Origin: Mycolicibacterium poriferae
GTDB lineage: Bacteria; Actinomycetota; Actinomycetes; Mycobacteriales; Mycobacteriaceae
Length of the DNA: 64,000 nucleotides
Assembly (NCBI RefSeq): GCF_010728325.1
Contig: NZ_AP022570.1
Coordinates: 5,648,831 to 5,712,830 of the forward strand
Reading direction: 5' to 3'
Under the pieces are notes generated by a model, which was not told where the DNA came from, made no database searches, and was given only the letters and a program-made list of their open reading frames with translations. How positions within the stretch are numbered: position 1 is the stretch's first letter; the number at the start of each line of letters is the position of its first letter. Positions 1-64,000 of the stretch are shown piece after piece. A program made the position numbers and the translations under genes.

Positions 1-1777
1 CGTTGGCCAGCGTGGTGCGTGCCAGCCGCCAACCCTGGTTGACCTCGCCGACCACCATCTCGTCGGGGACGAACACGTCGTCCAGGAACACCTCGTTGAA
101 CACTTCGTCGCCGGTGATCTCCCGCAGCGGTCGCACGACCAGGCCCGGTGAGGTCATGTCGATCAGGAAGTAGGTGATGCCCTTGTGCTTCGGTGCATCC
201 GGGTCGGTTCGCGCCAGGCACACCCCCCAGTGCGCCTGCTGCGCCGACGACGTCCACACCTTCTGCCCGGTCAGCTTCCAGCCGGGCCCCGTTGCGCCGC
301 TCGCGGACAGGCCCTCGGCGCGCACGGCCTTGGTACGCAGCGCGGCCAGGTCAGAACCCGCCCCGGGCTCGCTGAACAGCTGGCACCAGCGCAGATCACC
401 GCGCAATGTCGCCGGGACGAACTGCTCGATCTGCTCCTGGCTGCCATGTTCGAGAATCGTGGGGACCGCCCACCACCCGATCACCAGGTCCGGACGCACC
501 ACCTCGGCGGCGGCCAGCTCCTGGTCGATCAGCAACTGCTCGGCAGGCCCGGCGGCCCGACCGTAGGGCCGGGGCCAGTGCGGTGCCAGCAAGCCGGCCT
601 CGGCCAGCGCCACCTGACGCTGCTCGGCGGGCTTGGCTGCGACGTCGGCGACCGCGGCGGAGATCTCGGGGCGCAGATCGGCCACCGAGTCGAGATCGAT
701 GTGCAGGTCGCGACGAACACCCTGCTGGGTCAGGGCAACGACCCGCCGCAGCCAGCGCGAGCGGCCGCCGAGGAACTGCGCGATCGCGTAGGCGCGCCGC
801 AGATACAGGTGCGCATCGTGTTCCCAGGTGATGCCGATACCGCCCAGGACCTGGATGCAGTCCTTGGCGTTGACTTTCGCGGCCTCGATACCCACCGACG
901 CCGCCAGTGCGGCGGCCAGCGACAACTGCGCATCCTCGGACCGACCCGACGAATCCGACGCGGCCCGGGCCGCGTCCGCGGCGGCGACCGAGGCCTGCTC
1001 GGAGCGCAGAAGCATCTCGGCGCACATGTGCTTGATGGCCTGGAAGCTGCCGATCGGCTTGCCGAACTGCTCACGGACCTTCGCGTACTCCGTGGCGGTC
1101 TGCAGGCACCACCGGGCCAGGCCGGCGGCCTCGGCGGAGAGCAGCGTGACGGTCAGGTCGACGATCCGCTGCGCGGGCACGGCGAGTTCCTCGGCGGTGG
1201 CGCCGTCAGTCACCACCCGCGCCAGCGGGCGGGAGAAGTCGGTGGCCGCCAGCGGTTCCACGGTGACGCCGTCGGCGGCCGCGTCGACCAGCACCCAGGT
1301 GTCCCCGGCCGGCAGCAGCATCACACCACCGGCAGACCCGCCCAGGACGTACTCGGCCGTGCCTGACACCCGCCCGTCGGAGTAGGTGAGGTCGGTGGAC
1401 AGGGCCACACCCGCGGTGCGCTCCCCGGAGGCCAACGCTTCCAACAGTTCGGCGTGTGAATCCGACAACACCAGGGTGGCCACTGCGGTGGAGGCCACCG
1501 GGCCGGGGACCATCGCGGCGGCCGCTTCGTCGAGCATCGCGCAGAGGTCGGCGACGGTTCCGTCGGCACCGCCGTGCTCTTCGGGCAGTGCCACACCGAA
1601 CGTGCCTAGTTGGGCCAGACCGTCGTAGGCCGGGCGCCACGCGTCGGGATCGCCCTGCTCGACGTCGCGCGCGGCCTCGACCGCCCGGGATCCGGCCGCC
1701 CAGCTCCGAACCAGTTCACGCGCGGCGGACTGCTCGTCAGTGAGGGTGGCAGACGAGTTCGTGGACCTAGCCGACAC
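1..1777 (-). CDS. fadE34: Acyl-CoA dehydrogenase, fused two-domain type (FadE34-like), 3' end cut by window edge
   Basis: The visible 592 codons open with GTG at 1777, preceded by AGGAG five bases upstream, and run off the left edge. The N-terminal half is an acyl-CoA dehydrogenase-like domain (C-terminal helical motif VREQFGKPIGSFQAIKHM and the LGGIGITWEHDAHLYLRRA segment). A second copy starts near residue 365 (PAEQLLIDQEL, CQLFSEPGAGSDLAAL, KVWTSSAQQAHWG). This duplicated layout and the divergent kstR neighbour match mycobacterial FadE34/ChsE3, which oxidises cholesterol side-chain CoA esters. FadE34 is about 710 residues, so roughly 120 codons are outside the window. The KstR operator lies 42 bases upstream of the start. 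Confidence 0.88.
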   Translation of the reverse strand, partial: MSARSTNSSATLTDEQSAARELVRSWAAGSRAVEAARDVEQGDPDAWRPAYDGLAQLGTFGVALPEEHGGADGTVADLCAMLDEAAAAMVPGPVASTAVATLVLSDSHAELLEALASGERTAGVALSTDLTYSDGRVSGTAEYVLGGSAGGVMLLPAGDTWVLVDAAADGVTVEPLAATDFSRPLARVVTDGATAEELAVPAQRIVDLTVTLLSAEAAGLARWCLQTATEYAKVREQFGKPIGSFQAIKHMCAEMLLRSEQASVAAADAARAASDSSGRSEDAQLSLAAALAASVGIEAAKVNAKDCIQVLGGIGITWEHDAHLYLRRAYAIAQFLGGRSRWLRRVVALTQQGVRRDLHIDLDSVADLRPEISAAVADVAAKPAEQRQVALAEAGLLAPHWPRPYGRAAGPAEQLLIDQELAAAEVVRPDLVIGWWAVPTILEHGSQEQIEQFVPATLRGDLRWCQLFSEPGAGSDLAALRTKAVRAEGLSASGATGPGWKLTGQKVWTSSAQQAHWGVCLARTDPDAPKHKGITYFLIDMTSPGLVVRPLREITGDEVFNEVFLDDVFVPDEMVVGEVNQGWRLARTTLAN

Positions 1778-1818
1778 CGTGACTCCTAGCGTTTGGGCGA
1801 GAAGACCCTGCTTCCCAC

Positions 1819-1832
1819 TAGAACGTGTTCTA
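1819..1832. promoter_or_regulatory. KstR operator (kstR box) between fadE34 and kstR
   Basis: TAGAACGTGTTCTA fits the established KstR motif TnnAACnnGTTnnA exactly and is palindromic apart from its two central bases. It sits between the divergent starts of fadE34 (1777) and kstR (1974), so one repressor dimer can control both. This is the only such site noticed in the window. Confidence 0.88.
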
Positions 1833-1973
1833 ATATTGCCAGCGTTGGACCGTCAAGTCGACCGCCATCACAGCAGGGCACGTCGGTGTCGTCACGGCAC
1901 GGAGGTGAGCAATCGGGGATCGGCATGCGTATCGTTTCCAGCGATACCGCATCACGAAGGAGCCGCACGTCGC

Positions 1974-2669
1974 ATGTCAGGGACGTCAGAATTGTCGGGT
2001 ACGCCGGCCCGCGCCGCATCGGGCGCCGGTGCTGACACCCGGCCCCGCCAGGTGATGAACGTGGCGGTTCTGGCTGAATCCGAACTCGGCTCCGAAGCCC
2101 AACGTGAGCGACGCAAGCGCATCCTGGACGCCACGCTGGCGATCGCCTCGAAGGGCGGTTACGAGGCCGTTCAGATGCGGGCGGTGGCCGAACGTGCCGA
2201 TGTCGCGGTGGGCACCCTATACCGGTACTTCCCCTCCAAGGTGCATCTGCTGGTCTCGGCGCTCGGACGCGAGTTCGAGCGCATCGACGCCAAGACCGAC
2301 CGCGCGGTGCTCGCCGCAGGCGCCACCCCATATCAGCGACTCAACATCATGGTCGGCAAGCTCAACCGCGCAATGCAGCGGAACCCGCTGCTCACCGAGG
2401 CGATGACCCGGGCCTTCGTGTTCGCCGACGCCTCGGCCGCCGGTGAGGTCGATCACGTCGGCAAGCTGATGGACTCGATGTTCGCGCGCGCGATGAGCGA
2501 GGGTGAACCGACCGAGGACCAGTACCACATCGCACGGGTGATCTCCGATGTCTGGCTGTCCAATCTGCTGGCATGGCTGACCCGACGGGCGTCGGCCACC
2601 GACGTCGCCAAACGCCTGGATCTGGCCGTGCGACTGCTCATCGGGGACGGCGACCAGCCTAAGATCTGA
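1974..2669 (+). CDS. kstR: TetR-family repressor of cholesterol catabolism KstR
   Basis: Encodes 231 residues. A TetR helix-turn-helix covers about residues 45-92 (RRKRILDATLAIASKGGYEA, then VGTLYRYFPSKVHLL), followed by a ligand-binding domain. The segment from MNVAVLAESELGSEAQ onward closely resembles M. tuberculosis KstR as recalled. I chose ATG 1974 because GAAGGAG precedes it by 11 bases; an internal ATG at 2055 would give the shorter 204-residue form that matches the usual length of about 200. KstR represses sterol side-chain and ring degradation genes and is released by CoA-thioester sterol intermediates. The matching operator at 1819 implies autoregulation. Confidence 0.92.
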   Translation: MSGTSELSGTPARAASGAGADTRPRQVMNVAVLAESELGSEAQRERRKRILDATLAIASKGGYEAVQMRAVAERADVAVGTLYRYFPSKVHLLVSALGREFERIDAKTDRAVLAAGATPYQRLNIMVGKLNRAMQRNPLLTEAMTRAFVFADASAAGEVDHVGKLMDSMFARAMSEGEPTEDQYHIARVISDVWLSNLLAWLTRRASATDVAKRLDLAVRLLIGDGDQPKI

Positions 2670-2673
2670 AGGC

Positions 2674-3435
2674 GTGAGCGACCTGCCTCCCGATCTGTCC
2701 AGCGCGCTCGATGCCGCTGCGAAACTACCCCGGCTTCTGGTCACCTCCGACTTCGACGGCACCCTGTCCCCGATCGTCAGCAACCCGTCCGATGCCCGCC
2801 CCCTGCCCGAGGCCGGACGCGCCCTGATCGGGCTCGCGGAGCTGCCGTCCACCGCGGTCGCGCTGATCTCCGGGCGTGCGTTGCGTGACCTGCGGGCGTT
2901 GTCCTCGATGCCAGACGCGGTGCATCTGGTGGGATCCCACGGCGCGGAGTTCGACTCCGGCTTCTCGCACGACATCGACCAGGAACTGTTGCGCAGCATC
3001 ACCGAGACGCTCGAGGAGATCGCGTCCGGCCGGTCCGGGGTCACCGTGGAGACCAAGCCCGCCAGCGTCGCGTTGCACGTGCGCAACGCGTCGCCGAGCG
3101 ACGGGGAGGCCGCGCTGGCCGCGGCCTGGGAGGCCGCCGCCGAGTGGGACGCCCATGCCACCACCGGCAAGGCGGTCCTCGAGTTCGCCGTGATCTCCAC
3201 CGACAAGGGCGAGGCGATCGACATCCTGCGGGACCAGCATGCCGCGTCGACCGTGGTGTTCTTCGGGGATGACGTCACCGACGAGAAGGCGTTCCGGCGG
3301 CTGACCGACGGTGACATCGGTGTCAAGGTCGGGCCCGGGGACACCGGGGCGGGTTACCGGGTCGACTCTCCGGATGACGTCGCGGTGGCACTGCAGTATC
3401 TGCTGGACGCGCGTAGCGGCATGCGCTTTGCCTGA
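2674..3435 (+). CDS. otsB: Trehalose-6-phosphate phosphatase (OtsB-type HAD hydrolase)
   Basis: 253 residues starting at GTG 2674, four bases after kstR stops, so probably co-transcribed with it. HAD motif I is DFDGTLSP at residues 26-33 with both catalytic Asp residues (26 and 28). Motif II is in ALISGRA, and the late acidic motif is FFGDDVTDEKAF near residue 193. Size and motifs fit the single-domain OtsB family, which dephosphorylates trehalose-6-phosphate. Mycobacteria usually have more than one otsB paralogue, so whether this copy is the main enzyme cannot be told from the sequence. Confidence 0.85.
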   Translation: MSDLPPDLSSALDAAAKLPRLLVTSDFDGTLSPIVSNPSDARPLPEAGRALIGLAELPSTAVALISGRALRDLRALSSMPDAVHLVGSHGAEFDSGFSHDIDQELLRSITETLEEIASGRSGVTVETKPASVALHVRNASPSDGEAALAAAWEAAAEWDAHATTGKAVLEFAVISTDKGEAIDILRDQHAASTVVFFGDDVTDEKAFRRLTDGDIGVKVGPGDTGAGYRVDSPDDVAVALQYLLDARSGMRFA

Positions 3436-3483
3436 TCGGCAATAATCTTTGCCGCGCTGGTGCTGCTGACGCACAGTGGTGTC

Positions 3484-4116
3484 ATGCCTGAATCTCCTTC
3501 CCCCACAGCGACCGCCGACGAATGGGACGAGCGTTACAGCTCGCTGGCCGACCAACTTCCCGACATGGCGCCGAGCGCGGCGTTGATCCGCGAGGTCGGC
3601 GACCTGGCCCCGGGCACCGCACTCGAGATCGGTTGCGGTCTGGGCGCGGATGCCGTCTGGCTGGCGAGCCGCGGGTGGCGGGTGACCGCGCTCGACGTCT
3701 CCCAGGTCGCCCTGGACCGCGCCACCCAGCGAAGCCGCGAGGCCGGGGTCGAAATCACGTGGCACTGTGGCCGCCTCGAGGATATGCCGTTGCCGCCCAA
3801 CGGTTTCGATCTCGTCACCGCCCACTATCCGGCGCTGCGCCATTCGCCGGGACACGACGCCGAACGCGCCCTGCTGGCGGCGGTGGCCCCGGGCGGCACA
3901 CTGCTGGTGGTGCATCACGCCGACGTCGACGTCGAGAAAGCCAAGTCCTACGGCTTCGACCCCGCGGATTACCTCGGACACGACGACGTCGTCGAATCGC
4001 TCTCAGACGGGTGGGAAGTCAGCGTGGACCGCCGGCACCCTCGGGACGTACCCGCCGGACTCGAGGGACAGCACACCCACGACGACATCATCAGGGCACG
4101 CCGACTGACCCGCTAG
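3484..4116 (+). CDS. Class I SAM-dependent methyltransferase, unknown substrate
   Basis: 210 residues. Methyltransferase motif I is LEIGCGLGADAVWLA at about residues 47-61, motif II is VTALDVS, and a post-motif region is FDLVTAHYPALRH. The small size and WDERYSS start resemble TehB/thiopurine-type methyltransferases, but nothing identifies the acceptor. ATG 3484 was taken because the frame upstream of it is not protein-like. Its stop codon interlocks with that of the convergent LacI gene (shared CTAG at 4113-4116). Confidence 0.75.
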   Translation: MPESPSPTATADEWDERYSSLADQLPDMAPSAALIREVGDLAPGTALEIGCGLGADAVWLASRGWRVTALDVSQVALDRATQRSREAGVEITWHCGRLEDMPLPPNGFDLVTAHYPALRHSPGHDAERALLAAVAPGGTLLVVHHADVDVEKAKSYGFDPADYLGHDDVVESLSDGWEVSVDRRHPRDVPAGLEGQHTHDDIIRARRLTR

Positions 4117-5213
4117 GCCGGCGGACCGGAGGTCCGCCCCCGCATCACCTCGGTGTCGAGGACCTCGATCACCGGCAATCCCGACCGAGGCGGGTCGTGC
4201 AGCAGTTCCCCTGCCCGGCGGCCCTTTTCGACACTGGGTTGCACGACCGTCGTCAGGCCCCGCTGCAGCGCCTCCGGCACACCGTCGAAACCCGTCACCG
4301 TCATCGAACCCGGCACGTAGACGCCGCGGGCCCGCAGGTGATCCATCGCCGAAAGCGCCAGCACGTCGGCGGTGCACATCAGCGCGGTGATGCGCGGATT
4401 GGCCGCCAGCGCGGCGTCGGCGCCGGCACCTCCGGATGAGGGCAGGTGTTCATAGCTTTCGACGACGGTCAGCGATGCCGGGTCCAAGCCCGCCGCCGTC
4501 ATCGCGTCACGCACGCCCCGGATGCGCTCGCTCTGGACGTGGAAGTGCGGGCTACGCACCCGCTGCGGATCAGCGATCGCGGGGGCCGGGCCGGCGTCCG
4601 GCCAGTCGCGGCCGAGCCGCATCGTCAACAGCCCGATCTCGCGGTGACCGAGCTCGAGCACATGCTCGGTGAGTTGGCGCATCGCTGCCCGGTCGTCGAT
4701 GCACACCCGGGACACCCCGGGCACGTCGCGGGGCTGGTCGACCACCACCACCGGCAGATGACGCTCCAGGATCGCCGGCAGGTAGGGGTCGTCGTCGGAG
4801 GCCGAGTAGACGACGAAACCGTCGACACCGGCGGCCAACACCGCGGCCGAGCCGTCGGAGACACTGCGGTCGGGCCCGACCGCCACCAGCAGCAGTCCCT
4901 GCCCCACCGCTTCGCACGACTCGGCCAACCCGGCGACGAAGTCGAGCGCGGCCGGATCCCGGAACGAATAGTTCAGCGGCTCGGTGATGACCAGCCCCAC
5001 TGCGCCGGCCTTGCGTGTACGCAGCGAGCGTGCCACCGGGTCCGGACCGGGATAGCCGAGCGCCTTGGCGGTGGACAGCACGCGTTCGCGTAGTTCGGCC
5101 GACAGTTGGTCGGGCCGGTTGTAGGCGTTGGAGACGGTGGTCCGCGAGACCTTGAGCTCAGCCGCGAGTGAGGCCAGGGTCGCGCGGCGCCTCGGCGCTG
5201 GACTCCTGGACAT
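4113..5213 (-). CDS. LacI-family transcriptional regulator
   Basis: 366 residues. An N-terminal LacI helix-turn-helix lies at residues 11-57 (TLASLAAELKVSRTTVSNAYN, then LRERVLSTAKALGYPGPDPVARSLRT). It is followed by a periplasmic-binding-protein-like effector domain (GLVITEPLNYSF, GVDGFVVYSASDD, VTGFDGVPEAL). It corresponds in position to M. tuberculosis Rv3575c. The start overlaps the 3' end of the upstream znuB by 56 bases, which may couple the genes although no shared function is evident. Effector and targets are unknown. Confidence 0.88.
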   Translation of the reverse strand: MSRSPAPRRRATLASLAAELKVSRTTVSNAYNRPDQLSAELRERVLSTAKALGYPGPDPVARSLRTRKAGAVGLVITEPLNYSFRDPAALDFVAGLAESCEAVGQGLLLVAVGPDRSVSDGSAAVLAAGVDGFVVYSASDDDPYLPAILERHLPVVVVDQPRDVPGVSRVCIDDRAAMRQLTEHVLELGHREIGLLTMRLGRDWPDAGPAPAIADPQRVRSPHFHVQSERIRGVRDAMTAAGLDPASLTVVESYEHLPSSGGAGADAALAANPRITALMCTADVLALSAMDHLRARGVYVPGSMTVTGFDGVPEALQRGLTTVVQPSVEKGRRAGELLHDPPRSGLPVIEVLDTEVMRGRTSGPPA

Positions 5214-6114
5214 GCTCCCCGAGATTAGTGGACGCGCCGGGTTGCGCTGCGGAAGTCCGCTTCGGGCGCGGCACGCGAGCGCCCAGCCAGACCACCAGCC
5301 AGACCACCAGCCAGATGCCGCAGGCGATAGTGACCACCAGAAAGCTGGGCGGCAGATTGAACATCGCGGACAGCGCGAGGCCCGCCCAGACGGAGAACAC
5401 CCCGATGCCCGCCGATACCGCCATCGCGTACACGGGGCGCGCGGTGAAGATCAGAGCCGTCGCCGCGGGAGTGACGACGAGGGCGAACAGCAGCAGCGTG
5501 CCCACCGCCTGCACCGCCATGGTCACCGTGAAGGCCAGCAGCACCATGAACACCACCGACAGCCCGCGGACCGGAACCCCCTTGGCCTCGGCCACCTGGC
5601 TGTTGACCGAGGTGAACAACAGCGGCCGGTAGATGAACGCCATACAGGCCGCCAAGACCAGCAACAGCCCGAGGAACCCCCCCAGCTGCTCGTTGGTGAT
5701 GGCCAGCAGGTTGCCGAACAGCACGTTGGTCAGGGTGGACGAGTTGCGAGTGGCCAGCGAGTTGAAGAACAGACCCAGCCCGGTGGCGAAGGCCAGCACG
5801 GTACCGGTCGCGACGTCACGATCGGAGGCACGTTTGCCCAGGGCGCCGATCGCCAGCGCACCCCCGACGCAGAACACCCCCAGCCCCAGCACCGCCGGCA
5901 GCCCGAGCAGCACCGCACCGGTGGCGCCGGGCAGCCCGATGTGGGCCAGCGCGTGCGCGGCGAACGAGGAGTTGCGCACCACGATGAAGTAACCGATCAG
6001 GCCCGCCGCGAGCGCGACGATCGTCCCGCCCAGCCAGGCGTTGCGCATGAACGACGAGCCCAGGATCTGCACCCAGTTGTCCTGATAGCCCATCGCCACG
6101 AGGGACTGGGTCAT
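5158..6114 (-). CDS. znuB: Zinc/metal ABC transporter permease (ZnuB type)
   Basis: 318 residues with about eight hydrophobic segments and the ABC-3 permease features SSFAAHALAHIGLPGATGAVLLG and VGTLLLFALVVTPAATALIF. The C-terminal tail is hydrophilic and its coding sequence overlaps the start of the LacI gene. ATG 6114 was chosen because the ATGA there overlaps the stop of the last mini-ORF in the 20-bp repeat array, and the protein sequence becomes family-like right after it. It forms the membrane pore of the znuA-znuC-znuB importer. Confidence 0.9.
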   Translation of the reverse strand: MTQSLVAMGYQDNWVQILGSSFMRNAWLGGTIVALAAGLIGYFIVVRNSSFAAHALAHIGLPGATGAVLLGLPAVLGLGVFCVGGALAIGALGKRASDRDVATGTVLAFATGLGLFFNSLATRNSSTLTNVLFGNLLAITNEQLGGFLGLLLVLAACMAFIYRPLLFTSVNSQVAEAKGVPVRGLSVVFMVLLAFTVTMAVQAVGTLLLFALVVTPAATALIFTARPVYAMAVSAGIGVFSVWAGLALSAMFNLPPSFLVVTIACGIWLVVWLVVWLGARVPRPKRTSAAQPGASTNLGEHVQESSAEAPRDPGLTRG

Positions 6115-6187
6115 CGGTTGCTCCGCAAAGTCATCGGTTGCTCCGCAAAGTCATCGGTTGCTCCGCAAAGTCATCAGTCGCTCCGCA
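6111..6187 (-). repeat. 20-bp tandem repeat (3.85 copies) forming a translational re-initiation chain between znuC and znuB
   Basis: On the plus strand the unit is TCATCGGTTGCTCCGCAAAG, starting at 6111, 6131 and 6151, with a diverged partial copy from 6171. On the coding (minus) strand each unit supplies GGAG, a six-base spacer and ATGA. ATGs at 6174, 6154 and 6134 each open a seven-codon frame (MTLRSNR) whose TGA overlaps the next ATG; the fourth ATG, 6114, starts znuB. The diverged copy at the znuC stop (TGATG) appears to be the ancestral junction. Confidence 0.9.
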
Positions 6188-6956
6188 TGTACAGCTGCCC
6201 CTGCAGCGTATGCGCCACCTTGATCCGCGTGCCGTACATGTGGGTGAGCAGATCGGAGTCCACGACCTGGTCGATCGCCGCGTGGTGGGCGTGGCCGTCG
6301 AGCAGGTAGATCGCACTGTCGAGCACCGCCAGCAGGGGATTGAGATCGTGGGCGACCACCAGGATGGTCACCGCCAGTTCCCGCTTGAGCCTGGCGAGCA
6401 GTTCGACGATCTCGTGCTGGGTACGAATGTCGAGCGAGGCCAGCGGTTCATCGAGGATGAGCATGCGGGGGTGAGCCACCAGGGCGCTGGCCAGCGCGAT
6501 GCGTTGACGTTGCCCACCGGACAGCTCTGACAGCCGACGGTCGGCGAAGTCGGTGGCCTCGACCCACTTCAGGGCTTCGTCGACACGTCGGCGATCCTCC
6601 GCGCGGGGCCGCGCGAAGCCCCACCGTCGCCCCGTGAGCCCCAGCAACACGGCGTCCCTGGCCCGGATCGCCTCGGTGGCGTTGACGTCGTAGTGCTGAG
6701 GTACGTAGCCGATCTCGTCGTTACGCGCACCCGGGCGGGAGCCGTACACCTGCACCGTTCCGTGCGCGACGGGAAGCAACCCGAGGATCACCTTTAGCAG
6801 CGTGGTCTTGCCGGAACCGTTGGAGCCGATGACGGCGACGAACTGACCGGCCTCGACCCGCAGCGTCGAATCCGACCAGATCGTGCGCCCACCCCGCACA
6901 ACGCTGACGTCGTCGAACGCCAGCGCCGGCACGGCTACCGGCTCATGCTGGGACAC
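6174..6956 (-). CDS. znuC: Zinc/metal ABC transporter ATP-binding protein (ZnuC type)
   Basis: 260 residues from GTG 6956. Walker A is GSNGSGKTT at residues 44-52, the signature is LSELSGGQRQR near 150, Walker B is MLILDEPLASLD, and the H-loop is VVAHDLN. The larger open frame to 7040 lies inside znuA and is Arg/Ser-rich and unlike the family, so GTG 6956 (14-base overlap with znuA) was preferred. It powers uptake through ZnuB and belongs to the znuA-znuC-znuB operon controlled from the Zur box at 8031. Confidence 0.9.
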   Translation of the reverse strand: MSQHEPVAVPALAFDDVSVVRGGRTIWSDSTLRVEAGQFVAVIGSNGSGKTTLLKVILGLLPVAHGTVQVYGSRPGARNDEIGYVPQHYDVNATEAIRARDAVLLGLTGRRWGFARPRAEDRRRVDEALKWVEATDFADRRLSELSGGQRQRIALASALVAHPRMLILDEPLASLDIRTQHEIVELLARLKRELAVTILVVAHDLNPLLAVLDSAIYLLDGHAHHAAIDQVVDSDLLTHMYGTRIKVAHTLQGQLYMRSD

Positions 6957-7968
6957 CGAGCGCCTCGGCCAGGGCGTCGAGCTGGCCGACCTGCCAGGTC
7001 TGGAAGGACTCGGTGTTCGGCGGAACCGTCTCGGTGACATCGACGACGGGGACTCCGGCCTGCTCGGCGGCCGCCCGGATCTGCTCGGGCACCGACCCCT
7101 CGGTCTGGGTGTTGTAGATCAACACGTCCACCCCGCGGTCGCCGAGCAGACGTAGGAAGGCGTCCAGGTCGGCCGGAGACGGCTCGGCCTCGTTGGCCGA
7201 CGCTGCCTGGTAACCCTCCGGCGTGCGGTTCTGCATCCCCAGCGCGTTAGCCATGTCGTCGAATACGCTCTCGGTCGCGGCGTAGGTCCTGCCCTGCGCG
7301 CCGGACCTGATCGTGGCGATGGCGTCGTTGTAGGGCTTCATCACGTTCTCGAACTCGCCGTGCCGCTCGTCGAGGTAGTCGGCGGCATCGGGCGCCAGTT
7401 CCTTGAGGTGCGCTGTCACCGCTTCGGCCACCTCGTTCACGACCATCGGGTTGTACCAGACGTGCGGGTTGCCCTCACCGGCGTGGTCGTGGCCTTCTTC
7501 ACCTTCATGGCTGTGCCCGGCTTCGCCCTCGTGGTCGTGGCCGGCTTCGCCCTCGTGTCCACTCAGTTCGACGGCGTTGATCACCGGGGCGTCCGGGGCC
7601 GACGAGGCCGCCAGTTTCGCCGCCCACTCGTCATAGTGGCCGCCGTTGATGACGACGAGCTGCGCGCCGTCGAACATCGCGGCGTCCGCCGGCGTCGGCT
7701 CGAAATCGTGCGGGTCCACCGACGAACTCGCCACCACGGTGGTGACGTCCGCACATGCACCGCCCACCTGGGAAACGATGTCCCCCCACTGATCGACGCT
7801 GACGACGACGTCGACCGGGGTGGTCGGGCAGCCGCCCTCCGAGGGAGGCGGGGTGCCGGCTGAGGTGCTGGACCCCTCGTCGCTCCCGCAGGACGACAGG
7901 GCAAGGGGCAGGGCGAGCGCGAAGGAGGCTGTCAGCAGCCGCACGGTCGAAGATCGAACTGAGTTCAC
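6943..7968 (-). CDS. znuA: Zinc ABC transporter substrate-binding lipoprotein with His-rich loop (ZnuA type)
   Basis: 341 residues from GTG 7968. The signal peptide ends in a lipobox (ALSSC, Cys 27). A cluster A-I metal-binding fold follows: VDPHDFEPTP, then a loop of repeated GHxHEGE units (about residues 140-165) before NPHVWYNP, and later LIYNTQTEGS. The His/Glu loop is typical of zinc-specific members. A longer frame to ATG 8007 is open, but it would place the start closer to the operator and add a poor leader. It is the first gene of the znuACB operon. Confidence 0.9.
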   Translation of the reverse strand: MNSVRSSTVRLLTASFALALPLALSSCGSDEGSSTSAGTPPPSEGGCPTTPVDVVVSVDQWGDIVSQVGGACADVTTVVASSSVDPHDFEPTPADAAMFDGAQLVVINGGHYDEWAAKLAASSAPDAPVINAVELSGHEGEAGHDHEGEAGHSHEGEEGHDHAGEGNPHVWYNPMVVNEVAEAVTAHLKELAPDAADYLDERHGEFENVMKPYNDAIATIRSGAQGRTYAATESVFDDMANALGMQNRTPEGYQAASANEAEPSPADLDAFLRLLGDRGVDVLIYNTQTEGSVPEQIRAAAEQAGVPVVDVTETVPPNTESFQTWQVGQLDALAEALGVPA

Positions 7969-7970
7969 CC

Positions 7971-7989
7971 GGCAACGATAACCGTTGCC
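7971..7989. promoter_or_regulatory. Perfect 7-5-7 inverted repeat at the znuA start
   Basis: GGCAACG-ATAAC-CGTTGCC, immediately upstream of the chosen znuA start codon. It is distinct from the Zur box 42 bases further upstream. It could be a second operator or a small 5' UTR hairpin; no known regulator was recognised. Confidence 0.35.
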
Positions 7990-8030
7990 AATTGGAAGCG
8001 CATACAACCGGTCGACTGGTGCGCACTAAA

Positions 8031-8048
8031 TGAAAATGATTATCATTA
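8031..8048. promoter_or_regulatory. Zur-type operator between znuA and the cobW-like gene
   Basis: The core TGAAAAT-G-ATTATCA (8031-8045) plus TTA matches the AT-rich 7-1-7 palindrome of actinobacterial Zur sites and stands out in GC-rich DNA. It is 62 bases upstream of znuA and ends only four bases before the ATG of the divergent GTPase gene, so one site probably serves both. Four more copies of the motif occur in the window. Confidence 0.85.
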
Positions 8049-8052
8049 AGAT

Positions 8053-9201
8053 ATGGCTACCGAAGTGTCCCCGAAACTGCCCGTCACTGTGCTCTCCGGA
8101 TTCCTGGGCACCGGCAAGACGACCCTGCTCAACCACATCCTGGCCAACCGCGAAGGCCGCCGTGTAGCCGTCATCGTCAACGACATGAGCGAGGTCAACA
8201 TCGACGCCGCCTTGGTGGCCGGACAGGGCCACCTCGATCGCACCGAGGAGAAACTGGTCGAGCTCACCAACGGGTGCATCTGCTGCACGCTGCGCGAGGA
8301 CCTGATCGAAGCCGTCGGCGCGCTGGCGCGCCAGGGCAAGTTCGACCAGCTGGTCATCGAGTCCACCGGGATCTCCGAACCGATGCCGGTGGCCGCGACG
8401 TTCAGCTGGGAGTTCGAGGACGGCTTCAGCCTCGGCCAGCTGGCCAAGCTCGACACCTTGGTGACCGTCGTCGACGCCTCGACGTTCCTCACCGAGATCG
8501 CCCGGGGCGAGGCACTGGCTGATCGTCAGATGACCGCCGGGGAAGGCGACGCCCGCAGTGTCGCCGACCTCCTCGTCGACCAGGTGGAGTTCGCCGACGT
8601 CATCCTGCTGAACAAGACCGACCTCGTGACCCCGGCCACGCTGGCGACCGTCGAAACGCTGGTGCGACGGTTGAATCCGACGGCCAAACTGATCCACACC
8701 GACCACGGCGTCGTCGATCTGTCCGAGGTGCTCGACACCGGGCTGTTCGACCCGATCCTGGCCGCGGAGGCTCCCGGCTGGGATGAAGAGATCGCTGACG
8801 GTCACACCCCGGAGACCGAGGAGTACGGCATCAGCTCCATGACGTTCCGGGCGGACCGGCCGTTCCACCCGAATCGCCTCGCCCGGGCGCTGGGCCAGAT
8901 GACCCGCATCCTGCGCAGCAAGGGGTTCTGCTGGATCGCCAGCAGGCCGAACATCGCGGCCATCTGGTCGCAGGCTGGCCCCAATCTCGTGATCGAGCCC
9001 GCCCAGTACTGGTCGAGCACCGAGATCGCGCCGGGGCAGGAGATCGTGTTCATCGGGGTCAAGCTGGACCGGGATCGGGTGCAGGAGTTGCTCACCGGGG
9101 CCCTGCTGACCGACATGGAACTGTCAGCCGGAGAAGAGGCCTGGGTCAGCTTCGACGATCCGTTGCCGGCATGGGGTGTGACACACAGTCACTCACACTG
9201 A
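8053..9201 (+). CDS. CobW/COG0523 family GTPase, putative zinc metallochaperone
   Basis: 382 residues. Walker A is GFLGTGKTT (residues 16-24), the metal-binding CxCC motif is NGCICCTL (Cys 76, 78, 79), the G-domain guanine motif is NKTD, and a CobW C-terminal domain ([13 protein letters not shown]) follows. The protein ends in THSHSH, a likely metal-binding tail. Family members deliver zinc to client proteins by GTP hydrolysis. Its ATG lies just after a Zur box. It differs from the Mrf paralogue at 23622 in keeping an intact P-loop, so it is expected to be an active GTPase. Confidence 0.88.
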
Positions 9202-9699
9202 CAGGCCACCGAGGGCCGAGCCGTCGCCGAGACGATCGGCGCTGATCACACTCAGTGAGCCGTCGGTCTCGAGCACCACCGCAGCGATGTCGGCCAGGCT
9301 CCCCGCACCGCTCGCCCGCACGGCCTGGCGGATCTCATCGGCACTGATGCGCTGCTCTCGCAGCCTCTCGCCGAGAATGACGCCCTCGTGCAGCAGCAGG
9401 GTCGGCCGGGCGGTGATCACCGCCCGGCCCAGGCGCAGACGCGACGAGATCATGGCCGCGACGAACTGCAGTACCGCCAGCAGGATCAGAGCCGTGACAC
9501 CCTCGGCGTAGGACACGTCCGAGCTGAGCAGAATGGTGGCCAGCGTCGAACCGAACGCCACGGTGACGACCAGATCGAAGGCGTTGAGCTTGGCCAGAGT
9601 CCGTTTGCCCGAGATCCGCAACAGGGCGACCAGTCCGACGTAGGCGGCGGTGCCGACGATCAGCACCCGAACGATGTCAGACCAGTCGTCGAACCACAT
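9193..9699 (-). CDS. DUF421 (YetF-like) membrane protein
   Basis: 168 residues. Three N-terminal hydrophobic helices include the DUF421 hallmark [30 protein letters not shown], followed by a small cytoplasmic alpha/beta domain ([22 protein letters not shown], then [33 protein letters not shown]). Function is unknown. It is convergent with the CobW-like gene and overlaps its 3' end by nine bases; no Zur box serves it. Confidence 0.8.
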
Positions 9700-9746
9700 G
9701 GTGCCAGCGGTTACCCAGCGGGCACCGGGTCAAACGGTGAACCTGG

Positions 9747-10604
9747 TCAGAGACCGAGCTTGAGCGAGGCTCCGGCGTCGACGAACAGCTGCTGGCCGGT
9801 CACGTACCGGGATTCGTCGGAGGCGAGGTAGACCACGGCGTGGGAGATGTCCGATGCGTCGATGTAGGGCACGGGCATGGCCTGCATGAACGGGAAGGTG
9901 AGTTCGGCGTCTTCGCGGGTCGGCTCCGGCAGGTCGGGACGGAACGTCTTGTACATCGCCGAGTTGTGCAGCATGTCGGTGTCGACGTTGGTGGGGTGCA
10001 CAGCGTTGATCCGGATCCGACTCGGCCCCAGCGTGAGTGCCAGCGACTTCGTGTAATCGCGAATCATCTTCTTCGCCAGCCCGTATCCGTCGCCGCCGGC
10101 TCCCTGCATGCCGCCCTGTCCGTTGATGCCGGTCTGCGGGACCAGTCCCGCCACCGATCCGGTCACGACGATCGCACCGCCCGGCTTCAGGTGCGGCAGT
10201 GCTACGTGTACCGAGTTCACCACACCGACGAAATCGACATCGAACGCATCGACGAAGCCCTGGACGGGAATGTCGTTGCCCAGCGGGCAGATACCCGCGT
10301 TGGCGACCACCACATCCAGGCCGCCCAGGTCGGCGACCGCGTCGTCGAGCACCCCCTTCAGACCCACCCGGTCACGGACGTCGACCTGGGCGGCAATCAC
10401 GCGCCGGCCGGACTTCTCGACGAGCCTGGCGGTCTCATCGAGATCGGCGGCCGTCGCCAGCGGGTAGGAGTTCGTGTCGATGTCCTCGCCGATGTCGACG
10501 ATGACGAGATCGGCCCCCTCGTCGGCCAAATGGACAGCATGGCTGCGGCCCTGGCCGCGCCCAGCCCCGGTGACGAAAGCGACCTTGCCAGTCATTCGAC
10601 CCAC
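9747..10604 (-). CDS. Mycofactocin-type SDR oxidoreductase
   Basis: 285 residues. The glycine motif is TGAGRGQGRSHAVHLA, followed by NAGI, a serine in GSVAG, and the catalytic pair YGLAK. The GQGRSHA motif and the insertion between NAD-binding elements are typical of the mycofactocin-coupled SDR subfamily, which uses non-exchangeable NAD. AGGAGG at 10616-10611 is best spaced for GTG 10604 (six bases); ATG 10595 is the alternative. The Zur box at 10624 lies just upstream, so this redox enzyme is probably induced on zinc starvation. Substrate unknown. Confidence 0.82.
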   Translation of the reverse strand: MGRMTGKVAFVTGAGRGQGRSHAVHLADEGADLVIVDIGEDIDTNSYPLATAADLDETARLVEKSGRRVIAAQVDVRDRVGLKGVLDDAVADLGGLDVVVANAGICPLGNDIPVQGFVDAFDVDFVGVVNSVHVALPHLKPGGAIVVTGSVAGLVPQTGINGQGGMQGAGGDGYGLAKKMIRDYTKSLALTLGPSRIRINAVHPTNVDTDMLHNSAMYKTFRPDLPEPTREDAELTFPFMQAMPVPYIDASDISHAVVYLASDESRYVTGQQLFVDAGASLKLGL

Positions 10605-10623
10605 GGACATCCTCCTCATTTAT

Positions 10624-10638
10624 TGAAAACGATTTTCG
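10624..10638. promoter_or_regulatory. Zur-type operator between the SDR gene and the Cys-rich gene
   Basis: TGAAAAC-G-ATTTTCG with flanking TTAT and ACAA. It fits the same 7-1-7 pattern as the other four sites. It lies 20 bases upstream of the SDR start and about 95 bases upstream of the divergent Cys-rich gene. Confidence 0.8.
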
Positions 10639-10684
10639 ACAACGACCATGCCGCACTGTAGCGTGAAGTGAGCACTGTTGGAAA

Positions 10685-10700
10685 CCGTTACCAATAACGG
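10685..10700. promoter_or_regulatory. Inverted repeat upstream of the Cys-rich gene
   Basis: CCGTTA-CCAA-TAACGG, perfect six-base arms. It shares the AACCGTT element with the inverted repeat at 7971, so the two could bind one factor; this is weak evidence. Confidence 0.3.
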
Positions 10701-10731
10701 CCTGCTGCGGAGGCTACCGAGGAGACAACCG

Positions 10732-11136
10732 TTGGACGCGAGGCGACGACACACCGACAACCCGTTCACCGTGGCCGTCTGCACGGCCTGCGGCACCGAC
10801 GTCACGGCGATGGTGATGCCGAAGCTGCGGCAGGTGGTGCGCAACTGCCCGCACGGAGTGTTGGTCGTGACCAATTGCTTGCTGGGCACCTTCGCCTGCG
10901 GCGGGAAGACCTCGGCAGGGCCGGGCAATTCGGGTCGGGAGGTGATGCTGGTGCTGCAGCCCTGCACGAGGGACCGGGCCCCCGTGTCGTCCATGCAGTG
11001 GATCGGTCCGGTGCGTGACGAAGTCGATGCCGACGCGGTGTGCCAATGGATCGCTTCCGGCGAGTGGGATCCGGGCGATCTCCCGACGAACCTGCGCGCC
11101 GAATTGCACATGGCCAGACTGAGCCGATCGAACTGA
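10732..11136 (+). CDS. Cys-rich protein of unknown function, probably zinc-responsive
   Basis: 134 residues from TTG 10732, preceded by GAGGAG at a seven-base spacing; TTG 10678 is an upstream alternative. Cysteines occur as CTAC, RNC, TNC, FAC, QPC and VC, spread over the first 100 residues, suggesting a metal or Fe-S site. Conserved-looking blocks are CPHGVLVVTNCLLGTFACGG, LQPCTRDRAPVSSMQWIGPV and WIASGEWD. I do not recognise the family; a thioredoxin-fold ferredoxin is one possibility. It is divergent from the SDR gene with the Zur box between them. Its last codons lie in an 18-bp tandem repeat. Confidence 0.6.
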   Translation: MDARRRHTDNPFTVAVCTACGTDVTAMVMPKLRQVVRNCPHGVLVVTNCLLGTFACGGKTSAGPGNSGREVMLVLQPCTRDRAPVSSMQWIGPVRDEVDADAVCQWIASGEWDPGDLPTNLRAELHMARLSRSN

Positions 11137-11180
11137 GTGAGCCGATCGAACTGACTGAGCCGATCGAACTGAGTGAGCCG
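11120..11180. repeat. 18-bp tandem repeat (3.4 copies) at the 3' end of the Cys-rich gene
   Basis: Units TGAGCCGATCGAACTGAG at 11120, 11138 and 11156, then a partial copy. The first unit contains the gene's stop codon. Read in another plus-strand frame the repeat encodes a six-residue pattern (EPIELS/T), as expected for a unit divisible by three. Confidence 0.85.
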
Positions 11181-11213
11181 CCTCAGCCCGTAGGGGCTGT
11201 ACGCGTTGAGGAG

Positions 11214-12062
11214 TCAGTCTCCCGTGGCCACCGGCCGGTCCGGCTCGGCGCACCACTGCGACCACGATCCCGGAAACAGCTGGGCCTCCAAACCGATCAT
11301 CTGCAACGCCGCGATCAACACCGCGGCCGTGACACCTGAGCCGCAGTACGCGCCCGCGCCGGTGCTGGCGTCGACACCGCGGTCGGTGAAGAACCCCTGC
11401 AACTCGTCATCGGTGCGGAACGTGCCGTCGACTGACAGCACCGACGTGCTCGGAGTGCTGCGGGCGCCGGGTATGTGGCCGGCGACAGGGTCGACGGGTT
11501 CGCGTTCTCCGCGGAACCGCTCCGGAGCGCGCGCATCGAGCAGTGGGCCAGCCAGTTCCGCTGTCCGGTCGGCGGTCAGAGTCGGCAGCTCACCCTGGTA
11601 CAGGTCGCGATACGTGATCGTCACATCACCGAGACCGACTGTGGTGAAGCCTGTTTCGAGTTCGCCACCGGAGTCCACCCAGGCGGAGAGGCCGCCATCG
11701 AGAATGCGGACGTCCTTGACACCTGCCGTGGTCAGCAGCCACCAGGCCCGAGCCGACCCGGCGCGGTTCCAGTCGTCATAGACCACGGTGGGAACGCCGG
11801 CACGCATCCCCCACCGGCGGGCGGCCTCCTCCAGAGCAGGCCCGGACGGCAGCGGATGGCGGCCTCGACCTGACACCGCGTGATCGGTCAGCTCGTCCTC
11901 GAGCGAGACGTACACGGCGCCGGGAACATGACCGGCGGAGAACGCCTCGCGCCCGTCGGGCTGTGTCAGTTCCCAACGGACGTCGAGGACGTTCACCGGT
12001 CGGCCGGCGACGAGGTGGCGCGCCAGTTCTGACGCCGTGATGAGGATGTCAGCTCGGGGCAC
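11214..12062 (-). CDS. Sulfurtransferase with tandem rhodanese domains (SseA-like)
   Basis: 282 residues with two rhodanese domains: residues 1-130 (VNVLDVRWELTQPDGREAFSAGHVPGAVYV) and 150-282, which carries the active-site loop CGSGVTAA. This loop form suggests thiosulfate or 3-mercaptopyruvate sulfurtransferase activity. The gene begins 24 bases after aztD ends, in the same direction, so it looks like the last gene of the aztB-aztC-aztD operon and thus under the Zur site at 16264. A role in repairing Fe-S or thiol sites during zinc shortage is inference. Confidence 0.82.
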   Translation of the reverse strand: MPRADILITASELARHLVAGRPVNVLDVRWELTQPDGREAFSAGHVPGAVYVSLEDELTDHAVSGRGRHPLPSGPALEEAARRWGMRAGVPTVVYDDWNRAGSARAWWLLTTAGVKDVRILDGGLSAWVDSGGELETGFTTVGLGDVTITYRDLYQGELPTLTADRTAELAGPLLDARAPERFRGEREPVDPVAGHIPGARSTPSTSVLSVDGTFRTDDELQGFFTDRGVDASTGAGAYCGSGVTAAVLIAALQMIGLEAQLFPGSWSQWCAEPDRPVATGD

Positions 12063-12086
12063 ACCACCATCGTCGCACCGACTCGC

Positions 12087-13295
12087 CTAGTGGTGGTGAT
12101 GCCCGACGGCCCCGCTCAGCTCGTTGGGGGCCTGCTCCAACGTCGTGGATGCCGACACTGTGCCGGACTGCAGGTCGACGAGATGGATCTGCCGAGTGGC
12201 AGGGTCCGACACGTAGACGGCATCTTCACGGGTGAACACAGCCGGGCCGCCGGCCTGCCAGTCGTCGGGTTCGGTCCACGATTCCATGATGTCGATCGCC
12301 CGGATCTGATCGCCGGTCACCTGGTCGTACACATAGAGCTTGCCGTCGGTGCCCAGGATCAGGGCTTCGCCTTGGGGTCCGCGACCCAGCGAACGGAACC
12401 AATAGCTGACCGACTCGGGCAGCTGGACAATCTGCATCTGATCGGTCGTGGTGTCGATCAGCGTGAACTGGTTCGGCCGCTCGAGCTCGGCATCGGGATC
12501 GACTTTCATGTCGCCCAGCACGACCGGCGAGTCGTCATGTCCACGGAGGTTGCCCGACCGACCGTACGGGGTGGGGCTGGGGATCTTGGTGAACGCGCCG
12601 TCGGCGTAGGTCAGCACACCGTTCTCGCAACCGAGTACGACCACCTCATCGGCGGCCACCGCCTCGCCGTGGATACCGGGGCACTCTTCGCTGCGGGCGA
12701 TCTCGCGGTCACCCTGCTTGGCCACCGCGCCGGAACGGCTATCCGGGTTGCCGAGGCTGTGCACCAGTGTCCCGTCCGACAGAATCACCGCGACGCCGTG
12801 GTGGGGCTCTGGCGTGGAGAAGGTGCGGCCTTCCGGAAGTCCGCCCTCTTCGAGCGCGTGCGGATCGAATGCGGTGATCTCACCCGAACCGTCGGCGAAC
12901 AACACGGTGTTCTCGCCATGCACGACGACGTGGCCCGGGTCGGAGGCGGCGAAGGTGTCGTCGGTCATTTCGCCGCCCGCCGCATCGAGAATTCGGAAGC
13001 CCTCGTCTGTGGTCACGAGCACGTGCGCCTCGTCACCGGCCGGATTGACCCGCAGGAATCCGTCGAGCGGGATGTCCTGGGCGACCTCGAGGGTCTCACC
13101 GTCAAGGACGTAGAGACCTCCGTCGTACGTCGCCACCAATGGCTCGGCGACCGGTTCGGAAGGCGCCTCCGATGCCGGTGCCGACTCCGCGCTCTGAGTG
13201 CTCTCGGCGCTGTCGGTTCCAGACGAGCACGCCACCAAGGTTGCCGCCGCGCACGACAGTGCTCCGGCGCGGTACAACCACCGCGTATCGAACAT
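12087..13295 (-). CDS. aztD: AztD-like zinc metallochaperone, beta-propeller lipoprotein
   Basis: 402 residues with a lipoprotein signal ending in LVACSSG (Cys 23), a Ser/Glu/Pro linker, then a seven-bladed-propeller-like region of repeated strands (YDGGLYVLDGETLEV, EGFRILDAAGGEM, NGVLTYADGAF, DGKLYVYDQVTGDQI). His/Asp/Cys positions include PEPHHGVAV, ECPGIHG and a C-terminal GHHHH. AztD proteins hand zinc to the AztC binding protein, which is encoded immediately upstream. AztD in other bacteria is periplasmic; this one appears lipid-anchored. Confidence 0.82.
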   Translation of the reverse strand: MFDTRWLYRAGALSCAAATLVACSSGTDSAESTQSAESAPASEAPSEPVAEPLVATYDGGLYVLDGETLEVAQDIPLDGFLRVNPAGDEAHVLVTTDEGFRILDAAGGEMTDDTFAASDPGHVVVHGENTVLFADGSGEITAFDPHALEEGGLPEGRTFSTPEPHHGVAVILSDGTLVHSLGNPDSRSGAVAKQGDREIARSEECPGIHGEAVAADEVVVLGCENGVLTYADGAFTKIPSPTPYGRSGNLRGHDDSPVVLGDMKVDPDAELERPNQFTLIDTTTDQMQIVQLPESVSYWFRSLGRGPQGEALILGTDGKLYVYDQVTGDQIRAIDIMESWTEPDDWQAGGPAVFTREDAVYVSDPATRQIHLVDLQSGTVSASTTLEQAPNELSGAVGHHHH

Positions 13296-13330
13296 ATCTG
13301 CTCCCTTCCGAGCTGATGGGTGGGCTGCGG

Positions 13331-14257
13331 CTATCGCAGGCCGTTGACGATGGAGTCGGTGTTGGAGCGCATCATGTCGAGATATGTCGATCCTGGAGTC
13401 CCTGGGGGACTGAGTGATTCGCTGTACAGCGGCACGATCTGGACGTCGATGTCGGCCTGCTCGGACAGCACGCGGGCCAACTTCTCAGGCTGCGAGGAAT
13501 CGACGAAGATGGCCGGAACCCTGGCCGTTTCGATGGCCGCGACCAGCGATTCGAGATCCGACGGGCTCGGGGCGGCCAGCGTCGTGCCGCTGGGGACGAT
13601 CGCACCGATCACGGTGAAACCGAACCGCTGGGCCAGATAACCGAGCACGTGGTGGTTGGTGACCAGCTTGCGGCGCTGGGGCGCGATGGAATCGAAGTCG
13701 GCGGCCATCGATGTGTCGAGCTCTTGTAGCTGCCGACGGTAGACCTGAGCGTTGTGCTCGACCGCCACGGTGTCGATTCCGTTGACCTCGTTGATGATTG
13801 CCCGCTCGATAACGTCGACCGCGGTGATCATGCGCTGCGGATCAGTCCAGAAGTGCGGATCGGGCGCACCCGCGGAATCCCCTTCGGTGTACCGGATCGG
13901 ATCGATGCGCTCCCCCACCGCGAGCGTCGGGACCCCGCTTTCCGCAGCGCTTTCGACATTGCGGGTCACGTTCTCCTCCAGCCCGAGACCGTTGTAGACG
14001 ATCAGATCGGCGGTGTTCATCGCCTCGGCTTCCTGCGCGGAGACACCGAAAGAGTGCGGGTCGGCATTCGGTTTCATGAGCACCCGGACCTCGGCGGCGT
14101 CACCGACCACGTTGCGCACCACGTCACCGAGGATGTTGGTGGTGACGACGATCTCGCTGCGGCCTGAGTCCGCTCCGCCACCACCGCACGCCGTGACCGT
14201 CGCGACGAGGGCAGCAACCAACCATGACAGGGTCCAGCGCAGACAGTTCCGCCTCAC
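13331..14257 (-). CDS. aztC: Zinc ABC transporter substrate-binding lipoprotein (AztC type)
   Basis: 308 residues from GTG 14257, whose GTGA overlaps the stop of the upstream permease-fusion gene. The signal peptide ends at VTACGGG (Cys 24). Metal ligands of the cluster A-I fold are visible in PNADPHSFG, DPHFWTDP, TNHHVLGYLAQRFG and IFVDSSQPE. It lacks the long His-rich loop seen in ZnuA at 6943, which is the AztC pattern, where a separate chaperone (AztD) replaces the loop. It probably works with AztA and AztB. Confidence 0.86.
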   Translation of the reverse strand: MRRNCLRWTLSWLVAALVATVTACGGGGADSGRSEIVVTTNILGDVVRNVVGDAAEVRVLMKPNADPHSFGVSAQEAEAMNTADLIVYNGLGLEENVTRNVESAAESGVPTLAVGERIDPIRYTEGDSAGAPDPHFWTDPQRMITAVDVIERAIINEVNGIDTVAVEHNAQVYRRQLQELDTSMAADFDSIAPQRRKLVTNHHVLGYLAQRFGFTVIGAIVPSGTTLAAPSPSDLESLVAAIETARVPAIFVDSSQPEKLARVLSEQADIDVQIVPLYSESLSPPGTPGSTYLDMMRSNTDSIVNGLR

Positions 14258-16251
14258 CGCCCAGCCTCGACCATCAGACCGGGAACGACGTCGGTGTGAA
14301 GCGTGCGGGCGATCCTGATCCCGTCGGCGTAGTCGATTTCATAGATCTCCCGGGCGCCGGCGTTGTTGACATAAGCACGGTCGGAGTCGATGTCGATCAC
14401 CGGCTGTGGGCCTTGCTCGGGCACACCACCGGGGAACAGGGGCACCCGCGCGGTCTCCGTACGTTCGTTGACGTCGAAAGAACTCAGACTCCCATCGCGG
14501 TGCAGCACGAGCACTGAGCCATCACCCGCGGTGTTCGCGGCCACCGCGTCGGGCACCGCAATGGTCGTCCACCTGCGCTGCCGGCTGTCGAGAACCCAGA
14601 CGGTGCCCGGTGACAACCCGGCGAACACATCGGCGCGATCACGGTGATCCATCTGCTGTGGCCGTTGCGCCGGCGCATCAGGTGGGAACGGCATGGCGGT
14701 GACTGTCAGGTCACCCTCCCCGCCGGTGACCCGGACTGCGCCTGCCTCACAACCGAATACCACCGCGCGCCGCGACGCCTTCGACCATGTCGGGTTGACA
14801 CACTCGCCGACCAGGTCGTTCGCACCGGTGTCGTCGATGACCTGCATGCGACCCGTGCCCGTGACGGTGACGACACGGCTGCCGTAGGGCACCGCCGCAG
14901 TGACGTCCTTTCCAAGGGAAAGCCCTGCGGGCTCGACGGTGCGTTCACCGAGCTTCTCGTAGTCCAGGACCGCGACAGGCCCTTCCGCCGACTCGACAGC
15001 GACGAGTGAATTACTTGCGACTGCTGAGAAAACCGGGATGTCGAGCGTGCCCACCAGCGCCGGTTCAGTTGCAAAATAGTGGTAGTGATCGCCGTGGTCG
15101 AAAGTCCATGCGCCGGCGTCCACAATGGTCGCGCCGTCTCCGGTCTGCAGGTAGACGTACCGTCCATCCCCGTCGACCGCGGTGATCGCGCCGAAGGATC
15201 CGACGGCGCTCTCGGTCTCCTCGACAGCGTCGTACACCGCGGTGTCACCACTGGTCGGGTCCACGATGACGAGTTTCGTCAACGGGCCGTCGAGTTCCCG
15301 CGCGCCCTCGACGGCCACCTCGTCCTCTCCGGCCGCCGTCGACTGCGACGTCTCCGACGGCGCGGGACCTCCGCCCGAGCATCCGGCGACCAGGCATGCG
15401 GAGACCGCCACCACCGACGCACGCCGCCAATGCGAACGCAGCTGAGACAGCAACGTCGAGACAAAGAACATCAACACCGCAACTCCGGCGATCGTCGCAC
15501 CGCCGGCGGTCTGGGCGTACCACGAGACAACCAGGCCCAGATACACCGCGGCCGAGCCGATCAGTGCGGCGAGCGCCATGACTGCGGGTATGGACCTCGC
15601 CCAAGCCAGCGCGGTCGCCGGTGGTGCTACCAGCAGGCCCAACACCAACAAGGTGCCGACCACGTGGAAGGAGGCCACCATGGCCACCGCCATCAACACG
15701 GTGAGCGCGGGGATCGCGACCTGCGGCCTCAGTCCGAGCGTGGCCGCCTTGCGAGGGTCGAATGTGACAGCCACGAACGCACGGTGCCCGATCACGACAG
15801 CGATGAACGTCAACGCCAGCGCCACCGCCAGGACGACCAGGTCGCTTGTGCGGACGGCGAACACGTCTCCGAACAGAAAGCCGGTGAGATCGACGGCGAA
15901 ACTCTGCGATCGCGAGACGATGATGACGCCCAGCGCGAGCGTGCCCACCAGCAGAAGACCGATGCTGGCGTCCGACGCGAGTTTCGACGACCGACCGATC
16001 AGCGCGACACCGAGCGCCATGGCCAGTGCGGCCAGGAGGCCACCGACCATCAGGCTGCCGCCCAGCAAAGCGGCGACCGCCACACCGGGCAGCATGCCGT
16101 GTGTCATCGCGTCACCGAGAAAAACACTGTGGCGCAGCAGGACCCAGCACCCCACCACGGCGCACAGGCACGCTGCGATCATCCCGGCGACAAGAGCCCG
16201 AACGACGACGTCCGCTTCGAACGGCTCCAACAACAACTGCATGGCGTACAC
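14254..16251 (-). CDS. aztB: AztB-type zinc permease fused to a C-terminal beta-propeller domain
   Basis: 665 residues, more than twice the length of a normal ABC-3 permease. Residues 1-280 are the permease (LRHSVFLGDAMTHGMLPGVAV, SFHVVGTLLVLGLLVAPPATA, about eight helices). A further hydrophobic stretch ends in a lipobox-like VAGCSGGG near residue 291. The rest, to 665, is a propeller resembling AztD (VVDAG.. DHGDHYHYFATEP, VFGCEAGAVRV, GDGSVLVLHRDGSLSSFDV). The frame is continuous with no sign of an error, so this is a genuine fusion. ATG 16242 is an alternative start. The Zur box is 13 bases upstream. Confidence 0.85.
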   Translation of the reverse strand: MYAMQLLLEPFEADVVVRALVAGMIAACLCAVVGCWVLLRHSVFLGDAMTHGMLPGVAVAALLGGSLMVGGLLAALAMALGVALIGRSSKLASDASIGLLLVGTLALGVIIVSRSQSFAVDLTGFLFGDVFAVRTSDLVVLAVALALTFIAVVIGHRAFVAVTFDPRKAATLGLRPQVAIPALTVLMAVAMVASFHVVGTLLVLGLLVAPPATALAWARSIPAVMALAALIGSAAVYLGLVVSWYAQTAGGATIAGVAVLMFFVSTLLSQLRSHWRRASVVAVSACLVAGCSGGGPAPSETSQSTAAGEDEVAVEGARELDGPLTKLVIVDPTSGDTAVYDAVEETESAVGSFGAITAVDGDGRYVYLQTGDGATIVDAGAWTFDHGDHYHYFATEPALVGTLDIPVFSAVASNSLVAVESAEGPVAVLDYEKLGERTVEPAGLSLGKDVTAAVPYGSRVVTVTGTGRMQVIDDTGANDLVGECVNPTWSKASRRAVVFGCEAGAVRVTGGEGDLTVTAMPFPPDAPAQRPQQMDHRDRADVFAGLSPGTVWVLDSRQRRWTTIAVPDAVAANTAGDGSVLVLHRDGSLSSFDVNERTETARVPLFPGGVPEQGPQPVIDIDSDRAYVNNAGAREIYEIDYADGIRIARTLHTDVVPGLMVEAGR

Positions 16252-16262
16252 TTCTAGCAGTA

Positions 16263-16919
16263 ATGAAAGTCATTTTCAATAAGACCGAGGCCTACACCGC
16301 CCGGATCCAGCTGACCGGCGTGGCGTTCAGCTATGACCGCGTCCCGGTGTTCAACGGGCTCGACCTGCAGATCGCACCGACCTCGCTCACCGTGGTGGTC
16401 GGCGCCAACGGATGCGGCAAGTCCACCCTGTTGGATCTGATCGCGGGAGTGCGACGCCCCGACCGGGGCCACGTGCATGTGAGCGTTACCGATGTCGCCT
16501 ACGCCGTGCAACGCAGCCGGGCCGGCGACAACTTCCCGCTCACCGCTGCCGAAGCCGTCATGATGGGCCGCTGGCGGCGGCTGGGACTGCTTCGCCGTCC
16601 CAGCGGAGCCGACCACGCCGTCGTCGAGCACTGGATCACCGAACTCGGCCTCGCGGACATCCGGGACCGCACCCTCGGCGAGCTCTCCGGCGGCCAGCGC
16701 CAGCGCGTCCTGCTTGCTCAGGCATTGACCCAGGAAGCTCCTCTCCTACTGCTCGACGAACCCACCACCGGACTCGATGCCGTCTCGGGAGAGCTGGTGA
16801 TCACCCACCTGCGCCGCCTGGCTGATACGGGCACAACCGTCATCGCGGCCACCCACGACACCGCACTCACCGCGGCGGCTGACCACCGCATCGACATCGA
16901 CGGGACCGCACCGCACTAG
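16263..16919 (+). CDS. aztA: Zinc ABC transporter ATP-binding protein (AztA type)
   Basis: 218 residues if ATG 16263 is used. Walker A is GANGCGKST, the signature is LGELSGGQRQR, Walker B is LLLLDEPTTGLD, and the H-loop is AATHD. It is divergent from aztB and pairs with it. The start is uncertain: ATG 16263 overlaps the Zur box (16264-16278), which would make the operator encode the first residues. The next in-frame start, GTG 16320, would remove the first beta-strand. The following pxpA gene starts nine bases later, so the two are probably co-transcribed. Confidence 0.85.
   Translation: MKVIFNKTEAYTARIQLTGVAFSYDRVPVFNGLDLQIAPTSLTVVVGANGCGKSTLLDLIAGVRRPDRGHVHVSVTDVAYAVQRSRAGDNFPLTAAEAVMMGRWRRLGLLRRPSGADHAVVEHWITELGLADIRDRTLGELSGGQRQRVLLAQALTQEAPLLLLDEPTTGLDAVSGELVITHLRRLADTGTTVIAATHDTALTAAADHRIDIDGTAPH
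16264..16278. promoter_or_regulatory. Zur-type operator overlapping the aztA start codon
   Basis: TGAAAGT-C-ATTTTCA, 7-1-7 palindrome with one mismatch, followed by ATAAG. It lies between the divergent aztB and aztA genes, leaving only about 12 bases between the two start codons, so at least one transcript must be leaderless or start inside the other gene. Confidence 0.85.
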
Positions 16920-16928
16920 GCTGGGGCG

Positions 16929-17693
16929 ATGGCAGCGGGTTCGGTGGACCTCAACGCCGACCTCGGCGAGGGGTTCGGCGTCTGGACACTCGGTGATGAC
17001 GACGCCATGCTCGACATCGTCACCTCCGCCAATGTCGCGTGCGGCTTCCACGCCGGCGATCCGGCGAACCTGTTGACGGTGTGCCGGGCGGCCGCGGATC
17101 GGGGGGTACGCATCGGCGCCCAGGTCAGTTACCGCGACCTCGCCGGCTTCGGCCGACGATTCATCGACGTCGAGCCTGCCGACCTGACCGCCGACGTCAT
17201 CTACCAGATCGGCGCGCTCGCAGCGTTGGCCACGGCCGCCGGCACGTCCGTCTCCTACGTCAAACCACATGGTGCGCTGTACAACTCGATAGTCACCAAC
17301 CGTAGCCAGGCGCATGCCGTCGCAGCGGCCGTGCACGCGGTCGACCCGTCCCTGCCCGTGCTGGGCATCGCCGGATCGATGTTCTTCGCCGCCGCGGAGG
17401 AATTCGGACTGCGCGCCGTCCCCGAAGCGTTCGCCGACCGCTCGTACCGGCCGGACGGCAAGCTCGTGTCACGCCGCGAACGCAATGCCGTCCTCGAGGA
17501 TGTCGACGAGATCGCCGAGCGGGTGATCTCGATGGTGACTCACGGCCGCGTCGACGCGGTCGACGGATCGACGATCCCCATCACCGTGGAATCGGTATGT
17601 GTACACGGCGATTCGCCCGGCGCAGTACAGATTGCGGCCGCGGTGCGTCGCCGCCTCGTCGACGAGGGCGTGACACTCGCGCCGTTCAGTTAG
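16929..17693 (+). CDS. pxpA: 5-oxoprolinase subunit PxpA (LamB/YcsF family)
   Basis: 254 residues with the family signatures [33 protein letters not shown] and [12 protein letters not shown]. PxpA with PxpB and PxpC hydrolyses 5-oxoproline using ATP. No pxpB or pxpC gene is in the window, so partners must be elsewhere. It follows aztA by nine bases, suggesting co-expression on zinc limitation; the link between oxoproline and zinc is unexplained. The 3' end overlaps the convergent ArsR-like gene by eight bases. Confidence 0.85.
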
Positions 17694-18006
17694 CCGACTC
17701 GGCGTTCACGCCCTGGACGATGCTGCTGAGGAGTCCCGGGATGGCCGCATCCACCTCTGCACGACGCAGCCGCTGATGAATCAGACCGTCGACGGCCAAC
17801 CGTTCGGTCACCCCCGCTTCGCGCAGGATCTTGAAGTGGTGGGTGGCCGTGGATTTGTTGATTCCGTCGTAGAGCGCCCCGCACTGCAGTGGCTTTCCCG
17901 CGTTGTACAGACGGCGGACCATCTCCAGGCGCACTGGATCGTGGACCGCGGCCAGCACCTGCTGCACCGTACCGACAGGGGCGGCGACCCCTGTGTCGTC
18001 TGCCAT
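17686..18006 (-). CDS. ArsR-type winged-helix regulator
   Basis: 106 residues. The wHTH segments are [40 protein letters not shown] (recognition helix) and [15 protein letters not shown]. It has a single Cys (LQCGALYDG) and no obvious metal-site motif such as ELCVCDL, so it may respond to something other than metal. It is divergent from an MFS transporter, with two copies of a GGTTTGA-type palindrome in the gap, suggesting repression of both genes. Confidence 0.82.
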
Positions 18007-18029
18007 CCAAAGTGCCCTTCACCACACGA

Positions 18030-18086
18030 GGTTTGATATCGGTCAAACCCAGCGTACGCTCGGCGGGGTTCGATGTCTGTCAAACC
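18030..18086. promoter_or_regulatory. Two palindromic operators between the ArsR-type gene and the MFS gene
   Basis: GGTTTGATATCGGTCAAACC at 18030-18049 (perfect seven-base arms) and GGTTCGATGTCTGTCAAACC at 18067-18086 (one mismatch). They are spaced 37 bases centre to centre, between divergent start codons at 18006 and 18111. They are probable binding sites of the ArsR-type protein. Confidence 0.78.
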
Positions 18087-18110
18087 TACTCGACGGGAAG
18101 TGCATCCGCG

Positions 18111-19376
18111 ATGGTGGCGTTGGATCGTCCGAGCGGCCGGCAGCAGCGATGGGCCTATCCACTGCTGCTCGTCGTCAGCGGCGTGGCGCTGGGCGTATCC
18201 GGTCTCCCCGCACCGCTGTACGGCATCTACGAGAGCACCTGGCACCTCTCGCCGTTGGCGACGACAGTCGTCTTCGCCGTCTACGCGCTCGCCGCGCTCG
18301 CCGCGGTGCTCGTCTCCGGCCGAGTGTCCGACGTGGTCGGACGCAAACCGGTACTCCTGGGCGCACTGTTCGCTCTGCTGGTCGGCCTCGGGGTCTTCCT
18401 GGTGGCCGACAACATGGCGCTCCTGCTGTTGGCTCGCACCATCCACGGCGCCGCCGTCGGCTCGATCGTCGTAGCCGGCGCGGCAGCGCTGCTGGACCTG
18501 CGGCCCGACCGCGGCGTGCGGTCCGGGCAGCTCAGCGGAGTGAGCTTCAACGTCGGCATGACGATCGCGATCATCGGTTCGGCATTGCTGGCCCAGTACG
18601 CTCCTCACCCCCTGCGGACTCCGTACGCGGTCGTGGCGGTGATCTGCCTTCTCGTCGGTATCGGTGTGCTGGCATTGCGCGAACCCCACACCGCCCGCAA
18701 TCCCGGCCCGATCCGCATCGCCAAACCCGCTGTTCCCGTGGAGATCCGCGGCGACTTCTGGTTCTCCGCGCTCGGCGTCATGGCCTCCTGGTCGGTTCTG
18801 GGCGTGCTGCTGTCGCTGTACCCGTCGCTGGCGGCCCGCCAGACCCACATCGACAACCTGGTTTTCGGTGGCGCTGTCGTCGGAACGACCGCCTTCGCGG
18901 CCGCTATGGCCCAGCTCGCCGCGACCCGGCTGCCTGCCAGGTACTCCGCAATCATCGGTGACGTCGGTATGGCGCTGTCGCTGGTACTCACCATCCCGGT
19001 GTTGATGACACACAGGTGGCCACTGGTGTTCGTCGCCGCCGGATTACTCGGGGTGACCTTCGGTCTGGGCTTCGGTGGATCACTGCGGCACCTGTCCGAC
19101 GTCGTCCCCGCCGACCGTCGCGGTGAGACCATGTCGGCGTTCTATCTGGTGGCCTACACCGCCATGGCGGTGCCCACCCTCGTCGCCGGCTGGGCCGCCA
19201 CCCGGTGGGAGCTCTCAGCCGTGTTCCCCTGGTTCGCCGGCAGCGTTGCCGCCGCATGTCTGATCGCCGCCGCAGTCGGCCTGTACGGCATGCGAACGCC
19301 GGGCTCAGCGCGTGGTCGAGGGCTCGGTGAGCTGATAGCGGATCAGTCTGGAACTGTTGGCGACCACAGCCACTGA
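18111..19376 (+). CDS. MFS transporter with short His-containing tail
   Basis: 421 residues from ATG 18111 (GGGAAG upstream), with about 12 hydrophobic helices. The MFS loop 2-3 motif is present as GRVSDVVGRKPVLLG, and a later loop is DVVPADRRGETMSAFYLV. The substrate is unknown; sugar and drug efflux members look similar. The C-terminus (GDHSH) is encoded by DNA that also codes, on the other strand, the end of ctpC (72-base overlap). It is probably controlled by the divergent ArsR-type regulator. Confidence 0.83.
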   Translation: MVALDRPSGRQQRWAYPLLLVVSGVALGVSGLPAPLYGIYESTWHLSPLATTVVFAVYALAALAAVLVSGRVSDVVGRKPVLLGALFALLVGLGVFLVADNMALLLLARTIHGAAVGSIVVAGAAALLDLRPDRGVRSGQLSGVSFNVGMTIAIIGSALLAQYAPHPLRTPYAVVAVICLLVGIGVLALREPHTARNPGPIRIAKPAVPVEIRGDFWFSALGVMASWSVLGVLLSLYPSLAARQTHIDNLVFGGAVVGTTAFAAAMAQLAATRLPARYSAIIGDVGMALSLVLTIPVLMTHRWPLVFVAAGLLGVTFGLGFGGSLRHLSDVVPADRRGETMSAFYLVAYTAMAVPTLVAGWAATRWELSAVFPWFAGSVAAACLIAAAVGLYGMRTPGSARGRGLGELIADQSGTVGDHSH

Positions 19377-21488
19377 CGACGCGTTGTGCAGCACCGCGGC
19401 CAGCACCGGCGACAGCGCGCCACCCGCCCCGATGACCAGGCCGATCGCGTTCACCGCGATCGCCATCGCATAGTTCTGCCGGATCACATCGACAGCGCGG
19501 CCGCCGAGATCGCGGACGTCGAGCAAGCGGCTGAGGTCGTCGCTGGCCAACGCCACATCCGCAGTCTCCACCGCGACATCGGTGCCGCCGAGCCCCATCG
19601 CGATGCCGATGTCGGCCTCGGCGAGCGCCGGCGCATCGTTGACGCCGTCACCGACCATCGCGACGGTGTGCCCTTCCTCGCGTAACAGCCGCACCATCTC
19701 GAGCTTGTCGTCGGGCAGCACCTCGGCCCGCCACTCGGTGATCCCGAGGCGCTCAGCGACCGCCGCGGCCGCGTCCGGGTGGTCGCCGGTGAGCATGACG
19801 ATCCGCCGCACCCCGTTGGCCCGCAGCCGCTGCAGTACCTCGACCGCCTCCGGGCGGATCTCGTCGCGCAGGCTGATCAACCCGACCAGCTTGCCGTCAA
19901 CCGCGAGCAGCAGCGGCGTCTCGGACTGGCGGCGCAACGTGTCCACCCACTCGGTGGCCTTCTTGGTGACGCGCACCTTCTCCTGACGCAGCAGCGACGG
20001 ACTCCCGAGCAGCAGCGTCCGGCCGTCGGCCCAGGTTCGCATTCCCAGCCCGACGAGCACCTCGCACTCCTCGTGCGGCGGGATCTCGATGTGGCGTTCC
20101 TGCGTCGAGCGGATGACCGCCTCGGCGAGCGGGTGACGGGAATGGATCTCCGAGCTGGCGGCGTAGGCCAGCACCTGCTCGGGTTCCCAGTCCTTGTGGA
20201 AAGCAACCAGATTGGTGACCACCGGGCGACCGATCGTCAGTGTTCCGGTCTTGTCGAACACGACGGCGTCGACACGACCGGCTTGCTCGAGGTGCGAACC
20301 ACCCTTGATCAGGATTCCCCTGCGCGCGCCGTTCCCGATCGCTGCGCTGATGGCCGTGGGGGTCGACAATCCCACAGCGCACGGACACGCCACCAGCAGC
20401 ATCGTCATCGCGCGGCGCACGTCACGGGTCACCAGCAGCGTGGCCGCAGACAGTAGGAACGACGCCGGAACGAACCGGCGGGAGAAGCTCTCCCCTACCG
20501 TCTGAATCGCGGCCCTGTCGTGCTGCGCCTCCTCCACCCGCGCGATGATCCGCCCGATCGTCGTCTCGGAGCCGACCGCCTCGGCGCGGACCACCAGGCG
20601 GCCCCGCATGACCACCGACCCGGCGTACACCCGGGTGTCCGCTGAGACGGCCACCGGGAGGTTCTCCCCGGTGATCGCCGACTGGTCGACGATCGCGTCT
20701 CCGTCGACGACCACACCGTCGATCGGCAACGCAACTTGATCGTGGATGACCACTTCGTCGCCGACACGCAGTTCGGCGGTCGCCATCTCCACTTCGGTGC
20801 CGTCGGCCAGCCGGACCCACGTGGTGTCCTGATTTCCCTGCAGCAGGTTCGCGATCGCCCGCCGAGTTCGCCGCAACGTCAGGTCCTGCAGGTACTCACC
20901 GATGTTGAGCAGCCACAGCACCGTCAGAGCCACGACGTTCTCGCGGAGCACCAGGCTGGCAATGGTGGCGGCACTGACCAGCAGATCGGTTCCGGCCGAT
21001 CGGCCACCGCGTAGCGTCCGGAGAGCGCCCCGCAGGAAGGGATAGCCGGTGAAGATGGTGACGCCGGTGGCTGCCAGACGACTACTCGGCCCGAGCAGTG
21101 GCGGCCGAGCGAACACGTAGCGCCTGATTCCGAGCAGCGCCAGCGCGAACCCGCCGACAGTCATCCGGAGGACATCGGCGTTGGCGATGTCGGCGCTGCG
21201 GGGCGTCCGGACGGGCACCAACTCTCGGGCCACCCCGGCCGCAGTTTCGATGGCGGCGAACAGCTCACTGTGCTCGCAACGCTTCGGTGAATACCAGATG
21301 ACGATCGACGCGGTGCGCGGGTAGGCGTGCACCGCGCGCACACCGGAAACCTGCTCGACCGCATCCTCGATCGCGACCGCGCGCCGCGAGTCACCGCGAA
21401 ACCACGGCGCGTGCAACCGAATCCGGCCCGCCGCATCGGAGACGACGGTCAGCGCGACCACGGGATCAGTGATCGTGATCGTGGCCAC
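19305..21488 (-). CDS. ctpC: P1B-type metal-transporting ATPase CtpC
   Basis: 727 residues. Residues 1-95 form a ferredoxin-like domain without a CxxC motif. The transmembrane metal site is ACPCAVG, the phosphorylation site is DKTGTLT, the phosphatase loop is TGEN, the nucleotide-binding HP is in RHPLAEA, and the hinge is GDGVNDAP. Several segments match recalled M. tuberculosis CtpC (Rv3270), an exporter described for Mn and Zn. It follows pacL1 with a 23-base overlap, as in M. tuberculosis. The start ATG 21488 was kept because downstream alternatives would cut into the first domain. Confidence 0.9.
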   Translation of the reverse strand: MATITITDPVVALTVVSDAAGRIRLHAPWFRGDSRRAVAIEDAVEQVSGVRAVHAYPRTASIVIWYSPKRCEHSELFAAIETAAGVARELVPVRTPRSADIANADVLRMTVGGFALALLGIRRYVFARPPLLGPSSRLAATGVTIFTGYPFLRGALRTLRGGRSAGTDLLVSAATIASLVLRENVVALTVLWLLNIGEYLQDLTLRRTRRAIANLLQGNQDTTWVRLADGTEVEMATAELRVGDEVVIHDQVALPIDGVVVDGDAIVDQSAITGENLPVAVSADTRVYAGSVVMRGRLVVRAEAVGSETTIGRIIARVEEAQHDRAAIQTVGESFSRRFVPASFLLSAATLLVTRDVRRAMTMLLVACPCAVGLSTPTAISAAIGNGARRGILIKGGSHLEQAGRVDAVVFDKTGTLTIGRPVVTNLVAFHKDWEPEQVLAYAASSEIHSRHPLAEAVIRSTQERHIEIPPHEECEVLVGLGMRTWADGRTLLLGSPSLLRQEKVRVTKKATEWVDTLRRQSETPLLLAVDGKLVGLISLRDEIRPEAVEVLQRLRANGVRRIVMLTGDHPDAAAAVAERLGITEWRAEVLPDDKLEMVRLLREEGHTVAMVGDGVNDAPALAEADIGIAMGLGGTDVAVETADVALASDDLSRLLDVRDLGGRAVDVIRQNYAMAIAVNAIGLVIGAGGALSPVLAAVLHNASSVAVVANSSRLIRYQLTEPSTTR

Positions 21489-21750
21489 TGTCGGACACCG
21501 CCGGCGGCGGAGCTTCCTCGCCGATCCGCTCGCGGGCCTCGGCCACCACGTCGGCGACCTTCAGGCGGGCCGACTCCGCACCCTCCTCGGCCTTCCGCGC
21601 GCCGCGAAGTGCCAGCGCCGTCGCCGACACCGAGGCCTCCCGCAGCGGCGCCTTGGCCAGTGCCTTCCGTACCCCGTTGTAGGCCGCGACGCCGACCGCG
21701 CCCGTCACGACGGTCGACGCCGCCTTCACCAGTAAACCCTGCAGAGCCAT
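21466..21750 (-). CDS. pacL1: PacL1-like P-ATPase-associated metallochaperone (DUF1490)
   Basis: 94 residues. One N-terminal transmembrane segment (VKAASTVVTGAVGVAAYNGV) is followed by a charged helix (RKAEEGAESARLKVADVVAEARERIGEE) and the C-terminal metal-binding motif DSGHDHDH. This is the layout of mycobacterial PacL proteins, which scaffold and feed zinc to their cognate P-ATPase. It is the first gene of the pacL1-ctpC operon. No Zur box was seen upstream; induction by excess metal would be expected. Confidence 0.88.
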   Translation of the reverse strand: MALQGLLVKAASTVVTGAVGVAAYNGVRKALAKAPLREASVSATALALRGARKAEEGAESARLKVADVVAEARERIGEEAPPPAVSDSGHDHDH

Positions 21751-21814
21751 CAGCTCACCTTAGCTGGCGAACCGGCTGTCGGGATCGGCACGCCAGATGG
21801 TTCCTGCTGGCACA

Positions 21815-22813
21815 ATGGCCGCCGTGGCGGTTGACGCGCAACCTCGGCGGACGCGCCTGGGATCGATGCACGTGCTCGTCGCCGTCGTCGTGGGGCTGGC
21901 GCTCGCCGGTTCGTTCCTGCGCAGCTTCGTGGCCGGAACACCCGATATCGCCACGGCCGCAACGGTGTTCTGCGGCATCTTCGTCCAGGCGATCCCGTTC
22001 CTGGCACTCGGCATTCTGGTCAGTGGCGCTGTTGCCGCCTACGTCACCCCTGATCGGCTGGCACGCTGGTTGCCACGGCGTCCGTCCGCGGCGATCCTGG
22101 CCGCCGGGGTCGGCGGCGCGGCGCTGCCAGGCTGCGAGTGCGGTTCGGTGCCCATCGCCCGCCGCCTGTTCGGGGAAGGTGCTGTCGGGGCCGCCGCCCT
22201 GACATTCATGCTGGCCGCACCGGCGATCAACCCGGTGGTGCTGGTGTCGACGGCTGTCGCATTTCCCGGAGAGCCCCGCATGGTCGCCGCCCGCTGCGCG
22301 GCATCGCTGCTGACCGCGCTCATCATGGGTGCGCTCTGGGCACGGTTCGGCCAGCCGCGCTGGATCACTCGCCGGATGCCGCACCTGCACGGCCACGACG
22401 GGTCTCGCTGGACCGTGTTCACCGAGGCAGCGCGGCATGACTTCCTGCAGGCCTCGTCCTATCTGGTCATCGGCGCCGCGGCCGCCGCGGCGTTGCACAT
22501 CGTGGTACCTGAGTGGGTGTACGACCACCTGGCCGGGCAACTGCTGCTCGGCATCGCGGTGATGGCGTTGCTGGCGGTGATCCTGGCGCTGTGTTCGGAG
22601 GCCGACGCGTTCGTCGCGGCCAGCCTGTCGATGCTCCCGCTCATACCTCGGCTGGTTTTCCTGGTCGTCGGCCCCGCGATCGACATCAAGCTCTTCGCCA
22701 TGCAGGTAGGCATGTTCGGCCGCGCCTTCGCGGTGCGCTTCGCGCCGGTCACCTTCGTGGTCGCAGTGGTGGTGGCCACCGGCGTCGGCCTGTTGGTGGT
22801 GGGTAACCGATGA
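21815..22813 (+). CDS. YraQ-family (UPF0718/DUF318) membrane permease
   Basis: 332 residues from ATG 21815; ATG 21797 is an in-frame alternative. It has eight to ten hydrophobic helices with the family motif ALPGCECGSVPIARRL and later LAAPAINPVVL. Two cysteines in GCECG could bind a soft metal. It overlaps the next gene by ATGA, and such pairs with TIGR03943 proteins often sit beside COG0523 GTPases, as here beside mrf. Transport substrate unknown. Confidence 0.8.
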   Translation: MAAVAVDAQPRRTRLGSMHVLVAVVVGLALAGSFLRSFVAGTPDIATAATVFCGIFVQAIPFLALGILVSGAVAAYVTPDRLARWLPRRPSAAILAAGVGGAALPGCECGSVPIARRLFGEGAVGAAALTFMLAAPAINPVVLVSTAVAFPGEPRMVAARCAASLLTALIMGALWARFGQPRWITRRMPHLHGHDGSRWTVFTEAARHDFLQASSYLVIGAAAAAALHIVVPEWVYDHLAGQLLLGIAVMALLAVILALCSEADAFVAASLSMLPLIPRLVFLVVGPAIDIKLFAMQVGMFGRAFAVRFAPVTFVVAVVVATGVGLLVVGNR

Positions 22814-23520
22814 GCCGCGAAACCGAGAACGCGCTGCTGCTGCTGGTCGGTGTCAGCACGCTGATCATCTCGGTGACCGGAACCTTCACCCGCTACGTGA
22901 AACCCTCGCTGCTGCCGTGGCTGATGGCCTCGGCGGTCCTTCTGATCGTTCTGGCGCTGGTGTCGATCGCGCGTGACATCCGCGGCGGCCCGCAGGAGGC
23001 CGAGCACGGTCACCGGCATCGCTCGGGTGTGCTGTGGTTGTTGATCGTGCCGGTCGCGCTGCTGGGTTTCGTCGTGCCGCCGGCGCTCGGCCCGCAGACC
23101 GCGCGGCCCGCCGTGCGAGAGGTCTCGACCGAAGTGCTGCGGCGGCCGTTCCCGGCGCTGCCCGCTGAGCGGGCACCAGAGCTCGCCCTGCCCGAGGTGC
23201 TGGTCCGGGTCGCGCAGGATTCGGCGAACACCCTTGATGGGCGGCTGATCACGGTTACGGGCTTCACCATGAAGGAGAGTGGCGAGGTCCAGCTCGGACG
23301 CGTGGTGATCCTGTGCTGCGCCGCCGATGCCCAGCTGGCTCGTATCGATCTGGACGGTCCGGCCGCCGCGCGTGCGGCCGCCCTCGCCGACGGGACCTGG
23401 GTACGGGTGGAAGGCACGATTCCTGCGGGACAGGGCGACTCATCGATGCGTTCCACCCCGACGATGCAGGTGGTTGCGGTCCAGGAGATCGAGGCACCCG
23501 AGAACCCGTACAGCTACTGA
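22810..23520 (+). CDS. TIGR03943-family protein, partner of the YraQ permease
   Basis: 236 residues. Two N-terminal hydrophobic helices are followed by an EAEHGHRHRSG His-containing loop, a third helix (VLWLLIVPVALLGFVVPPALG), and a C-terminal domain with VTGFTMKESGEVQLGRVVILCCAADAQ. It is translationally coupled to the YraQ permease (ATGA at 22810). The CC pair and His loop fit metal handling, but no function is established to my knowledge. Confidence 0.78.
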   Translation: MSRETENALLLLVGVSTLIISVTGTFTRYVKPSLLPWLMASAVLLIVLALVSIARDIRGGPQEAEHGHRHRSGVLWLLIVPVALLGFVVPPALGPQTARPAVREVSTEVLRRPFPALPAERAPELALPEVLVRVAQDSANTLDGRLITVTGFTMKESGEVQLGRVVILCCAADAQLARIDLDGPAAARAAALADGTWVRVEGTIPAGQGDSSMRSTPTMQVVAVQEIEAPENPYSY

Positions 23521-23581
23521 CACCTCACAGCTCATTTTCGACACCGCACGATTGGCGAGGTATCGTCGCGTCCAATCTAGA

Positions 23582-23596
23582 TGGAAATGGTTTTCG
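23582..23596. promoter_or_regulatory. Zur-type operator upstream of mrf
   Basis: TGGAAAT-G-GTTTTCG followed by TTAA, 26 bases before the mrf start. It has two more mismatches to the consensus than the best sites but the same spacing, and is the only AT-rich island in the gap after 23520. Confidence 0.75.
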
Positions 23597-23621
23597 TTAA
23601 GCGGCGATGTTGAGGGTGACG

Positions 23622-24818
23622 ATGAAGCGAACACCGGTGATCGTGGTGGCCGGCCAGGAGATGACCGACGACGTCTGCGAGACGCTGGCGCGGACGCCGG
23701 GCACGATCGTGGTCCGGCACCGCTTCGACGGCCACGTCGTGGTGCGCAGCGTGCGCATCGGCGACGATCTGCGACCCCACACCTCGGAATGGCCGCTGGA
23801 ACTGACGAACTGCTGCGTCGACTGCACGATCCGAGAAGACCTGCTGATCCTGTTGCGCCGCCTGCACCGGCGCGACGACGTGAAGCGCATCGTCGTCCAC
23901 CTGGCGCCCTGGCTGGAGCCCGAACCGGTGTGCTGGGCCATCAACAACGTCATCGTCCGGGTCGGACCGGGATACACAGATGGCCCGGCGGCCCGCGACG
24001 TCCGGATCGAAGCGGTGGTGAGCACCGTGCACACCGCCTCGTGGCTGACCCAGGCGCTGGACGACGAAGTGCTCGACGACGACCGGACCGTCGCTCAGGT
24101 CGTCGTCGGCCAGGCCGAGTTCGCCGATGTACTCGTGCTGTCCGCGACACACGACCGGACGTCGGCGGTTCTGCGCCGGCTGGCACCGCGATCGCAGCAC
24201 GTGGTGGGGCCGGCACTCCTGGAACCGGCGCTGGCGGCTCTGCAATGGACCGCCCGGCGCGGCCGCGAGCACAACCCCCACGAGGCATTGCTCGCCGGGC
24301 AACCGCCACTGGGCGCCGACGGAGACGTCGAGCTGGTGGAGTTCAACGCTGACCGGCCGTTCCACCCGTTGCGGCTTCATATCGCGATCGACGATCTGCT
24401 CGACGGCGTGGTGCGGGTGCGCGGACGGGCCTGGCTGGCCACCCAGCCCGACGCCGTGGTGTGGATCGAATCCGCCGGCGGGGGACTGAAAGTGGGCCAT
24501 GCCGGTGAATGGCTCGCGAGCTCAGCGGAGCATTCCGACGGATACGCCGACCCCGAGCGGGTGGCCCTGGCCGGTCTGCGGTGGGACGAGCGGTTCGGTG
24601 ACCGCCACATCTCCCTGACCGCGCTCGTCTGCGGCGCGGACCCGGGCGTGATCACCAACGCCCTCTCCGGGGCCCTGCTGACCGACGACGAGATGACGCG
24701 AGAACAGGATTGGGCCACCTACGACGACCCGTTCGGCGACTGGCACGAGGACCCATGCGACGACTTCGACGCCGCCGACGACGTCAACCAGCGGCATCAG
24801 GACGACGAAGGCCACTGA
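23622..24818 (+). CDS. mrf: Mrf, recruitment factor for the ribosome hibernation factor MPY (CobW-like without P-loop)
   Basis: 398 residues from ATG 23622 (GAGGGT upstream), equal to the recalled length of Rv0106/Mrf. CobW-like throughout, but the P-loop is lost (VAGQEMTDDV in place of GxxGxGKT) and CxCC is changed to NCCVDC (Cys 64, 65, 68). Mrf-like blocks are RIVVHLAPWLEPEPVCWAI, VEFNADRPFHPLRLH and DPFGDWHEDPC. It recruits MPY to 70S ribosomes with zinc-free proteins during zinc starvation. Its last 35 bases overlap the convergent WhiB-like gene. Confidence 0.85.
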   Translation: MKRTPVIVVAGQEMTDDVCETLARTPGTIVVRHRFDGHVVVRSVRIGDDLRPHTSEWPLELTNCCVDCTIREDLLILLRRLHRRDDVKRIVVHLAPWLEPEPVCWAINNVIVRVGPGYTDGPAARDVRIEAVVSTVHTASWLTQALDDEVLDDDRTVAQVVVGQAEFADVLVLSATHDRTSAVLRRLAPRSQHVVGPALLEPALAALQWTARRGREHNPHEALLAGQPPLGADGDVELVEFNADRPFHPLRLHIAIDDLLDGVVRVRGRAWLATQPDAVVWIESAGGGLKVGHAGEWLASSAEHSDGYADPERVALAGLRWDERFGDRHISLTALVCGADPGVITNALSGALLTDDEMTREQDWATYDDPFGDWHEDPCDDFDAADDVNQRHQDDEGH

Positions 24819-25083
24819 CCGCAGCATCAGGACGAAGGTCACCGACCGAGCCCATCCGCGCGCGCTCACGCGGGGTTGTGGATCCCCAGATGCCATGGCG
24901 CTCAGGATGTTCCAGTGCATGGGTCAAGCACTGCGGGCGTACCGCGCAGCGGTGGCAGATTCGCTTGACCTCATCCTCACGTGCGCGCCGCAGACTGCCC
25001 TGATACTGCTCGGAGGCGTAGAACAGGTCGGTGGGCAGGCCCCGGCACCGTGCGTGCCGTCGCCAGCCCCACCCGTCGGTCAC
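24784..25083 (-). CDS. WhiB-like [4Fe-4S] protein coupled to ribosomal protein L31B
   Basis: 99 residues from GTG 25083; its GTGA overlaps the rpmE2 stop, so it is translationally coupled. The four WhiB cysteines are at 13, 43, 46 and 52 (HARC, ICHRC, RPQC), followed by the [11 protein letters not shown] turn; these bind a [4Fe-4S] cluster in the family. A short disordered tail follows. Which of the known Whi classes it belongs to is unclear. Being second in a Zur-controlled operon with a zinc-free ribosomal protein suggests a regulator made only in zinc starvation. Confidence 0.85.
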
Positions 25084-25355
25084 CGCCCGTGCGCGCCCGA
25101 GCGCCGGTTTCCGTAGCGGCGGTTGAACTTCTCGACCTGGCCTGCGGCGTCGACGATCCGACGGCTTCCGGTCCAGAACGGGTGCGAATCAGCCGAGACC
25201 TCGACGACGACCAGGGGGTACTCCCGCACCCCCTCCGCGGTCTCCCATTCGATGGTCTTGTCGCTCGTCACGGTCGACCTGGTCAGGAACTTCGTGCCGG
25301 TGTTGGCGTCCTGAAACACGACGGGGTGGTAGTCGGGGTGAATTCCCGCCTTCAT
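25080..25355 (-). CDS. rpmE2: 50S ribosomal protein L31 type B (zinc-independent)
   Basis: 91 residues starting [16 protein letters not shown], with [13 protein letters not shown] and VEKFNRRYG. It has no CxxC zinc pairs, so it is the type B form that replaces zinc-binding L31 when zinc is short and frees zinc for other uses. The Zur box ends at 25396, about 27 bases upstream of the start. The WhiB-like gene overlaps its stop codon. The other alternative ribosomal proteins usually grouped with it are not in this window. Confidence 0.92.
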
Positions 25356-25381
25356 GAGCTGCCTCCGCGATCGAAACTATT

Positions 25382-25396
25382 TGAAAATCATTTCCA
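25382..25396. promoter_or_regulatory. Zur-type operator upstream of rpmE2-whiB
   Basis: TGAAAAT-C-ATTTCCA followed by TTAA: 7-1-7 palindrome with one mismatch, upstream of the L31B gene, a classic Zur target. It lies 50 bases before the divergent hydrolase gene, which might also be affected. Confidence 0.85.
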
Positions 25397-25445
25397 TTAA
25401 TACCGGCTCCGGCCACCCCAACGCAACCCCGCCTAAGGTGGCGTG

Positions 25446-26360
25446 ATGCGTCTGAAGTTGGGCCGGCCCGACCTGGCGGCTTACCGCGGCTTCTGCGACG
25501 TCCCCGCGGCGTCGAAGGCCACCGAGTTGTCCGTGACCTGGGCCGGGGTCACCACGCTGCTGATCGACGACGGTGTCTCAGCGGTACTCACCGACGGGTT
25601 CTTCAGCCGGCCCGGTCTTCTCACGGTGGCGACCTGTCCGTTGCGGTCCAGCAGACGGCGCATCGAGTCGGGTCTGGAGCGGCTGGGCGTCCAGCGCCTG
25701 GCCGCCGTGACGCCGGTGCACACCCACTACGACCACGCCATGGACTCCGCGGTGGTGGCTGATCTCACCGGCGCCCGCATCATCGGCGGATCCTCAGCCG
25801 CACAGATCGCCGCCGGCCACGGTCTGTATCGGGCCGACATCGTCACCCCCGGTGAGCCCGTCACCGCGGGCAACTACGACATCACGTTGATCGAAGGACA
25901 CCATTGCCCCCCGGATCGATTCCCGGGTGCCATCACCGCTCCCGTGGCCCCCTCCGCGCGGGCGTCGGCCTACCGATGCGGCGAAGCCTGGTCCACCATG
26001 GTCGCGCACCGCCCGACCGGCCGACGACTGCTGATCGTCGGCAGCGCCGGCTACCTGCCGGGGGCGCTGTCCGGGTACCGCGCGGACGTGGCCTATCTCG
26101 GCGTCGGGCAACTCGGCCTGCAACCGGCCGAATACCTCGTCGAATACTGGTCGCAGACCGTCCGCACGGTCGGCGCCCGCCGGGTGGTGCTGATCCACTG
26201 GGACGACTTCTTCCGTCCGCTCGACAAGCCCTTGCGCGCACTGCCTTTCGCCGCAGACGATCTCGACGCCACGATGGCGGTGCTGACCGGACTCGCCGAA
26301 CGCGACGGGGTGGCACTGCACCTGCCGACGCTGTGGCACCGCGCCGACCCATGGCGCTGA
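25446..26360 (+). CDS. MBL-fold metallo-hydrolase (Rv3577-like)
   Basis: 304 residues from ATG 25446 (GTG 25443 directly precedes it). The metallo-beta-lactamase motif is HTHYDHAMD near residue 97, with later histidines in EGHHCPPDR and a C-terminal VLIHWDDFFRPL. The active site should bind two metal ions; the substrate is not evident. The downstream arsB2 begins inside its last codons (10-base overlap), the same pair order as in M. tuberculosis. Confidence 0.82.
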   Translation: MRLKLGRPDLAAYRGFCDVPAASKATELSVTWAGVTTLLIDDGVSAVLTDGFFSRPGLLTVATCPLRSSRRRIESGLERLGVQRLAAVTPVHTHYDHAMDSAVVADLTGARIIGGSSAAQIAAGHGLYRADIVTPGEPVTAGNYDITLIEGHHCPPDRFPGAITAPVAPSARASAYRCGEAWSTMVAHRPTGRRLLIVGSAGYLPGALSGYRADVAYLGVGQLGLQPAEYLVEYWSQTVRTVGARRVVLIHWDDFFRPLDKPLRALPFAADDLDATMAVLTGLAERDGVALHLPTLWHRADPWR

Positions 26361-27595
26361 TCCTCTCCGTGGCCGCCCTCGCGGCCGTGCTCGGCTTCGC
26401 GTTGCGGCGCCCCCGCGGCTGGCCCGAGATCGTGGTGGCACTACCCGCGGCTGGGCTGCTGCTCGCGGTCGGGGCGACCACGTGGCAGAGCGCGCGCACC
26501 GAGGTGACCGACCTGCTCCCTGTGGTCGGCTTCCTCGCGGCGGTGCTCGTGCTGGCTCGTCTGTGCGACGACGACGGACTGTTCCGCGCGGCAGGATCAG
26601 CGATGGCACGCAGCACCCGAGGGGACCAGAAACGGTTGCTGGCTTCGGTCTTCGCCATCGCCGCGGCGGTCACGGCGATCCTGAGCCTGGACGCCACGGT
26701 GGTGCTGCTGACCCCCGTCGTGCTGGCCACCGCCCGCACCCTCGGTGTGCCCGCCCGGCCCCACACCTACGCCACCGCTCATCTGGCCAACAGCGCGTCG
26801 CTGCTGCTTCCGGTGTCGAACCTGACCAATCTGCTCGCATTCAGTGCCGCCGGGCTGTCGTTCCTGCACTTCACCGCCGTCATGGCACTTCCCTGGCTGG
26901 CGGTGGTCGCGATTGAATTCCTCATACTGCGAAAGTTTTTCGCCAAAGATCTGGCCGTGGCGCCGCGCCCGCGGGCCGAGGCAACTCCGGCTCCCTGGCC
27001 GCGCTTCACGCTCGTCGTGCTGGCTCTGACACTGGCCGGCTTCGCGCTGACCTCGCTGGCCGGGTTGTCCCCGGCGTGGGCTGCGCTGGCCGGGGCACTG
27101 GTTCTCGGCATCCGCGGCCTTGCCACCGGGCGGACAACGGTCACCAGGATCACCGTCGCCGTCGACGGGCCCTTTCTCGTGTTCGTGCTGTGCCTGGGCG
27201 TGGTCGTCGACGCCGTGATGCGCAACGGCCTGGAATCGACGATGCAGCAGATCCTGCCCGACGGGACGGGGCTGCCCGCGCTGCTCTGGATCGCCGCGGT
27301 GGCCGCGATGCTGTCCAACGTCGTGAACAATCTGCCGGCCGTGTTGGTCTTGCTGCCGCTGGTGGCGGCGATGGGGCCGCCCGCCGTACTGGCCATGCTG
27401 ATCGGCGTCAACGTCGGCCCCAACCTCACCTACGTCGGGTCACTGGCGAACCTGCTGTGGCGCAACGTGGTGCGCACATCAGACGTCCCCACCGGCGCCG
27501 CCGCATTCAGCCTCGTCGGACTGTGCACGGTCCCGCTGACGCTGGTCGCCGGCGTCGCAGCGCTGTGGGCCGGTCTACAACTGTTCAACATCTGA
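26351..27595 (+). CDS. arsB2: ArsB/NhaD-type membrane transporter ArsB2
   Basis: 414 residues with 10-12 hydrophobic helices. The ion-transporter family pattern is visible in SLDATVVLLTPVVLATAR, TAHLANSASLLLPVSNLTNLLAF and NVVNNLPAVLVLLPLVA near the C-terminus. Length and position match Rv3578 arsB2. No arsR, arsC or arsenite ATPase is beside it, so arsenite export is a family name rather than shown here. Translation is probably coupled to the upstream hydrolase. Confidence 0.85.
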   Translation: MALILSVAALAAVLGFALRRPRGWPEIVVALPAAGLLLAVGATTWQSARTEVTDLLPVVGFLAAVLVLARLCDDDGLFRAAGSAMARSTRGDQKRLLASVFAIAAAVTAILSLDATVVLLTPVVLATARTLGVPARPHTYATAHLANSASLLLPVSNLTNLLAFSAAGLSFLHFTAVMALPWLAVVAIEFLILRKFFAKDLAVAPRPRAEATPAPWPRFTLVVLALTLAGFALTSLAGLSPAWAALAGALVLGIRGLATGRTTVTRITVAVDGPFLVFVLCLGVVVDAVMRNGLESTMQQILPDGTGLPALLWIAAVAAMLSNVVNNLPAVLVLLPLVAAMGPPAVLAMLIGVNVGPNLTYVGSLANLLWRNVVRTSDVPTGAAAFSLVGLCTVPLTLVAGVAALWAGLQLFNI

Positions 27596-27658
27596 CCCTC
27601 AACGTTTCACCTGCCAGAGCAGCGGTGCGGCGGGCGCGATCACGCCTCAGCCGGGACA

Positions 27659-28432
27659 ATGAAGAGCGTGGTGCCCTACCGCAGATACGTCGCGCTGGGT
27701 GATTCCTTCACCGAAGGCATCGGCGATCCTCACCCCGGTAGCCCGAACGGCGTGTGCGGCTGGGCCGACCGGTTGGCCGCGCGGCTGGCAAGAGCCGATC
27801 CCGAGTTCCGCTATGCCAACCTCGCTGTGCGCGGCCGGACCATGAACGACATCCTGACCGGCCAGGTCCAGGCCGCCATGCTCGCCGAACCGGACCTGGT
27901 GACCATCTACGCCGGGATGAACGACCTGATGGCCCTGCGTGTCGACATGGACGCCATGATGGCCCGCTACGCCGACGGCCTGAAGTCCCTGCAGCAGACC
28001 GGCGCCACCGTCCTCGCCTTCACCGCGCCGGATCTGGGGGCCAAACCCATGTTCCGCGGGTTGCGCGGGCGGGCGGCGATCTACAACGAACTGCTGCGCC
28101 GCATCGCCGACGACCTCGGCGTCGCGCTCATCGACTTCTGGCGCTTCGACGAATTCCGCGATCCCCGGCTCTGGGACCACGACCGGGTGCACCTGTCGGC
28201 GCTCGGCCACGAGTTCATGGCCGAGCGGGTCTTCGACTGCCTACCGGACGCCGACCCGCTGGCCTGCCCTGCGACGTCGTTTCTGGCCGCTCCGTCCGGC
28301 AGCGCGACAGTCGTCGGCAACGTGCGCTGGGCGGTGTCGTTCGCGGCGCCGTGGGCCATCCGGCGGCTGCGCCGGATCACACCCGGCATCGGGATCGAGC
28401 CGAAGTCCACCACACTGGCCCGGGTGGGCTGA
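27659..28432 (+). CDS. SGNH/GDSL hydrolase
   Basis: 257 residues. Block I is VALGDSFTEG with the nucleophile Ser, block II has Gly in NLAVRGRT, block III is YAGMNDLM, and block V is DRVHLSALGH with the catalytic Asp and His. No signal peptide, so cytoplasmic esterase or lipase activity is likely; substrate unknown. ATG 27659 is used; GTG codons at 27668 and 27671 are close alternatives. Confidence 0.82.
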   Translation: MKSVVPYRRYVALGDSFTEGIGDPHPGSPNGVCGWADRLAARLARADPEFRYANLAVRGRTMNDILTGQVQAAMLAEPDLVTIYAGMNDLMALRVDMDAMMARYADGLKSLQQTGATVLAFTAPDLGAKPMFRGLRGRAAIYNELLRRIADDLGVALIDFWRFDEFRDPRLWDHDRVHLSALGHEFMAERVFDCLPDADPLACPATSFLAAPSGSATVVGNVRWAVSFAAPWAIRRLRRITPGIGIEPKSTTLARVG

Positions 28433-28442
28433 GCCTGCGCTG

Positions 28443-29384
28443 TCAGCCCCGACGCTTTCGGGCGATGTCGGCGAGCACCACCCCCGCCGCGACCGCGGCG
28501 TTGAGCGACTCGGTGGGTCCCGCCATCGGGATCGACACCACCGCGTCACAGTTCTCCCGCACCAGCCGGGACAGTCCCTTGCCTTCCGACCCAACCACCA
28601 GCACCGTCGGCCCGTCGGCGTCGAGATCGTCGATCGTGGTGTCCCCACCGGCATCGAGACCGACGATCTGCAAACCGGCGTCCGCCCAGTTCTTGAGGGC
28701 GCGGGTCAGGTTCGGCGCCCGCGCCACCGGCACCCGCGCAGCCGCACCCGCGCTGGTGCGCCATGCCACCGCCGTCACCGACGCCGAGCGTCGCTGCGGA
28801 ATCAGCACCCCGTGGCCGCCGAACGCGGACACCGAGCGCACGATCGCACCGAGATTCCGGGGGTCGGAGATGTTGTCGAGCGCCACCAGCAGCGGCGCCA
28901 TCGCGTCGGCCTTCGCCGCGGCCAGCAGATCGTCGGGGTGGGCGTAGTCGTAGGGCGGGATCTGCAACGCGATGCCCTGATGCATACCGTTGGCAGCGAT
29001 GCGGTCCAGGTCGTGGCGCGGCACCTCGAGGATCGCGATGCCCGTGTCGGCGGCGGTCTGCACGGACTCGGTCAGACGTTCATCCGAATCCGTGCCCAGC
29101 GCCACGTACAGCGCCGTGGCCGGCACCCCGGCGCGCAGGCATTCGACCACGGGGTTGCGCCCGAGCACGATCTCCACATCGTCCGTTTTCTTGTGCCTGC
29201 CCTGCTGCTGGCGGGCGGTCTTGGCGGCACGTTTGGCTGCCGGATGGTTGGGCCGCTGGTGGGCGGGCGGGGTGGCGCCCTTACCCTCCAGCCCACGCCG
29301 CCGGACCCCACCGGAGCCGACCGTCGGGCCCTTCTTGGTGCCGGGCTTGCGTACCGCGCCCCGCCGCTGCGAGTTGCCGGCCAT
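28443..29384 (-). CDS. rlmB: TrmH/RlmB-type 23S rRNA 2'-O-methyltransferase (SpoU family)
   Basis: 313 residues from ATG 29384; its A overlaps the cysS stop (TAATG). An Arg/Lys/Gln-rich N-terminal tail of about 75 residues precedes the substrate-binding domain ([14 protein letters not shown]) and the SPOUT knot domain with motifs [29 protein letters not shown] and [19 protein letters not shown]. The family methylates 2'-OH of guanosine 2251 in 23S rRNA; mycobacterial members are annotated this way by homology. Confidence 0.87.
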
Positions 29385-30799
29385 TACTTGTCCGTTCCGT
29401 CGATGAGTGACCACTGAGGCCCGTCAGCGGTGTCGGTGACCTCGATCCCGGCCTGCTTGAGGCGGTCGCGGATCGCGTCGGCCTCGGCCCAGTCGCGCCG
29501 CGCCCGGGCGTCCTCGCGGCGCTTCACCTCAGCGTGCACGAGTACGTCGACGGCCGCCAGCGCAGCGGAGGTCTCATCCCGCGACTCCCACCGCTCGTCG
29601 AGCGGGTCGGCGCCGAGGATGCCCATCATGGCGCGGATCGACATCGCCCGGTTCAGCGCGGTGTCGTGGTCGCCGCTCTCCAGCGCCCGGTTCCCCTCGG
29701 CCCGCACCGCGTGCACCTCGGCCAGCGCCGCGGGAACCGCCAGGTCATCGTCGAGGGCCGCGGCGAACTTCGCCGTCCACTCACCGGGCACCACGGCTCC
29801 CACCCGGGTGCGGACCCGGTGCAGGAAATCCTCGATGCCGGTGTAGGCCCGGGCCGCATCGGTGAGTGCGGTCTCGGAGAACTCCAGCATCGAGCGGTAA
29901 TGCGCGCTACCCAGGTAGTACCGCAGCTCGGCGGGGCGCACCCGCTGCAGCACCGCGGGTATGGCCAGCACGTTGCCCAGCGACTTGCTCATCTTCTCGC
30001 CGCCCATGGTCACCCAGCCGTTGTGCAGCCAGAAGCGGGCGAAGCCGTCGCCGGCCGCCTCGGCCTGGGCGATCTCGTTCTCGTGATGCGGGAACACCAG
30101 ATCCATGCCGCCGGCGTGGATGTCGAACTGTTCACCCAGATACGCCTCGCACATCGCGACGCACTCGGTGTGCCACCCGGGCCTGCCCCGGCCCCACGGC
30201 GTCGGCCACGACGGCTCACCGGGCTTGGCGCCCTTCCACAGCGTGAAATCGCGCTGATCACGCTTGCCGGTGGCCACGCCCTCGCCCTGATGGACGTCCT
30301 CGACCTTGTGGCCGGAGAGCTTGCCGTAATCGGGCAGCGACGCCACGTCGAAGTACACGTCACCGTCACCGGCATAGGCGTGCCCACGCTCGATGAGCCG
30401 TTCGATCAACTCCACCATCTGCGTGATGTGGCCGGTGGCGCGCGGCTCGGCCGACGGCGGCAGCACACCCAGCGCGTCATATGCCGCCGAGAACGCCCGC
30501 TCGTAGGTGGCGGCCCACTCCCACCACGGTCGGCCGGCGTCGGCGGCCTTGGTGAGGATCTTGTCGTCGATGTCGGTGACGTTGCGGATGAACGCCACGT
30601 CGAAGCCCTTGGCGGTCAGCCAGCGGCGCAGGACGTCGAAAGCGACGCCGCTGCGCACGTGCCCGATGTGGGGCAGGCCCTGAACCGTGGCGCCGCACAG
30701 ATAGATCGAGACGTGGCCGGGCCGCAGTGGCGCGAAATCGCGCACACCGCCAGACAAGGTGTCATACAGCCGCATCACGACTGCGGGGCGTTCGGTCAC
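29384..30799 (-). CDS. cysS: Cysteinyl-tRNA synthetase
   Basis: 471 residues from GTG 30799 (ATG 30775 is a later option). Class I motifs are the HIGH-like GLPHIGHV and the KMSKS loop [10 protein letters not shown]. Zinc ligands of the active site are seen at YLCG, GWHTEC and HHENEIAQ. Near-identical in length and sequence pattern to recalled M. tuberculosis cysS1. It lies in the conserved series carD-ispF-cysS-rlmB. The enzyme needs zinc to select cysteine. Confidence 0.93.
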
Positions 30800-30810
30800 G
30801 ACGGGCCAGC

Positions 30811-31305
30811 TTACCGGCCGGTTCCGCTCCGACCCTCATCGCCGGTAACCAGGGCCGTGGCGATCGCCGCGAGACCCTCGCCCCGGCCCGTCAGCCCCAG
30901 GCCGTCGGTAGTGGTGGCCGACACCGACACCGGCGCCCCGAGCAGCTCGGAGAGCACGTGCTGAGCTTCGGCCCGACGCGGACCGACCTTCGGCCGGTTC
31001 CCGATGACCTGAACAGCCGCGTTACCGATGCTCAAACCTGCCTCAATCAGCAGCGCATGCACGTGTCGTAGCATTTCGGCGCCGCTGACCCCCTGCCACT
31101 GGGGCTGGCCGGTGCCGAACACCTCGCCGATGTCGCCCATGCCGGCCGCCGACAGCAATGCGTCACACAAAGCATGTGCGGCCACGTCGCCGTCGGAGTG
31201 ACCGGAACAGCCGTCAGCGTCGTCGAAAAGCAGACACAACAGCCAGCATGGACGCCCGGGTTCGATGGGATGGACGTCGGTACCGAGCCCGACGCGTAAC
31301 GTCAT
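30811..31305 (-). CDS. ispF: 2-C-methyl-D-erythritol 2,4-cyclodiphosphate synthase
   Basis: 164 residues with the metal-site motifs GTDVHP and [21 protein letters not shown], and the C-terminal [21 protein letters not shown]. It closes the cyclodiphosphate in the MEP isoprenoid pathway. In M. tuberculosis and relatives ispD lies between carD and ispF; here only 21 bases separate the carD stop from the ispF start. Confidence 0.93.
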
Positions 31306-31326
31306 CGAGGCTCCAGCGGAGAGCGA

Positions 31327-32190
<864 letters not shown>

Positions 32191-32784
32191 GTGAAACCCT
32201 TGAACCGGCGCACCCCAGTCATGACCGCAGCGCTGGCATCCTGTGGATTGGCCGCGTCCGTGGTGCTCGGCGGATGCAGTGCCGGCCAGGTGGCCCAGAC
32301 CGCGACGCAGGAACCGGCGGTGAACGGCACCAGCGCCGGCGCCGGCACGATCGACCTGCGCAACATCCACCTGCGCGCCCCGCAGACCGCCGACTACGTC
32401 GAGCCCGGCACCGAGGTCGAGTTGATCTTCGTCGCCGCGAACGGCTCCCCGGACGTCGCCGACGAACTGGAGTCGATCACCTCTGACGTCGGTGAGGTGA
32501 CGTTGACCGGGGACACGGCCATTCCCGTGAACGGGGCGCTGATAGTGGGGACGCCGGACACCGGCGAGCTGGCCGCCTTGGAGAGTGTCGAACCCGCCGT
32601 GGACGCCGAAGCGATGGTGGAGCTGAGCCAGCCCATCTCCAACGGCTTGACCTACGACTTCACCTTCAACTTCAAAGAAGGTGGCCAGACCACCGTGGCC
32701 GTGCCGATCTCCGCCGGCGAGGAGCCACGGCGCGACGACGCCGGGGCCGGCGGCGAGTCCTCGGGGCATTCGGGCGGTCACTGA
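32191..32784 (+). CDS. lpqE: Lipoprotein LpqE
   Basis: 197 residues from GTG 32191, with AGGAGG five bases upstream. The signal peptide ends in VVLGGCSAG. The mature part is a small all-beta domain ([34 protein letters not shown]...) with a short His-containing tail (SGHSGGH). Position matches Rv3584 lpqE. The fold recalls copper-chaperone-like extracytoplasmic domains, but metal ligands are not clear, so the function stays open. Confidence 0.85.
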
Positions 32785-32877
32785 CCGACTCCACGGCGCG
32801 GCCCCACGGGTCACCCGGGCGCGCGACACGGCGTCGATGGGGCAGGTTCTGTCGGTCGCGGCCGCTACCGTCACGGC

Positions 32878-34266
32878 GTGGCCAGGGCAACATCGAAGAC
32901 ACGCGCGCAACATCGCTGCTCGGAGTGTCACCACGTCACTCCGAAGTGGGTCGGCCGCTGCCCCGAGTGCGGTACCTGGGGCACCGTCGAGGAGGTCACC
33001 CTCGCCGCGGTCGGGGCGTCCGGATCGCGACTGGCGGTAGCGCCCGCCTCGCCCGCGGTGCCGATCAGCTCCATCGACCCGGGCACCACCCGGCACTTCC
33101 ACACCGGCGTCAGCGAGTTGGACCGGGTGCTCGGAGGCGGGCTCGTCCCGGGATCGGTGACGCTGCTGGCCGGTGATCCCGGGGTCGGAAAATCCACGCT
33201 GCTGCTCGAGGTGGCCCACCGCTGGGCGGAGTCCGGGCGGCGGGCGCTGTACCTGTCCGGGGAGGAGTCAGCCGGTCAGATCCGGCTACGTGCCGAACGC
33301 ACCGGCTGCACGCACGACGAGGTCTACCTCGCAGCGGAATCCGATCTGGCAACGGCGCTGGGACACATCGACGCCGTGCGGCCCAGCCTGGTCGTGGTGG
33401 ATTCGGTGCAGACCTTGTCGAGCACCGAAGCCGACGGCGTCACCGGTGGGGTCACCCAGGTCCGCGCCGTGACGACGGCCCTGACCATGACTGCGAAAAC
33501 CACCGGGGTCGCGATGCTGCTGGTCGGCCACGTCACCAAGGACGGTGCCATCGCCGGACCGCGCTCGCTGGAGCACCTCGTCGACGTGGTCCTGCACTTC
33601 GAGGGTGACCGGGCGTCGGCGCTGCGGATGGTGCGCGGCATCAAGAACCGGTTCGGCGCCGCCGACGAAGTCGGCTGTTTCCTCATGCACGACAACGGGA
33701 TCGAGTGTGTCGCCGACCCGTCCGGGCTGTTCCTGGACCAGCGCCCCAAGGCGGTTCCCGGTACCGCCGTCACCGTGACCCTCGACGGCAAGCGCCCGAT
33801 GATCGGCGAGGTACAAGCACTGATCGGCGCCCCGGCCAGCGGCAGTCCGCGCCGCGCCGTCAGCGGCATCGACTCCGCCCGCGCTGCGATGATCACCGCC
33901 GTCCTCGAGAAACGTGCCCGGCTGCCTGTGGGCGCCAACGACATCTACCTGTCGACGGTGGGCGGCATGCGGTTGACGGACTCGTCGTCGGACCTGGCGG
34001 TGGCGCTGGCGATCGCCTCGGCGGCGGTGGACCTGCCGATGCCCGCCACCGCGGTGGCCATCGGAGAGGTGGGACTGGCCGGGGATCTGCGGCGGGTCAC
34101 CGGCATGGACCGGCGGCTGGCCGAGGCCGCGCGATTGGGCTTCACGTGCGCGGTCGTGCCGGCCGGGACGGCCTCGGCACCGGCCGGATTGCGCACCCTG
34201 CCCGCCGACGACATCGTCTCGGCGTTGCAGGTCTTGACACGGATCAGCCAGAATGGCCCCACCTAG
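32878..34266 (+). CDS. radA: DNA repair ATPase RadA
   Basis: 462 residues from GTG 32878. The N-terminal C4 zinc finger is CSECHH...CPEC, Walker A is GDPGVGKST, Walker B is [10 protein letters not shown], the RadA-specific motif is KNRFG, and a Lon-protease-like C-terminal domain ([29 protein letters not shown]) follows. RadA drives branch migration of recombination intermediates. It lies just upstream of disA, the conserved pairing. Confidence 0.94.
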
Positions 34267-34288
34267 CGCTTTGACCCGTGGAGATGAG

Positions 34289-35419
34289 ATGGCCGTGAAG
34301 CCCGCGACTTCCGGGTCGGGACGGACGGGCCGCACGGTTGTGCCGCTGGCCAGACCGACGCTGCGGGAGACCATCGCACGGCTGGCGCCCGGTACGCCGC
34401 TGCGCGACGGCCTGGAACGCATTCTGCGGGGGCAGACCGGGGCGCTGATCGTGATCGGCTACGACGACAGCGTCGAAGCCATCTGCGACGGCGGATTCCA
34501 GCTGGACGTGCGCTACGCCCCCACCCGGTTGCGGGAGCTGTCGAAGATGGACGGCGCTGTCGTGCTGTCCAGCGATGGCAGCCGGATCCTGCGGGCCAAC
34601 GTCCAACTCGTGCCTGATCCCTCCATCCCGACCGAGGAATCCGGCACCCGGCACCGCTCCGCGGAGCGCACCGCGATCCAGACCGGGTATCCGGTGATCT
34701 CGGTGAGCCACTCGATGAGCATCGTCACCGTCTACGTCGCCGGCGGCCGGCATGTGGTGCCCGAGTCGGCCACCATCCTGTCGCGGGCCAACCAGACCAT
34801 CGCCACCCTCGAGCGTTACAAGACCCGGCTCGACGAAGTCAGCAGGCAACTCTCGACCGCCGAGATCGAGGATTTCGTGACGCTGCGCGACGTGATGACC
34901 GTGGTGCAGCGACTGGAGATGGTGCGCCGGATCAGCCTCGAGATCGACGCCCACGTCGTCGAACTCGGCACCGATGGGCGCCAGCTCAAACTGCAGCTCG
35001 ACGAGCTGGTCGGCGACAACGAGACCGACCGCGAGCTGATCGTGCGCGACTACCACGCCAACCCCGAGCCCCCCTCGGCCACGCAGGTCAGCGCCACCCT
35101 GGAAGAGCTCGACTCGCTGTCGGACAACGAGCTGCTCGACTTCACCACACTGGCAAGGGTTTTCGGTTATCCGTCGACGGCCGAAGCGCAGGATTCGGCG
35201 ATGAGTTCACGCGGCTACCGCGCCATGTCGGGGATCTCGCGTCTGCAGTTTGCCCACGTCGATCTGCTGGTCCGCTCGTTCGGCTCGCTGCAGGGCCTGC
35301 TGGCCGCCACGGCCAGCGACCTTCAGTCGGTCGAGGGCATCGGGTCGATGTGGGCCCGCCACATCCGCGAAGGACTGTCGCAGCTGGCCGAATCGACCAT
35401 CGCGGACCGGCTGGCTTAG
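34289..35419 (+). CDS. disA: DNA integrity scanning diadenylate cyclase DisA
   Basis: 376 residues from ATG 34289. The N-terminal DAC domain carries KMDGAVVLS and the catalytic [15 protein letters not shown]; a helical linker ([29 protein letters not shown]) and a C-terminal HhH DNA-binding domain ([27 protein letters not shown]) follow. It makes cyclic di-AMP and scans DNA. Upstream frame overlaps the radA 3' end and is not conserved in character. Confidence 0.94.
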
Positions 35420-35426
35420 CGGACCG

Positions 35427-36230
35427 TCAGCCGACCGGGCCGGGCTGCGGCAGGTGCGGTGCACCGTTCGCGTCGGCAGGCGGCGGCGCGGCAGCCGGAT
35501 CGGCGAGGATGAACGGCACGGGCGCCGAGCGCAGGTTGCCCAACTGCACCACCAGGTTGTACATCCCCGGGCCGATCGGCTGACGGGGCAACGGGCAGTT
35601 GGGCGCCGAACCCATCCCGGTCCAGGTCACCTCGGTGGTCACCTGCTCGCCCGGCTGGAACGTCTTGATCAGCGTCTCGTTCGACGGTGCGCAGTCGAGG
35701 TTGGACCACAACCGCTGGTTCTCCAGGGTGTACACGTAGGCGGCCAGCACCGCGGCGCCGACGTCACGCTGGCAGGCGACCAGGCCGATGTTGGTGACGA
35801 CCATCGTGAACTTGGGTTGGTCACCGACGACGTACTGCGGTTCGTTGGTGATGCCCTTCACCGCGAGCGTGGAGTCGGGACAGTCGTCGCCTTCCTGCAG
35901 GATCGGCGGCGGGACGACCGCGGCCGTCGGCGTGGCGGTCGGCGGCGGCGCCTGCTGCGCGGGCGGCTGGATAGGTGTCTTGACCTCAGGGTTCTCGCCA
36001 GGCAGCGGCGTCGGCGGGGCGGCCTGGGCATTCTGGTCCGCCGTTTCGTTGGCGGTGGGCTGCTCGGAGCTGGTGCTGTTCATCACGACGACCATGACGA
36101 TCACGGCGATGATGCCGATGACCACCACCGCGACACCGAGCGCCAGCATGCGGCGTCTCCAATAGATCTGCTGCGGCAGCGGGCCATGCGGTTCTAGATC
36201 CAGCACGACATCACGGTAAGGGCACGTCAC
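35427..36230 (-). CDS. Membrane-anchored conserved protein (Rv3587c-like)
   Basis: 267 residues from GTG 36230; GTG 36206 is an alternative nearer the conserved DLEPHGPLPQQIYWRRR. There is one transmembrane segment (MLALGVAVVVIGIIAVIVMVVV), a Pro/Gln/Ala linker, and an extracytoplasmic beta-rich domain with four cysteines (DDCPDS, VACQRD, LDCAPS, PNCPLP) that could form two disulfides. Function unknown. Convergent with disA, seven bases apart. Confidence 0.75.
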   Translation of the reverse strand: MTCPYRDVVLDLEPHGPLPQQIYWRRRMLALGVAVVVIGIIAVIVMVVVMNSTSSEQPTANETADQNAQAAPPTPLPGENPEVKTPIQPPAQQAPPPTATPTAAVVPPPILQEGDDCPDSTLAVKGITNEPQYVVGDQPKFTMVVTNIGLVACQRDVGAAVLAAYVYTLENQRLWSNLDCAPSNETLIKTFQPGEQVTTEVTWTGMGSAPNCPLPRQPIGPGMYNLVVQLGNLRSAPVPFILADPAAAPPPADANGAPHLPQPGPVG

Positions 36231-36297
36231 GTGCCTTTGTTCGACGTTGCCCGGCGTGTCGGCGATGAGCGCTCGCGCGAAGAGCAGAGGTCCGAGC

Positions 36298-36927
36298 TCA
36301 GCTCTCGCCGATATCGCCTATATGGTCGCGCAGCACGACCTTGCCGTCGGCCAGCTGATAGGTCAGGCCCGCGATGGCCAACCGTCCTTCCCGCACCGCC
36401 TCGGCGATCGCGGTCGAGCGGCTCAGCAGTTGCTTGCCGGTCTCGGTGACGTGGCGGGCCTCGAATTCGTCGACGCGCTCCAGACCGTCGCGACGGCCGA
36501 GCAGGATGGACGGGGTCACCCGTTCGACGACGTCACGGACGTATCCGGGCGGAACCGCCCCTTCGTCCAGTGCGGCCAGCGTGGCTCCCACGGCGCCGCA
36601 GCTGTCGTGGCCGAGTACCACGATCAGCGGCACGTTCAGGACCAGGACCGCGTACTCGATGGAGCCGAGGACGGCACTGTCGATCACGTGACCTGCGGTG
36701 CGGACCACGAACATGTCGCCCAGACCCTGATCGAAGATGATCTCGGCGGCCACCCGGCTGTCGGCGCAGCCGAACACGACGGCGGTCGGCTTCTGGGCTG
36801 CGGCCAGGCTGGCCCGGTGCTCGATGCTCTGGCTGGGGTGCATCGGCTTGCCTGCGACGAAGCGCTCGTTACCCTCCTTGAGTGCTTTCCAGGCGGTCAA
36901 CGGATTCGTGTTGGGCATGGCCGACAT
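36298..36927 (-). CDS. canB: Beta-class carbonic anhydrase
   Basis: 209 residues from ATG 36927, or 206 from ATG 36918. Zinc ligands are in FGCADSRV (Cys and Asp-Arg dyad) and VLGHDSCGAV (His and Cys). It interconverts CO2 and bicarbonate in the cytoplasm. Position matches Rv3588c. The ATG at 36918 and the divergent mutY ATG at 36917 share one CATG, so no promoter can sit between the coding regions. Confidence 0.93.
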   Translation of the reverse strand: MSAMPNTNPLTAWKALKEGNERFVAGKPMHPSQSIEHRASLAAAQKPTAVVFGCADSRVAAEIIFDQGLGDMFVVRTAGHVIDSAVLGSIEYAVLVLNVPLIVVLGHDSCGAVGATLAALDEGAVPPGYVRDVVERVTPSILLGRRDGLERVDEFEARHVTETGKQLLSRSTAIAEAVREGRLAIAGLTYQLADGKVVLRDHIGDIGES

Positions 36928-37825
36928 TCTGCCTCAGCGGGTATCGATGATCGATCCGGAGGAGTTGCTCGAGTGGTATTCCGTCGCCCAGCGGGATCTC
37001 CCGTGGCGTCGACCGGGTGTTTCGGCCTGGCAGATCCTGGTCAGCGAGTTCATGTTGCAGCAGACCCCGGTGGCTCGCGTGGACCCCATCTGGCGCGACT
37101 GGGTGGCCCGCTGGCCGACCCCGTCGGCGACTGCCGACGCCGGGGCCGCCGCGGTGGTGCGGGCGTGGGGCAAGCTCGGCTATCCGCGACGGGCCAAACG
37201 ACTGCACGAGTGCGCCGAGGTGATCGCCACCCGCTATGACGACGTGGTTCCCGATGACGTCGAGACGTTGCTGACGCTGCCGGGAATCGGGACGTACACG
37301 GCGCGGGCGGTGGCGTGTTTCGCCTACGGCCAGCGGGTGCCCGTCGTGGACACCAACGTGCGCCGGGTCGTGGCCCGAACCGTGCACGGCCTGCCCGATG
37401 CCGGGTCACCGTCGCGGCGCGACCTCGAGGATGTCTGCGCACTGCTGCCCGATGATGAACGCGCGCCGGTCTTCTCCGTCGCCGTCATGGAGTTGGGCGC
37501 CACGGTGTGTACCGCCAGGGCACCGCGCTGCGGCGTGTGTCCGTTGAGTCACTGCGCGTGGCGGGCGCGGGGCTTTCCTGCGGGCACCGCGGCGCCCCGT
37601 CGGACGCAGAAGTACGCCGGTACCGACCGTCAGGTCCGGGGCAGGCTGCTCGACGTGCTGCGCGCCAGCAGTTCCCCGGTCAGTCGCGCGGATCTCGACG
37701 TGGCGTGGACCACCGACCCGGCGCAGCGGGACCGTGCGCTGGACTCGCTGCTGGTGGACGGACTGGTCGAGCAGACGGCGGACGGGCGCTTCGCGCTGTG
37801 CGGCGAGGGCGACCCCTTGCCGTGA
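36917..37825 (+). CDS. mutY: Adenine DNA glycosylase MutY
   Basis: 302 residues from ATG 36917. The N-terminal EndoIII-like domain has SEFMLQQTPVARV, the HhH loop LLTLPGIGTYTARAVACFAYG with catalytic Asp in VVDTNVRR, and the Fe-S loop C-x6-C-x2-C-x4-C (TVCTARAPRCGVCPLSHC). It removes A mispaired with 8-oxo-G. It is head-to-head with canB, with overlapping starts. Confidence 0.93.
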   Translation: MADILPQRVSMIDPEELLEWYSVAQRDLPWRRPGVSAWQILVSEFMLQQTPVARVDPIWRDWVARWPTPSATADAGAAAVVRAWGKLGYPRRAKRLHECAEVIATRYDDVVPDDVETLLTLPGIGTYTARAVACFAYGQRVPVVDTNVRRVVARTVHGLPDAGSPSRRDLEDVCALLPDDERAPVFSVAVMELGATVCTARAPRCGVCPLSHCAWRARGFPAGTAAPRRTQKYAGTDRQVRGRLLDVLRASSSPVSRADLDVAWTTDPAQRDRALDSLLVDGLVEQTADGRFALCGEGDPLP

Positions 37826-37861
37826 CACACTGGTAGTGCAATCGATACCCGGGGAGGTTTG

Positions 37862-38458
37862 ATGGCGCGCTCTGACGCCAAACACCGACTGGGGCCCTAT
37901 CGCGATCCGAACATCGACACGGCGGTGTTCGAGGCGACTCGACGGCTGCTCGGCGAGCGCGGCTACCGAGGCACGTCGATCGACGGCATTGCCGAGGCTG
38001 CAGGGGTCGCCCGTCCGACGATCTATCGTCGGTGGCCGTCCAAGGCGCACCTGGTTTACGACGCCGTATACCCAGACGACGCCGAGCAGGTGCAGACCAC
38101 ATCCCGCAATCCGATCAAGGTGATCGCCGGCGCCGTGCGCGGCGTTCTCGGGCACATGGCGCTTGCGCCGGCGCGGGAGGCACTGCCCGGCTTGATGTCC
38201 GACATGCGAACCGACGAGGAGTTGCGTGGCAAGTTGCAGGAGCGGCACTCCTCCACTGTCGCCGCCGGGTTGTCTGAACTCTTGTCCCGCAATCCTGAAA
38301 TCTTTCGCGACGTCGACGCCGATGTCGTGTTGGACATCATTGCCGGCGCAGCGATCCATGCGCTGTGCATTCGAGATGTCGACGACCTCGACAGTTATGC
38401 CGAGAAGCTCTGTGACGTGCTGTTCTACGGGTTGATCTCGCGACCTGGCGACAGTTGA
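37862..38458 (+). CDS. TetR-family transcriptional regulator
   Basis: 198 residues from ATG 37862, with GGGGAGG upstream. The N-terminal helix-turn-helix (AVFEATRRLLGERGYRGTSIDGIAEAAGVARPTIYRRWPSKAHL, residues 20-64) is followed by an all-helical ligand domain. It lies 36 bases after mutY. The target and effector are unknown; the following secreted propeller gene is a candidate target only by position. Confidence 0.85.
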   Translation: MARSDAKHRLGPYRDPNIDTAVFEATRRLLGERGYRGTSIDGIAEAAGVARPTIYRRWPSKAHLVYDAVYPDDAEQVQTTSRNPIKVIAGAVRGVLGHMALAPAREALPGLMSDMRTDEELRGKLQERHSSTVAAGLSELLSRNPEIFRDVDADVVLDIIAGAAIHALCIRDVDDLDSYAEKLCDVLFYGLISRPGDS

Positions 38459-38463
38459 GCGCG

Positions 38464-38479
38464 GGCGGCGTCCGCCGCC
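38464..38479. terminator. Possible hairpin after the TetR gene
   Basis: GGCGGC-GTCC-GCCGCC, six-base arms, five bases after the TetR stop. There is no U-rich tail, as is common in mycobacteria, so its role is uncertain. Confidence 0.35.
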
Positions 38480-38595
38480 TTACGCGAGCGTCAATGTGAT
38501 GTCGATTTCCCTTGTGCAGGAGTGTGACCCTTGCTACATTTCGCTTGTCTTTACAGACTGTAATGACAGGTCGTAAGTGCAAATGAGGAGCATCG

Positions 38596-41046
38596 ATGGC
38601 AGCAGGACTGGTCACAGGCGACCGCGAAAGCGAACCCGGATCGGCAGGCCGCGCCCGACCGTCGGCGTTCGTCGGCCGCATCGGCGCACTCGCCTTGTTC
38701 CTCGGCGTCGGCGCCGCTCTGGCCGTGCCGGGTGTCGCGTATGCCGACTCCGAGACCTCTGCCACGAGCGCCTCGAGTTCAGCACACTCGTCGACATCGA
38801 CCGAGCCGTCGGATAATTCTCCAGCCGACAGCGACGGCGGTTCCTCCCAGGGCAGCGCACAGTCGGGAGACTCGGACGCAGACACCGAGACCGACGAGGC
38901 CGAGGCAGACGAGGCCGACACCGACGCCGAGGCCGAACTCGAAGCCGAACTCGACGCCGACCTCGACGCCGACCTCGAGGGCGAATCCGCCCAGGACGAA
39001 GCCGAACCCGAAGCCGAAGCCGCCGTCGACGAGGTCATCGAGGAGGTCATCGACGACGCGGCCGGCGAGGAGACGGTCGACCTTCCGGTCGCCGATGACG
39101 CCGCCCCGGCCGAGGAGAACGTCGAGGACGGCTCGGCAGCGCCCGGCGCCGACCCGACGGTCGAGGTGGAGGTCGAGGTGAACCCGGCGCCGCCCACGGG
39201 TCCCCCGTCGACCCCGCCGCTACAGTCTCCGGCGTCCTGGGCGATGGCCGCCTACTCCCGGCGCGAACTCGGACAGCAGGAGTCAGTTTCAGAACCTGCT
39301 GCCGCAACGGACGTTTCCGCGGCGGCGGCCGCACTGTCTTCAACCGTCGAGACCGATGTTGCACCCGCGTGGAACTTCCCCGTGTTGACCGCGATCAACG
39401 ACTTTCTGTTCAGCCTCGCGCCACATACCTATTCAGCAGTCAAAAACGTGCTGCGAATGATCGTCGAAACTCCGCTGCAGACCATCTTCGACCCGATCCG
39501 GTCGACCGTCTTCGCGGTCTCGTCGGTGACGCGCGGAGTTCTCACCGACATCGGCTTGCTGCCGGCGCTGCCTTATGCCGACACGGGCTGGGTGACTCTG
39601 CACGGTGATCCAGCCAACCGCAAGGAACAACTCGGCGTGACTCCGGCCGAGGACTACAGCCGATGGGAGGCGCTGCTGGGTGCGGGCATCCTCGCGGCAC
39701 CGACGATCCTGCCCAACGGCAACATCGTCCTGACCACCGGCCTGGCGGCGGGCGCGGCGAACCTTCACGTCATCGACCCCGACGGCAATATCGTCTGGGA
39801 GTCGGCGGCATGGAGCGGCACGGACAGCGTCGACTCCGCCGCGGTGTTGTCGAGCCCGATCATCGACCGCGACGGCAACATCTTCGTCAGCGACGGTGAC
39901 CAACTTTGGTCCTACACGCAGGACGGAGACGTGCGTTGGGTGACTGTGTTGCCGTCGCCTCCCGCAGAGAACCCCTTCACTCCTGGCTCGCGAAACATCA
40001 ACTCGTTCATTACGGCCACACTGACCAACGATGGTTCGATCCTGGGAGTGACGCTGTTCGGACAGGTGGTCGTCGTCGACGGCGAGACCGGCGCCTACAC
40101 CGCCCCGATCTACCAGATCCCCGGCCCCCTGGCCGAGCGCACGTCGACCAACCCGCCGCCGACGCTGTGGGCGGGCGGGTTCATGGATCCGGCGATCATC
40201 GACCCGATCTGGCAGGTCGCCTACGGCGGAATAGTGCGCAGTGCGAATACCCCTGCGGTGCAGGCACGCAACGGGCGGGTGATCGTCGCAGCGACCGACG
40301 AAGTCGAGGGCCTGGGCGCGCTGTACGCGTTCGAGTACGTTCCGCCCACTCCGTACGGCGAGGGCAAGATCGTGCTGGCGTGGGCGACTCAGATGGGCCC
40401 GGGCAGCGGGTCGAGCCCGACGATCTCCAACGACGGCAGGCTGGTCTACGCCAGCGACAACGACGGCTTCCTGTACGCGTTCAAGACAAGCAACGGTGAA
40501 GTCGTCTGGAAGACGCAGTCCAACGCCGAGGCGGCTTCGGTGGCGGCCGATGCGCGCGGCAACGTCTACGTCCTGACCCGCAACAACGTCATGACCTCGT
40601 TCGACGGCAACGGCGACCTGCGCTGGAACGCCGACGTCGGGACGCTTCTGGCCACCCTGCCGGTGAGCCCCATGTGGGGGGCGCCGGTGGCCATCGGTGC
40701 CGGAAACCCCACGGTCGTCAAGGGCTTCGTCGTCCAGGACGTGATTGTGGGCTACAACGTTTCGCTGGCACCCATCGGCCAGAACCAGACGGTCTTCGTC
40801 CCGGTGAAGGCGTCACTGGTGGCCTTCGATCCCGTCACCGGAATCGCGCAGCGGGTGCTCGCCGACACCACCGAAGGAACCGAGGGGATTCTCAATATCG
40901 CGCCCAACGGAATGATCTATGCGACGATCGGCGCGTTCACGACGACGTCGTTGGCACCGCTCGCGCCCTACCTGAACAACGTTTTGCCGCAGGGGTATTC
41001 GGTTCTCACTCCTGGCGGCGGGGTGAACGGCTTCATCCCGTTGTGA
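38596..41046 (+). CDS. Secreted PQQ-like beta-propeller protein with acidic low-complexity region
   Basis: 816 residues from ATG 38596; GAGGAG lies five bases upstream. An N-terminal signal (residues 25-52, ending VAYA) is followed by a Ser-rich then extremely Asp/Glu/Ala-rich stretch to about residue 200 (DADLDADLEGE type repeats) and a Pro-rich hinge. A helical segment (FSLAPHTYSAVKNVLRMI) and, from about 330, propeller blades with PQQ-type motifs (DPDGNIVWES, DGDVRWV, SNGEVVWKT, NGDLRWNADVG) follow. The lack of Cys suggests an exported scaffold or binding protein. It occupies the place of PE_PGRS genes in M. tuberculosis. Function unknown. Confidence 0.8.
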   Translation: MAAGLVTGDRESEPGSAGRARPSAFVGRIGALALFLGVGAALAVPGVAYADSETSATSASSSAHSSTSTEPSDNSPADSDGGSSQGSAQSGDSDADTETDEAEADEADTDAEAELEAELDADLDADLEGESAQDEAEPEAEAAVDEVIEEVIDDAAGEETVDLPVADDAAPAEENVEDGSAAPGADPTVEVEVEVNPAPPTGPPSTPPLQSPASWAMAAYSRRELGQQESVSEPAAATDVSAAAAALSSTVETDVAPAWNFPVLTAINDFLFSLAPHTYSAVKNVLRMIVETPLQTIFDPIRSTVFAVSSVTRGVLTDIGLLPALPYADTGWVTLHGDPANRKEQLGVTPAEDYSRWEALLGAGILAAPTILPNGNIVLTTGLAAGAANLHVIDPDGNIVWESAAWSGTDSVDSAAVLSSPIIDRDGNIFVSDGDQLWSYTQDGDVRWVTVLPSPPAENPFTPGSRNINSFITATLTNDGSILGVTLFGQVVVVDGETGAYTAPIYQIPGPLAERTSTNPPPTLWAGGFMDPAIIDPIWQVAYGGIVRSANTPAVQARNGRVIVAATDEVEGLGALYAFEYVPPTPYGEGKIVLAWATQMGPGSGSSPTISNDGRLVYASDNDGFLYAFKTSNGEVVWKTQSNAEAASVAADARGNVYVLTRNNVMTSFDGNGDLRWNADVGTLLATLPVSPMWGAPVAIGAGNPTVVKGFVVQDVIVGYNVSLAPIGQNQTVFVPVKASLVAFDPVTGIAQRVLADTTEGTEGILNIAPNGMIYATIGAFTTTSLAPLAPYLNNVLPQGYSVLTPGGGVNGFIPL

Positions 41047-41060
41047 TCCATCGAGTCTCC

Positions 41061-41090
41061 CGGCCGCCACTGTGCAATCGGTGGCGGCCG
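41061..41090. terminator. Strong hairpin terminator after the propeller gene
   Basis: Perfect ten-base arms CGGCCGCCAC and GTGGCGGCCG around a ten-base loop, 15 bases after the stop codon. It sits between convergent genes, so it may stop transcription from both sides. Confidence 0.7.
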
Positions 41091-41103
41091 GTGACCAGGC
41101 CGG

Positions 41104-41173
41104 TCGGGCCGGCAATTCAGGCACGCCGGCGGGCCGGCAATTCAGGCACGCCGTCGGGCCGGCAATTCAGGCA
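41104..41173. repeat. 25-bp tandem repeat (2.8 copies) at the 3' end of the GlxA-type gene
   Basis: Units beginning at 41104, 41129 and 41154, each containing GGGCCGGCAATTCAGGCA. The third unit holds the stop codon of the minus-strand regulator gene, so the array starts at its C-terminus and extends downstream. Confidence 0.85.
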
Positions 41174-42168
41174 GTGACGGCGCTTTCTTCGACACCGATG
41201 TCTTCGACACCGCGGCCGGCGCCACACGCGAAGCGGCGGCGGTAGTCCGAGGGCGTCACACCGATCACCCGGCGGAAATGATGGCGCAGCAGCGTCGCGT
41301 TGCCGAATCCGGACTGGTCGGCGATCCGGTCGATGTCCAGCGTCGTCTCTTCGAGCAGACGCCGGGCGAACAGCACCCGCTGATCGGTCACCCACTGCAT
41401 CGGGGTGCGGCCGGTCTCTTCGACGAACCGCCGCGCGAATGTCCGCCCGGACATGTGTGCACGCCGGGCCAGCGACGTCACGGTGTGCGGCTTGTCCAGG
41501 TTCGACAGGATCCAGTCCAGGTGGGGCGCGAACCGTTCGGAGCAGCGGACCGGGATGGGCTGGTCGATGTACTGCCGCTGGCCGCCGTCGCGCTGCGGTG
41601 GCACCACCATGCGCCGAGCGATCGTGTTGGTGATCTCGCTGCCCATCTCGCGGCGCACCAGATGCAGGCAGGCGTCGATGCCGGCGGCGGTGCCGGCACT
41701 GGTGATCAGGTCACCGTCGTCGACGAAGAGCACGTTGCGGTCCACCTTGGCGGTCGGATACATGGCCTGAAGCTGGTCGGCGTGCATCCAGTGGGTGGTG
41801 CACGGACGTCCGTCCAGCAGCCCGGCCGCGCCTGCGACGAACGCACCCGAACACACCGTCAGGATCGTCGACCCGGAGGCGGCTGCCCGGCGCACGGCGT
41901 CCAACGCCTCGGGCAGGTATTCGGCCGATCCGATCGCCGGGATGGCGACGAGATCAGCGCCGACCAGGTCATCGAGACCGTGGTCGGGAATGAGGGACGC
42001 GCCGACCGAGGTCCGCAGTGGCTTGCCCGGCTCGGGTCCGCACACCTTGAAGTCGAAATTGGGGACGCCGTCGGCAGAGCGGTCGATGCCGAACACCTCG
42101 CAGATGACGCCGAACTCGAAGACCGCCAGCCCGTCCAGCACGAGGGCCGACACGCTCCTTATCGCCAT
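41167..42168 (-). CDS. GlxA-family AraC-type transcriptional regulator
   Basis: 333 residues. An N-terminal DJ-1/PfpI-like domain (LVLDGLAVFEFGVICEVFG; TVCSGAFVAGAAGLLDGRPCTTHW with the elbow Cys) is followed by two AraC helix-turn-helix motifs (TVTSLARRAHMSGRTFARRFVEETG and DIDRIADQSGFGNATLLRHHF). Such proteins activate diverse catabolic genes; effector and targets are not evident. The stop codon lies within a 25-bp repeat array. Confidence 0.87.
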   Translation of the reverse strand: MAIRSVSALVLDGLAVFEFGVICEVFGIDRSADGVPNFDFKVCGPEPGKPLRTSVGASLIPDHGLDDLVGADLVAIPAIGSAEYLPEALDAVRRAAASGSTILTVCSGAFVAGAAGLLDGRPCTTHWMHADQLQAMYPTAKVDRNVLFVDDGDLITSAGTAAGIDACLHLVRREMGSEITNTIARRMVVPPQRDGGQRQYIDQPIPVRCSERFAPHLDWILSNLDKPHTVTSLARRAHMSGRTFARRFVEETGRTPMQWVTDQRVLFARRLLEETTLDIDRIADQSGFGNATLLRHHFRRVIGVTPSDYRRRFACGAGRGVEDIGVEESAVTA

Positions 42169-42240
42169 GGCAGCATCTTAACGAAGGGTGTCCGTTCTGC
42201 CGCTGGTGGCGCTATTTTGCGCAAGCGCACGATTACTGCC

Positions 42241-42498
42241 ATGAACACCGCTGTGACCTTCCTGATCCTCACCGTCGCTTTCACCGGGGTCGCGCTGCTC
42301 GTCCGGGTGGCGAACCGGACGGGCTCACGCCGACTGCGCCTCGAGCAGTTCCGGATGGCGGCGCCGATGAGCGGCCGGTTGTTCGGCGACGACGATCCGG
42401 ACGCCTACCGAATCCGGCACGACGCCGACGCCATCCGCACCCGCTTCGAGCAGCACCCGCACTGGCCGAGCTCACGCGTCCTGGGTGAACGACGTTAG
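42241..42498 (+). CDS. Small single-pass membrane protein of unknown function
   Basis: 85 residues from ATG 42241. One N-terminal hydrophobic helix (TAVTFLILTVAFTGVALLVRV) is followed by a basic/acidic tail (RIRHDADAIRTRFEQHPHWPSS). The next gene is convergent and overlaps by 27 bases. Unrecognised; the membrane helix followed by coherent charged sequence supports a real gene. Confidence 0.6.
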   Translation: MNTAVTFLILTVAFTGVALLVRVANRTGSRRLRLEQFRMAAPMSGRLFGDDDPDAYRIRHDADAIRTRFEQHPHWPSSRVLGERR

Positions 42499-43263
42499 AA
42501 ACGTCTCGACCGCATCCCGATATTTCCCCGGCGCCTCGTCGTGGACGAGATGACCCGCGCCGGGCAGGTGCACATACGTGGTCCGAGGCCCCGTATCGGC
42601 CATCCTGCGCATCTGCCCGGCCGGGGCGACGGAGTTGCCCGCCTCCAGCAGCAGCGTCGGCACCGCAACCGCACGCCACTGCTCCCAGTAGTCCCGCGTT
42701 CCCCACTCGGCGGCGATCTCGATCCAGCGCCGGGTCTCCCCATGCAGCCGCCAGCCGGTCGGTGTGCGGTCGAACGCCTCCAGGAAGTACTGCCCGGCCA
42801 CCGGCCCGAACTCGTGGAACACCTGCTCGGCGGCGGTGAACTCCACGGGTAGCGCATGCAGCCACGGTTCCCACGGCCCGGTGGTGCGGCCCCGGAAGTC
42901 GGGCGCCATGTCCTCGACCACCACGGCATCCACCAGCTCCGGGCGCTGCGCCGCCAGGCACCATGAATGCAGCGCACCCATCGAATGTCCGATCAGGATC
43001 GCCGGACGTCCCAGCGCGTCGACGACGTCCGCCAGATCGGCGACGAATCGCTCCGTCGAGATGGGGTGCGGGTCGTCGACGCCGCGGCCGCGGTGCCAGA
43101 GCGCGTCGTAGGTGAACACCTCCCCGTGGCGGGCCAGCCACGGGACCTGACGCGACCAGGTGCTGCCCCGTCCCATCAGTCCGTGCACCAGGACCAGCGG
43201 CCGGCCCTGCCCGCCCCGCGACGTCAGCAGCGTGCCCGTAGAGGCATCAGATGGGGAATCCAT
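42472..43263 (-). CDS. Alpha/beta hydrolase (Rv3591c-like)
   Basis: 263 residues from ATG 43263. The oxyanion region is LVHGLMGRGSTW, the nucleophile elbow is LIGHSMGALHSW, an acid residue lies near VPTLLLEAGNS, and the catalytic His is in PGAGHLVHDEAPG. Upstream open frame to 43539 is antisense to mhuD and was rejected. Substrate unknown. The gene is divergent from mhuD. Confidence 0.86.
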   Translation of the reverse strand: MDSPSDASTGTLLTSRGGQGRPLVLVHGLMGRGSTWSRQVPWLARHGEVFTYDALWHRGRGVDDPHPISTERFVADLADVVDALGRPAILIGHSMGALHSWCLAAQRPELVDAVVVEDMAPDFRGRTTGPWEPWLHALPVEFTAAEQVFHEFGPVAGQYFLEAFDRTPTGWRLHGETRRWIEIAAEWGTRDYWEQWRAVAVPTLLLEAGNSVAPAGQMRRMADTGPRTTYVHLPGAGHLVHDEAPGKYRDAVETFLTSFTQDA

Positions 43264-43302
43264 GGGCTCATCATGCCGACCCCACGCGGTAGCCTGATGG
43301 CC

Positions 43303-43632
43303 ATGGCAAGCCAGACCCCCGTGGTGAAGATCAACGCAATCGAGGTCCCGCCCGACGCCGGCCCGGAGCTGGAGAAGCGGTTCGCCCACCGCGCCCACGC
43401 CGTCGACAATCAGCCCGGCTTCCTCGGCTTCCAGCTGCTGCGCCCGATCAAGGGTGAAGACCGCTACTTCGTCGTCACCCAGTGGGAGTCCGAGGAAGCT
43501 TTCCAGGCCTGGGCGACCGGGCCGGCCATCGAAGCACACGCCGGCGAACGGGCCAACCCCGTCGCCAAAGGTGCTTCGCTGCTGGAGTTCGAGGTTGTGC
43601 TCGACGTTGCCGGGACCGACACCTCGGCGTGA
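43303..43632 (+). CDS. mhuD: Heme-degrading monooxygenase MhuD
   Basis: 109 residues from ATG 43303, four longer than recalled M. tuberculosis MhuD. Ferredoxin-like ABM fold; VVKINAIEVPPDAGPELEKRFAHRAHAVDNQPGFLGFQLLRP and VVTQWESEEAFQAW match, with the heme-ligating His in AIEAHAG. It opens heme to mycobilin and releases iron. No iron-regulator box was recognised upstream. The downstream lpqF gene begins at or inside its 3' end. Confidence 0.92.
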   Translation: MASQTPVVKINAIEVPPDAGPELEKRFAHRAHAVDNQPGFLGFQLLRPIKGEDRYFVVTQWESEEAFQAWATGPAIEAHAGERANPVAKGASLLEFEVVLDVAGTDTSA

Positions 43633-44965
43633 CGCGGCCGGGGTCCGGCGCCGGGCGAGGCTGACGGTCGCGCTCGCCCTCGTCGCCGCCCTGGCCTGCG
43701 CGTGCGCCGGCCCCCGACCGGCCTCTGCCGACGGCAGCTACGGCGCACCCATCCAGATCAACACTCCGCAGGGTCTGCGTGCCAAGCAGACCATGGACAT
43801 GCTCAACAGCGACTGGCCGATCGGCGAAGTCGGCATCCGCACGCTGGCCGCTCCGGACATCGTCGAACACGTCGGCGTCACCCTCGACAGAATGTGGTGG
43901 GACCGGCCGTTCACCGTCACCGACGTCGACATCGGCGCCGGCAACGCGACCCTGGACGTCGTCACGTCCTACGGGGTCGGCCAGACGATCACCCTGCGCA
44001 CCGATGACGCCGGGATGGTCGACCGCTTCAACGTCACCCTCGTCCGGCCGCAGATCGACGACTGGGCCGACGTCGACGCCGAGCTGAGCAGTTCCGGAGC
44101 GCGGTACTCCTATCAGGTCGCCCGGGTCGACGACGGACGCTGCACCAAGGTGGCGGGCACCAACACCGACATGTCGCTGCCGCTGGCATCGATCTTCAAG
44201 CTCTACGTGCTGCTCGCCGTCGCCGACGCGGTGAAAGCCGGCACGCTGGCCTGGTCCGATCAGCTGACCATCACCAAGGAAGCGAAGGCGGTCGGCTCCT
44301 CGGGCTTCGACAAGGCGCCGCCGGGCACTGAAGTGAGCGTGCGCGAGGCGGCGCAGCAGATGATCTCGGCGAGCGACAACATGGCCACCGATCTGTTGAT
44401 CGGCCGGCTCGGGCCGGGCGCCATCGAGCGCGCCCTGGTCGCCGCCGGGCACCACGACCCCACCAGCATGACGCCGTTCCCGACTATGCACGAGATGTTC
44501 TCGGTCGGCTGGGGCGAGCCTGACCTGCGCGACGAGTGGAAGAAGGCGTCACCGCAGGGACGGGCACAGCTGCTGCAGCAGACCAACACGCGCCCGTACC
44601 AACCCGACCCCGAACGCACCCACACCCCCGCCTCGGCCATCGGCGCCGAGTGGTATGCCAGCGCCGCCGACATCTGCCGGCTGCACGCCGCGCTGCAGAG
44701 CGCCGCCGTGGGTGCCGCAGCACCCGTCAAGGACATCCTGTCCTTCGTGCCCGGCATCGACCTCGATCGCACGAAATGGCCCTACATCGGCGCGAAGGCC
44801 GGCAACCTGCCCGGTGACCTCACGTTCAGCTGGTACGCCGTCGACCACACCGGTCAGGGCTGGGTGGTCAGCCTGCAGTCGAACTGGCCCGAATACCGCA
44901 GCCAGACCGCGGCCGCGTGGCTGCTGTCGATCGCCGAGCAGATGTTCGGCCTGATCGAAACCTAA
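43607..44965 (+). CDS. lpqF: LpqF-like serine hydrolase (beta-lactamase fold), start uncertain
   Basis: About 450 residues. The beta-lactamase-type SxxK is in [15 protein letters not shown] in SASDNMATD, and KAG replaces KTG. An N-terminal NTF2-like segment ([12 protein letters not shown]) precedes the catalytic part. The leader [17 protein letters not shown] looks like an export signal, but no good in-frame start precedes it: TTG 43607 and GTG 43571 lie inside mhuD. One extra G in the run at 43640-43643 would join it to GTG 43629, which overlaps the mhuD stop, so a missing base is likely. Confidence 0.75.
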
Positions 44966-44999
44966 CCCGCCGGGGCGACCACGTCGCTCCCGTGGGGGT

Positions 45000-45180
45000 T
45001 ATGCTCCGTCTGCTGCGGTGAACGGGAACCCGGTGCAAGACCGGGGCGGCCCTCGCCACTGTGAACGGGAAGTCGGTGTCCTGCATGCCACTGCTCGCGC
45101 GCCGCGCGGGTGGGAAGGTGGACTCCGGCGTTTCGGACCTCCCCCGGGGAGATCCGTCGGACCCGTGAGCCAGGAGACCG
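45000..45180 (+). ncRNA. Cobalamin riboswitch upstream of cbiMNQO
   Basis: The conserved blocks appear in order: GGGAACCCGGTGCAAGACCG (45024-45043), GCCACTG (45055-45061), TGCCACTG (45086-45093), GGGAAGG (45112-45118) and the B12-box GAGCCAGGAGACC (45167-45179). When cobalamin binds, such elements usually shut off expression, which fits control of the cobalt transporter genes directly downstream. Confidence 0.9.
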
Positions 45181-45239
45181 ACCACAGCATCGATATCGAT
45201 GCCCACGAGGTGCTGGGCGGAAAGGCACATCCAACAGAA

Positions 45240-45965
45240 ATGCATATCGCAGAGGGGTTCTTACCCCCGGCCCACGCGGTGGCCTGGACCATCGCGGCGG
45301 CTCCCTTCGTCGTCCACGGCGCCATGCAGGTCGTGGCCACCGTCAAGCGACAACCGTCGGCGGGTCCGCTGCTGGCCGCGGTCGGGGCGTTCTCGTTCGT
45401 CATGTCGGCCATCAAGCTGCCGTCGGTGACGGGTTCGAGTTCACACCCCACCGGTACCGGGCTCGGCACCGCCATATTCCGGCCACCGGTCATGGCGTTC
45501 CTGGGCACCATCGTGCTGTTGTTCCAGGCTCTGCTGCTCGCCCACGGTGGCATCACCACGCTGGGCGCCAACGCGTTCTCCATGGCGATCGCCGGCCCCT
45601 GGGCGGGCTTCGCGGTGTTCTTCGCATTGCGCAAGGCCGGGGTCGGGGTGCTGCCGGCGGTATTCGCACTGGCCTTCGTCGCGGACCTCTTCACCTACAT
45701 CGTCACCAGTTTCCAGCTGGCGCTGGCGTTCCCGTCCGCCGAGGGCGGCTTCGGGGAGAGCTTCGTCGAGTTCATGGGGGTCTTCGCGATCACCCAGATC
45801 CCGTTGGCGATCGTCGAGGGGCTCATCACTGTCGTCGTGGTCCGCGTGCTCATGCAGGTCGCCTCGTCCGAGCTGCTGAACCTCGGGTTCCTCAAGAGCA
45901 AGGAAGTCCCGGTCGGCGCCGACGAGGAGCCCCGCAGCAGCGAGCCCGAGGAGGTCCAGCGATGA
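45240..45965 (+). CDS. cbiM: Cobalt ECF transporter substrate-capture protein CbiM
   Basis: 241 residues from ATG 45240, giving the canonical [13 protein letters not shown] start in which Met1-His2 help bind cobalt; longer frames to 45165 run into the riboswitch. It has about seven hydrophobic helices with HPTGTGLG and [13 protein letters not shown]. It is the first gene of cbiMNQO, beneath the B12 riboswitch, and overlaps cbiN by ATGA. It imports Co2+ for cobalamin synthesis. Confidence 0.92.
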
Positions 45966-46330
45966 GCTCACCCACCACCAAGTCCAGTTCCCGCTCGGTC
46001 TGGGTGCTGGCCATCGTGCTACTCGCCGTCGCGGCCGCGATCGCCGTCGGCTCCCTGCTCTACGGCTACTCGCAGGACGCCGAGGCCGACTTCGGCGGTG
46101 CCGACGGCCAGGCCGAAGAGGTCATCGCCGGTATCGACGAGAGCTACGAGCCGTGGTACGACGCCCTGGTCGGCGAGCTTCCCGGGGAGGTCGAGTCGGG
46201 GCTGTTCGCGCTGCAGGCAGGGCTCGGAGGCATCGTTCTCGGAGGTGCAGTCGGGTGGTACGCGGGCCGGCACCGGGGGCGCACGGAGGCGCTGCCCCCG
46301 GCTGAGCAAGGAGCGCCCGGCGGCGTCTGA
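45962..46330 (+). CDS. cbiN: Cobalt ECF transporter subunit CbiN
   Basis: 122 residues with two hydrophobic helices ([23 protein letters not shown] and [22 protein letters not shown]) around a short acidic extracytoplasmic loop ([15 protein letters not shown]). This is the usual CbiN layout; it is needed for metal loading of CbiM. It starts on the ATGA overlapping cbiM. Confidence 0.88.
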
Positions 46331-46339
46331 GTCGCCGCG

Positions 46340-47086
46340 GTGAATCCCCTCGACCTCAGCGCGGCCCAGAACCGGTGGTCGAGCCACCCAGCCGCGGAGA
46401 AGCTCGTGCTGTACGGCGGGTTGCTGCTGTGCGCGATGGTGCTGCCGCCGCGCACAGCCGCCCCGCTGGTACTCCTGGCGGTCGCCGTGGCGACTCTGGT
46501 GCTCGCCCGGGTTCGGCCCCGCCTGTTCGTCCTCGCACTGATCGGTCCGGCCGTGTTCATCGCGCTCGGCTCCGTGCCTATCGCGGTGGGTCTGCGCGGG
46601 GGGCCGCATCTCGAGCCCGGAGGACTCGACCTCGCGGTCGACACCTCACTGCGCGCGATCGCGGCCTCGTCGGCGACCATCGGGCTGGCGGTGACCACCC
46701 TGATGGCCGACATGCTCGACCTGGCCCGCAGAGCCGGGGTGCCGGCCCCGCTGTGCCACGTCGCCGACCTGACGTACCGGCTCGTCGGTATCCTGATCCG
46801 CTCGGCGCGCGCGGCCCGGGAGTCGGTGGCGCTGCGCCTGGGACTGCAGACACCGCGGGATGCCATCAGCGTGATCGGCGCCCAGTCGGCCCTCATCTTC
46901 GTCCGGGCGACCGAACGAGGCCGGGCCATGTCCGAGGCGATGTCGCTGCGCGCCGAACCGGGCATGACCGCGGTGCTCACCGCGGACCGGCCGGTCCGCC
47001 CGGCACGGATCGCGGCCAGCATCACCGTGCTGATCGCGATCGCAGCCACCTCGATACTGACCTGGAGGGCATGGAATGGCGGGTGA
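46340..47086 (+). CDS. cbiQ: Cobalt ECF transporter transmembrane protein CbiQ
   Basis: 248 residues from GTG 46340. Several hydrophobic helices and the ECF-T coupling motifs are visible (MLDLARRAGVP; TERGRAMSEAMSLRAEPG with the Ala-Arg-Gly type pattern). It links CbiM to the ATPase. Its 3' end overlaps cbiO by 11 bases. Confidence 0.88.
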   Translation: MNPLDLSAAQNRWSSHPAAEKLVLYGGLLLCAMVLPPRTAAPLVLLAVAVATLVLARVRPRLFVLALIGPAVFIALGSVPIAVGLRGGPHLEPGGLDLAVDTSLRAIAASSATIGLAVTTLMADMLDLARRAGVPAPLCHVADLTYRLVGILIRSARAARESVALRLGLQTPRDAISVIGAQSALIFVRATERGRAMSEAMSLRAEPGMTAVLTADRPVRPARIAASITVLIAIAATSILTWRAWNGG

Positions 47087-47867
47087 CGACGAGGTTCTCG
47101 GATTGCGGGACGTCGCGTTCGCCTACCCCCGCGGCCCGAGGGTCCTCGACGGCGTGAGCCTGTCGCTGCGGCCCGGTCAGCGGGTGGCACTGCTGGGCGC
47201 CAACGGTTCGGGCAAGACCACGCTGCTCCGGATCCTCGTGGGGCTCACGACGCCGTCAGCCGGGACGGTGCGGCTCGAGGGTGCCCCGCTGCGCGCCTCG
47301 CGGGCCGACCGCACCCGGCTGCGAACCCGGGTCCAGATGGTGCTGCAGGAGCCGGACGATCAGATCGTGGGCGCCACCGTGCGTGCGGACGTGTCATTCG
47401 GTCCGGTCAACCTGGGCCTGGCGCGCGCTGAGGTGATGGCCCGCGTCGACGAGGCGATGGATGCGCTGGACATCGGCGATCTCGCCGACCGGACCCCCAA
47501 CCACTTGTCCTTCGGGCAGCGCAAGCGCGTGGCCATCGCCGGCGCGGTCGCCATGCGGCCGCAGGTCCTGCTCCTGGACGAGGCCACCGCCGGCCTGGAC
47601 CCGAAAGCGGTGCACGACCTGCTGGACACGCTCACCGCGCTGTCGCGCGCGGGTACCGCCGTCGTCCTGGCCACCCACGACGTCGACGTCGCCTGGACAT
47701 GGTCGCAGGACACCCTCATCCTCAGCGAGCACACCGTGCGCCGCGGACCGACCCACGAGCTGCTGTGCGACGACGCTCTGCTCGCCGACGCTCGGCTGGC
47801 CACGCCGTGGGGTGCAGCGGTGTCACGGCGACTGAACCGAACCGTGCTGCGGCCCAGCGACATCTGA
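47076..47867 (+). CDS. cbiO: Cobalt ECF transporter ATPase CbiO
   Basis: 263 residues. Walker A is GANGSGKTT, the Q-loop is VQMVLQEPDDQ, the signature is LSFGQRKR (typical for ECF ATPases), Walker B is LLLDEATAGLDP, and the H-loop is LATHD. Last gene of the operon, followed by a hairpin terminator. Confidence 0.92.
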   Translation: MAGDDEVLGLRDVAFAYPRGPRVLDGVSLSLRPGQRVALLGANGSGKTTLLRILVGLTTPSAGTVRLEGAPLRASRADRTRLRTRVQMVLQEPDDQIVGATVRADVSFGPVNLGLARAEVMARVDEAMDALDIGDLADRTPNHLSFGQRKRVAIAGAVAMRPQVLLLDEATAGLDPKAVHDLLDTLTALSRAGTAVVLATHDVDVAWTWSQDTLILSEHTVRRGPTHELLCDDALLADARLATPWGAAVSRRLNRTVLRPSDI

Positions 47868-47910
47868 ACCGATCCGGGGGCCGCACCGGGACTGCTACCC
47901 CGGCACGCAC

Positions 47911-47944
47911 AAAGGCGGTCACCCCGCGAGGGGCGACCGCCTTC
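47911..47944. terminator. Bidirectional hairpin terminator between cbiO and clpC1
   Basis: AAGGCGGTC and GACCGCCTT arms with an inner CCC/GGG pair, flanked by A on one side and T on the other. It lies between two convergent genes and can work in both directions. Confidence 0.8.
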
Positions 47945-47958
47945 GTGGTCAGTGCGAA

Positions 47959-50501
<2,543 letters not shown>

Positions 50502-50789
50502 CCGTGGTTACCTGCTCTCCATCGCATAGGTAGGTGCGCCGCAATCCCGCCGAGCTCATCCGGCGAACTCGAGGAGCACTGTGCACCTGCCGTCCACTCT
50601 AATGGGCGGCGACGCGGACTGCCCCGCCTGTCGGCCCCTGACTGGACCGGACCCGGCTCGGCATCTGTTGACTATCCGGCGCTGGTAGGACCAACGCGGC
50701 AGGGCCGCGAATCGTTTCCGACGGTCGGCCACGGCGGGTTCGCCCGCAGCGAACGCAGTAGGCACCTGGGAGCGCCGGGCAACCTTGGC
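50502..50789. other. Intergenic region between lsr2 and clpC1
   Basis: 288 bases, expected to contain the clpC1 promoter. GGAGAGCAGGTAACC precedes the clpC1 start as a weak ribosome-binding site. No other feature was recognised. Confidence 0.4.
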
Positions 50790-51131
50790 CTATGTTGCCG
50801 CGTGGAATGCGTCGATCACGTCGGCGGGGATCCGCCCACGGGTGGAGACGTTGTGCCCGTTGCGGCGTGCCCACTCGCGGATCGCCGCGCTCTGTTCACG
50901 GTCGATCGCGGCGCGGCCGCGGCCGGTGCCGACGGAACGTCCGCGGCGTCGACCGCCGACGCGGCGGCCGGCCTCCAGCCACGGCTTGAGCTCATTGCGC
51001 AACTTCGCGGCGTTCTTGGCGGAGAGGTCGATCTCATAGCTGACGCCGTCGAGTCCGAATTCCACCGTCTCGTCTGCGGCACCCTCGCCGTCGAAATCAT
51101 CGACCAACGTGACAGTGACTTTTTTGGCCAT
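50790..51131 (-). CDS. lsr2: Nucleoid-associated protein Lsr2
   Basis: 113 residues from ATG 51131 ([17 protein letters not shown]). The N-terminal dimerisation domain is followed by a basic linker ([12 protein letters not shown]) and the C-terminal DNA-binding domain with the AT-hook-like RGR in [18 protein letters not shown]. It is an H-NS-like silencer of AT-rich DNA. Lies between lysS and clpC1 as in M. tuberculosis. Confidence 0.96.
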
Positions 51132-51232
51132 TCCTGGTGCTTCCTTCTGCGTGCTATGAATACGACCCGCCCCTCGGGCACCAATGTGCCACAAAAGAAC
51201 AATTCATTCAACAACGCATGAATCGAGCCGGT

Positions 51233-52745
51233 TCAGTTGCCGTGACGGCGAACAATCGGGAACAAAACCGTCTCCCTAATCGACAGTCCTGTCAGCGCCA
51301 TCAACAACCGATCGATACCCATTCCCGTTCCTGTTGTCGGGGCATCGCGTACTCGAGCGCAGCCAGGAAATCCTCGTCCAACGCCATTGCCTCGTCGTCG
51401 CCGGCTGCCGCGGCACGGGCCTGCTCTCGAACCGTTCCCGCTGGACAACCGGATCGATCAACTCGGAATAGCCCGTGGCGAGCTCGATGTGACGGACGTA
51501 GAGATCCCATTTCTCCGTCACGCCGGGGATGGTGCGATGCTGCCTTGTCAACGGCGTGGTTTCCACCGGGAAGTCCCGGACGAAAGTCGGCGCCCACAAC
51601 GTCTCACCGACCTTGTATTCCCAGAGTTCCTCCACCAATTTTCCGTGACCAAAGCCACGATCGCGAGGAATCTCGACTTCTAGCGCATCAGCAATCTGCC
51701 AAAGACGCTCCACCGATGTCTCCGGCGTGATCTCCTCACCGAGCGCCTCGGACAAAGACGGATACATTTGAATGCAATCCCATTCCCCGTCGAGATCGTA
51801 GACGCTGCCGTCGGGCAAAGAGACCTGCCGGGTTCCGATCGCCTCGTCGGCGACCTCCTGAATTAGTTCACGAGTGATGACGGCGGAATCGTCGTAGGTG
51901 CCGTAGGCCTGATATGTCTCCAGCATCGCGAATTCCGGCGAATGTGTCGAATCTGCGCCTTCATTGCGGAACACCCGATTCAACTCGAAAACCCGGTCGA
52001 ACCCACCGACGACACACCGCTTGAGAAAAAGTTCCGGGGCGATGCGCAGGTACAGATCGGCGTCGAGAGAATTGGAGTGCGTGACGAAGGGCCGCGCGGC
52101 CGCACCGCCGGCCAGCGTCTGCAGCATCGGTGTCTCCACCTCCAGGAAACCCCTGCGTTCCAGCGCCGAGCGCACTGCCCGCACCACCGCGACGCGCTGG
52201 CGGGCGATCGTGCGGGCCTCCGGCCGCACGATGAGATCGACGTAGCGCTGGCGGACGCGGGCCTCCTCGCTCATCTCCTTGTGCGCGACCGGTAGGGGCC
52301 GAAGGGCCTTCGATGCCATTTGCCAGGAATCGGCCAGCACAGACAGTTCCCCGCGGCGGGAGCTGATCACCTCGCCGTGGACGAACACGATGTCACCCAG
52401 GTCGACCTCGGTCTTCCAGGCATCGAGCGCCTCCTGGCCGACCCTGTCGAGGCTGATCATGGCCTGCAGCTGCGTTCCGTCACCCTCTTGCAAGGTCGCG
52501 AAGCACAGTTTCCCGGAGTTGCGGGCGAAGATCACCCGGCCGGCGACGCCCACCTGTTCGCCCGTAGCGGAGTCGGTGGGCAGGTCCGGATAGGCCGCGC
52601 GCAGCTCGGCCAGGGTGTGCGTACGGGCCACCTCTGCGGGATAGGGCTCATGCCCCTCGGCGAGCAGCCGTTCGCGCTTGTCCTGACGAATCCGGAACTG
52701 CTCGGGGATTGCGTCGGCATCAGGGTCGCGAGAAACGTCAGTCAC
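51233..52745 (-). CDS. lysS: Lysyl-tRNA synthetase, C-terminal part with two missing bases
   Basis: Starts at GTG 52745. OB-fold anticodon domain ([22 protein letters not shown]), class II motif 2 ([26 protein letters not shown]) and, near the end, motif 3 ([15 protein letters not shown]). The frame is lost after RERFE near 51426, then continues ([28 protein letters not shown]) in a second frame, and shifts again in the GGGG run at 51339-51342 to reach [15 protein letters not shown] and the stop at 51233. Each shift is one missing base. An essential housekeeping enzyme, so errors in the assembly are likely. Confidence 0.9.
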
Positions 52746-52768
52746 GACGTGCCAGCTTAAATGAACAG

Positions 52769-54025
52769 ATGACCGCGCCCGCCCACCCGCCGATCGACCA
52801 TGCCGCGGTACGTAGCTTGTCCGAGCGCACGCTGGACTGGTCACACAAGGGGATTCCGCCGGCGTGGTGGGGCCGCACCGGCACCCAGATCACCGCCTCG
52901 GCGCCGCGGTTGTTCGAGGCCGACCCGTTCGGGCCCGTCTGCGTGCTGCGCGAGGCGGCGTTGGGCCACAACCTGTCCACGATGGCCACGTGGTGCCGCC
53001 GGCACGGCGTCGAGCTGGCTCCCCACGGCAAGACCCACATGTCTCCGCAGCTGGCGGCGCGACAACTGGACGCGGGGGCATACGCGGTGACGGTGGCCAC
53101 CGCCGGTCAGGCCGCGGTCTACCGGGCGTTCGGCGTGCAGCGGCTGATATTGGCCAACGAGCTCGTCGACGCCGCGGCGCTGCGGTGGACCGCCGCCCAG
53201 CTCGATGCCGACCCCAACCTGGAGTTCACCTGCTGGGTGGACTCCGTGCGCGGAGTCGAGCTGATGACCGCGGCGCTGCGCGGGGCGACCCGGCCACTGG
53301 ACGTCTGCGTCGAGCTGGGCCTGCCCGGCGGGCGCACCGGTTGCCGGGACCCGCAGAGCGTCGACGAGGTGGCCCGCGCCGTCGTCGCGTCGCCCAGGCT
53401 CCGGCTGGTGGGCGTCGCCGGGTACGAGGCGGCACTCGGACACGAGCTCACCGACGCGGGGCTGGCCGCGGTGCATCACCATCTGGGGGCGCTGCGCGCG
53501 GCGGCGCTGCGGCTGAGGCCCCTGTTCGAGACCGACACCGCACTGGTCAGCGCCGGCGGAAGTACGTACTTCGACGCCGTCGCCGCCGCACTGACCGGCT
53601 GGCCGGCGGGCTCGGCACTGCGCACCGTGCTGCGCAGCGGGTGTTATCTCACCCACGACCACGGCCTGTATGCGCGCACGTCACCGCTGACCCGAGACGG
53701 CAGCCCCGGGCTGCGGCCCGCCCTGGAGATGCACGCGCAGGTGGTTTCGCGACCGGAGCCCGCGACGGCGGTGCTGACGATGGGACGCCGCGACGTCGCA
53801 TTCGATTCAGGTCTCCCGGTGCCGCTGGACCTTGCCGACGCCGCCGTCGACCGCCTCAACGACCAACACGCCTACCTCACGGTTCGACCCGGCGACGCTC
53901 CGGAGGTCGGTGCCTGGCTGCGCTTCGGCATCTCGCACCCGTGCACGGTGTTCGACAAGTGGCGGGTGATCCCAGTCCTCGACGACGACGACCGGGTGAC
54001 CGACCTGATCCACACGTTCTTCTGA
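52769..54025 (+). CDS. PLP-dependent amino acid deaminase / D-serine dehydratase-like enzyme
   Basis: 418 residues from ATG 52769. Alanine-racemase-like barrel with the PLP lysine in [28 protein letters not shown] and [12 protein letters not shown]; the C-terminal D-serine dehydratase-like domain has HPCTVFDKW with the likely zinc ligands His and Cys. The family includes D-threonine aldolases and D-serine or D-amino acid deaminases; the exact substrate is open. It is divergent from lysS and absent, as far as I recall, from this place in M. tuberculosis. Confidence 0.8.
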
Positions 54026-54041
54026 TGCGCGGGGCGTGCGG

Positions 54042-54857
54042 TCAGCGTGCCTGCCGCAGCTTGCCCCGCTGGCTGTCGCGGTTGCGTTCGAACACCAGCC
54101 GAAGACCGTGCAGAGTCAGGTGCTGGTCGTAGTGCTGCACGGTGTGCAGATCGGCCAGCACCAACGGGGCGCCGTGCCCGGTGGCCACCACCGCGACGTC
54201 GTCGCCGCCGAAGCCGTCGACGTCCTCACGCACGCGATTCACCAATCCATCCACCAGGGCGGCGAATCCGAACACCGCACCGGCCTGCATGCACTCGACG
54301 GTGTTCTTGCCGATCACCGAGCGGGGCCGGGTGAGCTCGACGCGGCGCAGCGCCGCCGAACGCGCCGCTGCGGCGTCGGAGGACACCTGGATTCCCGGAG
54401 CGATGGCACCGCCGAGGAATTCACCCTTGGCCGAGACCACGTCCACGCAGATCGATGAGCCGAAGTCGACGACGATCGAGGCGGTGCCGAACTTCTGATA
54501 GGCCGCAAGACAATTGACGATGCGGTCGGCACCGACCTCTTTGGGATTGTCGACCAGTAACGGAATCCCGGTGCGCACACCGGGTTCGATCAGCACGTGC
54601 GGCACGGAAGGCCAGTACTGGTCGAGCATCACGCGCACCTCGTGCAGCACCGACGGGACGGTCGACAGACCGGCCGCACCTGTCAGCCGCTCGGCATCGT
54701 CGCCGATGAGCCCGTCGAGGGTCAGCGCCAGCTCGTCGGCGGTCACCTCCGCTTCGGTGCGGATGCGCCAGTGCTGCACGACTTTCGCGTGCTCGCCCGA
54801 CCCGGAGATCAGCCCGACCACGGTGTGGGTGTTGCGGACATCGATCGCGAGGAGCAC
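54042..54857 (-). CDS. coaX: Type III pantothenate kinase
   Basis: 271 residues from GTG 54857. ASKHA-fold motifs are [55 protein letters not shown] and [11 protein letters not shown]. First step of CoA synthesis. It follows panD by five bases, so pantothenate synthesis and phosphorylation are encoded in one operon panC-panD-coaX. Confidence 0.93.
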
Positions 54858-54862
54858 CTAGG

Positions 54863-55270
54863 TCACCTCGGCGACATCAGCTCGGACGCGTCCGCGGGGA
54901 CGTGTGCCGGATCGGAGCCCAGGTCGATCTGCCGGTTGTCCGCGTCGACGAACACCACCCTCGGTCGGTACGTGCGAGCCTCGGCGTCCTCCATGGTGCC
55001 GTACGCGATCAGGATCACCAGGTCTCCCGGATGCACCAGATGGGCGGCCGCGCCGTTGATGCCGATCACTCCGCTGCCGCGTTCACCGGTGATGACGTAC
55101 GTGATCAGGCGGGCACCGTTGTCGATGTCGACGATCGTCACCTGCTCCCCCTCGAGCAGGTCGGCGGCGTCCATCAGGTCGGCGTCGACGGTGACCGAGC
55201 CGACGTAGTGCAGATCGGCCTGGGTCACCGTGGCGCGGTGGATCTTCGACTTCAACATGGTCCGTAACAT
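54863..55270 (-). CDS. panD: Aspartate 1-decarboxylase proenzyme
   Basis: 135 residues from ATG 55270 ([29 protein letters not shown]). The Gly-Ser pair in YVGSV is the self-cleavage site that yields the pyruvoyl group. Its ATG overlaps the panC stop (TGATG); GGAGGAATT lies just before. It makes beta-alanine for pantothenate. Confidence 0.95.
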
Positions 55271-56214
55271 CAATTCCTCCAAGGCAGTTCGTGGCTGTCA
55301 ACGGATGCGGTCCGCGGGTGACCGTCGATGCCGGCGCTGGCCCCGACATCGACGGCGATGTTGTCGATCAGCCGGGTGTGTCCGAGCCGGGCCGCCACCA
55401 GCAGCCGCGCCGGCCCTTCGGCGGGCGCGGGCCCCAGCCCCGGATCGCGGAGCTCGAGGTAGTCCACCTCCAGCGCGGGCACCTCGTCGAGGACTGCGCG
55501 CGCCGCGTCGAGCGCGGCGGAGGCCCCCTGCGCCGCCGAGTACATGCCGGCCAGCAGAGCCGCCGACAGCGCGCCCGCCTGCTCGCGCTGCACCGGGTCG
55601 AGGTAGCGGTTGCGCGAGGACATCGCCAGCCCGTCGGACTCACGCACGATCGGCACGCCCTGAACCTCGACACCCAGGTCGAGGTCGGCGACCATCTGCC
55701 TGATCAGCGTCAGCTGCTGGTAGTCCTTCTCGCCGAAATAGGCGCGGTCGGGTCGCACCGTGTTGAACAACTTGAGCACGACGGTCAGTACCCCGGCGAA
55801 ATGTGTTGGCCGCGAGGCGCCCTCCAACTCGGCACCCAATGGTCCGGGCACCACGGTGGTGCGGGTGCCGTGCGGATACATGTCGTCGGCGGTCGGCGTG
55901 AATGCGATCTCCACGCCCTCGGCCCGCAGCGCGTCGAGGTCGTCGTCGAGCGTGCGCGGGTACGCGTCGAGGTCCTCGCCCGCCCCGAACTGCAACGGGT
56001 TGACGAAGATCGACACCACGACGACGGCACCCGGCACCCGGCGGGCGGCGCGGATCAGCGTCAGATGTCCGTCGTGCAGGGCGCCCATCGTGGGCACCAG
56101 CACGATACGGCGCCCGGTGGCGCGCAGAGCCTTCGTGACGCCTGCGACGTCGCGGGGACGTGCGTAGATGTTGACTTCTCCCGCAGTGAATTTCGGGGTC
56201 CTACCGATGTTCAT
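55270..56214 (-). CDS. panC: Pantoate-beta-alanine ligase
   Basis: 314 residues. The nucleotidyltransferase HxGH is [14 protein letters not shown], with [32 protein letters not shown] and [11 protein letters not shown]. It condenses pantoate and beta-alanine using ATP. ATG 56214 overlaps the end of the upstream DUF2520 gene. Confidence 0.95.
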
Positions 56215-57086
56215 CGCCGTCCTGCTTCCGCCAGGGCCTCGAAGACGTCCTCCGGGCGTGTGCGCTGAGCCGTCCGCAACGAGTTCGTCCGGTAGGCCTC
56301 GGACAGATCGGGATCCACCTCGGCCAGCGCTCGCAGATGGCCGGCGACCGCGCCGGCGTCACCGCGCGCGACGGGCCCGGTGAGCGCGGCCTGGCCCCGC
56401 CGCAGCGCATTCTCCAGAGAGGCGCGGGCCAGCGGGGCGATGATCCGCTCGGTGAGTCCGCCGGGAGCGTCGCCGACGGCGTCCTGCCCGAGCAGTTCCT
56501 GTCCCGACAGCGCGGCGCGTAACGCCTCCACCGCGTCCAGCAGCACCGTCACCACGTGGTTGCTCGAGTGGGCCAGCGCGGCGTGGTACAGGGTGCGGGC
56601 GTCCTCCCGGACGCGGAACGGCTCCCCACCGACCTCCAGCACCAGCGACTGGGCGATGGCATAGCCGATCTCGTCGGCCGCGGTGACCCCGAAGCAGGTC
56701 CCGCGTAGCCGGTCGACGTCTTCGTCGGTGCCGGCGAACGTCATCGCGGGGTGGATGGCCAGCGTGATGCACCCCTGCTCGGCCAGCGGTGCCAGGACCG
56801 CGATGCCGTTGGCCCCGGAGGTGTGCGCCACGATCGTGTTCGGACGGACCGCGCCCGTGGCGGCGAGCCCGGCCACCAGAGCGGGCAACTCGGCGTCGGG
56901 AACAGCCAGCACCAGCAGCTCAGCCCGACCGGCGACCTGGTCGACGGGCAGCACAGCGGTGTCCGGCAGCCAGCGTGCGACGCGCCGGCGCGACTCTTCC
57001 GACACCGCGCTGCCCGCGACGACGACATGCTCGGCACGTTCGAGAGCCACCCCGAGGGCGGTACCGACGAGGCCTGCCGAGATCAC
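56211..57086 (-). CDS. Rossmann-like DUF2520 protein, 5' end probably damaged by a missing base
   Basis: 291 residues from the only in-frame canonical start, GTG 57086. The N-terminal Rossmann region [20 protein letters not shown] is cut at its first strand by this start; the DUF2520 domain follows ([25 protein letters not shown]). Upstream, a 55-codon frame from GTG 57250 ends at 57084, where its sequence would join this gene perfectly if one more G stood in the GGGG run at 57117-57120. Relative of ketopantoate reductase-like proteins (Rv3603c); its place before panC suggests a link to pantothenate. Confidence 0.75.
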
Positions 57087-57259
57087 GCCGACCGTGAGCC
57101 GGGCAGGGCGGATTCCGCCCCGGTCAGCCGGGTGGGTGCACCCCGCCGGCAGGGGACTGCAGCATCGCAGAGGACCTCGCAGATTTCCTGGGCGTCATCG
57201 CTGAACACCAGCGTTCCGGTCCCGCGCTGCGGGTACCGGACGGTCGCCACGAGCCTAGC

Positions 57260-58543
57260 TCAATCCTCGCGGCGTCTGCGCCGGCCACCTCCCGAGGGCG
57301 TGACCTGCAGCCGGGCCATCAGGTCGGCGACGGACTGGCCACCGGTGTGGGCGCCGTCCTGCGGCTCGTCTGCCTCCTGGTCGTCCGCCGACTCCTCGGT
57401 GACCGGTTCCGGTTCTGCTGCCTCGCCGCCGGCGTAGTGGCGGCCGCGCGGCCCCTGTCCGGAGTCCTCCTGCGGCTCCGCGGCGCGGCGGCGACCCACA
57501 TACGCATCCGGCTCGGCCGACTCGGGCTCGGCCGGCTCGGGCTCGGCCGCCCAGTGACTGCCCGGCTCTCCGACAGGCCGCCAGTGCCCCTCGGCCGGGG
57601 CCGGCTGCCACTGCTGGGCGGCTGCGGCCGCGGGGCGGTCGGTGCGCGGAGCAGCAGGCTGCGGCAGCCACGGGTACTGCGGCGCGGGCCCGGGCGGAGG
57701 CGGGGCCGTCGGGGGGGCGGCCGCCGGTGGCGGGGTGGCCGGAGGCGGTGCGGCCGCCGGGGGTGGCGTTGGTCCCGCAGGGCGGGGCGGGGCCTGCGGG
57801 GCCCACTGCGACCGGACGTCCTGATCCGTGCGACGCCGCCGCGAACCGTCGTCGCCTGACCGTCGGTGCGACCCGCGCGGTTCGGTGGCCGCCGGAGGGC
57901 GCTCTGATTCCGGCGGATGCGGCTCGGCCGGCACGTCGATGATCGGGCTCTCCTCGGTGTGCGGATCGACCTCCTCGACCTCGGCGTAGCCCTCGTCCGC
58001 GGTGTCCTCGGTGTCGATGCGGCTGCTGCTGACCCGGCCGGCGGTGTCGCTGCGGGGCGTCCACGGTCCTGCGTCCGGGCTGCGGTCGGCCTCGATGGCG
58101 TGCCGGTGCGACAGGTCGGCGTCGAACAGGAACTCCAGATTGGCCCGCAGTGCGGCCAACTCGGTGCGCAGCGCCGAAACCTCGTCGGACTGCTGGGCAC
58201 GCAGTTCGGCGACCAACTCACGGCGCAGCTGCGCCTCCACCGACAGCTCGTACTCGCGACGCGCCGAGATCTCCCGGTCCAGCTGCAGGTCGTACACGAG
58301 TTTCAGATCACGCACCTTGGCCTGATCACTGTCGCTCTGACGGCGATAGATCACCGAGACGAAGGCGGCGACCACCGCGGCCCACAGCGCGAGAATCACT
58401 GCGAGCTTGAGCAGTTCGACCCGGTTGGTGAAAACCAGCGCCGAACTCGCCGCGATGGCCAGCACCAGCAACACTGTCATCAGGATCCAACCGGGCCGGC
58501 GGCCGCCGCGCCGGAGCCGGGCGCCGCGGGTCGGATCGGTCAT
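57260..58543 (-). CDS. DUF6779-type membrane protein with Pro/Ala/Glu-rich tail (Rv3604c-like)
   Basis: 427 residues from ATG 58543. Two close transmembrane segments (WILMTVLLVLAIAASSALVFT and LLKLAVILALWAAVVAAFVSVIY) are followed by a coiled-coil-like region (KVRDLKLVYDLQLDREISARREYELSVEAQLRRELVAEL). A long low-complexity Pro/Ala and Glu-rich cytoplasmic tail ends in GGRRRRRED. Function unknown; possibly a cell-envelope scaffold. Its stop is ten bases before the small frame at 57250. Confidence 0.78.
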   Translation of the reverse strand: MTDPTRGARLRRGGRRPGWILMTVLLVLAIAASSALVFTNRVELLKLAVILALWAAVVAAFVSVIYRRQSDSDQAKVRDLKLVYDLQLDREISARREYELSVEAQLRRELVAELRAQQSDEVSALRTELAALRANLEFLFDADLSHRHAIEADRSPDAGPWTPRSDTAGRVSSSRIDTEDTADEGYAEVEEVDPHTEESPIIDVPAEPHPPESERPPAATEPRGSHRRSGDDGSRRRRTDQDVRSQWAPQAPPRPAGPTPPPAAAPPPATPPPAAAPPTAPPPPGPAPQYPWLPQPAAPRTDRPAAAAAQQWQPAPAEGHWRPVGEPGSHWAAEPEPAEPESAEPDAYVGRRRAAEPQEDSGQGPRGRHYAGGEAAEPEPVTEESADDQEADEPQDGAHTGGQSVADLMARLQVTPSGGGRRRRRED

Positions 58544-58620
58544 GGGGCGACTGTACCCGCCACAGGTCGTCTCGCGTGTCGACCCGGACGGCGATTCGGC
58601 CCGCGCACTGACGGATTCGC

Positions 58621-59097
58621 TCAGTTCGGCGCCGGATCGGCGTCTTCGGCGGGATCGTCGGGAGAGCGGCAGCAATGCTGCAGCCACAACCCCGCCACGA
58701 TCAGCGCCAGCGCGCACAGCGCGGCCACCACCGCGCCCGGGGTGTCCTCAGCGGCGACCCGCAGCTCGGACCGCCGCGGCAGCAGGTAGACCACGACGGC
58801 CAGCCACCAACCCAGCACGACGCTGCCCATCCACGCCGAGGCCTTGGCGATCACCACCGAGCGGGCCACCGCCAGCGGATGCAGCCGGCCGCCCCCGACG
58901 CCGATCTCGCCGTCCCGGATCCGGGCGCGCACCAGGAAGCCCCACCCCCCGATGACGGCAGCCAGCCCCAGCAGCGACACCCCGGTCCACAGCGTCAGCG
59001 GTGGGAAGTACCGGTACACCGCCCGCACCAGCAGGTAACCCAGCAGCCCGGTGACGACCACGGCGAGAGTCAGATCGCGCTTGCGGGTCAGCCCCAT
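58621..59097 (-). CDS. DUF3180 membrane protein
   Basis: 158 residues from ATG 59097, with four hydrophobic helices (LTLAVVVTGLLGYLLVRAVY, WTGVSLLGLAAVIGGWGFLV, MGSVVLGWWLAVVVYLL, AVVAALCALALIVAGLWL). Part of the folate cluster in actinobacteria, translationally coupled to folK (TGATG at 59099-59095). Function unknown. Confidence 0.82.
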   Translation of the reverse strand: MGLTRKRDLTLAVVVTGLLGYLLVRAVYRYFPPLTLWTGVSLLGLAAVIGGWGFLVRARIRDGEIGVGGGRLHPLAVARSVVIAKASAWMGSVVLGWWLAVVVYLLPRRSELRVAAEDTPGAVVAALCALALIVAGLWLQHCCRSPDDPAEDADPAPN

Positions 59098-59618
59098 CAG
59101 CGTCCCGTCCGCAGCACATGCCCGGTGCGGCGCACACCGGCCCGCTCCTGCTCGTCGAGCGCATCCAGCAGTTCGGCGACCGGCCTCGGCTCACCCGCGA
59201 CGCTCAGCGTCGCCGTCGGGTCCACGTCGAGCCAGGGCACCAACACGAACGCGCGGACGTGCGCATACGGGTGCGGCAACGTCAGCTCGGCGTCGGCGCT
59301 GATGATCTCGCCGTCCGGCCCGTGACAACTGACCAGGTCGACGTCGAGGGTGCGCGGTCCCCAACGCTGGTCACGGACCCGCTCTGCGGCGTCCTCGAGT
59401 TCGTGTGCGCGGCGCAACCAGCCGGAGCCGTCGAGCCCGGGATCCTCGGCGAGCACGACGGCGTTGAGGAACGCGCCCTGCTCGACGCCGCCCCACGCGT
59501 CGGTTTCGTAGACCGGCGACACAGCCCCGACCGCGCCGCCCAGACCGTCGAGTACCGACTGCAGACGGGCCAACCGATCACCCAGATTCGACCCGATGGA
59601 CAACACCACGGCGCTCAC
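59097..59618 (-). CDS. folK: 6-hydroxymethyl-7,8-dihydropterin pyrophosphokinase
   Basis: 173 residues from GTG 59618 (VLSIGSNLGDRLARLQ). HPPK motifs are VSPVYETDAWGG, FLNAVVLAED, RWGPRTLDVDLVSC and LPHPYAHVRAFVLVPW. It pyrophosphorylates the pterin for FolP. The longer frame to 59735 runs antisense-like through folB and was discarded. Confidence 0.93.
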   Translation of the reverse strand: MSAVVLSIGSNLGDRLARLQSVLDGLGGAVGAVSPVYETDAWGGVEQGAFLNAVVLAEDPGLDGSGWLRRAHELEDAAERVRDQRWGPRTLDVDLVSCHGPDGEIISADAELTLPHPYAHVRAFVLVPWLDVDPTATLSVAGEPRPVAELLDALDEQERAGVRRTGHVLRTGR

Positions 59619-59625
59619 GAGGACC

Positions 59626-60006
59626 TCACCCGCCGCCCCGGCCGCCCCGGCGGGACCGTCGTGCGACCACCGCCACGTCGGCGAACTCGAGCGGGATGGG
59701 CGCGCCGGGTTTGTGCACCACGACCTCGGCGGCATGCACGCGTTCGTCGGCCATGACGCCGTCGGCGATCTCGCCGGCCACGGTCTCGATCAGCTGACGG
59801 GGCGGACCGGCGACGATGTCGGCGGCTCGCTGCGCGAGATCCCCGTAGTCGAGGGTGTCGGCCAGATCGTCGCTGGCCGCCGCCACATCCAGGTCGAGCC
59901 AGGCGGTGATGTCGATGACGAACTCCTGGCCGTCTCGACGCTCATGGTCGAAGACGCCGTGATGGCCGCGAACCCGCAGGCCACGCAGCTCGATCCGATC
60001 GGTCAA
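59626..60006 (-). CDS. folB: Dihydroneopterin aldolase
   Basis: 126 residues starting TTG 60006 ([32 protein letters not shown]). The active-site Glu/Tyr/Lys pattern is present in [14 protein letters not shown] and [11 protein letters not shown]. Its TTG overlaps the folP stop, so translation is coupled. It is a little shorter at the C-terminus than the recalled 133-residue M. tuberculosis protein. Confidence 0.92.
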
Positions 60007-60863
60007 CGCCCCTGCTCCCCCGCCTGTTGCCAGGCGCCGACCACAGCCAGCGCATCGACCGAGGCCTGCACGTCGTGCACCCGTACCCCCCACACGTGAT
60101 GCCAGCCGGCCAGCGCCGAGACCACCGCGGTGGCGGTCTCCCTGCCATCCGGTGGACGCGGCTGACCGTCGGGACCGGCCAGCAGCGTGCCGAGGAACCG
60201 TTTGCGCGAGGCGCCCACCAACACCGGGACCCCGGTCTCGACGAACTCGGGCAGTGCCGCCAGCAGCGCCCAATTGTGTTGTGCCGTCTTGGCGAAACCC
60301 AGACCCGGGTCGATGATCACGTTGGCCGCGTCGACGCCGCCGCGCACCGCGGCGTCCACGCCGGCGAGCAGTTCGTCACGCACCTCGGCGACGACGTCCG
60401 CGTAACGCGGAACCTCGTGTGGGCGTTCGGCGCCGACGGAACGCCAGTGCATCAGCACCCAGGGCACACCGGCTTCGGCGACCACCCGGACCATGTCCGG
60501 ATCGGCCCGGCCGCCCGAGACGTCGTTGACGATGTGCGCACCGTTCTCCAGCGCGGCGCGCGCCAACCCCGCGTTCATGGTGTCGATGCTGACGGTGATC
60601 CCCTGCTGGGCAAGCTGTTTGACGACAGGGAGCACCCGCGCGGTTTCCACGTCGGGGTCGATCCGGGTGGCACCGGGGCGGGTGGACTCGCCGCCGACGT
60701 CGACGATGGCCGCACCCTGGGCAACCAACTCGACACCATGGCTGACCGCCCGGTCCCGATCGAGGAACAACCCCCCGTCGGAGAAGGAGTCGTCGGTGAC
60801 GTTGACGACCCCCATCACCTGCACGGGCCCGGGTGTGGTGGGGGAAAGGCTGGCCGGGGTCAC
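60003..60863 (-). CDS. folP: Dihydropteroate synthase
   Basis: 286 residues from GTG 60863, whose GTGA overlaps the folE stop. DHPS motifs are [72 protein letters not shown] and [10 protein letters not shown]. It condenses p-aminobenzoate with the pterin; sulfonamide target. Confidence 0.95.
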
Positions 60864-61468
60864 TTTCTCAAGATCAGATCCAGGGCTTCGGAGCGCGACG
60901 CGTTGTCGGTCTTGAACTGCCCGCGCACGGCCGACGTCGTGGTCACCGCGCCGGGCTTGCGGATTCCTCGCATCGCCATGCACAGATGCTCGGCCTCGAC
61001 CACCACGATGGCCCCGCGGGGGTCCAGTTTGCGCATCAACGCGTCGGCGATCTGGCCGGTCAACCGCTCCTGCACCTGCGGGCGTTTGGCGTAGAGATCC
61101 ACCACCCGAGCCAGTTTCGACAACCCGGTGACCCGGCCGTCGACGCCCGGGATGTAGCCGACATGCGCCACACCGTGGAACGAGACCAGGTGGTGTTCAC
61201 ATGTGGAGTACATCGGAATGTCTTTGACCAGCACCAACTCGTCGTGCTGCTCGTCGAAGGTGGTGTTGAGCACCTCGTCGGGGTCGACATAGAGCCCGGC
61301 GAAGATCTCCCGGTAGGCCCGCGCCACGCGCGCCGGAGTGTCCACCAGACCTTGCCGGTCGGGGTCCTCACCGACGGCGATCAGCAGTTCGCGCACCGCG
61401 GCCTCGGCGCGTGCCTGGTCGAAGGCCGGAGGGGTGAGCGTGGCCGAGTTGTTCTGCGACTGCGTCAT
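60860..61468 (-). CDS. folE: GTP cyclohydrolase I
   Basis: 202 residues. The zinc and active-site motifs are [23 protein letters not shown] and [17 protein letters not shown]. First step of folate synthesis; zinc dependent. First gene of folE-folP-folB-folK-DUF3180, downstream of ftsH in the same direction. Confidence 0.95.
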
Positions 61469-61507
61469 CGGAGTCTCCGTTCAGTGATCAGCCTGGTGCG
61501 TCGCGGG

Positions 61508-63857
<2,350 letters not shown>

Positions 63858-64000
63858 ACGTGAGTTCGGTTCATCGATACCTGACGCCGGTCGGCGGGAC
63901 CGCCGGCCAAATCCTTCCGATACGCGCAGCTTGGTAGTCAAGGCTACCGCCTGACCACGCTAGACCAACGTTCGGCGGTTCCCGGTCGTCCCTGCATGGT
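63858..64000. other. Upstream region of ftsH
   Basis: 143 bases to the window end. It should hold the ftsH promoter; no gene, operator or RNA was recognised. Confidence 0.4.

Follow-up and report, generated by a model that had tools for sequence, protein, structure and literature searches.

Zur is usually viewed as the whole zinc-starvation switch, with uptake, metallochaperones and zinc-free ribosomal proteins under its control. Published zinc- and Zur-dependent transcripts cover rpmE2 and its neighbours (PMC7174638, PMC4298942). In Mycobacterium smegmatis, rpmE2 (MSMEG_6070) belongs to the genes induced more than 100-fold in a zinc- and Zur-dependent manner, with a tabulated 1,233-fold increase under TPEN and an apparent 1,460-fold increase in the zur mutant (table row q value 1.00; PMC7174638). 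Zur regulons of other bacteria reach transcription factors: the accessible portions of a review list dksA, termed a zinc-independent transcription factor, in Pseudomonas and hrpX in Xanthomonas, with no occurrence of WhiB (PMC6103462). Conversely, a review of Wbl proteins mentions neither zinc nor Zur (PMC6282962). Excerpts from work on zinc-limited mycobacteria nevertheless report redox and Wbl gene shifts (PMC8866557, PMC8121289), including induction of whiB7 (MSMEG_1953) in M. smegmatis (PMC8866557) and a change of whiB6 in M. tuberculosis (PMC8121289). For WhiB3, the accessible text of a structural study gives F31, F32 and W76 as each required for binding to sigmaA4 and W15/W17 as redundant, while R38 and R42 form the invariant pair of a subclass-specific Arg-rich DNA motif (PMC10245118). 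Among the papers listed by full-text literature searches, with most subscription papers and preprints outside their scope, none was seen to describe a WhiB controlled by Zur.

The locus considered here lies in a 64-kb stretch of the Mycolicibacterium poriferae genome, hereafter the window, and its features are as follows.

24784..25083, minus strand: whiB, 99 aa, predicted WhiB3-related Wbl protein, GTG start at 25083-25081 (PF02467)
25080..25355, minus strand: rpmE2, zinc-free type B ribosomal protein L31 (PF01197, 97.7 bits; NF002462, 127.5 bits)
25080..25083, minus strand: GTGA shared by the rpmE2 stop and the whiB start, read directly from the sequence
25382..25396, no strand given: Zur box TGAAAATCATTTCCA, intergenic between the divergent rpmE2-whiB pair and the MBL-fold gene
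23607..24818, plus strand: MRF (MPY recruitment factor, CobW-like; NCBIfam NF047431 hiber_recruit, 556.4 bits, cut-off 375)
25443..26360 (start 25443 or 25446), plus strand: MBL-fold gene, divergent from rpmE2, in the position of MSMEG_6071 (PF12706, 24.4 bits, below the cut-off of 27)

The order on the minus strand is box, rpmE2, whiB, with 26 bp between the box and the rpmE2 ATG. The rpmE2 gene terminates in TGA and shares four bases (GTGA) with the whiB start. The first-pass annotation of this DNA had described this overlap and had placed both genes behind an operator at 25382; the coordinates agree, and so does the box itself, which shows a single mismatch against the pattern TGAAAATCATTTTCA. 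The divergent MBL-fold gene shares this intergenic region. The rpmE2 product contains zero cysteine, against four in the second L31 of the M. poriferae genome. The whiB product matches the Pfam family Whib (PF02467) at 73 bits, for a cut-off of 23.6, and none of the NCBIfam models. Scanning positions 24700-25500 gave neither a sigma-70-like promoter nor a terminator match, with a scan that fits mycobacterial promoters poorly. At their 3' ends, whiB (minus strand) and MRF (plus strand) converge and overlap by 35 bp (24784-24818), an overlap that is also present in Mycobacterium sp. PO1 (L091).

Zur-like sites are strongly enriched in the window: allowing up to three mismatches, nine strand-matches at five sites were obtained where 0.16 were expected, and none of 100 shuffles reached nine. 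Across the whole M. poriferae genome, eight sites have at most two mismatches, while a reversed-pattern control gave none. One of the weaker sites in the window (23582-23596, three mismatches) lies 5' of the MRF coordinates. The window is a zinc island: besides the five sites it contains MRF, a heavy-metal P-type ATPase with DUF1490 and an ArsP-type permease with DUF1980, and inspection of the open reading frame lists by eye adds binding proteins of the ZnuA type, a further CobW-type GTPase and ABC components. The genome has ten places with a Whib domain, and only the rpmE2-linked whiB has a Zur box with at most two mismatches within 40 kb.

Three further features of this genome deserve mention. 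A Zur-like box at 10624-10638 lies directly 5' of a gene on the minus strand (9747-10619) assigned by eye to the SDR-type oxidoreductases. A cobalamin riboswitch (RF00174, 80.9 bits) at 44985-45200 is the sole Rfam match in the window at the gathering threshold. Elsewhere in the genome (L092:7707-9874, near G000:C1:116891), a Zur box lies between a second MRF (57% identity) and a divergent zinc-free L28-L33-S14-S18 operon that is devoid of whiB.

The protein encoded by whiB has the four cysteines (C13, C43, C46 and C52) and the G64-I65-W66-G67 turn that the first-pass annotation had listed, and an alignment of 23 members shows no change in any of the cysteines or at G64, W66 and G67, position 65 being I or V. 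Four cysteines are a general property of Wbl proteins. Their conservation would suit a protein that senses metal status, taking a [4Fe-4S] cluster at low zinc and being mis-metalated, hence switched off, when zinc returns, so as to feed back on Zur derepression; expression predicted only in zinc-poor cells would also fit. We regard such a sensor as improbable, given that the cysteines are common to Wbl proteins at large and that no zinc-specific feature was found in the sequence. A different role is suggested by Zur-controlled DksA2, which lacks the zinc-binding cysteines of DksA: by the same logic, WhiB might be a zinc-independent stand-in for a zinc-using factor associated with RNA polymerase. 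The accessible text on Pseudomonas Zur regulons, with dksA among their members (PMC6103462), offers a precedent, but the whiB product is a Cys4 protein rather than a cysteine-free paralogue, which makes this analogy very unlikely to hold.

Among proteins of solved structure, the closest by sequence is WhiB3 (8cyf, E-value 2.4e-14, and 8cwr), followed by a Streptomyces WhiB and WhiB1. An AlphaFold model of the window WhiB, of middling confidence (mean pLDDT 71), finds its best fold match in the WhiB3:sigmaA4 complex 8cwt (TM 0.71/0.92). The residues equivalent to W15/W17, F31, F32, R38, R42 and W76 of WhiB3 are W5/W7, F21, Y22, Q28, R32 and W66, respectively, so that the sigmaA4-binding positions (F31, F32, W76 and W17/W15) are all represented. 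All 23 aligned members have F21, W66 and W7; at position 22, F occurs in 19 and Y in four, and W5 is found in only seven. The arginine pair of the DNA motif is incomplete in the window WhiB: R32 is kept, as in 22 of the 23 members, and Q28 stands at the position of R38, which varies across the 23 (R in 15, K in four, Q in three and S in one). Immediately after the turn, most members read WGATTPxER and the window WGSTTPRER, where WhiB3 has WGGLSESER. No AT-hook (RGRP) was seen by eye in the 23 aligned members. Judged on these residues, the window WhiB is a WhiB3-related Wbl protein whose presumptive sigma-A contacts are retained; we do not call it WhiB3 because the R38 equivalent is Q28 and the post-turn motif differs. 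We predict that it docks onto sigma-A with altered DNA contacts, and the replacement of R38 by Q28 may render DNA binding weaker or different.

The same comparison bears on the idea that this gene is a WhiB3 duplicate, kept only to supply more of the usual WhiB3 activity, in redox and lipid control, during zinc starvation and having no regulon of its own. WhiB3 proteins are indeed the closest solved relatives, the sigma contacts and the R42 equivalent are conserved, and the best-scoring paralogue in M. poriferae (L003, 58.9 bits) looks WhiB3-like by eye. The retention of that paralogue in the same genome nonetheless counts against a mere duplicate, as do the family-specific motif after the turn and the non-conserved R38, which suggest changed DNA or partner contacts; we therefore consider this explanation unlikely.

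To follow the gene across the genus, the window WhiB was searched against 198 Mycobacterium genomes, and 40 of the listed places were fetched along with the locus of Mycobacterium sp. PO1. Of these 41 fetched loci, 22 lie among zinc genes or behind Zur boxes. With the window added, a Zur box with at most two mismatches was found within 600 bp in 17 of the 23 loci labelled as zinc-associated (0.015 expected) versus none of the 19 others, a statistic that is not blind since the label was given after the neighbourhoods had been viewed. A profile built from the 23 Zur-linked WhiBs (22 loci plus the window) was then run on 396 Mycobacterium genomes, giving 66 places in 56 genomes at an E-value of 1e-28 or better, and 41 places in 40 genomes scored at least 116 bits. 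The latter consist of the 23 profile members (the PO1 genome being G576) and 18 places fetched on score alone. Every one of the 41 has a Zur box (up to three mismatches) within 1.6 kb upstream, including all 18 out-of-profile places, for which resampled sequence gave an expectation of 0.083. These results support the part of the first-pass interpretation that ties a transcription factor of the Fe-S type to the zinc-starvation regulon. The link, which might have been a peculiarity of this strain, recurs across 40 of the 396 genomes surveyed. The remaining 356 have no place of at least 116 bits, which implies that the WhiB function is dispensable there or carried out otherwise.

For comparison, we collected 21 lower-scoring loci: 13 of the 25 places below 116 bits in the genus search and eight from other genera of the family. 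A Zur box was present upstream in four (L152, at 113 bits, L158, L161 and, in another genus, L153) and was not found upstream in the other 17, including L159, which adjoins CtpC. Five further places among the 25, already part of the first set, had no Zur box. At L158 and L161, the lower-scoring whiB lies 5' of DUF1490-CtpC, behind a box with three mismatches. The 116-bit line is not an absolute divider of Zur-linked WhiBs, with boxes at four of the 21 loci below it and none at the CtpC neighbour L159.

The company that whiB keeps is more varied than the window would suggest. Its Zur-linked arrangements among the 41 loci are box-rpmE2-whiB (13 loci), box-MRF-rpmE2-whiB (seven), box-MRF-whiB (two), box-L28-L33-(S18)-whiB (seven), an unnamed gene between box and whiB (one, L066), and no recognised gene ahead of whiB behind the nearest box (11). 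The gene directly upstream of whiB is hence rpmE2 in 20 loci, MRF in two, L28-L33-(S18) in seven and unnamed in one, with none recognised in 11. Coupling to zinc-free L31, the headline of the first-pass annotation, therefore stands for the 20 loci with rpmE2 directly upstream and not for the others. An L31-specific partnership was dropped as the main reading on this ground and because whiB outlasts decayed ribosomal genes; a better description is a putative WhiB of the Zur regulon, frequently accompanied by zinc-free ribosomal genes. Where a recognised gene lies directly upstream (29 loci), the whiB start falls between -17 and +11 bp from the upstream stop, at -4 in 16 loci (a 4-bp overlap like the GTGA of the window) and at -1 in four, although starts were picked by rule and single spacing values may be off.

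Several loci display remnants of ribosomal genes. At L075 (9782-10183) and L133, the initial 24 codons of zinc-free L28 open the WhiB reading frame, giving a naturally fused L28-WhiB immediately downstream of a Zur box. The L28 start persists as debris between box and whiB at L136, and a 22-residue piece of L31 is left in the same place at L141. Weaker traces are those of S14 in L087 (57 against a null maximum of 50), MRF in L152 (51 against 44) and L33 in L136 (44 against 42); the search for such traces in 16 loci found none in 10. As for alternative S14, no match above 50% identity was obtained in 12 of the 18 carriers tested, and 11 of these 12 fall inside one 12-row tree group and are thus not independent losses. 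Loci where the ribosomal genes are gone and the box and whiB are kept form a natural deletion series, in which the regulator can be viewed apart from the ribosomal component.

Two aspects of the promoters stand apart. Several of them (L069, L081, L086, L134 and others) have two Zur boxes whose starts are separated by 55 bp, suggesting paired Zur dimers. At L071 (10369-10623), a gene for an 85-aa ANTAR-domain protein diverges from rpmE2-whiB at the Zur box and may encode a second regulator under the same operator.

Selection on whiB was estimated in 13 pairs: dN/dS lies between 0.095 and 0.275 in 12, and the thirteenth (L158/L161) gives 0.775 with very few changes. Because whiB and its box outlast decayed ribosomal genes and dN/dS is low, whiB looks kept for its own sake and not for a ribosomal neighbour. 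This bears on the view of whiB as a passenger, sitting in a zinc island by chance or by hitch-hiking and transcribed from its own zinc-independent promoter. Plasmids and phages often carry Wbl genes (relatives in 109 plasmid and 160 phage records, each below 60% identity), and an internal promoter inside rpmE2 is conceivable. Set against this are the Zur box found upstream at all 41 loci, whose partner genes differ, its presence in all 18 out-of-sample loci and the low dN/dS; a zinc-independent promoter of its own is also made less likely by the 11 loci in which no recognised gene separates whiB from the nearest box. Taken together, these observations leave a passenger highly improbable. As to a plasmid or phage origin, those records yielded only relatives below the identity just given.

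In a tree of short WhiBs (86 columns, 78 rows), the Zur-link label changes six times, compared with 25.4 times after shuffling. At least two label changes are forced by starred branches, and 0% of the bootstrap trees have a single change. The Zur-linked WhiBs group strongly in these trees, which do not join them into one clade. Beyond the genus, a family search (301 genomes) returned, among the listed matches, six Mycobacterium places of at least 127.7 bits, the next one, from another genus, scoring 104.4. An order search at an E-value of 1e-29 retained six of 298 genomes and one of 76 genera. Of the 24 loci from other genera in the family search, one (L119, the same as L153; genome G216, on a short contig) has Zur boxes, 13 and 68 bp upstream. 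The spread of Zur-linked WhiB is mainly confined to one genus, Mycobacterium.

A candidate WhiB target promoter 3' of whiB, in a clade with an ABC importer, was discarded: the conserved block (nine of 12 loci) is a cobalamin riboswitch and so no WhiB site, an assignment based on an Rfam RF00174 match in L078 and on alignment only for the other eight loci. In L078 the riboswitch (10194-10317) shares bases with the 3' end of whiB (9876-10229), and a Peripla_BP_2/FecCD/ABC/FhuF-type importer follows it.

The reading that we favour, and think probable, is that this gene encodes a Zur-repressed, sigma-A-binding Fe-S Wbl regulator of zinc starvation related to WhiB3. With zinc present, Zur would occupy the box and the operon would be silent; in its absence, Zur would be released and rpmE2 and whiB expressed together. 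Ribosomes finishing rpmE2 could re-initiate at the overlapping GTG of whiB, such coupled translation yielding WhiB along with L31. The Fe-S form of WhiB would then join sigma-A and direct a second tier of genes. More tentatively, and with slightly less than even confidence, we propose that it represents a further kind of Wbl that has escaped recognition, a WhiB of zinc starvation operating as a two-metal AND gate: made only at low zinc, when Zur is off, and active only if the cell can assemble an Fe-S cluster, it would direct RNA polymerase with sigma-A towards a second-tier programme, alongside the changes in translation brought about by zinc-free ribosomes and MRF. Such a regulator would have been recruited behind several Zur promoters and would outlive its ribosomal neighbours.

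If the favoured reading is true, a sigma-A-binding Fe-S regulator inside the Zur regulon would relay zinc status to global transcription under the control of iron and redox, and could help to explain secondary changes in zinc-limited mycobacteria. The recurrent pairing across many mycobacterial species suggests an undescribed layer of control on zinc depletion.

Each of the closest known systems shares part of this design. The M. smegmatis Zur regulon (MSMEG_6065-6071, in the order of the published tables) has the MRF, rpmE2 and MBL-protein genes (MSMEG_6069-6071), and the window resembles it down to the Zur box between rpmE2 and the MBL gene; unlike the window, where whiB is present, the main text of the corresponding paper has no occurrence of WhiB (PMC7174638). 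Regulators inside other Zur regulons, dksA/DksA2 of Pseudomonas and hrpX of Xanthomonas, are alike in being Zur-repressed transcription factors of zinc starvation, yet DksA2 is unrelated to the Cys4 Wbl protein encoded by whiB. WhiB7/WblC, the Wbl that answers ribosome stress, likewise connects a Wbl protein with a translation problem, whereas the window WhiB matches it less well in sequence and has a Zur box, and the 23 aligned members show no AT-hook by eye. The WhiB3 subclass (M. tuberculosis, PDB 8cwr/8cyf) is the best match in sequence and fold, with the Cys4 set, the G[VI]WG turn and equivalents of W17, F31, F32 (F or Y), W76 and R42 in common; the window WhiB differs from it in having WGSTTPRER in place of WGGLSESER, Q in place of R38 and a Zur box upstream.
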